A stretch of 64,000 nucleotides of DNA from Amphibalanus amphitrite (Eukaryota > Arthropoda > Thecostraca > Balanomorpha > Balanidae): NCBI RefSeq assembly GCF_019059575.1, contig NW_024881963.1:310001-374000 (forward strand), given 5' to 3'. A program made the translations under genes and the position numbers. Below, one piece after another: positions 1 through 64,000 of the stretch (position 1 is the stretch's first letter; each line of letters begins with the position of its first letter). The notes below the pieces were generated by a model. The model had not been told where the DNA came from. It saw nothing but the letters and a program-made list of their open reading frames with translations, and searched no databases.

Positions 1-692
1 CTTTAGAGGTACTTGTGTAGGCCCTCATAATTGGGGGTGTGGGGCCCTACGAGACGCCGGTGAAAGCCCTCACGGTCGCTGTTATTGGGGCCCTCAGAGA
101 AAATTGTGTGGGGCTATCATAGGCGGGTGTGAGGCCACTAGAGTCGGTCCCTAATAGGCCGGTAAGGGCCCTTAGAGGCCAGCAAAGGCCCTCAGAAGTC
201 AGCGTAGGGGCTTTATGGAGATCTCAGTGTGGCTACTTAGGGACTCATAAAATGCCCTTACGAGCCCTGTTCGGCCCTTCTGAGTCGAAATATAACCAGA
301 AATATGACCAGTAAACCATCAGCGGCCATTTGCCGCCACAGGGCCCCTCGTGCCCGTGTGTGGGCCCTTCTAGGCCGGTTTGGGGCCTCAGAGGCACCGG
401 TGAGGGCCCTCACAGTCGCCCTTATGGGGCCCTCAGAGATATTGGTGTGGGACCATCTGAGACAGGTGTGGGGCCTCTAGAGCTGGTCCCTAATAGGCCA
501 GTAAGGGACTTCAGGCCCGCAATGGCCCTGAGGCCGGTAGAGACCGCCGAGGGCCCCTCAGAGGCCGCCAAGGTGCCCCCAGAAGCCGGCGTGGGCTCTT
601 ATGGAGATATTAGTGTGGCTACTTACGGGCCCGTGAGGTGCTCTTACGAGCCCTGTGGGGCCCGTCTGAGTCGAAATATGGTCAGTGTGGAG
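1..692. repeat. Degenerate GGGCCC-rich minisatellite, left block
   Basis: Short units around GGGCCCTCAGAGGCC recur with variation. A larger repeat seems present: the phrase GCCACAGGGCCCCTCG occurs near 333 and again near 2590 and, altered, near 3010. Once the nested element is removed the spacing is roughly 380-420 bp. Open frames across the block are by-products of the repeat and not genes. Confidence 0.7.
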
Positions 693-2564
693 CAGGCATC
701 GGTAAAATCCTTTTTGAAAGGATTGCATTCCCAATCCACATTCCTAGTGCCGAAGTGGATTGCATTCCTACCCGCAATCCCCTTTTTTCACTTGGATTGT
801 GATCAAATCCGCAATCCTTTTTTGCAATCCTGTTGTATTATTATGTGCACTAGTAGATCTGGGGAGGGAGGGGGGCATAGGGCCATGCCTCCGTCCCCAA
901 ATCACCCATTTCTAGTACCTAGTCTTGCAAGTACTTCCTATCTAAGGCACAGGTATTTTATGGGAAATATTTTTTGCCTCAAACACCCCCACATTTAAAC
1001 CTCTACCCAACCAGTGTTTTATATTTTCAAAACTCGCCCTCAAATACGTAATTTTGCCCTTCCTATGTAGTTCATCAGCGTATATTATTTTGAGCGTTAA
1101 AATTAAAAGCGTTTAAATTATTTCAAGTTTCGATGTAAAGCCCTTGATAGCAAAGTACATTAACCCGCGCCCTGATGGGGGGGCCATTTTGGCCCCCCCC
1201 CTGTGGTTTTTCTTAAATAGCGCAAAAACGGCGGCGCGCAGCGCCGCCAAATTTTGGGTACCTTACCGGGCATCAATTTGACACCTTCACACAAAATTTC
1301 AAGTCACAGGTCACCTCAGGTCAGGAGTTATTGAGGTCAAACTGAGGTCATGTTCGAGTAAAAATGAGCAAAAAACATGACATCTTGAAACGCTCACCAA
1401 TTCTACAGTTAACAAGCAATTTTAAAGTTCTTTATTTGGTTGTGTAGAGAAAAGACGGCGCTACAAAACTGCTATCTCGGATTTTCGAAATTTTGGGATT
1501 TTTACCACCAAAAATCAAAAAAATTGATTTTTTTAGAAAAACTCAAAAAATTTCCATAAATTTTTCGAATTTCGAAAAAACCGGAATATATGTGATAGTC
1601 CCTGCGCTCTTCGATATACATACCAAATCTTAGATCGATACCTCTTTTTTTGGCCAAGTTATAGCGAAAAAACTGTTAAAAATTGATGACGTCAAAATTT
1701 TGAACTCAATTTTTAGCAATTCTAGACCTCGTAGCGCAAAACGGAGACCACCATTGAACTCCCCGTGACGAGCTGCATCGAATCGATACCCATTTTATGC
1801 AAAAATATCAACTTTGAAATTTGACCTAATTTGACCTGACCTTGACCTGACCTTGACCTGACCTTGACCAAAACGTGACCTAAGCTGGCCCTAAAGTCTG
1901 TCTGATCCACATAATCGCATTTGTCATGTAAAATGGACCATAAAACATGTATCACACGACACTTTCATATTGTGACCCCCCAGTGACCTGACCCCTGTGA
2001 CCTGACCTGGTATCAGTGACCTCAAATAGCAAAATATGTGTTTGAAGATCATTTCCCCATCGATGATTTTCAATGAAATGCATTTTACTCGATTTTACAA
2101 CGCATTTCTTGAAATGCCTGTAAACGGTGAAAATTCGACCTTTGACCTGACCTGTGACGTCATCGGTTTGACCGAGGTCAATGAAATCGGGTCACAAGGT
2201 AGTTCCCCGTTGGGGCTATCCAACACCGTTTACCGCTTGTCGCTATGTTGCGTGGTTCTCGAGATCTGAGGGGGGGGCCAAAATGCCCCCCCCCCCCCCC
2301 ATCAGACCGCGTTGCTCGGCAGACCCCATCTGGGCGCGGGTTAAGCCGATGAAGCCAATCTCATAATTTTCAATCGCAACAAACCATTTCAAAGCACTAA
2401 TCAAACACAATCCGGATTGGATTGCAAAAATTGGAAGTATGATGCAATCCAATCCGCAATCAAATCCTGTTTTTTGGAATGGATTTCAAATCCAGGTGCA
2501 ATCCACCAAAAAGGAATGCAATCAGGATTTTGCAATCCTGCAATCACAATCCTACCGATGCCTG
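693..2564. mobile_element. Non-autonomous hAT-like element, TSD gtgtggag, carrying a nested TTAA element
   Basis: The ends are CAGGCATCGGTA (693) and TACCGATGCCTG (to 2564), perfect inverted repeats of each other. They are flanked by an exact 8-bp direct repeat gtgtggag at 685-692 and 2565-2572, the duplication size of hAT elements. Without the nested element at 1160-2344 it is about 690 bp. Both arms (about 705-840 and 2405-2550) are rich in GGATTG/CAATCC motifs in both orientations. No transposase frame is seen. It sits inside the GGGCCC repeat of the outer element. Confidence 0.8.
1160..2344. mobile_element. TTAA-flanked hairpin element, copy 1
   Basis: It is bounded by TTAA on both sides. 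The ends read TTAACCCGCGCC and, reversed from the right, TTAACCCGCGCCCAGATGG. Just inside each end is a G-run/C-run hairpin with core CCATTTTGG on the left and CCAAAATG on the right. The body (about 1800-2020 and 2140-2200) is crowded with TGACCT hexamers. The segment about 1565-1830 is nearly the same as 17465-17730 in copy 4. No coding frame is seen. TTAA duplication with CCC-starting ends is the piggyBac pattern, so this is probably a non-autonomous relative. Confidence 0.75.
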
Positions 2565-2572
2565 GTGTGGAG

Positions 2573-3052
2573 TCTAGCGGCCAACTGGCGCCACAGGGCC
2601 CCTCGGGCCCGTGTGGGGGACCTTCGAGACCGTTGTGGGCCCTTAGAGGCGCTGGTGAGGGCCCTCACAGTCGCTGTTATGGGCACTCAGAGACATTGGT
2701 GTAGGGCTATTACAGGTGGGCCCATAGAGCTGGCCCCTCATGGACCGGTAAGGACTCCCAGAGGCCGGCAAGCGGCCCTCATGCCGGTAAGGGGTACTCA
2801 TAGGCCGGTAAGGGCCCTCAGAAGCCGCCAAGGGGCCCTCAGAGGCCGCCAAGGGGCCCTCAGAGGCCGCCAAGGGGCCCTCAAAGGCCGGCAAGGGGCC
2901 CGATGGGGATCCTCGTTTGGCTACTAAGGGGCCCATGAGGTGCTCTTGTAAGCTCTGTGGGGCCCTTCTGGGTCTAAATTTGGCCGGTATGGACACTCAA
3001 CGGCCAGTTGGCGCCGCAGGGCTCCTCGGGCCCGAGGGGCCTTCTTGACCCG
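2573..3052. repeat. GGGCCC-rich minisatellite, right block
   Basis: Continuation of the left block beyond the nested hAT element. Near 2815-2900 a unit of about 21 bp (GGGGCCCTCAGAGGCCGCCAA) recurs at least four times almost unchanged. No gene. Confidence 0.7.
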
Positions 3053-3730
3053 ATGGGGGGGGGGGGGAGGGGCGCACGTGCCCCCCGTGGCTACGCCACT
3101 GCCTACCTTGCCTATATGGGAGAACCGCCCGTGGGATTACCCCCGGGCACGGGCGTATTTGGAAAATCCGACCTCGACGAGCGTCTGTAGTAGAAAACCA
3201 CTACTTTGGTAGGGGAAACTACTGCTGTCTGCTACCATTTGCACTGCATGTGTCGCTACAGTTGCGACATCTATGGACATTGGACAGCACATACATAGGA
3301 TAAACATAATATAGGTAGTAGGTACATATAACTACTTAAGGTGCAACTGGTCTGGAAGGTCGTAACGTGATGTAAGTAGTAACGGCAGCGTTCCGCGTCG
3401 CTATTTTTTAACTTTAAGAACTTGGGTCTGAAATTTTAACAGCATGTGCGGAAAATATGTAAGCTTTCTTATAAATTTAGTCCACTGCTGCGGGCCTCTT
3501 GAATGGTAGGATTCACAAGGAGCTAAGCAGATCTTGTTGCGTTGGCCGGCCCCTGCCCTCCATCTTCCGATCGCGCAATTCTGGATATATGACAGAATTT
3601 AGAGTCCGAAGTCGTACGCACCTAGCCGCGCACGGCCGGTCCCCTCACTGTCTTAATTAGCTCAGGCTACGGCCTGCCACCAACCGCAACCATACCTGTC
3701 AGGAGGCTCATAAACATCGAGTGCCCCTGG

Positions 3731-3816
3731 CGCTTCAAACCCGGACTGTTATGTTATCCGGGACGCGAGATCTCACCTCGCGGAGTCCAACGCTCTACCG
3801 ACTGAGCTACGGGACC
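3731..3816 (-). pseudogene. tRNA-derived sequence (tRNA pseudogene or SINE head)
   Basis: Read on the minus strand it begins GGTCCCGTAGCTCAGTCGG, with a perfect A-box (TAGCTCAGTCGG), and further on has GGGTTTGAAGC, a worn B-box. The anticodon region is expanded with a CGCGAGGTGAGATCTCGCG hairpin, and the 3' end does not pair with the 5' acceptor strand. It is therefore not a working tRNA gene. A SINE head is the likely alternative. Confidence 0.45.
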
Positions 3817-4629
3817 GGCTCAGTCGGTTCCGGAAGTTGAGGTTAACGAAGTTAAAATTGTCACTTCACCAGGTCAGTCCAGCGGACTTCACCTCGAAAA
3901 AAAAACTTAAAATGTCCGGCTCATAGCTACACCGACGGCACGATGGCATTGAAACGTTCAGCGATTGATATGAATAATGTTAGGAATTGGTCTGCAAAAT
4001 ATATTATTTCTTTAGTTTAGCACTTTCAGGCACTTGGTATTCCTCATTTATCACTCATGGGGTCACTGGCGGGCTCCTGGGGGCCTACACCATTCTCTGG
4101 GAGCCCTAGGCGGGCTCCTTTGGGTCTTTCCAGTTGACTAGAAAGGGCTTCACGCGTGACTCAACTTCTGAGTTATTAAACTGCAGCTACAATGGTCTCT
4201 GAGGAGTGAGGAGTCCCACCTGTCTATTTTTTTTGTAAAAATCATTTCATTAATTTTTGTCTTGCATGATAGGCACTTTGAGAAAGGTATCCTCAAATCG
4301 TCAACTCGATGAATTGATAAAAATCACTAACATCTCAGGAGGCACACTGCTAAATGCTAATACCAATGCATGCGATATATACCTATAGGCAAGAGGCATG
4401 TCTTTTGTGGCAATATATTGGACCTTTCTCCTCCCCCCCCCCCCCACCGCTCAGCAACTTTGATTGCCGGGGATCGGGCCGGCCATGAGTGACCCATGCA
4501 GTGGCGTATCTAGGATTTCTCTCAGGGGGGGGGGGGGGGGTCCGCAGTCAAAAGGGCCCTTGACTGACTGGGTTGAAAGGGCCCTTAAGTGGCAAAAGGG
4601 CCCTTGTAGCCTGAGTTGAAAGGGCGTTC

Positions 4630-4945
4630 AACCCGCGTCCCGTGGGGTGGGGGGAGGCGAAACGGCCCCCTGTCCTCTTCCGTAGCTATCTCCTAAATGA
4701 CTGCAGATATCCCCACCAAACTTTCAGGACCTCTACGGGCATCCATTTTACACATTGTGACCATTGTTTTTTCCAGAGGCTATGATAAATTGGCCGCAAA
4801 TGACGTCATGTTCTGCCATTTTCGACCCAAAAAAGGTTTCGCAGGAAGAGCTGTCAGCCCTACAGAGCTGTAGAAACATAAAAATGTTCCGAGATAACAG
4901 GTGTACAATTAACAGGCCTAGGTCAAATCTGAGCACAGTTTAGCC
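4630..4945. mobile_element. TTAA hairpin element, left-end fragment
   Basis: It begins AACCCGCGTCCCGTGGGG after TTC rather than a full TTAA, with a G-rich/C-rich hairpin at 4640-4668. The next 250 bp closely resemble copy 4 (17150-17350), including GGCTATGATA, AATGACGTCA and a shared AAAAGGTTTCGC. The right half is missing. Beyond it, two copies of GGTCAAATCTGAGCACA (4922 and 4985) match the interior of copy 3. Confidence 0.55.
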
Positions 4946-5355
4946 CCGCCTTGGGTTGGGCCCAGGCTGGAGCGTTGACCCTAGGTCAAATCTGAGCACA
5001 AATTACAGAAAGAGTGTCAAAAGAGTTTTGTTTGTTTCGTTGGGCTATACCCTTTCGGTCTGACCAGACCATTTCAGGGCCGGAACGATGATAGGAATTG
5101 AGGGAGACATTGGTCTGGGCGGGCACCTTGGTGAGTCACCGGGGCTGAGCCTGTCCAACAGGACAGGCCGACCAGCCCCCCAAGTGCTCACCGCACCCGG
5201 TTACGAATGTGCTTCCTTAGGAGCTGCAGTGCGCTCCAATGGGAGCCGCCCGCATGGTATAAAGTTGCCCGTCCAGGTCCAGCCTGGATCATGGGTTGCG
5301 GCATGGAGGAGAAGGATTTGAATGTCCTGAGGATGGAAACGGCGAAACGGACCTG

Positions 5356-6525
5356 TTAACCCGCGCCGGGCCGAGGGGTGTTTGAACACCCCCCTGCGGT
5401 TTTTCGCAGATATCTCAAAAACGGCGGCGCCGAGCGCCGCCGTTTTTGGCACACCTGTTTGTGCATCTTTTCCGCACATGTTGTAAAAATTTCAGACCCA
5501 GGTCGCCTTAGGTCAGGTCACCAGGTCACGCCAAGTGACCTCACCTCAGAAAAAATAAGAATGCTCGTCATAGCTACACCGATTGATCGATTGCCTTGAA
5601 ACTTTCAGCGATTGATAAGAGCAACATTATCTATAAAATGTTTATCTCGAAATTTTGATATCGGTGACCTAAGGTCAGGTGAACATCGCGGCCTCTCCAT
5701 TACCTATCAGTCAATGGGAGAAAATTGAAAAGCGTCTGTTTTGCACGAACGCTATTCTAGACACTCTCTAACATCGAGATGTAAGTAAAATTGGCACACT
5801 GAATCGGAAAATGGCAACTGTGACCCCTCGTTATGTCCCCGAGGTCACCTCAGGTCACGAACAGAATCTAACAGTTTTTCGCCAATAACTTCTGATAGAG
5901 GCGTGCTAGAGCGCTGAAAACGCCTTAGATGTGTTCGACTCGACGTTGCGGATCGACTGATATGCAACATGACCTTTTCCGGTCAGGTCATGACCTTGAC
6001 CTGAGGTCAAATTTTCAAGTTGACCTTTCAAGGTCCAATTATAGTTCATTCGACGCGTCTCGACGAGAGGAACACGATGCTGGCAAAATTAATGTCATGA
6101 CTCTTTTGAGTCAAAAGTTATTGCCGAAAAAAACGTTTTTCGTAAAAACGGCTATTTTTGGAGTGTTTGCCCTCTGGAGGCTAAACCGTTGACCTGAGGT
6201 CAAATCTGAGAACATTACTCAGAAAGGTCTGTAAAAGTGCTATTGAATGCCCTTTTCTCTGGCGCTGTAGCTCTATCGGTTCCCGAGATAGTCGTTGGCA
6301 GTTTCCAAAATGTTGAAATAGTCAACATTTTACCTTTGGTGACCCCTGGTGACCTGACCCAAAAAATGACCTTAGTGTTTTCGTCCTTATTTTGGACGTT
6401 CTTTCGATTGCCGCTTTTCGCGTGTCGCTACGTGGCCCAGGAGCCGAGTTAGAAGGGGGGGTGTTCAGACACCCCCCGTTCCGGCCCGGCGCGGAATCTC
6501 AGAGCACCGGCCCGGCGCGGGTTAA
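5356..6525. mobile_element. TTAA-flanked hairpin element, copy 3
   Basis: TTAA stands at both ends (5356-5359 and 6522-6525), with termini TTAACCCGCGCCGGGCC and the inverse on the right. The left hairpin core is GTGTTTGAACAC between G4 and C6 (5374-5395). The right core GTGTTCAGACAC lies between G and C runs (about 6454-6478). TGACCT/AGGTCA hexamers are frequent (5505-5535, 5665-5690, 5840-5855, 5975-6030, 6188-6200, 6340-6375). No coding frame is seen. It lies inside the hAT-like element 4499-9884. Confidence 0.75.
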
Positions 6526-6756
6526 AAGAGCTATTAACTACGCTTTTCCCCGGCACGGCATTCATTTCCGAGTGATGCGGTGGTTTGTTGAAAATTGTCG
6601 AAATTGGACCAGAAAATTGGCGAAATTTAGCCTTGGATGACCTATGTGAACTGACCTTTGACCTGATCTAAAAAGTGACCAGAGTAATTTCGTCATTATT
6701 GTTTGCGTCCTTTCGAACGCTGCCTTTGGCGTGCTGGTACGTGGCTCAGAAGCCGA
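6526..6756. mobile_element. Right-end fragment of a TTAA hairpin element, interrupted by a hAT insertion
   Basis: The last 70 bp (TACGTGGCTCAGAAGCCGAG) repeat the right end of copy 3 (TACGTGGCCCAGGAGCCGAG, about 6430). The sequence resumes after the 400-bp element at 7173-7195 with a G-rich/C-poor remnant of the terminal hairpin. The left part and the terminal TTAA are not recognised. Confidence 0.4.
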
Positions 6757-6764
6757 GTTAGAAG

Positions 6765-7164
6765 CAGGGGTGTGGAGCCGGAGCTGGAGCCGGAGCCGCC
6801 GGAGCCGGCATATTTTGCCCGGAGCCGGAGCCGGAGCCGGAGCCGTCCAAAAAGGCGGCGACTCCGGCTGCTTTTTTGAAGAGGAAAAAATTATTGACCT
6901 ACATAGTTCGGTTTGACAGTACAAGGCAGTAAAACATGTGGTATTCAAAATAGCCTTGTTATGCAAATACAGAAGCAACGTGAACCAATCCTTCATCTTT
7001 TCTCTTCCACCCGTATTTAATTGTATAGAGGATGTACTGAGTATTGGAGCCGGAGCCGCCGGAGCCGGACCATTTTACTCGGAGCCGGAGCCGGAGCCGA
7101 ATCCGATTTTTTCTCCAGAGCTGGAGCCGGAGACGTCTGAAATTTCCACGGCTCCGCATCCCTG
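6765..7164. mobile_element. 400-bp hAT-like MITE with GGAGCC hexamer arms, TSD gttagaag
   Basis: The ends CAGGGGTGTGGAGCCG and CGGCTCCGCATCCCTG are inverted repeats (14 of 16). Exact 8-bp direct repeats gttagaag lie at 6757-6764 and 7165-7172. Both arms carry runs of GGAGCC (6770-6845 and 7046-7130), so the single strand can fold through microsatellite pairing. No coding capacity. Confidence 0.85.
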
Positions 7165-7309
7165 GTTAGAAGGACCCTGGCCGGCCGAGTGGGAGGGTGG
7201 GTGCCACCACATCGTTTTTTTTTGCGATAGTTCGGAACACGTCGGCAACAGACAGCCAAAACTGGGCATAGCTACCTGACCTTTGATGCAAACCGGGCCT
7301 TGTGACACC

Positions 7310-9745
7310 TGCATTTTCAAGGGGGCCTCTGGTCGTCTTAAGGACCCTCTGTTACCCTCAGAGGGACCCTCTGATAGCCTCTGCAGACCATCACTGGCCT
7401 CAAAGGGCACTCTAGTGGCCTCCATGGCCCTTCTGGGTACCTGAAAGGGCCCTTTGTTTTCTCTCCAGGGTCCCTTGTTTACCTCAAAAGGTCCTCTTTT
7501 ACTTCAGATGGCCGTATGTTTGTCTAATACATGAGGCCCCTGGTGGCCTGAGAGGCCCTGTTTGTGTCCCAAAGGGCCCTTTGTTGACCTCTTAAGGCCC
7601 CTAGTTGGCCTAAAAAGTCCTCTGATTGTCCTAAAGGGCCCTCTGTTCCCCTCAGAGGGCCAGTCTTTTCCTCAGAGAGCCTGCTGACCTCATAGAGCCC
7701 ATAGTGGCCTGACATAGCCTTCATATCACCTCAGAGGGCCCTCTGGTGTAAGGCTCAAGTGACCTTCTCAGAGGGCTCCGGCTGCCCTGTGACTGACAGT
7801 TGTCCACTCTTATCCCCCTTTTGGGTGACCTATTTCCCCCTCTGACACCCAAGCCAAAATACAATTTTGGGACACTGACTCCGAGGGCCAGTTGATTTTC
7901 AGAGGGCCCTCTTTGAAGTGGATGCGAGGACCCGCTATTCGTCTTAGAGGGCCCTCTGGTGGCTTCAGACTTCAGAGGACCCTATTTTGGTATCAGCGGG
8001 CGCCTCTCTGTGGCATCAGAGGGCCCTCAGAGGCCTCAAATGGCCCTATTACATCTCAGAGAGCTGTCTTTGAACTCAGAGTGATCTTTTTTACTTCTTT
8101 GTGGTGTCTAAGGGGCCCTCTGGCCTTTGTTCGCCTCAAGGGGCCTCAAGGGGTCCTCCGATGACTTCCAAGGACCCTCTTTGATCTCAGAGGGCCTGAT
8201 GACCTCATAGGGCTCATGGTGGTCTGACATAGCATCATATCACCTCAGAAGGCCCTCCAGTGGCCTGAGAGGGCACTTTGCGGCCTTTGAAGGCCCTCCA
8301 TTCGCCTTAGAGGGCCCTCTTTGATCTCTTTGATCTCTTCGATCTCAGAGGGCCCTCTTTGAGGTGGCTGTGAGGGCCCTTTGTTCACCTCAGAGGGCCC
8401 TCTGGTGACCTCCAGGGACCATATTTGATCTAAGAGGGCCGTCTGGTGGCCTCATAGGATACCTTGTGGCCTGAAATTGACCCTCGTACCTCAGAGGCCC
8501 TTCTGTTCGTCTTAACAGGCCCTCTGCTGGTCTTAGCGGACCCTTTGTGTGCCTGGGAGGGCCCCGGAGTACCTGAGAGGGCCCTCTGTGTGTTTGAGAG
8601 GGCCCTCTGTGTGCCTGAGGGGGCCCTATGTGTACCTTAGAGGGTCCTCTGTGTGGCTGAGAGGGCCCTCTGTGTGTCTCAGAGGACCATATGTGTACCT
8701 GAGAGACTGAGAGGGCCCTCTGTGTGTCTGAGAGGGCCCTTTGTGTGTCTCAGAGGGCCTTTGTGTGCCTGAGAGGGCCTCCTGTGTGCCTGAGAGGGCC
8801 CTCTGTGTGTTTGAGAGGGCCCTCTATGTGCCTGAAAGGGCCCTCTGTGTACCTGAGAGGGCCCTCCGTGTGTTTTAGAGGGCCCTCTGTGTGCCTGAAA
8901 GGGCCCTCTGTGTACCTGAGAGGGCCCTCTGTTTGCCTGAGAGGGCCCTCTGTTTGCCTGAGAGGGCCCTCTGTTTGCCTGAGAGGGCCCTCTGTGTGCC
9001 TGAGGGGGCCCTATGTGTGCCTGAGAGGGCCCTCTGTGTACCTGAGAGGGCCCTCTGTGTGTCTCAGAGGACCATATGTGTACCTGAGAGGGCCCTCTGT
9101 GTGCCTGAGGGGCCCTATGTGTGCCTGAGAGGGCCCTCTGTGAGCCTGAGAGGGCCCTCTGTGTGCCTGATAGGGCCCTCTGTGTACCGGAGAGGGCCCT
9201 CTGAGTGCCTGAGAGGGCCCTCTGGGCTCTGGCCCCCGTTCGTCTCAGAGGGTCCCTTTATTCGCCCCTTCAGAGGGCCCTCTGTTTGCCTCAAAGGGCC
9301 CTCTGTTTGCCTAAAAGGACCCCCTATTCGCCTCAGAGGGACCTGTGGTGACCACAGGGGGCTCTATTGTTGCATTGTAGGGCCCTCTGTTGCCTCCGAG
9401 GGCCCTTTTTTATCTCAGAGGGCCCTCTTTGAGCTCAGAGGGCTCTTTTCGACCTCTTCGAGATGTCTGAGAGGGCCCTCGGGCCTGAGAGGGCCCTCTG
9501 AGTGCTTGGGAGGGCCCTCTGAGAGCCTGAGAGGGCCCTCTGAGTGCCTGAGAGGGCCCTCTGAGTACCTGAGAGGGCCCTCTGAGTGCCTGAGAGGGCC
9601 CTCTGTGTGTCTGAGAGGGCCCTCTGTGTGCCTGAGAAGGTCCTGTTCGTTGTAAAGGGCCCTTAATTTACTCTACAAGGTCCCTCGTTGGCCTAAAGGG
9701 GTCCTCTGATAGTCCTAAAAGGGTCCCTTAAAATGTAATTGATAC
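7310..9745. repeat. Long GGGCCC palindrome minisatellite array
   Basis: Degenerate units around AGAGGGCCCTCT fill 7310-8560. From about 8560 to 9640 the array is regular, with a 21-bp unit (CTGAGAGGGCCCTCTGTGTGC) repeated several dozen times. Because 21 is a multiple of three, long frames encoding a seven-residue repeat (LRGPSVC) are open; they have no gene features and are artefacts of the array. Each unit contains a perfect 12-bp palindrome. The array is the interior of the hAT-like element 4499-9884. Confidence 0.9.
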
Positions 9746-10156
9746 TTTTCATTATGTAAAAAAAAATGTAAGTGGTGAAAAGGGCCCTCAAAGTTTTCAA
9801 TTTTTTTTCGAGTAAAAAAAAATTTTTTTTTTGCTCCAGGGAGGATCCTAGGACCCCCAGGATCCCCCCTTGGATACGCCACTGGACCCATGACATGAGT
9901 CCCCCCACCCCCAAACCGAAAGTCCGGATGGATCCACCCTGGTGCTCTAGCTAATCGCTAACTAGAATTGGCGCACACAGATGTCGCAGTAAGCAGTTTA
10001 TAAGGGGTTTATTTGCATAGATGTCGCGACTATAGCGACACATGCAGTGCAAATGGTAGCAGACAGCAGTAGTTTCCCCTACGAAAGTGGTGGTTTTCTA
10101 CCACAGATGCTCGTCGAGGTCGGAATTTCCAAATACGCCGGGCGCGGCCGGGTTAA

Positions 10157-10553
10157 GCTTCGGATTTAAAATCGCTAGATCTGCGCTGACGTCACAAAGT
10201 CAGAGGGGGATTCAAATGTATTACTTATTAGCCCCTCTGAATCCAAGTGCTGCAACTTTGAAGTTCAATATCTTCTATTTCAGGCATTTCTCGATGTTGA
10301 GAGTGCTGAAAGTCGAAACCGGTGCTTGTGGGCTAGGGGCCAGGGACCCCAATTTGGCTATCTCAACTCAAATCCAATTTTAAGATGGGATGATTATTTT
10401 AACAAATTTCGCAAAGGCTTAGACATAGGTACATAGAGCAATCATCCGAGGGTGTAGCTACGTAGTATGTTGCACACAGATTCCAAAACTCTTACCAAAA
10501 TTTTGTAAAAAAGAAAAAATAACAAAAGCAAGTAATTCATATGCATCTAAACA
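10157..10553. repeat. Intergenic repeat fragment downstream of HAUS1
   Basis: No gene is seen. The segment 10343-10400 (GGGACCCCAATTTGGCTATC and neighbours) recurs inverted at about 13507-13556, so both are fragments of the same dispersed repeat in opposite orientation. Confidence 0.4.
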
Positions 10554-10559
10554 TTTATT
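10554..10559 (-). other. Polyadenylation signal AATAAA for HAUS1
   Basis: TTTATT on the plus strand reads AATAAA on the minus strand, about 130 nt past the HAUS1 stop codon, a normal distance for a short 3' UTR. Confidence 0.6.
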
Positions 10560-10686
10560 TTGTTACAAACAGCGAGCGCACATTATTGAAGTGTTACATT
10601 GGCGGAGTGAGCGACCAACGATGAACTTTCGGCCTTGAATAACTGCCTAAAAACAAAGCCGGAAAACGCTATAAGGACCGTCGTGC

Positions 10687-11526
10687 TTATCCGCTCGATC
10701 CGGCTGTATGTATACCGTGAATCTTGTCATTGAACTGGGCCTCCAGCTTCTCCAGCTCTGCTTCCATTTCGGCGATTTTCACCCGCGCCAGGTCGGCATC
10801 GGGTGGCAGTTCTCCGAACTGCTTCAGTTTCAGCTGCAGCTGCTCCAGGGAGCCGCGCCTCTGCGTCAGAAACTCGAAACGCCGCAAAATCATGTCGTGC
10901 GTGAGCTCCTCAGAGAATCCTCGCTGGGCGAGAATGCCCTCTTGTTTTCTCACGAGACTCTTGTACTCCTGCATCTTTCCGGAAAGGAAGCGCGATTTGG
11001 CCAGTTTCTGTTGAATGACAGCCTCGTCGGCGCCCTGCTGCGCGGCCGCCTCGGTGAGCTGCCGCTCCAGCGCCGCCTCCTGCACCAGCAGCTGCTTCAC
11101 GTCGGCCTGCTGCCCGCGCAGCCCGGCCTGTTCGCGCTCCAGTCGCGCGGCCAGCGCCTGCTGCTCCCGTTCGAGGCGGGCGTGCTCCAGCAGCAAACCG
11201 GCCGGACTCGGTCGGTCCAGGCCGAGCAGCTGCGCCGAGTGCGCCAGCGCCGAGAGCACACGCTGGGAGTCGGACGCCAGGTGGACACGCTCCACGCCCA
11301 GACGGCGCTGCGCCGCCTCCAGTCGGCGCTGCTCAGCGGCGTACGCGGCGCGCGTGACGCGCAGGTGCTCCGTTAGCCGGCGTGCGTGCTCGTCATTGGC
11401 GTCGACAGTAGCTTGCAACTGCTGCAGCAGCGACAGCGTGCGCCGGTCCACTTCGTAGGCAGGCACGTCCGCTGTGCCAAGCGTGTCCACCAGCCACTGG
11501 TTTATCTTGACGATCTCCTTGTTCAT
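10687..11526 (-). CDS. HAUS1: HAUS augmin-like complex subunit 1
   Basis: Single-exon frame of 279 residues, the same length as vertebrate HAUS1 (278). Augmin binds spindle microtubules and recruits gamma-tubulin for branching nucleation; HAUS1 is one of its coiled-coil subunits. The N-terminus (INQWLVDTLG, then VPAYEVDRRTLSLLQQL) aligns by eye with human AAWLKKIFG and IPQYEVNPRTTEILHHL. The C-terminus (SRFLSGKMQEY, LAQRGFSEELTH, PPDADLARVKIAEMEAELEK) follows human FLKAKSEEF, SARGMDASLSH and NPSLAQVKIEEAKRELDSIE. Residues about 30-270 are heptad-rich coiled coil with many Arg, Gln and Glu. The ATG overlaps the TGA of the upstream ASDURF-like frame (ATGA), so this start seems fixed by the arrangement. 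No intron is needed. The antisense frames over this GC-rich stretch are shadows. Confidence 0.9.
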   Translation of the reverse strand: MNKEIVKINQWLVDTLGTADVPAYEVDRRTLSLLQQLQATVDANDEHARRLTEHLRVTRAAYAAEQRRLEAAQRRLGVERVHLASDSQRVLSALAHSAQLLGLDRPSPAGLLLEHARLEREQQALAARLEREQAGLRGQQADVKQLLVQEAALERQLTEAAAQQGADEAVIQQKLAKSRFLSGKMQEYKSLVRKQEGILAQRGFSEELTHDMILRRFEFLTQRRGSLEQLQLKLKQFGELPPDADLARVKIAEMEAELEKLEAQFNDKIHGIHTAGSSG

Positions 11527-12055
11527 TGCGTCAGCGTCACGTTACCATGCGACTTGAGCTCCTGTTTCACTGAAGAACGCACCTCTGGCAGCTTTCCCAA
11601 GAAGAACACCTGGCTGTTGGGCTGCTGAATGTATACCCGCTGGCCAACACACAAAACAAGTATCAGCAGGCTGACGTTACACACATACAACTTACAAGTA
11701 TAGGCGGCGGAACAGGGAGGGCACCGGGGCACCGTGCCCCCCTTTAATTTTGGCAGTTTAACATTAGCCCTATGGGCGTTGCATGGAAAGAATGGGACTA
11801 AAAGTCGGCAGTGCCCCCCCCCCCTTGATTGAAGGTGTTCTGCCACTACTGCTTACAAGCTTTTATTACAAGCTGTTTTTAGGTATTTGTACAGGCAAAA
11901 TAAGTTCATTAAATATCAATCATAGACCTCTGTATCGGTATAAAGACGTCTATCTATCAAATGTATTCATGTAAATATAACAAATACTCAAAAATACTTA
12001 CAGATCCCCTCTTTAAGCTTCCTAGTTCAGCATCCAGTATCTGCAGCTCCCTTAG
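11523..12055 (-). CDS. ASDURF: ASDURF-like prefoldin-type subunit, last two coding exons
   Basis: Two exons are clear. Exon at 12055-12002 (18 codons, acceptor tttccag, donor gtaagt) encodes LRELQILDAELGSLKRGS. Exon at 11639-11523 (acceptor ggccag) encodes 38 residues beginning RVYIQQPNSQVFFLG and ends in TGA. Human ASDURF, the protein from the ASNSD1 upstream frame and a prefoldin-like PAQosome subunit, reads IKEQKIVVDELSNLK, then [20 protein letters not shown], in the same order, with a matching splice-compatible gap. The joined phase is 0. The first exon with the start codon was not located; the intron upstream is occupied by a transposon (12344-13492). The stop TGA overlaps the HAUS1 start, suggesting one bicistronic mRNA. 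Identification rests on about 35 aligned residues, so it is likely but not certain. Confidence 0.7.
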
Positions 12056-12343
12056 CTGGAAAGCAAAAAATTGCAGTACTTTATTATTCACCATTAGAGC
12101 AGCAAAAATGTTGGGGGTAATTGCTTTATATGACATCTAAGGTGAAGGGGCATTCAAGTAACATAAAATACGTGCCTTATTGGTATCCTTGCCGTCTGCA
12201 ATGTTACTGCTATCAGCCTGTCCTGAGGCAAGAGAAACTGCCTTCTTCATGGGTCAATACTATTTTTACCCAGCCTGTGAACAAAGTAGCATCATTTACA
12301 TGTTAAGAAACATTAGCTGCCTTGAAATGTGACAAGGAGTTAT

Positions 12344-13492
12344 GGGTACCCGTCAAAATTCGTGGAGATTTGGGTCGATATTTGTCCCACAACTGATTTC
12401 CTAGAAATCATTACCTTTTCATAAACCATGCACCCTAGGCTGTTCACAGTTGAAATTATTCAAAAAAATGCCATTGCGCATGCGCGTAAAATGGTCCGTG
12501 ACCCAGAAAAAAAAATTTCTTCTGGGTCACGCATTATCAAACCAGATACGTGCACTCACCTCATGCGCGATATAACCCCCTTATCGGCAATGACCTTCTC
12601 CACACGCAGGCGGAAAGACTTGCATGTCTTGATGATGTAGGTGGGCAGAATTTCTCTTCTGGGTCACGATTTTTTTCCTGGGTCACGCTAAAATTCGTGA
12701 CCCAGAAGAAAAAAATGCGTGACCCAGGGGAATGGTTTTTACAGTTTTCCGAATATGGCAAGTTTGTTATCGAATACTAATCTCCAAGTACATCTTATCT
12801 GGAGTACCTGAGCACGCAGCAACACGACACTATGATTCTTTTCGACACTTACCAGCCACAAGCCACAAGGGCGTGTGACCCAGAATAAAGAAATCTTATG
12901 GCACGCAGGAGATGATTTCCCCTGGGTTCGCCCAGCCCAACTGACAGTTTTCAGTTTCCGCCCCCGCTCTCTGCGCCTTCGCGGGATAGGACCATATGCA
13001 AGTCTGCAGACCCTGCTTACCCGGTCCGTAATGCTTTGAATGAGGAGCTAAGTACCGTGACCCAGAAAAAAACGTGACCCAGAAAAAAGTTTGCCAAAAA
13101 CCGTGGGACAGACGTTTTTGCGTTGTGCAGTCTTGCTAAATTGTATAACCAAAAAATAAGAACCATGAAGAGAAATTTCAATGTTTTTGCTATTCACAAC
13201 GCTCCCTCGCGCTCAATTATCTCTAAAAATAACTACACAGCAGCTCTGTAGATTTTTTTCGCAGGTTGTGGGACAAGCTAAAATACATAGGCACACAAAA
13301 GCATGGTTTTGGAAAGATGTCCAAATTTTTTTTTTGCCACTTTGCTGTTGCCTTTTCAATGATTTTTTTCTTCAATCAAATGTCCAAATCTCGCGTACGG
13401 ACCCGTGTTACGCTAAAATAAGCTCATTTATTGACGTGAGGCATTATTGAAATCGTGGGACAGCATATCTCCACGAATTTTGACGGACACCC
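12344..13492. mobile_element. TIR element with repeated GTGACCCAG motifs
   Basis: The ends GGGTACCCGTCAAAATTCGT and, reversed from the right, GGGTGTCCGTCAAAATTCGT are inverted repeats, extending to GGAGAT. The tetranucleotide TTAT stands on both sides (12340-12343, 13493-13496), a possible target duplication. About nine copies of GTGACCCAG or its inverse lie inside, several forming hairpins (12498-12536, 12655-12727). The superfamily is not assigned. An exon-like open stretch on the minus strand (12560-12651) is discussed under findings. Confidence 0.6.
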
Positions 13493-13687
13493 TTATATCA
13501 TACTTAAGGCGACCATCCCACCTTTAGCATCAGATTTGAGCTGAGATAGCCAAACTGGGGTCCCCAGCTCACAATCACCCAAATGAATGGAAATGAAATG
13601 CAATTGAAATAAAAGGCAATTTAATAGGGATCACATTGGTATTGAAAGTTTCTTTCCAAATTCAAAAATCAAGCATCAGCATCATAA

Positions 13688-13983
13688 GAAGCTTTGGTAT
13701 TAGTAGAGCAGACGTCACACGAAGGTTTTCCAACCAAGGAGAGGCGGCAGGCGCTATACCCAAAGGTGCTTTTTTCTGACAAAACCTAAACAAACCTAAC
13801 CTAACCTGACCTAACCTACAACCTACAACCTACAAACCTACAGCCTAAAAACCTACAACCTACAAACCTACAAACCTACCCTACAAACCTACAAACCTAC
13901 CCTACAACCTACAAACCTACAGCGCCTCTCCTCAGTTGGAAAACCTTCGTGTGACGTCTGCCCTACTAATGCCGAAGCTTTAA
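13688..13983. mobile_element. About 300-bp foldback MITE with CCTAA-like core
   Basis: Arms of about 60 bp are inverted copies: the left carries AGCTTTGGTATTAGTAG and CAGACGTCACACGAAGG, and the right carries the inverse up to 13983. The centre (13790-13920) is a run of AACCTAACCTAACC grading into ACCTACAA repeats. No coding capacity. The flanks are too altered for me to name a target duplication. Confidence 0.65.
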
Positions 13984-15851
13984 GGTGGCAGCTTTGCCCC
14001 ACTCTACCTACTTTTCTTCTTGTTTTGCAAGTAGTTTTAATAGAAGAGTTACATCAACATTGTTTTTCATCACAGACAATTGACAATTGACAATACGACA
14101 AATGTAAATAAAATCATACGCTTCGATCAATCAACAAAGCGCCTTCATCAGTGGAAAATAAAAGACCGGTGTAATGCTGTTAAGTCTGAATTTGTCTAAA
14201 TGTCTGAATTTATGTACTTTGTCATTGTATTGTCTTTGTGAGAAATAACTTTTAATGCCTCTTTGTCTTGCTTATGACATTGATTACATTGTCATTATTA
14301 CTGATTGATTAGGGCACAGTACCCAGTACCTATCACTATACTGATTGATATGGTTTATGTACCTGCCCTTTAAAGTGTTAACCAGTGCCATGGATTAATA
14401 GTTCATCCCAGGACAATAATGGCTAAATCAGGGGGCGTCGAAGTCTAGTAGGAAAATCTGGCAATCCCCGGAGTGACGTAACGTCGGGGATGACCGACGG
14501 CACCTTGCACTGAAAGATACGGCAGAACGGCTATTTTTGAAAAATGATTAAAAATACTTGGGTGCTGTTATGACACATTAAACGCTTATCAGCATGTTCC
14601 TCATCATGTGATAAAGCCATATCCGTGGTCGAAAATAGCCGAGCCCCTCCCAATTTCCAAACATCGACCTTATAAGCAAAGGATGTAAGCGTAATCCTTA
14701 AGGGCGACTTTCCCTTACATATCCGTACATATGCGTCCTTATGGAAATCGGTAGTGCGGCGATAAGCGACGCGCGCGACATCTGTGGGGCGACTGTGGCG
14801 ACACCTGGTGGCTGCTTTTCTGCTGTATGTAGGCATTGGGGTTTTGCCAGATATGGTTCCTACTGCTACACCACTATGTTGACCCAATACTAGAAAGTTA
14901 TTTTGCCCGTAAATGGCAAGAAAATTAAAAGTATATTTATAAAATTGATTGTAAATGATTACGAGATAATAATGAAGAAGTTTTGATTGATTACTTATTT
15001 AAATATCCAACCGTGAAACTATATTCTGGTAGGTTTAGTAGAAATTAGTCCCGTGCAACCTTGTATTTAGGGCCTTGGGCTAAATAGTGCTAACTGATGG
15101 CAACTGATGGTTGAAAATTCACATTCGAATGTGTTGAGAATGTGATGTGAATTTCAAAAGATAACCAATATAATTCGGAACCGTATGCAATGCGCAGGAT
15201 ATGAATCGTTGCCCTCTCCACAGTTACGTTTAAAAAGAATGCATTTGTTTTTACTGCCCATTTTTCTCGCTTACTTTATGCAAAAAAAGCTTTGAAATTA
15301 ACACATTTACTAATAGAGTTTTTAAATGATTTCGATTTCCAGTATTTTAACGACTTTTTAATGCTTCTTGTACCGTCTACAAGTACTTTATTATTTATCT
15401 TTTACCCCTTGTTGACCAATGACCATTTGTTGACCGTTGAACTTACCCCTGACTTGCCCCTGACCCACACCTTGTACCCACACAAACTGATAATCGTGCT
15501 GATATCACGAGAAATTTCTGGGTGTGAGGGTTATTTTCTAAATTCTAATAAACGTGGAAAGACGATTTTTTGTGCTATGCGAAGATTATAGAAGCTGTTT
15601 GTGTTGTTTGTAGTTGTTGGCATGTCAATACGCAAGATTGAGAATAGATGTCAATGTTATCAAGGGCAAGGGTGAATGAATAGATGGTAGGTACCGACTG
15701 AAATTCCTTCTTTATATTTGTCTTTTTTGGGACTTTTATTGTTACTTTTTTACTATTGATATTAGTAAAGTAATCTTGCTTTGTTCATCAAAGTATCTTC
15801 TGAGTTAGCATTTAGTCCGCGGATAGTCGGCTTTGCAGGTTGAGTCATAGG
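13984..15851. other. Gene-free AT-rich stretch
   Basis: I see no supported gene. Frames are short and lack recognisable motifs. One minus-strand frame at 14531-14887 has no splice or family support. Confidence 0.4.
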
Positions 15852-16791
15852 TACCGTAAACCGGGGTGACTTTGTATCACTTTTGACCAGTTTGGTACAA
15901 TATCTTGTATATCACTTGAGATTTCACTCTGGAAACTGTTTCATCATACTAATTGGACAATTCTCTATCTAACTGAGTACAATAAATGCCTTGAAATTTA
16001 TCATAAATATTTTATTTTTTTTACCAAAAAATTGATCATTCTCACCCAGAGGTCGGGGTGACTATGATCACTACATTAAAATCACCTTATGTGTGCCATA
16101 GGAGCCCTCAGAAGGGGCTTGTGTGATAAACTTACATGTTTTGAATAAAATCAAAGGCTTTGCTTGACAAAAACTCACACATTTTACAGTAAAACTATGA
16201 ATCATTGAGGTATTAAAATAAAGTTGCATGCTCCAGGTCTAAACTGACATTACAGAGCTATAAGCAGCAAAATTAGCTACTTTAACCTCTGACTTCAAGA
16301 TTAAGTAACAGTCACAGATGTCCTAACTCCTAAGCCACAGGCTACCTGTTCTACATCACACTTTGTCTGCTGGTGGCTGTGGGACCACTTGCCACACTGC
16401 TCATATGCCCCTCCCAGTTGATTGTCTTTTTCACTTCCCATTGACGCTCCAATTACCACTGAGATAGAGCAGCTCAATGCTCATCCTCCATCATCAGTAT
16501 CTAAGCCTTTCCTTTTTCTTTCTTTATCTGGGTCTTTCTCATCTTTACCATTATTTTTGCTGGAGATGCTAGCGAATTTATACTTCATGCCAATGACAAC
16601 AAAAAAACAAGCTGTGACATGAACATGATTATTCTAACTGGGACCCAAAGTGTCTGATATAATGCTTCATTGCTTTATTTAACTATTGGCATAGAAAATA
16701 CAGTTCACAGCAGCTAATTGCTCATTTGAGGCCCGAAATTGGTCTATGATCAAAGTCACCCCGGGTATCATTGTCATCCCGGTTTACGGTA
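15852..16791. mobile_element. TA-flanked MITE (mariner-like), 940 bp
   Basis: The left end TACCGTAAACCGGGGTGAC and the reversed right end TACCGTAAACCGGGATGAC differ at one position. TA at both outer edges fits a Tc1/mariner-type target. The inner repeats GGGGTGACTTTG and CAAAGTCACCCC extend the pairing, and a further GGGGTGAC copy lies at 16055-16062. No transposase. Confidence 0.65.
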
Positions 16792-17064
16792 CCTCACATC
16801 CCACCTCCTCTGTCCATCCTCAGACCTCAGTCCTCACATTCTTGCCACAGTTCCACACACTCTAGAAAAGAAAGTGTTCAAGAGTTTCTGTACTTTCCTG
16901 CACAATGGATAGATCTCATTTCACTCAGTAGGTATGTCTTAAAGTTTTGTGGTGAGAAGCATACCTACCTATGCTCTGTTATAGTAGTCGTATCCTCGTG
17001 CCTATCACTTATCTGCCAATAATGCTCAGTCTGGTCACATTTCCCACCTGTCCCTGAAATGATT

Positions 17065-18264
17065 TTAACCTTCCAGGTGGTGGGGGGGGGGGACATTTTT
17101 TTGCCCCCCCTTTAGTTTTTTCGATATATCTCGAGAACCGCTGCGCCGATCGTCACCAAACTTTCAGTACCCTCCCGGGAGCAGCTAGCGAACATGGTGA
17201 CCAAAAATTTTTCCAAAGGCTATGATAGGTTGGCCGCTAATGACGTCAGAGTGACGTCATTTTTGCCATTTTCGACCCAAAAAAAGGTTTCGCGGGAAGA
17301 GCTGTCAGGCCTACAGCTTTAGAGATACAGAAAAATGTTTCATACATAAAAGGTGTGGAATTAAAAGGGCTACAAAACTGCTATTTCGGTTTTTCGAATT
17401 TTTTGGATTTTTACCCCCAAAAATCCAAAAATAGATTTTTTGAATATAATAGCCAAAAAATCCAAAAAGTTTTTTGAATTTCGAAAAAACCGGAATATAT
17501 GTGATAGCCCCTACCGCCTTCTACCTACATACCAAATTTGAGATCGATACCTCTTTTTTTGGCCAAGTTATAGCGAAAAAACTGTTCAAAATTGATGACG
17601 TCAAATTTTCAAACTCATTTTTTAGCAATTCTAGACCTCGTAGCGCAAAACTAAGACCACCATTAGACTCCCCGTGACGAGCTGCATCGAATCGATACCC
17701 ATTTTATGCAAAAATATCAACTTTAAAATTTGACCTTTTTTGACCTGACCTTGACCTGACCTCCACCAGAAAGTGACCTAAACCGTACCTGATGGTCTTA
17801 TAACCAACACCATTGAGTTGGAAATGAAAAACTGGCCATAAAACATGCATCGCATAACCTTAGTAAAGTTGGGCTCATGTGGGGACCCTTGGTGACCTTT
17901 GGTGACCTGACCTGTGACCTGACCTGGTATGACCAGTGACCTCTAATAGCAACATATGTACTAGACAACTGACGCCTTATCGCTGATTTTCGACAAAATG
18001 CGTTTTACTCGGTGTTATAGCGCTTTCCCTAGAAGCCCCGTGAACGGTGAAACATTTTATCTTTGACCTGACCTGTGACGTCATCGGTGACCCCGAGGTC
18101 AATGAAATTTGGTTTCCTTCGACAAATTTGACAGGGCTATCGAACGCCGTTTGAATTTTCCGGATCCGTCCAGTAGTTTCGGAGATACGGGGGGGGGGGC
18201 AAAAAAGTGCCCCCCCCCCCACCGCGCGGAAGGTGGCTGGTAGGCCCACCGCCTGCCGGGTTAA
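17065..18264. mobile_element. TTAA-flanked hairpin element, copy 4
   Basis: TTAA at both ends. The termini TTAACCTTCCAGG and the reversed right end TTAACCCGGCAGG correspond imperfectly. The left hairpin has an ACATTTTTTTG core between G11 and C7; the right has GCAAAAAAGTG between G and C runs (18189-18220). The body shares long near-identical tracts with copy 1 (17465-17730 versus 1565-1830) and with the fragment at 4630. TGACCT hexamers cluster at 17735-17765 and 17890-17940. No coding frame. Confidence 0.75.
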
Positions 18265-18299
18265 TTTCAGTAAATAATTGACTTATGGGCAATGCTGCA

Positions 18300-19800
18300 A
18301 AGGGCGGCAGCAGGATCTACAAGACACAAAAGCTCAGTGTCCCAAAATCATATTTTGGCTTTGGTCATGGGTGTCAGAAGGGGATATTCCTCACTGCACA
18401 GAGGGCTGAGAGTCAAAATTGTAAGTCAAAATGGCATGCCAAAGAATTGAAAACATGGATTATCAATTTAAATATGAATGCTCTAGGATGGGGGACATTG
18501 GTTTATAAGATAGGTAATTGAATGAAATATGGAGGTTGTTAACACGCGCACCGACGTGGGGGGGGGGGGGGGGCGGATATCCGCCCCCCCCCCTGAGGTT
18601 TTTCGCGAATAGCGGAAAAACCGCGGCGCTACGTAGGACTATTCCCTCATCAATTTTACACATGGTGTGCAAGTTTGAACCTCCTACCTTTTAAGGTCAG
18701 GTCACCAGGTCACTTTGAATGACCCAACCTCAAGTCACTTTTTTGCAACTTTGTCACCGTACCAGAGCTACAGTAGATGTCGGAGGCCTTTGAAAGTCAC
18801 AGGATGTTATAAGGTCATTAGTAGCTACAAGTTGTTTATCTCGGAATTTTGATATCGGTGACCTAAGGTCAGGTCAATTTCGCGACCTCCCCATTATAAG
18901 TCAATGGGGGAAAAATCAACTCCCTGTTTTTACCACTAAAACGGGTCGGAATGGCCCCATATACCATACATAACTTCATATACGATCAACCTTCACTACC
19001 TTGAGGTCTGTTTTGCTGTTGGGCAGCTGTGAGGTCATGTGACGTCATCAAAGGTCACCAAAGGTTTTTGGCCAATAACTCCGTACAGGAACAAGATACA
19101 GCCGCGTGGATGGTCTCATTGTGTTCAGCTCGTCAAGACGCATCGAATGATATACATGATGACCTCGAGGTCACGTGACCTGAGGTCAACCTTTGACCTT
19201 GACCTTTCGAGGTCAACATATATATATATATCATTCGATGCGGATTGACGAGAGGATCACGATGATGCCCTTAGTTTGTTCTTATCTTGTTTAATTCGAA
19301 AATTATTCGAGAAAAACTATCTCCATATCTAGCGCCGCCATTTTGACTCTTTCGACCCCTGTGACGTCATCTTTGACCTGAACTGAAAATGACCTTAGTA
19401 AAAATTGTAGATCTTGACCGTGCGTATCCGATGCCGTTTACCGCTTGTCGCTATCTTGCTTCGTTCTCGAGATCTCAGGGGGGGGGGCGGTCATCCGCCC
19501 CCCCCCGTCGGTGCGAAGTTGGCGCAGACCCCCGTCGGTGCGCGGGTTAAAAGTCAGCCAGAAAGTACACACAACTGTTTTTTTGGGGGGTGAAATTGGT
19601 GATGAAAAAATGTTAAGGAAAATTGGAGGTAAGAGTGGAAAATTAGTTTCATTTGGATGGCATTTCCCAACCAAACTGGCAATTTTTGAGACACTGCAAA
19701 AGCTAGGGTGACAAATGCACACCACTCACACTAGCCTGCCTGCACCAAACTAGACCAAGGACTTTTGCGAGAGAAATAGGAAATCTGCACTTTTGATGAG
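18300..19800. repeat. CAGTGTCCC-type dispersed repeat, interrupted by TTAA element copy 5
   Basis: 18335-18520 (CAGTGTCCCAAAATCATATT and following) and 19555-19700 resemble 54170-54260 and 54420-54500, which are contiguous apart from their own divergence. The break falls exactly at the TTAA of the element 18539-19550. The outer edges are not determined. A short related piece lies inverted at 7795-7880. Confidence 0.5.
18539..19550. mobile_element. TTAA-flanked hairpin element, copy 5
   Basis: TTAA at both ends, with termini TTAACACGCGCACCGACG and the reversed right end TTAACCCGCGCACCGACGG. The left hairpin has the perfect palindrome CGGATATCCG between G15+ and C10. The right core CGGTCATCCG is nearly the same, between G and C runs (19478-19506). 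AGGTCA/TGACCT hexamers abound at 18695-18725, 18858-18875 and 19160-19215. It is 1012 bp and has no coding frame. It interrupts an older repeat, so insertion is well supported. Confidence 0.8.
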
Positions 19801-20175
19801 ACAAAACTAATATAATGGTAAAAGTTTGGTTAAAGTGAGGAGTCTGAGTGAAGGTAAAAAACATGTTAAACTGACCTAACCTTTTACCCCCTAGCCCACA
19901 ACCTACCAGAGGTGGTCGCAGACTTCGCTTTTTTTGGGGGGTAACTTGGCTGAGGGGCCCCTGCGCTGACCCAGGTGTGCTAGCTTGAAAGGGCCCACAG
20001 GCGTAGTGCATGGGTGCAGAAATCCAGCCATGGCCAGTGAAGCGGGGGGGGGGGGGCACGACAGGGAGCAGCACAACACTTATGGGCCCATTGATAGCGC
20101 TTCGGCGATACCTATCGCCTATAGGCTGCAATGGGGCCCTTAGAGTACAGTGTCAGACCCCCACCCAGGGGCAAG

Positions 20176-20559
20176 CCATGGATGAAGTATTCCTGGATAG
20201 GACACTCCCTATTCCCCTACACTAGCGCCGGCGACCAAGCGGCCGCCCTGGTGGCGGAGCGAAACATCGGTGGCGAGTGCACTTGGCGGCCGCCGCACCA
20301 GCGTGCGTGCTGAAAACGCGGTAATGGAGAGCGAAATTAGCGAGCTTTGGCTGCTCGTATGACATGATTTCTGACACTTCAAACATACTTTTAGTCCTTT
20401 CTAATAATTATTATGGCTCCATTTAGTCACTATCACATACGGAACCATTAGACACGATCCGCCCATAGCACGCAATGCTAAATGGCGCCTACGCCCTCGC
20501 TGTCGTGCTTGGTCGGAAAATCGGCGGGGTTGTCACATCCAGGAATACCTAATCCATGG
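20176..20559. repeat. Small inverted-repeat element
   Basis: The left arm CCATGGATGAAGTATTCC with TGGAT and the right arm ATCCAGGAATACCTAATCC with ATGG are inverted copies about 380 bp apart. The middle is GC-rich without a gene. Possibly a MITE; no clean target duplication seen. Confidence 0.4.
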
Positions 20560-20586
20560 TTCAGTTGAGCATGTAGTATAGTAATA

Positions 20587-21765
20587 TTAACCCGCGCGGG
20601 GCTGGGGTCTCCAGCCGAACGCGCGGGGCTGGGGGGGGGGGGTAAATTTTACCCCCCCCCCTGTTATCTCCCGAACTAATGGTCCGATTTGGAAAAATCA
20701 AACGCCAATCGAAAGATCTCATCACGAACAACTAAAAACATGTACTTAATTTAAATTTTGAGGTCAAGGTCAAGGTCAGGTCAAGGGTACAAATTGCCAG
20801 TTTCTACAGTATCGGCCTTGCACCGTAGTTGCCGAAGAATGGAGTCATCGACTGAGACTGATTGCCCAAAACGTGTTCTTAGGCTACCAAGACAATATTC
20901 GTTGCATACAATATCATTCAGAGGTCAAGGTCAAGGTCAGGTCAGGTCACCAAAAAACAAAATATAGAAAAGGGCATGTGCGACACATGTTTTATGGGTC
21001 ATTTTACTCATAGAATTCAATAGGCACACTCAATAAGTGATATGGACCACCTCTGGATGAATTTCAGGTCGAGGTCAGGTCAAGGTCAGGTCAAGTGAGG
21101 TCAAATTTTGAAGTTGGTTGTTAAGGCATACAAAGGTGTTTATCTGATGCAGTTTTTCACGGCGAATCGAATGGTGCTATTTTTGTTTCCGTACGAGGTC
21201 TAGAACTTCCAAAAAAAATCATTTTTTTTCAAAATTTTTGTGTGTCGTGACGTCATAAAATCTTGAATAACTCCCACATTTTTGAACCGATTCTTCTAAA
21301 AATTGGTATGTAGGTGCACATAGACCACTTCTCTGACATATATTCCGTTTTTTTCGATACACTCAAAATTTTGGATTTATGATTATTTCCCCAAAAAAGT
21401 CAGTTAAAAAAAAATGGGCTAAAATCCAAAATTTTCAAAAAACGGAGATAGCCATTTGATAGACAAAGTAGAATTACGTATAACCTTTTTTGTTACGTCT
21501 TGATTCCTTTAAAAATGAAGATGTTAGCGGCGTTTGAAATTTTGCCGTTTTTGAGGCGAAAATGGCGAACATGACGTCACTAAAACGTCAATTTCTCAAA
21601 AATTTTCCGACGGATTTCGCTCAAATTTTCAGGGAACGTGTCAAATTGATGTAAGAAAAGGTACTGAAAGTTTGGCGGCGCTGCGCGCCGCCGTTTTTGA
21701 GATATTGCAAAAATTCGCGAGGGGGGGGGTAAAATTTACCCCCCCCCCCGCCCCGCGCGGGTTAA
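20587..21765. mobile_element. TTAA-flanked hairpin element, copy 6
   Basis: TTAA at both ends, with termini TTAACCCGCGCGGGGC and the reversed right end TTAACCCGCGCGGGGCGG. The hairpin core is TAAATTTTA on the left (20642-20650) and TAAAATTTA on the right (21730-21738), each between long G and C runs. AGGTCAAGGTCA and AGGTCAGGTCA chains occur at 20759-20787, 20920-20950 and 21067-21107. The length is 1179 bp and there is no coding frame. Confidence 0.8.
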
Positions 21766-22110
21766 GTCAACAGCAAACAGGGAGCAGCAGATTTTAAACA
21801 ACATACACAACTATGATGTGCATATATTTACTTTCATTTTGTTAACACATAAACATGAAAGGCAAAATGTATTTTTGCACCAGTGTGGTGTGTCAGGCAT
21901 GTGTATGTGTATAACATCACTCATACATATAAATAAATGTGTGTTTCTTTACAGAGAGACGACTAACACAGAAACAGCCAATTCCTTCATTTTACTCAAA
22001 GCTAGCGCCGGCCTGTCCATCTAATCCGAAGCTGCGTAAAACCAGAGTTCTTCTCCAAATTGTACTGTCTTCTTCTCGGCCAAGTGTAAGGGCCTCTTTC
22101 GCCGCTGACA

Positions 22111-25100
22111 ATGGCAGCCGAGATTAAGCCAGCCGTGGGCGGGCAGCGCACCACCGGTGATCGCAAGCTGACGCTGCTGGCTAAGGTCGAGGGCTTCGGC
22201 GACGACGTCCACGACGCCGTCTTCATTGACGGCGAGGACGGCATCATCACAGCGTCAGACGACAAGTAGGTCACCCGGCGGATGCTGGGGAAGTGGGGAA
22301 GTGTTGGGGGCTGTGCTGGGCAGTGTATATGTTAAGGGTATGTGATATTGTTTGATATGGTTCTGGGTGTGGATGCTATCTCATTTGTTCAATTCGGACT
22401 AAATGTCCGTTGTTGATTTTGCATGATGCATAGTCGGAACTCTCAGTAATAGTCATCTAGCATTTATCATGCATGCAAGCATAAAAACAAACCACTGTAC
22501 AGCTTCATATCTAACCTGCAAATGCAGATATCAGAATGGATGCTGACAACTTCAGCCATGTGGTTGCCCTTAAGCCCAAATATGTACAAGTACATATGCC
22601 AGGTGTGCTTGCAGTTCATTTCTTTTCGCGTCTTGTTCTCACCATATTGTGGTTCTAAGTTTGATCTGTCACGTATCCAGTGTTCTCACATTTCTGGTGT
22701 TTCCAATGTTTCGTTTTCCATTTTCGACGAGTGACATGCCGCGGCCTGTCCTGTCCTGCTGCTGTTCCCACAGGTCTGTACGGGTGTGGCTGCGTCGCGA
22801 CACGGGACAGTTCTGGCCGAGCGTGTGCCACTATATGCCGTCACCGACCACGTGCCTTTTCTACCACGCCTCCTCCCACCGGCTGTTCGTCGGCCTGGAC
22901 AATGGCACCGTTTGTGTGAGTGGGTCGGCTGTCGGACGACTCGTGTGCTGTAGGGTGAAGGCAGGCTCAGAGCGGTGGATTTCTTTGGTGGCTGCAACCA
23001 TTTGGAGGGGAACGTGTGGTCGTTTTCACGATGGTGGAAACTTGCATTGTTTGGTTTAGACCTGCTGTGCTGTCATTATCGTTACCGTGTCTGCCAAATG
23101 TGTTTAGTAAGGAACAGCTTGTGGTATGATACGTTTTGCCAATTTTTCATAGCTCTACACTGTCCCAGCTTTAACTTCCATGTCGTTTGCCGCCTGTCAA
23201 CGTAGTTGAATGGATGTAAGCCTCACTGTACCTACCGGCTATTTCTACATCTCGCATGCATTTCACACGTCCCCATGAAAACCATTCAGAGCTCCCCACT
23301 GACCTACTCTGACCCTCTGCACCCGGTGCGCCCGTAGGAGTTTCACCTGGCCACCGACTACAACCGTCTGTCCCCGGTGCGGGACTACCTGGCGCACCAG
23401 GCGCGTGTCACCGCCTGTCTGCTCTGCCCGACCAGCGAGTGGACGCTGAGCGTCAGCCGAGACAAGACGTTCCAGTACCACTGCACCGAGACGGGCCGCC
23501 GGCTGGGGGGACACCAGACAGACGCCTGGTGCACGGCCATGCAGTACGACATGACGTCCAAGCACGTGTTTGTCGGCGACTACTCGGGCCTCATCACTAT
23601 GCTGAAGCTGGACGAGTCGGGCCCGACGCTGATCACCAAGCTGAACGGACACACGGGCAGTATCGGGTTAGTGACCAGCGGATGGGTACGGTGGTAGAGG
23701 AAGGAAGGCAGGGAGGCTAAGGTGTCGGGAATGGGGGGGGGGGAGGGATGAGAGTGTTCATACATGCCACAAGCCATATTTGCCACCGTACATGCCACAA
23801 CAGATTTTGTAGGTTGTGGGTTTAAGGTTGTAGGTTGGTAGGTGGTTTTATATTTACTGTGAAAAGACAGCTGTGACGCTCTTGGGACGTGGTACTGCGT
23901 GACATATTTGATATACACCCTCGGAAATGGGACTCTTTTATGATGTCATGCTGTTAAAACGCGTGACCAATTACTATCAACCACGGTGTTGGAAGGGGTA
24001 AGGGGGGGGGGAAGACTAGTGACACACTTGAAAATTATCAAAGGTTTGTCGCGCCCCTAATTTTCTTGTCCCCTTGTCCTCTCTCCCTTGTCACCTCCCT
24101 CCCTGTCTGTCATCTCCCGCCGTCTCGCTGACTCTCTCTCCCTTCCTGCAGCGCTCTCTCTTGGGACGCAGTCCGCCAGTGGCTCTTCTCGGGCAGCTAC
24201 GACCAGAACATCATCGTCTGGGACATTGGCGGTCGCCAGGGCACCGCCTACGAGCTGCAGGGCCACACGGCCAAGATTCTGTCTCTGTGCTACCACGCCG
24301 GCTCCCGACAGCTGCTCTCGGCTTCAGAGGACGGCTCGGTGGTGGTGTGGAATATGGCAGCCAGCCGGCGAGAGGTAGGTAGCTGCGGAGAGGAGGAGAA
24401 CGGATGTGAGCTACAGAGAGAAGAGGGGAGAGGTGGGGTTCAAAGGAGAGGGCAGGGCGGGGCTCCAGAGGAGAGGAAGGTAGGTGCCAGAGGATATGGG
24501 AGAGCTGGGTGTCGGTTTGAAAGGAGAGGCAGTGGCGGGTTTTAGAGGAGAAGGGCTGACAGTGCCACAGGACTGGTGTGGGATATTACCTTCAGGAAGC
24601 TGGCGGCACACAATGTGGGTCGTCTTATGTGGTGCCAGCGGATTGTGTGGCTAGTCTGGGGCGACATGTGTATGTGCTAAATACGGTCTCTGTTTGCCAG
24701 ACCCCGAGCTGGAACGAGTCGGACGTCTGCCAGCTGTGCAGTAAGCCGTTTTTCTGGAACCTGCGGGCCATGTACGACAACAAGCAGCTGGGCCTCAATA
24801 GGCAGCACCACTGCAGGTCAGTAAGGTGGCAGTAGGTACTACAGACCAGCAGCCTGCTGGGCCTCAGCAAATATTACAGGTTTGCTGGACCTCAACTGGC
24901 TCACGCTCATTGGTATTATTCTCCTATTGCTGCACGTCTTGTAAAAGCCTCTGCATTATGATTGTTAGAACGGTCATATCTCTTGTTATTTATAGAACCT
25001 CTCGCCCCCCCCCCCCCCCCCGGCACCACCACACACACTAATTGGTATTAGTTGCTGCCTCTACAGTTTCTCTTCTCCTGCTTACCTTCCATATACCCAT

Positions 25101-25417
25101 ACCGACTGACGAATCTCATACCTGCCTGACCCACCCACCATCTGTCTGTCCCCGTCAGGAACTGCGGTCGTGCCGTGTGTGACGCGTGCAGCTCTCGGCG
25201 CTGCACGATCCCGCCGCTCGGCTTCGAGCTGCCGGTGCGCCTGTGCGAGCCGTGCTTCACCACAGAGTCGGCGGCCGGCCACACACCTCTGGCCTCCATC
25301 CACGAGGCCAAACACCGCCTGGTGACGGCGGCCATTGATGGTGCTCGGCTGCGCTACCTGACGGTCGGTCAGGACCGGCTGGTGAAGGTGTGGGAACTGG
25401 CGGCGGCCTCCAGCTAG
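22111..25417 (+). CDS. WDFY2: WD40 and FYVE domain protein (WDFY1/WDFY2 homologue)
   Basis: Six exons give 407 residues: 22111-22265, 22774-22915, 23338-23666, 24152-24374, 24701-24816, 25159-25417. All junctions are GT-AG and phases fit. The protein starts MAAEIKP as in human WDFY1/2 (about 400-410 residues). WD40 repeats follow ([62 protein letters not shown]). A FYVE finger runs from CQLC through [16 protein letters not shown] to LCEPC, with the RxHHCRxCG phosphoinositide-binding motif intact. A last WD blade closes the propeller ([11 protein letters not shown]). Known role of the family: binding PI3P on early endosomes and scaffolding signalling. WDFY1 and WDFY2 split in vertebrates, so the symbol stands for the common ancestor type. 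No AATAAA lies close to the stop; the first I find is near 27953. The gene appears intact. Confidence 0.93.
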
Positions 25418-28400
25418 GAGAGCCGCCAGGGGAGGGAGAGGAGAGGCCCGTAGGGGAGGGAGGAGGGCGTCGAGAGAGGGGAGGGTGACCCTACTAGAAG
25501 TGAGTTGCTACGGTGAGAAGCGGTGCCACGGGAAGATGATAAAAGCACCTTGCTGAAAGACATGCTACGGCTGAGTAAGAGTAGGACCGCTGGGGGTTTC
25601 CTCAAAGGGAGCTGGGATTAACTGGCGGGATCTGATCCTGATCTGATAGATCCTGAGAGAGCGGAGTCGCACAGGCTTTGGACTGGGCGGTGCGTTGAGT
25701 GGTGATGTGACGCTCTTTGTATAAGAAGGGAGGAAGAAAAGGTTGATAGTGGTGAGGCAGGTCGACGGTAAAGGTGTTTTGTCTTCAGGACAGGTGATCT
25801 GATGGGCAGTTTTTTCTTCTTCACGGTGTACTTGTAGGCTTTCCGGTGGTATTCTGCTTTACGGATGGCTATCATACGATGGGGATAATCTATCGGGCAT
25901 TGTAATTTTATAGACTAATGGAGGGAAAGCTAGCACTGCGGTGCTTGCCTAGCATATTTATGCTACTCTTTGTACCATCGCTGCCCACTCCGAGTCTGTG
26001 CACCGTTTCATGCGTTTATTAGTCTGGTTCAATCCTCTGCTACCATTTCTAGCCCAGAAACTCACAGTGTGATCTTAGACTAGCAGTGTCAGCTTGTGAA
26101 GGCTTTGTCCGCTGTCTGTCGATGCTGTTGTCTGTTTGTGATCGTCTAGGTAGCGTAGGACAACAGCGGCGGTGAGTTCCATGATAGTAGTTTGTGATTT
26201 AGTCATCCCTACCATTTGTGCGAGGAACGTCACAGTTTGGCGTTAAACGAGTGACACAGGCGGTCGGCAGCTGCGACCGAGACTGGGACAGCATGCTTTG
26301 ATTCACCCAAGGCCGTTTCACCCCTCTGAGATTGTTTACCGGTAGTGCTAGTGAAGCGTTCGTAGCCAGCTTCTGTCGGGCGCGTTATTTTGTAATCGGC
26401 TGTATTTATTGCGTTTGTATCTCGTACGTGCACGTGCGTGTGTGATCTCGTGTGCCCACGGTGTATCTACTATCTGGTGTACTATAGCCGCGCTGTGCGG
26501 AGTTGACTTGCGGTCAAACCGTTTGGCGCTGGGAGAGCTCCTTGGGAAACTCCCGGGAGGCGCCCTGTTCGGGATCGGGCGCCCCGAGTTTTCGTGATGC
26601 CGGTGCTGCCATGGCCACTGACGCTCCCCGGCCGTTTTGCGTAGAGTGGCGCGCACGCTGTCTCGCAGCTCGCATCCGTTGACCAGAACCCCAAGATGCG
26701 GCCGCTCCCCGGCAGCAGGGACTCGACAGTACAGCCGCCTGGTGGCCGATCGGAGAAACTTGTGTCTGACGATACTGAGCACATATCGAGAAAACGGAAA
26801 CCCTGGCCGGCGCGGGAGGTCGCGCGGGACTGAGGGCACCTGCCCACCTGTTCGTTCTGACCGTTGACCCCAGCGTGACCCCGGCAGGGGAGACGCGCCC
26901 GACCGCGTGCGTCCAGCCGGACGCCATGTATTCTGTCTGTGATTGGCACAAGTTTTTGGAACGATCGTGCGTTGGCCGGGACGACTTCCCGTTCATTTGT
27001 GGTGTTTAGCTCGCATGCCACTATCCGTAAGGTGGATGGTAACCAAATATGTTACATGTTATGCTCGTCTAATATTTAAATATATGCAATGGTACAGTTA
27101 TATATTTTCGTATCTTCTGCGACGGGAAGCCCGGTGCGTTCGGTTTCACTTTGCTCCAATAGCATAGTTAGTGTATGAATCTGAGACATGCCCGGCAATC
27201 TCGTTCAAACTATTTGGCATTTGCGGCAAAACACTCGTTCTTCGCAACTCCAGTGCAATTCAATGACACTCTAGATCCAACCCGATATCGTCGAACCCAG
27301 CCCCCACCCAATAACCGCCTTCAATTGCCAATAACTGGTATTGCGTCAACACGTCAACATGCCCCCGTCTCCGGCCCTCCTGGCCGCCGGTAATATTCCA
27401 CTGATCGGACGGCATAGCATATGGCCTGGAACAGGTCTGGAACAGGGAGGCCAGCGTATCCCGTTCGCTCACACTCGTCTGACACAAACTGGCCAGGCTT
27501 CATACGTATCTAAGCTTGTTTACAGTTGGATGATTATGAGTTTGTGGATAAGGCGTAAAGCAATTGGCACGCCTAATGTCATAAACAATAAGCATACAAG
27601 TTTTCGTATATGTACAGCAAATCTACGTATTGGCGTCGCCATTCCCCAACAGCAGTGTCCCGAGCCAATTCACCCTATAAATCATTATTACGATTTAAGA
27701 GTACAATCAGTAAACCTGATCGTCTCCCATCGCTATTACCAGCTTCCACCATAGGGAAGCCCAGAAATGTCACCGTCCGACCGGACACTCGTGGGAAATA
27801 TTACGGAGCCCAGCGGTAGCTATTCTCTGCTCCCGTGACGTCAGCGCCGCACTATAGAAAAGGACGGGTCAACGAACAAATGGTGGGACGACCAATAATA
27901 CCCGACAGATTCGGTGAGCGTGGGCGAAGCGCTGATTCCGCGAAATGAGCTAAATAAAGAACTATCCTAGAATATCTCCACAAAGGTGAACAGACCAGGA
28001 TATTTATAACAGCATGTTCGCCGCTCGCCGGGCGTATGAATATGAGGCTGCTGCCTCGTATGTCTGCCTATGAGAGACTGGGTACACATTCGTAACCGCT
28101 ATGTAGACGATAGACATGTTGGTTATTATTGAACCATGTTGCGATAGCAGGCCACTGATCAACCAACAATCTTGACGGTATCTGTTTATTTATAATCCTT
28201 GCACGACTTGCACTTATCTAGGTTACAGGTATGCGGACGAGCCCTCAGCCCCAGTACATGTATCAGTATCGCCGTGCAACAGAAGAATATCCAAGGGAAC
28301 AGAACGAACGTGAGAAATTCAAAAGGCAAACGCCTATATCAAGGTATTCCTCGTCTACGATACGCTGAAATATATGCCGCGCAGATAAATGGGACAATGA

Positions 28401-29670
28401 GTAACAACAGTTTATGTGTTTGGATAGTTCCAGCTTGTTCAGAATTTAGAATTTCAACCAGAAGACGCCTTCCAAATGTGAATCAGAAAACGTCTTAGTA
28501 TGTTTCTACATGTGCTGTTGTTACTCACTGTTATCATAAATGTCATCGTCTACATATATATACCATGGGATGGGCTAGTGCGCCAAATCCTAGCACAAGG
28601 TATACATTACAATGGCGTTCTTAATGAGAAAATTGCCAAGGGACGCCTGGAAAATCTCCGAATAATACCTAACACCGACATGGGCACGCTCTACAGACAA
28701 CAAAACGGAACTTCTCGAAACTACCCCACCAATCGGGGATACCTACACTGTATGACCACCAATCTGTGGCCTTCTGCTGACGGCTCACCATCTACCGTGT
28801 ATTTACCACTTCTACCATCCTCTACCGTCCCGAGAAGTCTGTATTGACCGGTTGCTAAGCACGCGTCCCTCCCGACCCCTGGATACACAAACGCTGACGC
28901 AACGTGACAGACAGGCGCGCTAACCGCTGAAAGCACTCTCTGCTGTCGGCGCATGCGCAGAACGTTCAGCACTGCCACTCCGCCGTCGCCGACAGAATAA
29001 TGATATTCATAAGACACTCTCAAGCCGGAAACTAATCGAATACTTTAAGACGGGGAGAAGTTAGAGGACCCCGTTCAAAAATAGCCACACTTACATCCGA
29101 CACGCGAGATGGCAGAAGACCTGCACATGGATGACATGCTTATCAGCGACCATCTAGATCTCAGCCAGAAAACCTCGATTCACACACGCATTGACAACCA
29201 TTCGCCACAACACAATCGCGCACTGCCGCCCTCTCAACTGCTCCTCACATCCCATGCTGCTCATGACATCCCTCCCGCTCCTTTCAGATACCCACCCACC
29301 CCAGAGCGGCGACGCGGCGCCCCTCCTACTCACAACGTTTCAAATGTTCCAACCGACAGCACACCGCATGAACCACACGACGGCATCCGCCCCTCCCACC
29401 ACTGACACATGCGCCACCACAGTCGTATCAAGACGATCCCAGACGCGTCTGTAGTGTCACCACCAGATGGAGACCAAACCGATCGAAGAGGTGTGTTGAA
29501 GAAGGCCTAAACCCACCGATGTCTTGACATAGCACAAGTCACCATGGAGTAATCTGATCGCACTGATGGTCGCAACAGGACATGGTCGTTTTAGCCCTCC
29601 AGATAGACTTCACACCTGGAGGCGACGGGACAGGCAGCGCGTCGTCCACGAGTCCGTCTTCTGGTGCTCT
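25418..29670. other. 3' flank of WDFY gene and intergenic DNA
   Basis: This includes the untranslated end of the WDFY gene. I see no further gene. The GC-rich minus-strand frame at 26482-27021 has no motif or splice support. TTTATT at 28185-28190 and AATAAA at 27953-27958 are possible poly(A) signals for the two flanking genes, but both lie far from the stop codons. Confidence 0.35.
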
Positions 29671-32600
29671 TTAGACGCTCTGGTATCCCCTCTGGCGGGC
29701 GCGCCGGCGTCCCACGATGTAGGCGATCAGAATAATGACCACGAGAGAGGCCAGAGCCACGCCGACGGCGATGGGCACGACGTCAGAGGTGGCCCGGTGG
29801 TCGGCAGAGCACACCAGCGCTGTCGGACGAATGGGGGGGGGGGGTGTCAGCGGTGTGTGTGTGGGGGGTGGGGTGGGGGAGGGGCGTGTTAGGGGGTCAC
29901 GCATACAACGAGATGAACGGGAAGGAGGTGCAGTCAAAATGTAGCACACCACACGCAACTATGGCGAAATGGCAAACATCATCCGACGTGACAGCGGCCA
30001 ACAAGACCGAGATGTGATAAAGGTGGTCTCCAAACATAACACAGATACTGCAACCAAAAACGACACAAAAAGACACGGCACGTAACCTCCGCAAAGAGCG
30101 GTTACAGATCGATGGGCAAGGATGGACTGTGGACAGGGTCAAAGATATTACACGGCATTTCCGTATCCGCGTCTGGAGAGGAAACACATCCAGTTTCATC
30201 GGGCAAACATCCCGAAGTAAGCTAAATAGCGATACACGAGAACATCCCAATTTCGTTAAAAAGTTGAGACACGAGGAAAGCGAAAAAGTTACATAATGCA
30301 CCGAGCCATAAAAGAGGAACAATGATGTTATAAGAGATCCCCACGCCACGCGGGACATCTAATATGACCTGGCGAGTTTCGTGAACTTTAAACATAACAC
30401 CGGCGGACTGCTGAGTCGTGTAAGGTCCCATCGATTTCAGTTTCATCGAACTTCGTCGAGCCGCTGCTGAGTCAGTCGCAGCACGGACACCGCCCTTAGC
30501 CCTACCACCATATCGGGGCAATAGTGCTAAACGTGTGAATAACGGGGCGACACAGAGAAAATAATGAGCAGGGTCACCAACACCCACTAGTGGGCTTGGT
30601 GTGCCAATGCCACCAATCTTACTTCAGCAGCGCTACCCATAACTTATTATGAGACGTGCTGGTGATCAAGTCAGACATTGCATATGCTAGCTGGATATGG
30701 TTAAAAAACGAGTATTTCTGGGTGGCTGTCTCCAATGGTAGTCACTAAACCTTAACGCCGATTCCCAGATGAGGCAGTCCTTGGATGTACTTTCCATTAT
30801 TAATCCGTGTCAGGAGACTAGAGACTCGCCAGGTTTGTCATTGGACCATCTACCAATGGCTCGATGACTTAACTGATCAGCAAGAGCAAGGCGGTCCGGC
30901 GCTACAGCTCTAAACAAAACACGTTCGCTGTGGCGACCTATTTACTGCTGGCAGAGGACCTGCGGGGGAGGAGCAAGGGCAGAGCAGGGCGACTTTCACC
31001 GTGCGTTATGCGGGCCTCTGTGCGCTGTGGGCGGCCTGCCGGGTCAAAACTCTAGCCTGAGCACCTCTCATTTGCTGCTGACTATCACAAAACTGGAGTG
31101 GCAGTACGGTACGGTTCACTCAAACAAGCCACAATCGTATGCACAATCACGCCTAAGCAGCTGGCGGAGCGGTGGCGTTGAGGCCGTTCTGACTAACACC
31201 TGGCCAATAGAATCCCGTCACGGACAGTACATATTAGCCTTCGCAGACTGCTTTGGTGGGGTGCGGGGTGGCCGGGCTTCCCTGCAAAACCCCCCGAGGC
31301 GGGCAATCAGGGCCGCCGGCGCCGGGAAAAGGTCAAGGTCACGGTCGGACCGTCAATACAAGCGGCGTGGTTCGCGGCTGGGGATGCTGCGATAGAATAG
31401 CGGCGCCGGTAGTTATGTGGTACAGAGGAACTAAAGCCGAATAAAATTTGTCCGCACTCAGTCCTTGAATGCAGTAGGGATAACAATAAGGCTTCGCATA
31501 TTCATGTCTCTTTCGCACAAGTGAACAGTCGTCGTTTCTATCAAAGCTTCAATATGCCAGCGATGCGCGCCCAGGCTCTCAACCCCGCATTCCCCAGCCC
31601 AACCACACGGTAAACCACTGTTGCAGTCACTGTTTCGACCTTTCACAAGTCTCAGCAGCCGCGCTGGTGCAGCGGGGTCGCTCTCCCTCGCCAGCCTCCC
31701 CCCACAACCCCTCGGTCCCCAGTGGGGAGAGGGATCAGCTGGGAGCCTGACCACACCGCCCCGCCACACAGGACCGGTTTAAGACCGACCTCCATGGCCC
31801 AGTCTGGTCTGAGTATGGTCGATAGCTACAGCTACCATCGCCAACACAGCTGTCCATCGAGCTGTGTGGCTGTCACGGACTCACCAGGAGTGGGGAGTGG
31901 CCGAGGGAGGGAGGGAGTCAGGGAGGGAGGGAGGGAGTCAGGGAGGAAGGGAGCGATCATCCGTCTGCCCACCCACGTGACCCAGGAGTGAGCGTCCCTG
32001 GGTTGACCAGTGACCAGTTCCATACTATAAACATTCTGAATCGCCGAGCGGCGCGTGGCGGCTGCAGTCCGAACAGACTCCAGCTCGATCTGGCCAATCT
32101 GGTATGACGCGTTTGGTGCAAGGCAGCGCTGGCACACTCATATACACAGCCAGTTCGCATTTCAGGAAACAGTGATGACTGGTGATTTTAATAGATTAGG
32201 CACGCGACCGTTCAGACACTTGGAAATACTGCTAAAATTTCGACTGAAGGCGTATAAAAATGACAAAATCGAGATGCTGAAAGATTGCAGTGCCGTAGCC
32301 AGTCCGCAGCAGTCGGCATTTGTACGCAGCAACAGAATACTGCGCCAGCACCACTCCAACATTCTGAGTCACCGCGGACGACCACTTCAATCAGCCTCGG
32401 GGCCACTGCGTCCGCAGCGACGCCAGCCCGGCCCGGTGAGTGCCTCTCGCGGCTCACAGGCCGGAGAAACACCATTGAGCCACCGGGAGCCGTGTCGCAA
32501 CGGCGGGCGGTGAGCGGGCCGGCCCCGCTGCCGCTCGTCGCCGACAGAACCGGCCGGGCCGCGCCACAGTCGGGTCGATATACTCCGTATGTACGGGCGA

Positions 32601-34115
32601 CTACAACAGCTGTTGGGTCCCAGTGCATAGACACGACTGGAAAATTAAACGAGAATAACTTCCGTTCCAAGTGATACCATATCTCGTTTATCATGGCGTA
32701 AATAAACCACCGCATCATTCCGGCTTTATGAAATAGGGTTTAGAAAGCCAACTGTGGATTCTGTGATGTATAATTTATCAAACTATGTTTGAAAAGTGAA
32801 TCTAACAAAACCAAAAACACATCTCAATTCCGTCATATATGTGATCAAGCCTAACATCAGGCCAGTAAACTCCGCTCACCGGCACCGCACAATGCACATG
32901 CCGCCATTGGCCTGATGGTGCCAGTTACATCGGTGCTGGCAGAGTGCCAGGCCGTGTGGGGCGCGGGGACCCACGCCGGCAACTGCAGCTAACCACCCCT
33001 CCCGGCCCGGAGCGGCGCGTGGCAGGGGAGCCAGATGAGCCGGCTCTGTGCTTCTGATGCTTTATTTCAACAGACGGGTACGATATTTGAAGCCGTCGTG
33101 AAACTGGAGAATCTATGAAATAAGCCATACGGAACTGAAACGTCTGGAAACAATGATAAAGATCGATAAGGTCTCCGAGGGATCGGCCCAGATCGGCATC
33201 TGTGTAGCCTTATTCAGACGTGTTCTTGCGATAATTCAATTTATATTACAAGATAACAAATCAACTAATGGATGTTAGAAAGCTGAATACCAGTTGTAAA
33301 ATCATTCCATTCTAATCCCTCTAAAGTATGTCTGGCTAACACAGTGAAGAGTAGGACAGATGGTATCACATGTTAAAATTTTCGATGTAAGCAAAAGGCC
33401 TGCCACTACCATTGGCTCAAAATATTTGATTCCCATACTTCAAGAAGATACTGCATTGACGACCTTTAGCGATCAAAATGTCGTTTTCCGCAACGATATC
33501 TTATCAGGGGGAATATGTATGCGACGACTTCAACCGCATATGCCCGAAAAACAACAACTGACTTTTGACCTCATACAAAACTCCCAAATAAAGACCTTAC
33601 ACTGAAACCTCACGCAAACACAAACATACAACTCACACAAACACACCTCACAAAAACACACACCTCACACAAACACAATCCTCACAAACACAAACTTTAC
33701 ACACACATAAAACCTTACAAACGCGTTCACATAAACGTCATTTGATCTCACCGTCCACAGAAACCTCCATTCGACTTCACAGCTCACGCAAACCTCCAGT
33801 TGGCAAAGTTTCAACCGTCCACTTCCCCGAGGTTTAATCCCCAGCGCCCCATCAGCACATTTCAATCAGATACCCTCTTCTCCCCCCGGCCGTCCCGGCA
33901 GCTCCGCCACTCACGTGTGGAGAACTTGGTGGTGTTGGCGGTGCGGTAGGCCTCCAGCTGGGTCTCCAGCATCAGCAGCTCGCCCGAGCTGCCGTCCTCG
34001 CCAGAGCTGCCGTCATCAACCAGCAGCTGGAACGGCTGCTTGCTCATGCACCGATAGCTGGTCTTGTTGGACAGCGAGATGGGCTCGGAGAAGTTGACAC
34101 GCAGGTTCAGCGCGG
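29671..34115 (-). CDS. LAMP1: Lysosome-associated membrane protein (LAMP), last two exons
   Basis: The terminal exon 29819-29671 encodes 49 codons ending in a membrane segment (PIAVGVALASLVVIILIAYI), a basic stop-transfer GRRRAR and the C-terminal GYQSV, the GYxx-hydrophobic lysosome-sorting signal. The exon before it, 34115-33915, encodes 66 codons of the luminal domain: NFSEPISLSNKTSYRC, a hydrophilic DDGSSGEDGSSGE insert, and LEAYRTANTTKFS, with three N-glycosylation sites. Donor gtgagt and acceptor cgacag join in phase 1. Human LAMP1 has the same order (NSYKC, VWVQAF, EEC, IPIAVGGALAG, GYQTI). The intron is 4.1 kb. Upstream exons were not found in the window; the LTR element at 35787 may lie in the next intron. 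LAMP2 or another LAMP cannot be excluded. Confidence 0.85.
29820..33914 (-). other. LAMP intron
   Basis: No inner gene is seen. It holds a G-run next to the acceptor (29832-29842), a GGGA-rich microsatellite (31905-31955) and a CACACAAA-rich microsatellite (33605-33715). Confidence 0.5.
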
Positions 34116-35786
34116 CTGCCGACGGAGACGAGAGGGGCGGGGTCAGGCGGGTCGATAGTTCCCACATCCGCACATCTGTTTGCAAGAAACTAAGTCCCCA
34201 ACTGTGATTGGGGATGACGAGCGTCTGTTTAGTTAGGTAAATTGGGAGTCGGCCAGTTACATTATACATAACTCCTCACCATAACTACGTATTCTAGCGA
34301 ACGACGCCAAAAGAGCTGTCATTTATTCCCTCATAATACGAAGCGGAATTTTCGAAAAAAGCCCCATTTGTAAGCAGCTAAAATGATCGGTTTTCATCAA
34401 ACCCAAAGTTCCGCCCTCCCGCCGCCTCCAGTTGAAGCCCCTGCCCGGCGCACCCCGTCGCTTGCTCGTCCCTGCTATGCTGTTTTTGCCCACGCGTCTG
34501 CGCCGCAAGTGAGCCAAACGCACGGACAAAAAGTACCGGGACAGTCGCTTCGACCTGGTACCGCCATCCGGCCTAACGACAAGAACTGTCACAAGAGCCG
34601 TCTGCCGGTGACCTGAGGCAGCCTCCGAGGTCATTGCAGAGGTCATCGGTCCTCCTAGAGCGACCCAGTCACATCACAAGGGCAGACACGGGATGACAGA
34701 ATTTGATGGTGAAATATTCAGGAACGTCGGTCAATCTTCAATTCATTGCTCAGCTGAGGTCTCACATGTGATGTCTCAGTTGCACACGGTACATATCAGT
34801 TATTTTTCCAGTAATGGGTAGACTTTAAATACACCATGATCATTTCTAGCATTACAATACAGAAGCAAAATCAGAGAAAATAATAGTAAAATCTTATTAA
34901 TCAGACAGTCAGCATTGTATTTATCAATGCAGTACTGCATGCTTTCGTCTACTCAGTGACATGTTTAAACTGATTTGTTTATAAGGCCAGAGAGCAGGGG
35001 CGACCACACTACGTCTAGTGTATTTGTTAATGAAGATAACATCACAAAACGACGGAGCCCTGGCGTAATCAAGGCCAGTGTCAAAATGTCCGTCCAGTGA
35101 TCTGTCTGAGGCAGCAGTGCCCGTGGCGCTTCAGGACGTTCTACGTTCAACCAGGAACGGTCTCTTCTCTAGGTCAAGGATTTCGACACTAAGTTCAGTA
35201 GTTTTCCACTTTCAATCGCAATGAAACGCAATAAGAACTTGATGATCCATCAACGGCAAGCTGATGGTAAGCACAAATCATCTACAATATGGAGCAAAAT
35301 TTTGCTCCATGTTGCACAGACACATTACGTGACAACCACTGCAAGTTTAGTGTAGCAGCCATACCACATTGTCTCATCGACTAATGCAGCTAGCCTATAT
35401 CACCATGTCAGTCGAACGACCATCGGCCCCCCACTGTCGGTCCAAACTAACCGGCACCGTTAAAGACAGCTCCTACCCCATATATCCCCTTCATCAGCCT
35501 CTGACAGCCCATCTCAGGAGTGATACCAGCCATCCTGTACTGGTGGCCAGCCATGGAGGTCAGCGCAGTACCTACCGGCACTCGGCAGTTCTAACTTCTA
35601 GGCGGTTATTATGACACGGTGAGACCACTCGGCAGTTACACAGGCGGTTATTATAACACATCAGCCGTTGGCACGCATGACTGCAACAGCGATGTGCGCG
35701 TAGTGCTCCCTGTACCTACTGCTTAGTAATATTCACATCAGCAGTATGCTGATAACAGGGCTTGTGAAAATAACCGAACCGCAATC
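34116..35786. other. Gene-free stretch upstream of the LAMP exons
   Basis: Nothing supported. If the LAMP gene continues upstream, this is intron. Confidence 0.3.
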
Positions 35787-36889
35787 TGTAGGGGGGGCTC
35801 GGGCCGGTCCTTTTGGCCTTTCGCAGCCTCCCCTCTGATTGTATTACTACTACTCTACATGATGTCCGTGTTAGGCTGAGACGTCTCCCAGCCTGTGCCC
35901 GACTGCCACTCGGGCCACGTACATCCCAATGTCTAATACTAACTATTTTACGTTAAGTTACAATGCATCGTGGAACCAGTGAGAATCACTCCGCCATTTT
36001 GAGGCACACCGCGGTTGGTAGCGCGCCCTTATGGGTTTAGGAGTGAAGCTCCTGGCCATTGATGACTTTACTAATGAACCGATAAAGTTAGACTCCGCTC
36101 AATCACCGTTCTCCTCCGACTCATCCCGTTACCAAAAGCATCTGGTCAATTTAACGCCCCTTTTATTGTTCATAATTTCGCAATGTGTTCATAACGGACT
36201 GCGCTGATTTAACGTTATCATTTTAGAAGCTATTTCCTACCGCGAACGCAGTGTCTACCCTAACAATACCCTAACGCCACGCATGCTAACCTAACCCTCC
36301 ACCCGCTTGCTCCTACCTATCTATGGGATGTGCCTTGAGCCCGCACAGCATCCCTGCGTAGTCGGAACCTACCTTCGAGCCAGCTTACCAGCAGCGTGGT
36401 TGTGGTCGGGTCCAGCGTTGCAGCCTGGTCGGCGTACAGGCACTGGCCCCGTTCTCACTCCCCGCTGCGATTATATACTCGCCCGAAGGTGGATAAGTCC
36501 TGTCACCCGGTCTGAGGCTAAAATCGATCGGGCGACAGTGACTTACGGTTCTGACTACGCTGACCTCGACGTGTTCCTAAATGTCAAAAGGCGAGCGAAA
36601 ATGAACATACCGCGATACACGAATTTCTAGCGTTACATCGTATATAAACTAAATGTCAAAAGGCGGGCGAAAATAAACGTACCGCGATACACCTTAATAA
36701 GCATACCGCGACACACCTTACATAAAGAACATACCGCGATACACGAATTTCTAGCGTTACATTTTATATAAACCAAAAGGCGGGCGAAAATAAACATACC
36801 GCGATACACCTTAATAAACATACCGCGACACACCTTACATAAAACATACCGCGATACACCTTAATAAACATACCGCGACACACCTTACA
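35787..36889 (-). repeat. 3' LTR
   Basis: Left copy of the 1103-bp direct repeat. In plus orientation it starts TGTAGGGGGGGCTCGG and ends CACACCTTACA. Its last 300 bp hold internal repeats around ACATACCGCGATACACC. Confidence 0.85.
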
Positions 36890-36895
36890 TAAATG

Positions 36896-36906
36896 CCCCC
36901 CTCTTT
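36896..36906 (-). promoter_or_regulatory. Polypurine tract of the LTR element
   Basis: On the minus strand AAAGAGGGGGG lies six bases before the 3' LTR, where plus-strand priming occurs in LTR elements. Confidence 0.6.
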
Positions 36907-37139
36907 GGGCCTGGGGTTAAATCCCCTTACTTTGGGGCGGCTCGGCAATCCGTTTTGTAGCGTCGTTGTGGGCTGCAGCAGAAGTGTTCTTTCCAAGCGT
37001 CATCAGCTTCCGCAGCGTTTCTGTTTGCGCAACGGTCACGCTCCGCAGCAGCCTTTCGCTTTCGTATACCGGCACGACCTCTTTCGCGACGGCACCGCGA
37101 CGGTTCCTTTCGCGACGGCACCGCGACGGTCCCTCTCAC

Positions 37140-38800
37140 CGCGGCATCAGCTTCCGCAGCTTCACGACCTCTTCTTTCGCGACGGCACCGCGACGGATTC
37201 TTTCTGCAGCATCAGCATCCGCAGCTTCGTTGTACCTCAACCTCTTCGGCACGACTTCCTCTTCCGCGACGGTCTCTTTCTCTCTCGGCGACATCAGATC
37301 GACGGCACCGCGACGGATTTTTTCTACATCATCCGCTGCTTCGTCGTACCTCAACCTCTTCGGCACGACTTCCTCTTCCGCGACGGTCTCTTTCTCTCTC
37401 GGCGACATCAGATCGACGGCACCGCGACGGATTCTTTCTACAGCATCAGCATCCGCAGCTTCGTCGTACCTCAACCTCTTCGGCATGTCTTCCTCTTTCG
37501 CGACGGTCTCTCTCTCTCTCGGTGACATCAGATCGACGGCACCGCAACGGATTCTTTGTACAGCATCAGCATCCGCAGCTTCGTCGTACCTCAACCTCTT
37601 CGGCACGACTTCCTCTTCCGCGACGGTCTCTTTCTCTCTCGGCGACATCAGATCGACGGCACCGCGACGGATTCTTTCTACAGCATCAGCATCCGCAGCT
37701 TCGTCGTACCTCAACCTCTTCGGCACAACTTCCTCTTCCGCGACGGTCTCTCTCTCTCTCGGCGACATCAGATCGACGGCACCGCGACGGATTCTTTCTA
37801 CAGCATCAGCATCCGCAGCTTCGTCGTACCTCAACCTCTTCGGCACGACTTCCTCTTCCGCGACGGTCTCTTTCTCTCTCGGCGACATCAGATCGACGGC
37901 ACCGCGACGGATTCTTTCTACAGCATCAGCATCCGCAGCTTCGTCGTACCTCAACCTCTTCGGCACGACTTCCTCTTCCGCGACGGTCTCTCTCTCTCTC
38001 TCTCGGCGACATCAGATCGACGGCACCGCGACGGATTCTTTCTACAGCATCAGCATCCGTAGCTTCGTCGTACCTCAGCCACATCTGCACGACTTTCTCT
38101 TCCGCGACGGCACCGCGACGGTATCTCTCTGTGACATCAGCTTCCGCAGCTTCATCGCGCCTTATTCACCTCGGCACGACCTCTTGTTCCGTGACGGCAC
38201 CGCGACGGTTTCTCTCTGCGTCTCCCTCTGCGGCGTCAGCTCCCGCAGCTTCATCGTACCTCAACCTTCTTGGCACGACTTCCTCTTCCGCGACGGCACC
38301 GCGACGGTTTCTCTCTGCGGCATTAGCTTCCGCAGCTTTATCGTACCTCATCCTCCTCGGCACGACTTCCTCTTCCGCGACGGCACCGCGACGGTATCTC
38401 TCTGCGGCATCAGCTCCAACAGCTTCATCGTACCGCAACCTCCTCGGCACGACTTCCTCTTCCGCGACGGCACCGCGACGGTTTCATCTGCGGCATCAGC
38501 TTCCGCAGCTTCATCGTTCCTCAGCCACATCTGCACGACTTTCTCTTCCGTGACGGCACCGCGACGGTATCTCTCTGTGACATCAGCTTCCGCAGCTTCA
38601 TCGCGCCTTATTCACCTCGGCACGACCTCTTGTTCCGTGACGGCACCGCGACGGTTTCTCTCTGCGTCTCCCTCTGCGGCGTCAGCTCCCGCAGCTTCAT
38701 CGTACCTCAGCCACCTCTGCACGACTTCCTCTTCCGCGACGGCACCGCGGCGGTTTCATTCTGCAGCATCAGCCCCCGCAGCCTCTCCTTCGTCCACATG
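37140..38800. repeat. 120-bp tandem repeats inside the LTR element
   Basis: A 120-bp unit containing ATCGACGGCACCGCGACGG and CTCAACCTCTTCGGCACGAC is repeated about seven times at 37230-38050, then continues as shorter variants to about 38800. The unit is a multiple of three, so long frames are open on both strands. The minus-strand frame (37136-37966, element sense) encodes a charged 40-residue repeat with PKRLRYDEAADADAVERIRR. The plus-strand frame of 706 codons is antisense to the element. Coding status is unknown. Confidence 0.8.
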
Positions 38801-40094
38801 TCCCTCAACATCGTGCTGCGGCGTCCACTACTGCAGCATCATGGCGTTTCCGCAGCATCGGCATCCCCGCGCGGCATCTCGCTTTTGCAGCGTCATCATG
38901 TCCTGCAACACTGGCTTTCATTCCGCACATCACTTGCTTCTACCAGGCATCTATCGGTCCTGCAGCCTCGGCAATCATTCCATGCATCACTCGTTTACGC
39001 AACGTCTTCGTGTCCTGCAGCATTGGCAGCAGTTTCCGCAGCGGCATTTCTTTCATCGTTTGTATTCGGTGCGACAGCTTGGCTAGCGGCACAGCAGCTT
39101 AGGATTCGATGCGACGTTGAGCTTTAGCTCGGTTGCGTTGGGGCTTCACCCGGTCCTCGTTCTTGTTGACTGCCGCCAGATGGATGTATGCGATACCGGT
39201 GGCGTTCCCGAACGTCACATGGGCGCACCAGGGATCAGATAGCAGTGTAGCTCGGCGCTTCGTCCTCCAGGATGGTGCTGCCGTCGATTGATTGGGTGGC
39301 TTCCTTACTTGCACGTTTCCGCAACATCTTGTCCTGCAGCGGCGTTCGCCTTCGCAGCCGCCTCGGCCGTTTTGCGTAGCATCCGTTCCTGCAGCGTCAT
39401 CGTGTCCTGCAGCATGAGCTCTCTTTCCGCGCGGCATCAGCCTCCGCAGCGTCACCATTTGCGGTTCGCCGCGGCAGTTCGGCTTGCGGTGCAGCTCAGG
39501 ATTCGACGCGACTTGAGCTTTGGCTCGGACGCTTTGGGACTTCACCTGGTGGTACTCGTTGCTGTTGTCGGTTGCCAAGTGGACGCATGCGATACAGGTG
39601 GTGGTCCTGACCGTCACCCGGGCTCACCAGATGGCAGTGTAGCTCGGCGTGTTGTTTCCAGGATGGTGCTGCCGTAGTTGCTTAGGTGGACACACGGCAG
39701 CGTCCGCGGTGTCCTCGTTGCCGCCACAGCAGCAGCAGCGTTCGCAGCGTCATCACGTTCTGCAGCTTTGCCATGTCTTTCCGCACGGCATCCGCTTGTG
39801 CATTCGGGTGCAGCAGCTGGGGCCTGCGGCGCTGCAGCTCAGGCCTGTTGCGATTTCGGAGCCCCTGGGGCGGGCGTGGTGCCGTCGGCTTGGTTGCTTG
39901 GGCTCGGGGCGTTATCTGGTGCCCGTCGCTCGGTGATTGCCGTCAGTCGGATGGGTACCATCCAGGTGGCGCTCTGGTCGGCCCACGGGCTGACCAGTTG
40001 GCAATGTAGCCTTGTGGGTTGCGCCTCGGGATGTCTCAGCCGTCGGTGACCGGTTGAGCGGCCGGTGCTGCGGGGTCGGTCCGCCGTGGTTGTT

Positions 40095-40235
40095 CGTCTG
40101 ATCGTCGCCGTGCTTGCCGCCGTGGTCGTTCATTTGATCGCCGCCGTGCTTGCCGCCGTGGTCGTTCATCTGATCGCCGCCGTGCTTGCCGCCGTGGTCG
40201 TTCATCTGATCGCCGCCGTGCTTGCTACCTCCCGG
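40095..40235 (-). repeat. 36-bp tandem repeats encoding a His/Gly/Asp repeat
   Basis: Four near-identical 36-bp units (GTGCTTGCCGCCGTGGTCG within each). In the element sense they read as DQMNDHGGKHGG repeated, inside a frame at 39912-40316. The function is unknown and it may be simple slippage. Confidence 0.6.
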
Positions 40236-40499
40236 CACCGCGGATGACTCGAGGGTTTGGACGGAGGTAGTCCCTGCCAGTGCGGTACGACGCACCGGAG
40301 ATGTTCGGCATGCCATTAGCGCCCCGGGCCCGTTCGCCCCTTTGCTTGTCCTCCGTCACTGCTGTCCGGGTCACCGCTGGCCTGCCAGCATACTGTGACA
40401 TACACTCATGCAACTGCACGTACATTGTCTCAGCCGTAAGCGCCACGTATGACGGTATTACGACGGCAATTTCCCTACATCCACACAAACATACATGGC

Positions 40500-43400
40500 G
40501 ACATACACAATACATACATACCTACATACCTACATACATACATACATAGATACACACATACATAGTCACATACATCCCCGTTACAATTTTACATATTGGC
40601 ATTCATGCAGATGTAAGTTCGATCTACATGCAGTCAAATTTCATACCTATAGTCTTCCAGTTACCAGAGACATTTCTACATGGTGTCGTAAAGCATGTTT
40701 GTTGCCACTACATCTATTGGGCGTAGTGTTTGTCCACTGGTCGTGAATTAGGCAGGGTTTTACATCCATGTGTCAAGCTAGTGTATTCATTTTGCGAAAT
40801 CTGATTTCGCTAATTGGAGGTCACAAAAGGATGCACGAAGGTGAATCCCAAATCGATACCAGCCGGGATGAAGCCAAAGGGTAGCCTCTGGGTAGTTAAA
40901 CTTCGGCAGTTCGCCGGGGTCGTTCTTGTTATCCATCACGGCTGGCACGACCGGTCTGATCTCCCAAATAGCCATCCCAATTTGCACTGCTTTGGCCGGA
41001 TCGAAACGAGCATTTGGAACACTGGGGCTTTGTCTCATCGAAGATAGCAGCACGCTGCCATTACATGTGTCAAATCGGGTATTCATGGTTACAGCAACAG
41101 GCCTATTGCTCCAACACCATTATAAGTGTGGCGGCAGCTTGCAAAATGTAATAGCAGCGTGGTAGCATTGTAACATTTCCCTGTGATAGAAATTGAGGCC
41201 AAAGCTATTGCTTACCTTTGACGTTGATAGTTTCATTTCATTAAATTAAGTTGGTTGGGGTTCTCCCCATAACTAAATAATTGCCTTAAGATGTACTGTA
41301 TACTCACCCTTTAGAGGGAATATTTCCCAATATGATTTGGTGAAGTAAATTTACATTATAGAAAGAATGAAGGATTGTTCCAGTTTTAAACAGTCATTAT
41401 GAATTGAAATTTTAAACGCCAACATAGTTGTAGACATAAAGCGCTGTACTTCAGTCTTTTGAAAGGGATCATAATTCGGCCAATATAGATCCCATAAACC
41501 GTGTCCGCAGTGACCATTGAGAGACCATTATCTGGGCGGATTTACATTCCTTATTATTTCGTCCGTTGCGGTGTCGGGATGGATACTCTGGCCGCTGTGG
41601 TCACTTGTTGCCAACTTTTGACAATTGCGAAAAGAAAGCATATCATAAAGTAGCGCAACGTTTAAAATAAAGTTAAGATACAAATTTCCACTTTTCAAGC
41701 CACAACTGTTTTTTTTTTTTTTTAAGCATCTACGACGCTTTATTGCCTTATCATCGTGGTCAGATCCAACCGAACCGAGTGACGTCTTATTTATTGATTT
41801 ATTGCCTTTTTTAATTACAGGACCGCCTTATCTTTCTATGTTGGTCCTTTCTTCATTTCTCTGACAGGCTGACGATTGAAGGCGGGTGTCTTCTAAAAGC
41901 TACCATTACAAATAAAAGGGCTGTTACTCTGAGCACTCTTTGCAACAGGGGAAGCAGGGCAGGGTGATGGAAGTGATGATCCGAATCCCATTGCACCCTA
42001 TAGCTAAACACAACTGGGCGAATGAGACGGAGTGCATACAGCCCGGCAATGTATGCCCTTGTGGCTTATTTAAGCATTTATAACGTTAGTTAGGCTGGAC
42101 ACATAATAAGATAAAAGATAGAATTACGATGGTTATGCCCAGGTAAATAGCTTTACGTGTGTCCTAGCTTGTGAAAGTGAAACGAGAATGTTGAATAGCA
42201 GCCGAATAGATGTATGAAGATACGGCTTTTACGGTTCTATCATAACTGTTTTTCTCGAGATCCACGCATTTTTAATGATTCGACAGCCTTTTTTATAACA
42301 GTTTTGTTTGTTTGTCATGGCTGTAACCTTCACACCTATGATTTCTGGTTGAAAATGTTATATTTTGTCAGTTAGCCCATAGCCTCTGGCTTCGGGACTG
42401 TAACTTTGATGAGAGAGAAAATTTGCGGATTGTCGACAGTGGGGCGCCCCCCTGTCTGAAAACTAGACTGCTTCTTTATTGCAATCAGTTGATGATGCAT
42501 TCATAGGTACCTACTGTCATAATGCCATTGTTACACCATTAGGTAGTCCATTTGCGCCTCTGCGGGCAATTGCCATGGTCGCAATTCACATAAATTGATG
42601 TAAGTGTTGTTCCTAAAAGCGTGGCATCCCTCATACAGATACTGAAGGATGTTTACCTACTTTAGTTACATAATGAAAAACGGACTCTTGTTTGAAGATG
42701 TCTCTCTGAAAATGACAGATGTATCGCCAATTTATGGCCAATGTTTCAAAATACTGCAAAGGCTAAGAAAAGTCGTAATATTGCTGACGGCGCAATGAGT
42801 TTCTAGAGGTTTGATCATAAAAGGTACTTCCCAGTGGTCAATATTGTTTTCTTAAATAAACTACTATACTATATATGCCATTGAATTAGTGGTAACGTTG
42901 GTGGGCCGTACAATAAATATGCAAGCATATTCAATATCTTTGGACATTCAGTGGATAGGTAATTTTTGCTAGTTCCTACCGAAATTTTATCAGCTTTGTC
43001 CGATCTAAATGCATCGCTATGGGGAATAACGTCTTGTGCCGCCATGTTGACTGTAGTGTATAGCGTCGACGACGTATATTTGACCCGTTGAACTCTATTG
43101 ATTTCCGATGCCCGACCACTCGACTGACAGCTGACCGATTACCAGTGACAGCTAACTCGGCGAGAAAACGTGTACTTTAGTGCACTGGGCGACCGTTTCA
43201 AGTCTGAATTTTATGTTATTTGCACAGCATGGCCGTGCGCTCCTGCCGACGCCCGACACCCAAAATGAGCTGTCACAGAATTTTCTCGCACCCGTCCCAG
43301 GTTTCAGTTTTGCCTCGGTCTGGTGAACCGGCCGCTATATTGCGTAGACATATTATGCCAGTACAATATGGGTCGCGCGGGCGGTAGATAGTTGATTAAA

Positions 43401-46400
43401 CGGACCTCACTAACGGGATATTTCCCGCAGCATTTTACATTGATTGTGCCAAGTTGGCACTTAAAAAACTATCCTTTTTGAATCTGGTAAATCTAAATGT
43501 TTAGAAAATCTGCAAAATTTAAACCAATCAGTTCTGATATTACTTTGAAACAAGGTATTTGATATTTATCCGTTGTTATCGCAATGGTTATTGCTTTGAC
43601 GTTGATCGCTATAACACGATTAAAATGAGCGGTAATAATTAAGTGGGTAAAGCCCAATAATACATCAGCATCGTATAAGTTCTAAACGCATTCTCTTATC
43701 GTTGTTTTAATTTCAGTGCTTTCGTTTATGTTTTTACTGGTTTTACATAGATTCTTGACACGTAAGATTTAACCAACTTCCTTTTGATCTCTTACGTCCC
43801 TTTTCCAATTCCTGGCTATCCAACATAGGCATCGATCAATGATTCGATTAGAGTTTGTGTTCCGCCATAGAAATAACCATCAGGAACGTTCAGGATACGT
43901 AGAAACAATACATACACTACTATCGTTCTTCAGTCGCCGAGCAGTGTTGGTCGCAAAAGCCGGCGATTCGCCCCTGGGCTGGTGCTAGTGTCACCGCTCG
44001 CATTGCATTTAGCATCAGGCCTGCAGCGCAGGGCGCCGATGTAAATCTGAAATTCGCTTCGGCCGGCGCCGCTTGAATATTATAAAAGAAGGGTATGTCA
44101 GAGCTTTATTAGGGAAAATTTGATCCGAAAGAAAAGTTCCGATATGAGACACTATTGATTACGGCACATGTCATATTTTATGACATATTAAATATATTTA
44201 CTTTATGAATAAAATACCTATAACAAAATATACATAATCATATCAGTAATACATACCTTTTGCAATCGATCATCCTGTGTTTTCTTTGTGCATTAAATAG
44301 GTACCTAAATCTACATATGGTCTCAGTCACAATCTGACACATTACACCCAGATGGTAATAAGCTGATAGTTTTACTTATAACTATGTGTTCATAAGTAAA
44401 TACATACATGCTTTTTGGAGTTCTTCTCTATGTCAAACAGGAATACTACAGTTGAAACTTTGTAAAAGGCAAATCGTATGCCAACTGGCACCTGACAGTT
44501 CGCACTTTCAATTTGCAACAGGTTGACCACGAATGACTGACGTGAGACGTGGTTCTGCATCTGACAGTTTGCAACAGGTTGACCACGAATGACTGACGTG
44601 GGACGTGGTTCTGCATCTGACAGCCCATATGGTTGACTGATGTGTTTTGCATCGGACAACCCATATGCATGGGTAATTGACGTGTTTTGCATCGGACAAG
44701 CCATATGGCTGACTGACGTGTTTTCACATTTGTACGCACTAGATGTCGATCTCTCAAATTCACGCCGCGATTACCATAAATCTTTTTACGATCATCACCA
44801 ATATATTAATTTGGTACCAAGAGTATATTTCACCAAAGCTTATAAGCCGGAATTTACTCCTTACCATTTATAAGCCGCATGCCCACTATGTATGATTTGA
44901 TTTGACATAACCTCTGGCCCTATTGGTATATGGTAATTTTAACTTGCAACCAGCCAGATTGTTTGTAGGTAAGATCGATATTATGTGGCCGGTATTGCAT
45001 CTTTTATCAAATCATGTCTCTAGTTTGTTTATTCCCGGAAAGAATGATACTTTCACTTTGGCAAAATAAGATTAATGACGGTCCATAGGTAAATCACAAT
45101 ATCTTATTATTGAAATAAGCGCGTTCGCAAAACATTTGATTGTCGAAAACAGTTTGAAAGTGATTGTAGCACACGATTGAGAAATTACGACCTTTTGTAT
45201 ACTGAATATCTTTATTAAACGTTGGTGATTATTGCTTATAACTCTGATTTTGTTTTACTGCAAACTTCATTTGTTTGTGAAATAGGTCATTTTACGCGAT
45301 AATCATGCGCTATTTTCGGGCGATTCTGAGAATGAAAGATAGCAGTCACATAGTTAAATCAATAGCAATATTGGAGCTTTACATTTGTACTAGTGTTATT
45401 CTGCAGGCATCGTGAGACACATTTAACGAATTTATCCCCTTCATAAGCCGAATATTGACAAATTGCAACCTTCGATTCTATACTCTTAATTGCATGATGA
45501 GACCGTCAACTTCTGAATAAAACCCTTCAATAATCGTAGTACTTTTTGTGAAAGTTTTGTCGAAATGCCCACAAAATGCTTATACCTTTTTTTACAAACA
45601 TTGATAGCCGGTACGCCATTCTCACGGTGATTCTGTGATAGCAGATAGCAATTTACAGTCGTGGTTTATGATTCTACAAATTTTCTACAAATTTTTGAAA
45701 TTACAACCAATGACAAACCCTTTTCATGCTTCAAATATTAACGAATCTTACGTTCATTTTTTTATGTTCATATTTTAACCGAATTATCAAACGTTATATC
45801 CAATCATAATTAGGGGGAAATTTCATGATTGCTATGAAATACACAACCTTTTTTTACAATCTTTTTGATCAATTAGGTTATATGATTTGTCATCTGAAAT
45901 TCATTTGGCAGATCTTTATGACCCAGCCGTTATAGTTCATTGGGTGATTAAACATTGTATCGAAATCAAATTGAGTTTTTCCGATAATTTAGGATCTTTC
46001 GCGACTGTGACGTTGAATGAACACAATATACTCTACCTTATTGTAATTTGTCGTGAAGGCGTTATAGCTGAGTTACGCTACATATATGTAATCTCATATC
46101 TTTATGACTAAGTCCTTTTCTTTGATTGGATGGTTTGATAACATGATTGAACCTAAATCAAATTTTAGTCTCTCAATAATCGAAAATTTCCGCGACTGTT
46201 AAGTTGAAAAGTACACACATACTTCACCTCATCCTAATTTGTCACAGAGGACATAATAGCTGATCACGATAAATCAAATCAAATTAAGTCTTCCAATAAT
46301 TGAAAATTTTCACGACTGTTTGGTTGAGAAGTACACCTGACGCTTCACCGTATCATAATTTGTCAGTTGTCACAAAAGCAATAATAGTTGATTCACGTTA

Positions 46401-47500
46401 AAGCAAGTGTCATATTCTCATCGCAATTTTGAAAATGGAACGGCGAGCAAAACATTGGAACCCAATACATGCATCATCCGTACATTTAAAGTTCTATGCA
46501 ATACAAAGGTATAATCCAAATGAATTATTTTAAAGGGAAGGCAATAACTTAACCAAGTATATACATTATTGAGATAAGATCAAAATGAGTTAATGTATTT
46601 GAAATGCGCACATTACTGAATTAATCAAATTGGGCCTCCCGATAATCGTAAATAATGTGAACGTTACGTTTGAGATGGGAATTTTCATTTTTCATTGCAT
46701 GCTAAGTTCAGGCGTATCCTTCACTTTCGCTCAACATAGGTACTCACAATTTACTCAACTTCAGATAGGCATTGTCCATTCAATATCAACATTCTCACAA
46801 CTCGCATTCCATTTTCATTCTTTCATTCAGCATGCACTCTCCATTCTAGAGATGCATCATTCATTCATTTAACATACTCGCATCAGCTCGAGATACTTTT
46901 TCCTTTTCCATTTACACTTAGCGACTAACATTCTGCACTCTCCCTTCTCACAAATATCACTCGTCATTCACACTTAAAGTTTTCATTGTTTCTCATTTTT
47001 ATTGCAGTCATAGCAAGCTTTTGCCTAACAATTTTGGCTGCTGGTCTGGCTCGATTGTTCCTAGAAGTTCGGATATTGAGCGGAGTAAATTTAATAAATT
47101 TAAAATAATGGCACATCAACCGTTCTTTCAAGATTCATTCGATTGTTGCGACTTACTATCAGCCGATCGATTTTTACAATTTATGATTTACAAAATCTCG
47201 TACTGAACACGCGCGCTGGATTTACTGTGGGCCGTCTCGCCAAATGCAGTTTAAGTCTTACGTTAGCGTCGTACCCCATACCAAGATCCTATTACTCAGG
47301 ATTAAATGAAAAACGTTTTTACGACTTACTGTTAGCCGTTTGTTTACACAGTTTAAGATTTACAAAACCACGTACTAACAAGCGCTTCGGAGTTATTACG
47401 GCAGGGCGTTTCATTAATGCAGTTTAAGTCTTACGTAATGGCGTGCCTGGCCAACCGGATGAAAAACGTTGTTCACTCGAACTTCACTTGAAAGAACGTT
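40500..47500. other. AT-rich non-coding interior of the LTR element
   Basis: I find no coding frame of note. It contains a CATA-rich microsatellite (40520-40565), tandem copies of TTGACCACGAATGACTGACG (44520-44605) followed by TGACTGACGTG-type repeats to 44720, and loosely repeated tracts at 45880-46390 and 47100-47420. Confidence 0.5.
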
Positions 47501-47519
47501 TCCCGGCCGATGAGCACCA
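47500..47519 (-). promoter_or_regulatory. Primer-binding-site-like sequence
   Basis: Four bases inside the 5' LTR the minus strand reads TGGTGCTCATCGGCCGGGAA. This resembles the complement of an arthropod tRNA-Gly(GCC) 3' end, apart from two extra bases. The position and starting TGG are typical of a primer site. Confidence 0.5.
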
Positions 47520-47523
47520 TTTA

Positions 47524-48626
47524 TGTAGGGGGGGCTCGGGCCGGTCCTTTTGGCCTTTCGCAGCCTCCCCTCTGATTGTATTACTACTACTCTACATGAT
47601 GTCCGTGTTAGGCTGAGACGTCTCCCAGCCTGTGCCCGACTGCCACTCGGGCCACGTACATCCCAATGTCTAATACTAACTATTTTACGTTAAGTTACAA
47701 TGCATCGTGGAACCAGTGAGAATCACTCCGCCATTTTGAGGCACACCGCGGTTGGTAGCGCGCCCTTATGGGTTTAGGAGTGAAGCTCCTGGCCATTGAT
47801 GACTTTACTAATGAACCGATAAAGTTAGACTCCGCTCAATCACCGTTCTCCTCCGACTCATCCCGTTACCAAAAGCATCTGGTCAATTTAACGCCCCTTT
47901 TATTGTTCATAATTTCGCAATGTGTTCATAACGGACTGCGCTGATTTAACGTTATCATTTTAGAAGCTATTTCCTACCGCGAACGCAGTGTCTACCCTAA
48001 CAATACCCTAACGCCACGCATGCTAACCTAACCCTCCACCCGCTTGCTCCTACCTATCTATGGGATGTGCCTTGAGCCCGCACAGCATCCCTGCGTAGTC
48101 GGAACCTACCTTCGAGCCAGCTTACCAGCAGCGTGGTTGTGGTCGGGTCCAGCGTTGCAGCCTGGTCGGCGTACAGGCACTGGCCCCGTTCTCACTCCCC
48201 GCTGCGATTATATACTCGCCCGAAGGTGGATAAGTCCTGTCACCCGGTCTGAGGCTAAAATCGATCGGGCGACAGTGACTTACGGTTCTGACTACGCTGA
48301 CCTCGACGTGTTCCTAAATGTCAAAAGGCGAGCGAAAATGAACATACCGCGATACACGAATTTCTAGCGTTACATCGTATATAAACTAAATGTCAAAAGG
48401 CGGGCGAAAATAAACGTACCGCGATACACCTTAATAAGCATACCGCGACACACCTTACATAAAGAACATACCGCGATACACGAATTTCTAGCGTTACATT
48501 TTATATAAACCAAAAGGCGGGCGAAAATAAACATACCGCGATACACCTTAATAAACATACCGCGACACACCTTACATAAAACATACCGCGATACACCTTA
48601 ATAAACATACCGCGACACACCTTACA
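47524..48626 (-). repeat. 5' LTR
   Basis: Right copy of the 1103-bp repeat, without length difference from the left one. Frames within it are duplicated exactly in the other LTR. Confidence 0.85.
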
Positions 48627-48630
48627 AATC

Positions 48631-50430
48631 CCGCATTAGTTTTGAGTGCAGCATGATGTATTAAGATGCCTCTTTTCGGCATTGGCTCCATTCTGAGGCA
48701 CAAAACCCAGCCGGTGCTAGAGCACGAACTGGGCACGTGCCCCCCCCCCCCCCCAAGAAGCCTGTGACGCCTCGCCTCGTGGGACTGACAAAACAAATGT
48801 TTGGGGTTGAAAAGTGTGTGTTTGTGAGGGGGCTGAGACCAGTGCCCAAGGATGTGATATTTCACAGTGACCAGAATGCACACACAGCAAGTTCTTATGC
48901 GCAGCGGGGTGTTCTAAACGCAAAGCCAGTTTTGAGTTACCACATAGTTGAGATGTTAAAGGTAGACTGTCACCTTTTTTTTACTTACCGGTTTTCGTAA
49001 GAGGTGCCCGCCCTCACCACAGATGTCCAGTCCATTTTCCGTTATCCTCACCCTGTAACGCGCAATCGCCTCCCAAAGTTCCATTTGATGCCATCTTTTT
49101 CGCCGGTGAAAATGCTCATCACTACGATAGCATGTATGACACTTTTCATTACATTTTGGCATCATAGAGATTCATTGTTATTTTTCTTGAATGTTGTGAC
49201 AAATTTCGTAATACCAATATTAATTTCAACAGCAAAGACGTACATTTAGCAAATTAATGTTGAAGGTTTCCTAGTATACTAGCATGAAGAAAGGCCGATC
49301 TCTTAGCATTGTGAAGGATTTCAGGGAAAGGAAAAACTTTGTCGATTTTAATTAAGAGCATTTTATACAAATTTTAAGGAAAAACTCGTCAACAGGGTTT
49401 TATTTATCTTTTCTTATTCACACATATTCAATTCAAAGGCGATAAATTGTTAATTAGCAAATTTGTGGTAGAAGACAATGCTTTTTTTACTTGAAGGGAA
49501 GTGGTAAAGGGAAGACCTGAGGTCCGATCTCTTCAACACTAGTGAAGGGAGCAGACCCTATGACAAAGGTAAGTGGTAAAGGATTTTTGGTTTGCTACCA
49601 TGTTCTGCATGTTTCCACCTCTGTTTCAAACACGACGCGATAAAATTGAAGACTTTTTCGGGGCACGTGTCAAATGTATTGCTAATTCATAGGCGATGCT
49701 GAAAGTGGTTTCATCCTCATTTCTGGCTCTCTCTATCGCCTGGATAAAAATAGGCCCCGCCCATCCCAATCAGCTGCTGCATGACGAGTTGATGACGACA
49801 ACCACTACTTACCAGCAACTAATCTAGGGATAGCGTACGTGACAGTAATGGTGCAGCGGTTGCAAAATATTACATTGTTATTCAAACGGTTTTTGCTTTT
49901 AGGGCCTTGTTAGATGAGGATGAGGTTAGATTAGATGAGGTGTTGATGAAGGCAGGTATTTTTTTTAAATATTTTTTTTGACAATTTTTTGCCCTTGTTT
50001 TACTTAAGCTGAACCCGGGACCACCTGAAGTCTAAACCTTATTTTATATAACATGTCAATGCTGATGCTGTCTTGAAATGTGAAATTTAGACAATGGTTA
50101 TAGGAATAATGAATAGCAATTTCACCAACAACATTTTAATCTCTAGGAAGTGCAATTAAAATTAAAATCACTGTCTGCCACACTGCTCCATCCTGGTCAT
50201 GCAACCAACGTTCATGGGTGGTGTTTCACGGCAGAGCACGCACTGCAGTGCTCAGCACTGCAGTGCGCTGCGTGTGTCAGAGCATTGGGTTTCCATGGCA
50301 GTGTCAACAAACTTCACTGTGACGCTAAGCTATGACAGCATCCCAGAACGCTAGCACGCTGCGGTACCAGCACCAGCAGCATGCTAGCAGTATTTGAACT
50401 CAAACCTCTGTTCTTGGTACGGTTTTTCAG
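48631..50430. other. Intergenic stretch
   Basis: No supported gene. Poly-C near 48738-48752 and a repeat-like segment at 48958-49200 are present. Confidence 0.3.
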
Positions 50431-51500
50431 AACCTCTCACTCTGTTCCAAACGCGATTGATCATAAACTAAGAGATCACATGCAACGTCATTTGAGTGAT
50501 GCTATGGTATGCCGTAGCTACCAGTGCACACAGTGTCTGGATGGTGAAACAGGGCCATTATTAATCACATTTGCTTTGCTTTGTTTCAGCAGAAACCTGT
50601 CTGCACATGGGAGGAGCTCAACAAAAGCCCATCAAGTTCATGCATGGCAGTGGATCTCAACAGGAGAAAACCAGAAAGAACATGGATGCTTGTAGATTGC
50701 AGTTGTACACTGCTGTTATCACCTGATGTGCGTGGCTGGCATTGCTCCTGGCAAGAACCACCTGCAAGTGATGAGAATGAGATGGTGCCTCAGTCGTTGA
50801 GTGTGCTGCAGTGTGAGAGGCGCCCTGATCTCTACTTTGTGATAGGTTTCCATTGGAGGTTCAACTGAGAAGTGAGAACTGACTGTGACCATGCTTGAGC
50901 ATGCCAGTGGAGCTTTACATGCTTAGGGCAGCTTTTGAACAGATGCTGACCATGGCATGTCCCATCCAGTTATCACGTGCACAGAATGGTGGGGGGAGGG
51001 CAACTCTGGGCTCTTGAGTCAGCCCTACTGCACAGGGGGTACAGATGGCCGCTTACGTTTGGTGTGTCCTGCACTGCATTATCAAGCCCAGTCTGCGCCA
51101 CAGGCAATGGGTCGGGCTGCACTATATTAAAGGCAGACTATCTTGCAAAGGAGGCTGGCATCCTCTCCCATAATGACACACCAATTGGCAATCATCGCTG
51201 CGATGATCACGAGGGTGTCCGCTTATCTAACATGGTGAGGTGGAGAGCCAGTTCAAGCTGGCCTGAGGGATGGTTTTACTTCATCTGAGGCCCCCTTTCC
51301 CCGCCTGCCAGGTCCGGTCAAACGACCGCTTCACAGTGAACGACTTGCAGTGGATGCCGTCCCACAGCGCAACGAGCTCGCCGACCAGAGGCGGCGGCCA
51401 AGAGGCGGCCGCGCTCCCCCAGTCGACGGTCCCGGTGGACGTCGGCGACGCCCACCGCGCGACCATCAGATCGGCTCGCGACAGCGCCGTCGCCGACTGA
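50431..51500 (+). CDS. Possible exons of an unrecognised gene
   Basis: Three segments look exon-like. 50431-50506 (acceptor tttttcag, donor gtatgc) reads TSHSVPNAIDHKLRDHMQRH then LSDAM. 50590-50691 (acceptor tgtttcag) reads QKPVCTWEELNKSP onward, with a weak donor gtagat; without that donor the frame runs on to a stop at 50868. 51312-51500 (acceptor ctgccag) reads VRSNDRFTVNDLQWMPSH and ends in TGA. The phases are compatible with joining. I do not recognise the family, and the middle donor is poor. The first segment has a CxxC-free, His-rich look. It may equally be a decayed element. Confidence 0.3.
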
Positions 51501-53679
51501 CCGCATGACTGGTATCTGTTCTTGATGTGGGACCGACTGCCACCGCCGGTCGCGGAAGGGCATCGCTCGTCGGCCATCGACGTCCGCCAGCTTCGCGTGG
51601 GTCACTGTTCGGGCTGCCACCAATACACCGAATCGGATGGAACCCTGTCGGCGAATGCCGGCGGTGCCCCGACATCGACTGCGCGGCGGCCAGTGCATCG
51701 CGTGCCGGGAGGAGGCTGGCACCCCCGATCGGTCATTGGTCACAAACCGTGTCCCAGCTCATGACTGCATCCAGCGCAGCTCTGTGAGATGTTCTGCAGC
51801 TGCTGCAGTCTGCCGCGTGTGTTAGTGAAAGAAGAATGAACATGAGAAAACCTCAAAACTTTATGCCTATTCGCAATTGACCAGTATTGGAATAAGTTTG
51901 GATTTTGAGAATTTGTGTCCCTGTGCTTGTGCCTGTGTGGAAAGGCATGCTTTACGGTGTACCATCTCAATGTCAAATCCCGGCTGCGCTGTGCGGATTT
52001 GTGCGGCTGCTGACAGGCCACCTGGGTGCCAACGTATGTGCGAATCCGCGAATACGTTGTGTTTCGTCAGTCAGTATCGTTCTGAAAATATTGACTGCAA
52101 TAGGCTATATAGCGTATGACGGTTCAGCCCAGCAGTAATAACTGACCATTGATTGGGCGAATTTTGTGTGGTGGTTCGCTAATACATAACCTAAAGAGTG
52201 TTTTGCCGGAATCGTTTAGTAGCAGAACTGACCGGAATATAAGTAGAATGCAATGGTTTGAATCGTTAATTTGTTGAAACGATTGTTCTCTGAGACCACT
52301 GTGTAACTTTTGACCTGAGAATCACCAATTATAACGACAATGGGGAAGCAGTAGGCTGTACTGTAGAGTGTAGGCAACACTATATAGTTGGCACACATAC
52401 GGAAGCACACGACTTACGCAGTGGACATCTGCATCATGCATGTTAAGGTTTACTGGGAAGAGTGAGAAATTAGTCAGAATATAACTGACTAAGGAAAATA
52501 GGCGATATTTCCTATTGAGCTGGGGCGGAGAGGGGGAGGGGACGTGTGGTCAGCTATGCCAATAATTCATTCTCTTTATGCAGCTGTGTAAAAGGGCGTC
52601 CGTTTTTGGGTGAGACCTTCCCCATCGGCCATTTCCAAGTTAAATCGTGGTGGAGAGTCTGGAGACCTCAGCCTCGGTAGTCGGTACCCTGCGCGCTGCG
52701 CCACCTTGCGAAACATAAAGCAGCAGTCCTGACATCTACAGGCGTGACTTTTCATGAAAGCGCGGATGTGTTCGCGCTTATGCGAAAAAAATGCTTCCGA
52801 GTATGGTTGATAATGAGATTAATTGTTGTCATTTATTTATTAATTCATTGGCAAAAGTACCCTAATAAATCGGTAAAATAGCTTGAACTGTATCGTATTT
52901 CCTTGGGAAAAAATGACGAACTCATCCTAAGACATCCAGATTATTGGATGCGTTCGTCAGTTGTAAGTAGTTCAAGTTTTTGGGAAAATTTGCTTGTGGA
53001 AAATCATAATATTTCAAAGATATGCCTATTTTTGAATAATTTATGCATTCATCTGCATTGAAAAATGATTGTAAAGCAAAAGTGCAAAAGATAATTGTCA
53101 ACTTATTTTCTCAAATCACAATTTACGAACGCACAAAACTCCAGCTTTTAATTTAGTGCGTGTGCGAATTGCGGTCAAGAAAAAATATTTAAACTGTCTA
53201 TATTCCTCCTAAAACAATGAAGGATGAATGAGGAAAACGCTGTTTTGAACAATTGTATATTTATTTTTTCTTAATTAAGCAAAAGTACAAAATTTTCAAC
53301 TTTTATTACATTTGCTCTCACAAAATCCATCACTTTTTAGCATGACGTCATGTCAGCCAAATTTACTAGCGCCATCTCTGGAGAGCATCTTTCGAAACCT
53401 CCAGACGATAGAGAGAGCCTCATTTCTACGGTCTCTGTGCGCTAATATTTAATGGTTTTCATCGTGGTAAGTTGATATACAACGGTGCCGGAATCTCTCA
53501 AGTAACAAGTAACGGGTGTGCACTTAGTTTTGGAAAAAGATCGATTATCTCTTTTTTGAACTTGAAGTTATAAATACAAATGCTGGCATAGTGAATACCT
53601 AATCATGCAATTGAGGATGAGCATGCCAAAATTCAAATTTATACAATTGACTTGGGGAAACTACCCATGCTGGAAACTG
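51501..53679. other. Gene-free stretch
   Basis: No supported feature. 51501-51790 is GC-rich with overlapping open frames on both strands; the rest is AT-rich. 52670-52715 has a weak tRNA A-box-like look on the minus strand, without a B-box. Confidence 0.3.
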
Positions 53680-54621
53680 CCAGTCTGCAAGGTATGGCAA
53701 TTTCGACAAGATCTGGTCGGTGCGGGCTTGTTCAGCTGTTGCGGCGTGGTGCGGATTTCGCTTGGTGTGCGGATTTAGTGGATCACAGTGCAGATTTGGC
53801 TTGACGATGGACTTGACGGACAAGACGATATTGATGAGGCAAATAGAAAAACATTGCTGGAGCTTTTATGTGTAATTCAGTGTCCCCTGGGTTTAAATGA
53901 GTGTGCAACTGCTGGTCATTTTTGGGTTCTGTGCGGATCTTTTACCCTCAGCCCACATTGGGGTGGATTTTCCGGTTTTGAAGGGTTGGTGCGGATTGTG
54001 AACTTGGGCTAGTGCCCTTCGTCGACATGCGAGCGATACTTTGCAGCATGGCTGCGCACGGCTGCAAAGTATGGCTTCAGCTTCAGCAATGTTTTTCAAT
54101 TTTCCTCATATATCTTGTCTGGTCTGTCATGTCCATCAACAAGCAAATCTGCAATGTGCTACACCAGTGTCCCAAAATTAGGGATATTTTGGCTTGGGTG
54201 TTCGAGGGTAAAATTCCTCACTACAAAGAGGACTGAAAGTGGAAAATTGCCAGTCAGAAAGATACAAAGAAGAATGAAAACATGATCACCATTTTCTATG
54301 TGAATGTTACAGGATGTGGGAGCTGCGATGATTTAATGGAATTTGAATGTAGGTACAAGCCAGCCAGCAAATGTACATGCGGATGATTTAGTTGTTAAAG
54401 TTGGGAGGGCAACTTGTCCTGGAAAATTAAAGGTGAGAGTGGACCGAGTGGACTATTCAATTTCACAAGGATTTCACTTTCCACCCAAATCTTGGGACAC
54501 TGGGCTACACTAGATCTGCACCCTACCAGCCAAATCCGCACCACGCCGCATCAGATCAGCACCAGCTGAACAAGCCTGCACCGACAAGCTTTTGTCAAAA
54601 TTGCAATGCTTTGCAGACTGG
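53680..54621. mobile_element. Foldback element, CCAGTCTGCAA family, 942 bp
   Basis: The left end CCAGTCTGCAAGGTATGGCA and the reversed right end CCAGTCTGCAAAGCATTGCA start inverted arms about 140 bp long (53680-53810, 54480-54621), sharing TTGTTCAGCTG and GGCGTGGTGCGGATTT. GGAAACT occurs just outside both ends, a possible target duplication. The centre shares the CAGTGTCCCAAAATTAGGG motif with the repeat at 18335. No coding capacity. Confidence 0.6.
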
Positions 54622-54911
54622 GAAACTACTAGGCGCAAATCCAAATATTGATCGACCAATAAACAGTTGAAGTGAGCAGGGCTATGACCAAACTAGGAAT
54701 AAATAATTTAAATATGAATGCTTATAATTATAAATAGTTATAAAAATTAGTATTTGTCAATCACCATTCAGCGACCGTTGACCTGACTCAGTCTGAAAAA
54801 CGTGGCAGCCACGTTTTTCAGACATGCTGAAAGCTGTCATGCTGCACCTCTTAATATTAATTGTATAACAACTTTAAATGACAAATACAGCTTTTCTTTT
54901 ACAGCAGCAAC
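54622..54911. other. Intergenic stretch with a short hairpin
   Basis: AAAACGTGGC and GCCACGTTTT (54797-54818) form a hairpin. A splice acceptor ends at 54904. Confidence 0.35.
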
Positions 54912-55000
54912 ATGGTAAACCGTTGTTGTGTCAAGACATGCAAGCAACACTTTGATTACAAGCCCCAACATAAGCAGGGTGCAAAATGGAAACTACACAG
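54912..55000 (+). CDS. THAP-like first coding exon
   Basis: An acceptor (cttttcttttacag) precedes ATG at 54912 and a good donor gtatgt follows at 55001. The exon reads MVNRCCVKTCKQHFDYKPQ, then ends GAKWKLHR. THAP domains, zinc-dependent DNA-binding modules of host factors and P-type transposases, usually start with a short Met-led stretch and a C-x(2-4)-C pair like this. The exon stops well short of the AVPTIF box and later Cys/His ligands, and I found no convincing next exon. It could be a remnant. Confidence 0.35.
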
Positions 55001-56145
55001 GTATGTGATCTCGCCACCGTCATTGCAGTATTTGAAATGCAGTATCATGAGGGTTATATTTTACCAGATAAACGCCTTTTGGGCGAAGACCGAACGAGCG
55101 AGAGAACTGTAGCTTTTCTTGACAAGGGGTCCTCTGACTTCGGGAATTTTTCAGCTATCGACACAAAATTGGCACACTGCTAGAACTAGACACACTCTAC
55201 TATGTTATGAAAATGAATGAACCGGGGTGCTTGGGACATTCACTTTGCACGTGCAATGAATTCATATCCTATACTGTAGGTAGATTTCCATATCAATTTC
55301 ACGTGCTTTCAATAATTCTTTAGACGTTTCAGTTCGTTACAGTCTCAAAAGGTCTCGGTTATCTTTCAGTCTACCCCCAAGACCTAACTTATTGTTTTTT
55401 CCCTGGCCCGGCATGCTCTCGGCACCATCCCTCCAATTCTGGCCCAAGGCAACGCACGAGCGCTGCCTGCATCTAGTATTGAAAAGACTTCGCTTCGCTT
55501 GCTCGCTCGTAACAACCTATGTAGGCTGTCGCCATTTATTGTGGCACAAATGTAAATGCACAGAGAAACCACCTGCTTTATTACAAAGAATTTGAGAAAT
55601 CAAGCGATTACACCCCAAATCGCTTCCTCCAGCCGGAGGCTGTACCCTCGAAGGTAAGCGCGCTCCGTGGCCGAGAGAATTCCAGCGGTAGTGTTAGACG
55701 CGAAAGCAGCTGGTGCGGACGGCCATATTTTGCTCGAACGCGTAATCGCGTGCCGGTGGGGTGGTTCTATTATTTGTCTGAGTGAGAGGCGGCTTACCCA
55801 TGGGGCGGTATATGGTGCAGAGCTGGGCGCCACTGACAAAGAGAAGGACGCTTATAATGTGACACAATGTGTTCTAATGTTATAATATCTTTTTTCGGCA
55901 TGGGCCAAGTGCATGTGACCTTGGGGTGGTGCGTCAGTCAATAGTATGGAGATGAGTGCCTGTGGGCTGTGACGTTATGACGTTGTGCGTTGTTTTGTAA
56001 TTGTGCCGTCTTTTGATGGGGCGAAGGCTTGCAAATCCGCCCCATTGGAACAAAAAGACATTATTGGCACGCCCCCCCCCCCCCCAGCAGGGCACGGGTA
56101 AACACTCTGGTAGTTCACCAACCTCTCTCTGCACTGTGATTTCAG
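55001..56145. other. Intergenic or intron sequence
   Basis: No supported gene. Poly-C lies at 56072-56085. If the gene at 56146 has upstream exons, part of this is its intron. Confidence 0.3.
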
Positions 56146-58534
56146 AACCTTGGTACGTCACCTGCGACGGCGACGTCACCTGCGAGTTCCGCGGAACCCC
56201 TGACGCCGTCACCAGCTGGACCATCCGCGGCACTGGACCATCCAGCGACGGCCGTGACGCCGTCACCAGCTGGACCATCCGCGGCACTGGACCATCCAGC
56301 GACGGCCGTGACGCCGTCACCAGCTGAACCATCCGCGGCCCTGGACCATCCAGCGACGGCCGTGACGCCGTCACCAGCTGGACCATCCGCGGCACTGGAC
56401 CATCCAGCGACGGCCGTGGCGTCGACTCTGCCGGTGCCGGAGAGGTCGGCGACGTCACCTGCGCCGCTGGTGTCAACACCGCATGGACATCAGCTGCGAG
56501 CTGGTAAACGGCGGTGGAGTGGAAGCAGGTGAGAACTGGCAACCTATTTATGACAAACTTTTCTTTTTTGCTTGAGGGGTGATTCTGGTGTCTTTCTGCT
56601 AGAATTATTCAAATTGGGCTTTATCTATTATTTTGACCATGGACGTGCCTCGAGCATACTGCAGCAAAATTTTTACATTTATACCCCCCAAAACCCCCCT
56701 AAATATTGACCTAGAGCAACCAAATTTGCGCAGGGGCGAGAACTCCAGGGGGCCCACCTACCTACCAAATTTGGTGTTTCTAGGTGCCATAGGAGCCAAT
56801 CGCGAGGGGGGTCGCATCACCCCCCCCCCCCTGCCAGGCCGTGTTATGAAAAATGTCCTGCCAGGGCGAGGGTTAATGTAGGAGCTATGCACACATAAAG
56901 CATGTGTTGTTTACAGCATGGTACTTCGGCTGCAGGCTTGAAATGGAACAGACTTTAGTCTTATCTGCATGTGGTAGCTCGAGCAGAGGTATTACATCTG
57001 CTTACGTGTCCCGTAGCAGCATTTTACACCTTGTCCTGCTCTCCCACAGAGCGCGCAAGCCACCAGCCAGCTGACTCAGAGCCCAGGGGGCGTTCGCCAC
57101 CAACATCCGCACGGCGCAGCTGCAGAGGTGATTTCTGCCATGGAGCAGCATCCGCGGCTCCATGACATCATCCTTCCATCATTCTCCATCATCATTTCCG
57201 GAGCTCACCCGACGGCGGAGCTGGCTTAGGTCGGCGTTTGAGGCGCGGCGGGGGGCAACGTCTCTGTGCCCTGCTCCGGGTCCCCGCCGCCTGCGGTCTC
57301 TTCTGCTGCCGCCACTGAGGGGAACGGCTCTTCTTTGAAGACATCATCGGTCGACGGTGATGCTGGCGGGCCGGTGGCGGCGTGCCCCGTCGGCAGCGCG
57401 CCTGGGGAGGACGCTGGTGACGACGAATCTTCATCGCCGTCGGCACCGGTCGCGAGCGAGTCGCTGTTTAGTTGGCCTGCTACTGTGCCAAAAAGTGCGA
57501 CTGTGGCCAGACTGGTATACGATTTGTCAGTGCTTACGCCCCTCTTGCCGTGCCGGCCGTGCTCTTTGCCGTCTATTGGGGATGCGTTAGAGTTATCGTT
57601 TTGGGGTTTATACCGGTATCAAGATTGATTTAAAAGATGGATTTCATCACATTTCTCGCGCACGTTCCACACGTCCTTTTGGTGTTTTGTATGATGGTAA
57701 AACGTGCTTATACCTTTTCTCTGTTACCAATGGGCCCTATTAGGTACTGCATCTCCTGCATTATTAGGTAGAGATGCAGTACCATTATTAGGTACTGCAT
57801 TATTAGGTACTGAAGGAGATGCAGTTAGGTACTGCATCTCCTTCGGAGATGCAGTACCTAACAGATGCTTTCAGTGAACTTGTAGAGTCGAGATTTAACG
57901 TCAGGTGTTTGGCGTATTTAGATGATTTTCTTTTCATGTCCAAGGACGCTGAATGGTATCGCTGCGTTTCTGACTAGTGTTGGGTTGTGTATTAATTTCA
58001 ATAAATTAGTTCTCGTTCCGTTGCATGTTTTTACGTTTCTTGGTGTGTCGATTGACTTTGGGCGTGATTCTGCGCGTGTTCAGGATAATGCCTTGTCTTG
58101 TCACTATTGCGGGATGGCCGTGGTCCAAGCACAGTCGCTGTGACAGACGGTTCGATGTGTCGACCAATCATGTTGCTTCGTTTTTGGCGCCTTGTGTGTT
58201 GTCCGGTCTGTCAAGACTCAGCTGGCTCAGTCTCGACTCTGGCTCTGGCTGGCTCAGTCTCAGTCTCATCAGAGAGCGAAAGGAGCTGCGCGCGCGGCTG
58301 CAGCAATTCATCGGCGGCGGCGCTGTGAACGCTGTGTCGGCGGCGCGCGAACAGGAGCTGATCGCGCTAAACGAGGACCGCCAGCAGCTTGTCCATCTGC
58401 AGCAGCTGGTGTTGCAGCTGATGGGCGGCCAGCAGCTGGCGGCGGTCGCTACCCCCCCCCCCCGCCGGTCCTGTGTGCGGGGACCGCCGCGCCCGGCAGT
58501 GATGGAGGGTACTATGGCGGTGTTACATTCCTAA
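56146..58534 (+). CDS. Unrecognised gene: 18-residue repeat exon and coiled-coil terminal exon
   Basis: Exon 56146-56528 has acceptor gatttcag and a strong donor gtgaga. It encodes a Pro/Ser/Ala-rich region with four 18-residue repeats (TPSPAGPSAALDHPATAV) from a 54-bp unit; only this frame is open throughout. It ends in phase 2 and joins the exon at 58273-58534 (acceptor ctcatcag) in frame: RERKELRARLQQF, then REQELIALNEDRQQLVHLQQ, a likely coiled coil, then a stop. AATAAA follows at 58665. An alternative exon at 57050-57127 fits in phase 1 if a different donor (56504) is used. The intron holds a TTAA-type element end and a DIRS-like fossil. Upstream exons were not identified, and I do not recognise the protein. 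A C-run at 58451-58462 makes the final frame uncertain. Confidence 0.5.
56147..56440. repeat. 54-bp tandem repeats
   Basis: About four units built on CCGTCACCAGCTGGACCATC and GGCACTGGACCATCCAGCGA, nearly identical. They form the coding repeat of the gene described above. Confidence 0.8.
56640..56876. mobile_element. Right end of a TTAA hairpin-type element
   Basis: It ends GGGCGAGGGTTAA at 56876. A G-run/C-run hairpin with core TCGCATCA (about 56806-56831) stands inside the end, as in the complete copies. The left boundary is not visible. It lies within the intron of the 56146-58534 gene. Confidence 0.4.
57200..58150 (+). mobile_element. Broken DIRS-like retroelement fragment (reverse transcriptase)
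   Basis: The piece contains recognisable reverse-transcriptase blocks: a KDGFHHIS-like block near 57630-57660 and the catalytic YLDDF motif at 57915-57929, followed by an LG...FTFLG-type block to about 58060. The block style is nearest to DIRS/Ngaro tyrosine-recombinase retrotransposons. A Ser/Ala/Asp-rich stretch before it may be from the same element. It is a fossil with several breaks, no complete ends and one nested palindromic insertion (57736-57864). Age: old. Confidence 0.5.
57736..57864. repeat. Palindromic cluster with an 18-bp perfect hairpin
   Basis: TTAGGTACTGCAT and its inverse occur several times in both orientations. GTTAGGTACTGCATCTCC (57824-57841), TTC, then its exact reverse complement (57845-57862) makes an 18-bp perfect stem with a three-base loop. 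It lies inside the reverse-transcriptase fossil. Confidence 0.8.
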
Positions 58535-58664
58535 CTGTTGTCACATATCAACTGAGAACCGTCCGGCCGGAGGCAGTTAACGCCGGCCGGCACCTACTCA
58601 CCGTGGCCGTATTTTTTATATGGAGAGAGGAGAGAGGAGAGAGAGGACATCAGGTTGTCAGAGA

Positions 58665-58670
58665 AATAAA
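58665..58670 (+). other. Polyadenylation signal AATAAA
   Basis: It stands about 130 nt after the stop of the coiled-coil terminal exon (58534) and supports the 3' end of that gene. Confidence 0.5.
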
Positions 58671-58677
58671 GTGTATA

Positions 58678-58683
58678 TTTATT
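58678..58683 (-). other. Polyadenylation signal AATAAA, opposite strand
   Basis: TTTATT on the plus strand, about 315 nt past the end of the zinc-finger-like gene on the minus strand. It nearly coincides with the plus-strand signal, so the two transcripts probably overlap tail to tail. Confidence 0.4.
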
Positions 58684-58997
58684 ATTTGAATCGAGCGAGT
58701 CGCGTGTTCCACGAGCGGGACTTGGAGCAAAAAGCTGGCATTGAGATACAACGAACAGAACGTGGCGTCGAGCAGGAACGCCCCCGGCTATGTACACGGT
58801 GCTGCTGGGCGCGCGACCAACAAAACACGAGAATGCATCAACATCAAAGACACACGGTACATCAAAGCCCTCCGCGCCATCGCTGGGTCCGTCGGCACCG
58901 CTAGCGCTTCTACAAAACAAGCACGCACATAGAGACGCCATTTCCAAACGCACGCATACACAGAACAAAAACGCACATGCACGTCCATTCGTTTCAC

Positions 58998-59822
58998 TCA
59001 GTCACCCATGAACGGCTTGGGTTTCCGGACGGTCACCAGCCGGCGGGGCCGCGCCGCGGCAATAGGCGTGAGTCTCCTCGTTGAGCTTGCTGAGCGCGCT
59101 GCCACCGGAGGCGGACGGGGCGCCGCCGGCCGCGCCGTCCTTCGCGTCGCTCACCTCCACCTCGACCCCACTGTCGGAGTCCTCGGCGGCGGCGCGCCGG
59201 CGCAGCTGCTCGCAGATCTCCTCTGTGACGAAGGTGGCGCACTTGGAGTCGCGCATCAGCGGCGTGAACTCGAGCTCTGGCCGGCCCTGGTGCAGGCGCC
59301 TGGCGCAGGTAGTGCTCCGTCAGCGGCCGCGGCTGCACCACGGCAGCGCGCGATGCTCGCACAGCTCGCACTCACGCTCCACGGGAGCCGGCGCCGACTC
59401 CGGTCGCCGCCGCTTCACCGGCGTCGAGCTGGCCTGAGACGAGCCCTTTGCCGCACCGCCCGAGCCCGTGTGAGGGATGATTGTGAATTGTGATCTCGTT
59501 GTTGATTTTGATGGGCTGTCCGGTGGCGGCCGCCGCCGCAGCTGCCTTCCTACGGCCAAACGACTCCATAATCTTCTTGGCGACGACAGAGTGAGGGCTG
59601 TACACGTCATTCTCGAACTGTTTGTATACATATGCGAATGTGGCCGTACAGACGGTGCACTTGTAGGGAAAGGTGCACCGGGTTCAGCATCACAAGGTGG
59701 TCCTTAAAGACGTGGTGCAGGAGCTTCCACTGGTACACCTGGCGCACACAGAGAAAACACGTCACCGGTAAATCCCAGTTTGAAGTGAAGGAAGATGTGC
59801 ATGAAATCCTAGGACCAGACAA
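58998..59822 (-). pseudogene. Zinc-finger-like gene, frame-interrupted
   Basis: Read on the minus strand, protein-like segments follow one another in different frames. VTCFLCVRQVYQWKLLHHVF has C-x2-C and His spacing like a C2H2 finger. PYKCTVCTATFAYVYKQF, then YSPHSVVAKKIMESFGRRK, run from about 59675 to 59560, followed by KINNEITIHNHP. VERECELCEHRALPW (about 59385-59340) has another C-x2-C pair. RPELEFTPLMRDSKCATF and VTEEICEQLRRR (about 59290-59200) lead into an acidic, low-complexity tail, and RRLVTVRKPKPFMGD ends at 58998. At least four frame changes lie between these segments, without stop codons inside any of them. That pattern suits assembly indels in GC-rich sequence or a young pseudogene. 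The family is not recognised. Confidence 0.45.
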
Positions 59823-60733
59823 CTCGCAGGGGGGAAGTCCACAAATGACGCAACATCACTAGGTACAACCTCGTATCGCACAGCAATGTAAAATCATTAA
59901 TGGTACCTAATGGTCTCCCTAATAACCAGTGTACGTGTATCTCCAACCCGAGCCGCCTCCCACGATAAGATCAAGACTTGTGTCAAGACATGTGTCCTAA
60001 GTATTAAGTAATAAGTTCACCTGTATCAAGTTCACCTAGCACCACTTTTCTGAAAGAAAAGTGGTTCATGTTTTAGTGCCATCTTTCATTATAGAAAGAC
60101 AATGATGTTGAATGTGTTTTCTGATGAACCACAAAGTGAAAATCAGTGATTTATGGGTGCATTGTATTTAAGAATTCCTTTTGAATTATCATGAGCAGAG
60201 TTGAATACCTCCTTTTGCACTCTTTAGAAAATGAAGAGACTCACAAAATTAAAACATGATTAGAAAGAACACATCCTTGGAAATGTTTTGTGTACTAACC
60301 ATATTTTTTTCACAAAACATTTATAACTTCCACCAAACCACACAATGAGTCAGGTGAGATTATCTTACATTAGGTAAGGTTAGGTAAGGTTAGATTAGGT
60401 TGTATTATTTCTGCTTGTAGTGTACCTGACTTTTCAAGGTAGGTACATGATAATTTTAATTGCAATAATCACCTTAAAATATATATTGGCTAGCAACCTA
60501 GATAAAGGCTAGGCCACACATGGCAATTAAATAAATATTAAAAAAATTGTTTCATACTTTCACATCGCATCGTAAGAAACATTCAGTTATTTACCTTTGG
60601 GGCTCGGGCTGGGCGGTGGGTGAAAAGTTGAGAATTCTTCTTGCCCCTCGACCACCTCCTCTCCTCACCCGTCCTCGTCCTCTCCCTCGCTCACCAGGCA
60701 TCTTCACCTGGAAGGTAGGCATACAGAAATGGG
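59823..60733. other. AT-rich intergenic stretch with TTAGG-like run
   Basis: No gene is supported. At 60361-60400 TTAGGTAAGG recurs next to TTAGATTAGG, resembling degenerate arthropod telomere repeats (TTAGG). Confidence 0.4.
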
Positions 60734-61053
60734 CCAGTCTGCAAAACGTGGCAGGTCTTGACAATATGTTGTCAGGGCACACACCACAGGTTGTGGCAGG
60801 TTTGAGGAATTTTGGGGCAGAAGCAAGGAAATCTGGGGCAGAAGTTGAAAGCTTGTCACAGCATTGATTCATTTCGCTTCTCATACTTATTAAATGATGC
60901 ACTTCATCATTATATCATTTTCATCATATTTATGAGGGGCCCTCATGAAAGGAATTGGGTTGCCCAGGTCTCGGCATTCCGCTTGGGGCAATGTTTTGAC
61001 TGTCCCAAACATCTTGTCACGGATTGAGCTCCCTGCCACACTTTGAAGACTGG
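60734..61053. mobile_element. CCAGTCTGCAA-family MITE, 320 bp
   Basis: The left end CCAGTCTGCAAAACGTGGCA and the reversed right end CCAGTCTTCAAAGTGTGGCA are inverted repeats. They resemble the ends of the 942-bp element at 53680. Flanks gaaatggg and gaaattgg match at seven of eight bases, a likely 8-bp target duplication. Confidence 0.6.
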
Positions 61054-61668
61054 GAAATTGGTGCTGGAATGGAAACACTATCAGATTCATGACAATTTTT
61101 CCAATACCATAGGTATTTGTTATCCAAATAGCACTTGTCTCAACTTAGTCTATCACTATTCATATAAACCTGGAAATAGTCTAGCTTTTAATATCACATG
61201 CCAAAATACATGTATATATATACCTATCAGATGAATCAGAATTGGAATATTTTAAGATATAGATAACATAACTCATTAAAACAGGCAATTCCAAAAGCGT
61301 AAACACGACATACATAACCAAAGCAAGGATCATTGTATATTTCAATTGTAACATGCGCGCCGTTTATGGCGACAAAACCCGCTTCCATATCTTATGACCT
61401 TGAAGTCTAGTGATGTGTCAACATTGTCGCTAGACATTATCCGATTGATAATTTATGATAATCGATAATTTTTTTACGCGATTCACGTGATGATAGCTTG
61501 CCAGGTGAATTCTAAAATTTCGTTTTATCCAGGGAAAAAATCATGGGCCGATCTGAGAAAACTTTTTGAAGGTGGCAGTCTTCCTTTAAACCTAAATGTC
61601 AAACATTCAAAGTTAACAAACAGGTTAGCTATCTACGAGTAAAAACGAACGAAAAACAAAAGATATGA

Positions 61669-61915
61669 GGGCTGTTCACGGGCCTTGTGTGCGGTTGGAC
61701 CTCACACAGCCTCCAAGCTCCGCCCACTGCGTCCCTACGTCAGCCTTCCGTCACCGCACACAGTGACCGCTGTGGCCGGTCCGGGACTGGCCACAGCGGA
61801 CTGTCCGCCGCACGCAGCCGTGACGTCAGAGCCGCCTACCCATCCCCTACCCCCACGCCTGCTGGACGCACCGCACACACCGCACGCAGCAGTGTGCGGT
61901 GCCCGTGAACACCCC
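61669..61915. repeat. Short inverted-repeat element
   Basis: GGGCTGTTCACGGGC and GCCCGTGAACACCCC face each other about 245 bp apart, with GTGCGGT/ACCGCAC-type pairs further in. The inside is GC-rich and non-coding. Possibly a MITE. Confidence 0.4.
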
Positions 61916-64000
61916 TATGGTTAGGACTTTGTGTCTGACCCCCCCCCCCCCCTCAGTCTGTCTCGTTGAGCATCGATGCCTTAACTCGTTGAGTTGTTTG
62001 GAGAGTGGGTGACAGCAGGCGACCGATAACAGATGCCGATTTCAGTCCATAGGTCGTGAAGTGACGGTCTGTCAGTTCGAGCTGCTAGCTAATTACTGGC
62101 GACAGTCACAAGCTGTGTCCCGGCATACAGATGAAGCTGCCGACAAACTCAATCTCAGTAGACGGCAATGCTTCTTTCAATCAATTGCGGTGAAATCCTC
62201 GGGGCTGACTATCCTCCCTCACATCAGCGAAAGTCATTCCAAGACCGCGAAAGACAACCGCAGCATTGCCCACTATTCTTCATTGGAGCTTTAAACGTAG
62301 TGGTCACTTCGCACACCGGTTCCATTGGACAATACACGTCCGGCAATCCACAATTCCCATGGTTGCGCTGTCACACACCAAAAAACACAAAAGAAATTAA
62401 GTAAGTTTTACACTTATCCTTGCCTAAACGTCCTGTGACGCAGGGGACCTATGTCCTGGTTTCCAATACTTCCTGCACTGCCGGCCATAGCTCACCGAAA
62501 GCTACACTAGCCGTGGATTCAGCCCAGATCTGTCGGAGGCAGACAGCCGTCGAGGTTAGTACCCAGGAGAGGAAACGGCGACCGCAGACGGGCCGATAAA
62601 CAGCACGGCCGAGCGGACCGGCTGGAGACGGACCAGCGCGGCGGGCCAGTCCTACAGAGGGATCGAAAGGAAAGGAGCGCGCCGTGCAGGGAAGGGACCA
62701 GGGAGAGAGGCGACGGGCGTGCAGAGGGGGAGGACGAGGGAACAGTTCGGGAAGAGGGGCCGGAGAGGGAAGTCCCATGCAGGATAATGCACAGAGGTTG
62801 GGTGTAAGTATCTTTAAAGAAGTGACGTGCTAGGATTACAAGACAAATGAGTAAGGAGGACCAAGACTCATACCTTGAAAAAGCACCACAGCCATAAATA
62901 TCTGTCATAAGGTTGTACGTTCAAATTCAACCTATTGTACATACCTTTACCTACGATGTCTCTACTGTGTGACGAACGAAGCTGCTCAACAGCCTCTAAA
63001 CTCGGTAGCACGCCATTTGGAGCCTGGCAAATATTTACCACCCAAAGGTCATGCCGTAATCTAGCCACGCCCTTATCAAACACCTTCGGAGTGTTATGCC
63101 TCTAAACAGCACCGTCCATCGTCCGCGTGCCCTATCAGCTGTCAATCACCCTCCCCTCCCTACCCTCCGCTGTCACCAGCCGCCCGCGTCCCGACGGCAC
63201 TCGTCACACGCCGGGCCGAGCGTCAACACGTCCCGATGGGCAAATCACGCGCCCACCCCAGTGCGGTACGCCCTGAGGTCAGATCACGTGCTCAGAGGAA
63301 CACGTCATAACTATACAATGGAAGCGGCCCAGCTGGACGCGCGGGCGGGCGACTACGCATGCTTGATGACGCGACTGACCGCACGCGGGTGGATCTTGTT
63401 ACAAATCCGGACTATTAAATCCGTCCCCCGGGCTGGTCAGTGGTCAGTGGTTCTTTTCGACTAAATCCCACCAGGACCCAATCGCTGCTGGTTTTGGGGA
63501 GTGCGTGATCGGGACTCACTCGCAGGTCACCAACCTCCCCACCCGAGGTCACCGTGGCTTGTCAAGGTCATCGCCTGGCGCACCGAGAGGCGGCGAGCGC
63601 CGGTCATGTGGGCTGCCTGCCACGGAGCGGAAGGGAGCCGTGGGCTGGACACTTCACGGGCGGGGAAAAGCAACTCCGCTGTGACACGAAATGTCGAGAG
63701 GAGCCGAGTGGGTGAGTGCAGACTGCGAACGTTCGGAGTGCAGAGCATACACCTCAGTAATCCTAACCGAGAGTGATTGAGAGTTGCATCACCCCTTAAC
63801 TATATCATGCCGGCTACCCCTGCTACGGGTTTCGTTCAGTAGAAAAATAAATTCTTCCGCCAGAAACCAGTTTCAATTACATGCTCGACCGGGAAGCTTG
63901 CAGCGCGCTGCGTACACTCAGTTCCTTTCTAGCCATGAAAGCGAGCTGGTCCGATATTTGATTCCATGGCATCAGTCCGTTCCGGCTTACCCCAATAAGG
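61916..64000. other. Gene-free stretch to window end
   Basis: Nothing supported. A C-run at 61940-61953 and GC-rich overlapping frames at 62450-62780 and 63100-63770 have no motif, splice or family support. Confidence 0.3.

Follow-up and report, generated by a model that had tools for sequence, protein, structure and literature searches.

A small reading frame supported by a profile search as a homologue of ASDURF ends in a stop codon that overlaps the start codon of HAUS1 in a barnacle genome. The positions of the two frames and the contexts of their start codons lead us to propose, with fair confidence, that they form a bicistronic gene in which HAUS1 would be reached mostly by leaky scanning. 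In the proposed spliced mRNA, ASDURF (about 81 residues) would be the first frame and an intronless HAUS1 (279 residues) would be the second, and the mRNA would end at a poly(A) signal behind HAUS1. The window, meaning the whole stretch of 64,000 nucleotides that was analyzed, is G000:C466:310001-374000; the genome searched comprised 807.6 Mb in 2644 contigs. Its COX1 frame stays open when read with the invertebrate mitochondrial code and contains 8 in-frame AGA codons, which the vertebrate code reads as stops.

The HAUS1 coding sequence occupies positions 10687 to 11526 of the minus strand and encodes 279 residues in a single uninterrupted frame. This frame matched PF25762 with an E value of 1e-51 and a score of 176.5 bits, against a cut-off of 40, over profile positions 1 to 236 of 236. 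Among the PDB chains, those of HAUS1 were matched (8at2, 8fck, and 7sqk; for 8at2, E value of 3.1e-22), and the alignments to the two best of them (8at2 and 8fck, 286 residues) start residue 2 to residue 2. Judged by these comparisons, the long frame is certainly HAUS1, as the initial annotation had named it. The same exon has a TAA codon 18 nt upstream that closes the HAUS1 frame, and the next methionine is residue 185; the ATG at 11526 to 11524 is thus the only plausible HAUS1 start. This ATG shares two bases with the ASDURF TGA in an ATGA at positions 11526 to 11523 of the minus strand, which confirms the overlap that had been described. The HAUS4 domain had one match in the genome, and this is compatible with an augmin complex. 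Scans of IMG/VR and GTDB for relatives of HAUS1 returned 0/70 and 0/463 pattern matches.

Two exons of the small frame were defined on the minus strand. Coding exon 2 (12002 to 12055; LRELQILDAELGSLKRGS) follows the acceptor tttttgctttccag/CTA and ends at the donor TCT/gtaagt. The last coding exon (11523 to 11639; RVYIQQPNSQVFFLGKLPEVRSSVKQELKSHGNVTLTQ) follows the acceptor gttggccag/CGG and ends in the stop codon TGA at 11525 to 11523. Canonical GT-AG sites join 12055-12002 and 11639-11523 in phase 0 to give 56 residues ending in TGA. When these 56 residues were compared with 24,736 Pfam families, the top match was PF21975 (ASNSD1-SEP, that is, ASDURF) with an E value of 1.9e-5, and the runner-up family reached only 0.082, below its own cut-off. 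The match to PF21975 is ungapped over 45 positions and scores 25.1 bits, slightly below the curated cut-off of 27. The last exon by itself matched PF21975 with an E value of 0.042, and exon 2 extended into intron 2 matched no family in the Pfam search, which indicates that the splice join carries the signal. The resemblance of the last exon to ASDURF, claimed at the outset from the letters of the sequence, was therefore upheld by the profile search of the joined residues. In an ungapped comparison with what we take to be the human ASDURF sequence, 19 of 46 residues are identical to the barnacle small frame.

When the whole genome was searched with the 56 residues, four exon matches were obtained from four candidates, two in the window and two on a second contig, C183; a diverged second copy of ASDURF could escape this search. 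The genome-wide search with the PF21975 profile returned no matches and missed the known exons too, so it was uninformative and was replaced by the protein query. Against PDB, the 56 residues had no match at an E value below 1 (best, 1.2). The RPAP3_C domain had five matches in the genome, compatible with a PAQosome. A scan of IMG/VR and GTDB for ASDURF relatives gave one match among eight (L027), which was rejected as a chance match because it crosses a stop codon on a phage-like contig.

The reading of C183 suggested a first coding exon of 25 codons, running from ATGAAGAAG... to AAG/GTACGT. Its counterpart in the window lies at 12176 to 12250 of the minus strand (25 codons; MKKAVSLASGQADSSNIADGKDTNK), and on sequence grounds it is the probable first coding exon, completing ASDURF to 81 residues. 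The model rests on the start codon, the open frame, the donor, and the presence of the exon in both copies. It was chosen after looking, by its start codon, the preceding stop (an in-frame TGA two codons ahead of the ASDURF ATG), and its donor in C183. In a donor scan of C183, the proposed exon was ninth of the best 14 of 68 candidates, and by donor score it was second of the 59 candidates with at least 15 open residues. No exon 1 candidate was convincing when the window by itself was scanned for GT donors, the window donor being GC. Another candidate, MVYEK (12429 to 12415), was dropped since it falls outside the blocks common to the window and C183. Ahead of the ASDURF ATG lies a probable 5' untranslated stretch (12251 to 12274, minus strand), preceded by an acceptor-like site, ctttgttcacag/GCTGGG, that is also found in C183; this site at 12274 implies that a leader exon is located further upstream. 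Intron 1 (12056 to 12175, minus strand) is 120 nt long in the window and 997 nt long in C183, where it carries an insertion of about 880 nt. Intron 2 (11640 to 12001, minus strand) is 362 nt long and holds a dispersed repeat at about 11700 to 11851, of which the genome has at least 39 further copies with 90 to 95% identity.

With the proposed exon 1, the 81-residue models scored 28.4 and 28.5 bits against PF21975 (E value of 1.7e-6), and the exactly reversed 81-residue sequence had no Pfam match. As a control, exon 1 was replaced by 10 other upstream peptides of C183, which were 10 of the 13 other listed exon 1 candidates. PF21975 was the best family in all 10 cases (24.5 to 28.6 bits), and two of the 10 peptides scored as high as the proposed exon (28.5 to 28.6 bits). 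It is therefore exons 2 and 3 that carry the family match, and passing the cut-off of 27 is not independent evidence. Since unrelated upstream peptides raise the score equally, the Pfam score is likewise no proof of exon 1. These results also bear on whether the small frame could be an unrelated coiled coil or a chance frame. The frame is short, it falls short of the curated cut-off when exon 1 is left out, and its separate pieces give the marginal and empty results described above. However, no other family comes close to its E value, PF21975 remains best with each substitute peptide, the reversed sequence is empty, and exons 2 and 3 are identical in both copies. We consider a false assignment very improbable, and the data support the small frame as an ASDURF homologue.

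The contig C183 aligns collinearly with the window from window position 24164 to 121, in 17 chained blocks broken by insertions, and it keeps the ASDURF-HAUS1 arrangement. We read C183 as the other allele (haplotig) of the window; alternatively, it may come from a recent duplication. The divergence of the coding sequences between the two copies was compared with that of intron 2 (17/362 bases), which is only a rough neutral yardstick because it contains the dispersed repeat. ASDURF exons 2 and 3 differ at 0/171 bases (Fisher P = 0.0023), the 81-codon ASDURF model differs at 1/246 (P = 0.0012), and HAUS1 differs at 8/840, with one replacement (P = 9e-5). Exon 1 alone differs at 1/75, which is not significant (P = 0.33). 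The sole difference in ASDURF falls in exon 1 and exchanges Leu and Pro at residue 7.

The two copies also differ at the exon 1 donor (12178 to 12170, minus strand), which reads AAG/GCACGT in the window and AAG/GTACGT in C183 (L009 near 2480). This is an apparent splice-donor polymorphism or assembly error. If the GC donor abolished splicing of intron 1, the ASDURF frame would stop after 37 residues, the window would represent a damaged allele, and only C183 would make ASDURF. We regard this as quite unlikely, as most of the flanking donor bases fit the consensus and exons 2 and 3 are the same as those in C183. GC-AG introns, moreover, are a known functional minority.

The geometry of the locus suggests that ASDURF and HAUS1 are probably carried on one mRNA. 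Neither AATAAA nor ATTAAA is present in the 246 nt of the ASDURF coding sequence or in the 840 nt of the HAUS1 coding sequence, and one such hexamer occurs in the 147-nt 3' flank. AATAAA is located behind HAUS1 at 10554 to 10559 of the minus strand and is also present in C183. Because neither coding sequence holds AATAAA or ATTAAA, an mRNA containing the ASDURF stop most likely continues through HAUS1. Such hexamers do occur in the introns: both copies have AATAAA in intron 2, and the window copy also has AATAAA in intron 1 and ATTAAA in intron 2. In addition, GATAAA, a weak form of the signal, stands 20 nt into HAUS1 in both copies; shorter ASDURF mRNAs are therefore possible.

The same hexamers would suit a different arrangement, in which HAUS1 is transcribed separately from a promoter lying within ASDURF, in its second intron or final exon, and the overlap of the frames reflects crowding. 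Such a promoter could be marked by the initiator-like word TCAGT, which lies at 11573 and precedes the HAUS1 ATG by 47 nt; by our estimate, about 0.7 occurrences are expected per 725 nt. Separate transcription would also have precedent in FlyBase, where only 45 of 159 dicistronic loci appear to be exclusively dicistronic for both genes (PMC4528330). However, intron 2 and the final ASDURF exon contain neither TATA[AT]A nor TCAKTY, the dispersed repeat takes up about 150 of the 362 nt of this intron, and the stretch from the ASDURF stop to the end of HAUS1 is free of AATAAA and ATTAAA. We hold a separate HAUS1 promoter to be a doubtful, though credible, explanation and prefer the shared mRNA.

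Several further features were observed in the window. A WD-repeat gene on the plus strand, at about 22090 to 24380, is divergent from ASDURF-HAUS1 and presumably resembles WDFY1/WDFY2; the ASDURF leader may begin near the start of this gene. Between 8518 and 9644, a 21-base tandem repeat (GGCCCTCTGTGTGCCTGAGAG) extends for about 1.1 kb with long open frames on both strands and is artefact-prone for gene finders. On the plus strand at 36921 to 39086, an arginine/serine-rich repeat frame of 721 codons overlies sequence whose other frames are also long and open; it is probably a minisatellite.

In the modeled mRNA from 12274 on, three AUGs precede that of HAUS1, namely, the ASDURF AUG (CCCATGA) and the AUGs of two 3-codon frames (TGGATGC and CGCATGG). 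The bases at -3 of these upstream AUGs are C, T, and C, whereas HAUS1 (GCAATGA) has a G. We propose that some scanning ribosomes would bypass the weak ASDURF AUG, with its C at -3, as well as the two out-of-frame 3-codon frames, and would then initiate at the HAUS1 AUG, which is the first to have a purine at -3. Reinitiation at the ATGA may contribute. Leaky scanning is favored over reinitiation because the three upstream AUGs are without a purine at -3 and HAUS1 has one.

The initial annotation had instead proposed stop-start coupling by reinitiation, in which the same bicistronic mRNA would yield HAUS1 through termination and reinitiation at the ATGA. The overlap of stop and start is present, as that proposal held, and it is the geometry of known reinitiation systems. 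The mechanism itself was weakened, since the contexts of the three upstream AUGs in the spliced model are weak and fit leaky scanning, and since the ASDURF frame is long: after 81 codons, ribosomes normally reinitiate poorly unless a special RNA element is present. We therefore consider reinitiation an unlikely account of HAUS1 translation. A leaky scanning pattern with a weak frame 1 start has been described for green algal bicistronic genes, which resemble the barnacle locus in the weak context of frame 1 and the small number of AUGs before frame 2 (PMC11291117). They differ in belonging to another lineage and in having been tested by mutation, whereas for the barnacle we infer the pattern from start contexts.

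That ASDURF stands ahead of a gene other than ASNSD1 was borne out by the location of ASNSD1 itself. A genome search with PF00733 gave one match from three candidates, on the contig G000:C113, and a GATase_7 domain was found in the same frame (E value of 1.7e-6). We take this gene to be ASNSD1 from its exons; its ATG (MCGIRF) lies at L017:3845. In tblastn searches of three ASNSD1 stretches (L017, L018, and L019), the best ASDURF matches scored 16.5, 18.5, and 17.7 bits, with E values of at least 0.37; as a benchmark, the true ASDURF exons in the window scored 80.5 and 61.2 bits. ASDURF was thus undetected near ASNSD1, in about 15.7 kb upstream and in 9.5 kb of the other flank. Within 260 bases before the ASNSD1 ATG, we observed the element TGACGTCA. 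A 56-codon upstream frame overlaps the ASNSD1 start and by eye is unlike ASDURF.

The further suggestion that the vertebrate location of ASDURF is derived found partial support, as it agrees with a plant orthologue reported as its own gene. Arabidopsis At1g49245 is described as the ASDURF orthologue and a UXT interactor, and it differs from the barnacle case in having its own gene identifier (PMC10893143). The same gene has been identified as encoding a prefoldin (PMC4792155) and has elsewhere been called structurally similar to UXT instead (PMC12699172). If the orthology given in PMC10893143 is right, the listing of plant ASDURF as its own gene makes the ASNSD1 partnership unlikely to be ancestral and suggests that the ASNSD1 location is not the ancestral one for ASDURF. 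The statement that partners in human bicistronic mRNAs are mostly older than their pairing (PMC13303939) is in line with a derived vertebrate location.

The barnacle locus can be set beside known bicistronic systems. In the human ASDURF-ASNSD1 mRNA, as here, ASDURF is the first frame before a longer unrelated frame (PMC13303939). In the barnacle, however, ASDURF is paired with HAUS1, a different contig carries ASNSD1, and the frames overlap in an ATGA. The STREMI-SLC35A4 pair, for which a model of "gene symbiosis" has been put forward, likewise has a small frame in first position and a downstream coding sequence that lacks introns, and in the human bicistronic set 50% of the downstream frames are intronless and a retroposition model is proposed (PMC13303939). 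STREMI-SLC35A4 differs in that it concerns other genes and human data, whereas in the barnacle we infer retroposition only from the missing introns. Dicistronic genes of Drosophila, with 159 pairs in release 6.04, provide an arthropod precedent, and the main text of that report, as distinct from its supplementary gene list, contains 0 occurrences of augmin or dgt (PMC4528330). In the main text of a survey of conserved fly uORFs, prefoldin, augmin, and asparagine likewise have 0 occurrences (PMC2276209). Among the titles and abstract openings listed by literature searches, none reported ASDURF together with HAUS1, which is a weak indication that the pairing is undescribed.

Vertebrate HAUS1 has several exons. 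The pairing in the barnacle probably arose by loss of the HAUS1 introns or by retroposition of HAUS1 into the ASDURF tail. Replacement of the tail by HAUS1 would be expected to leave an ASDURF shorter than the PF21975 model at its end. The match of the 81-residue model ends at profile position 76 of 96 and is followed by 10 more residues, so that ASDURF ends about 10 residues before the end of the model.

ASDURF takes its name from ASNSD1 and serves in the literature as an example of a functional uORF. Its occurrence with another partner shows that the protein can be separated from the partnership, and comparing animal genomes becomes a way to test how the vertebrate arrangement originated. 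Annotation could also easily overlook a PAQosome subunit that is hidden in another gene's leader. No joint function of ASDURF and HAUS1 is claimed. Tentatively, and below even chances, we suggest that ASDURF has been captured as a first frame repeatedly, with unrelated genes (ASNSD1 in vertebrates and HAUS1 here) placed behind it separately in different animal lineages. If this is true, selection may favor a first position for ASDURF that is leaky and translation-limited, and through the coupling the dosage of a PAQosome subunit may be linked to cell division.
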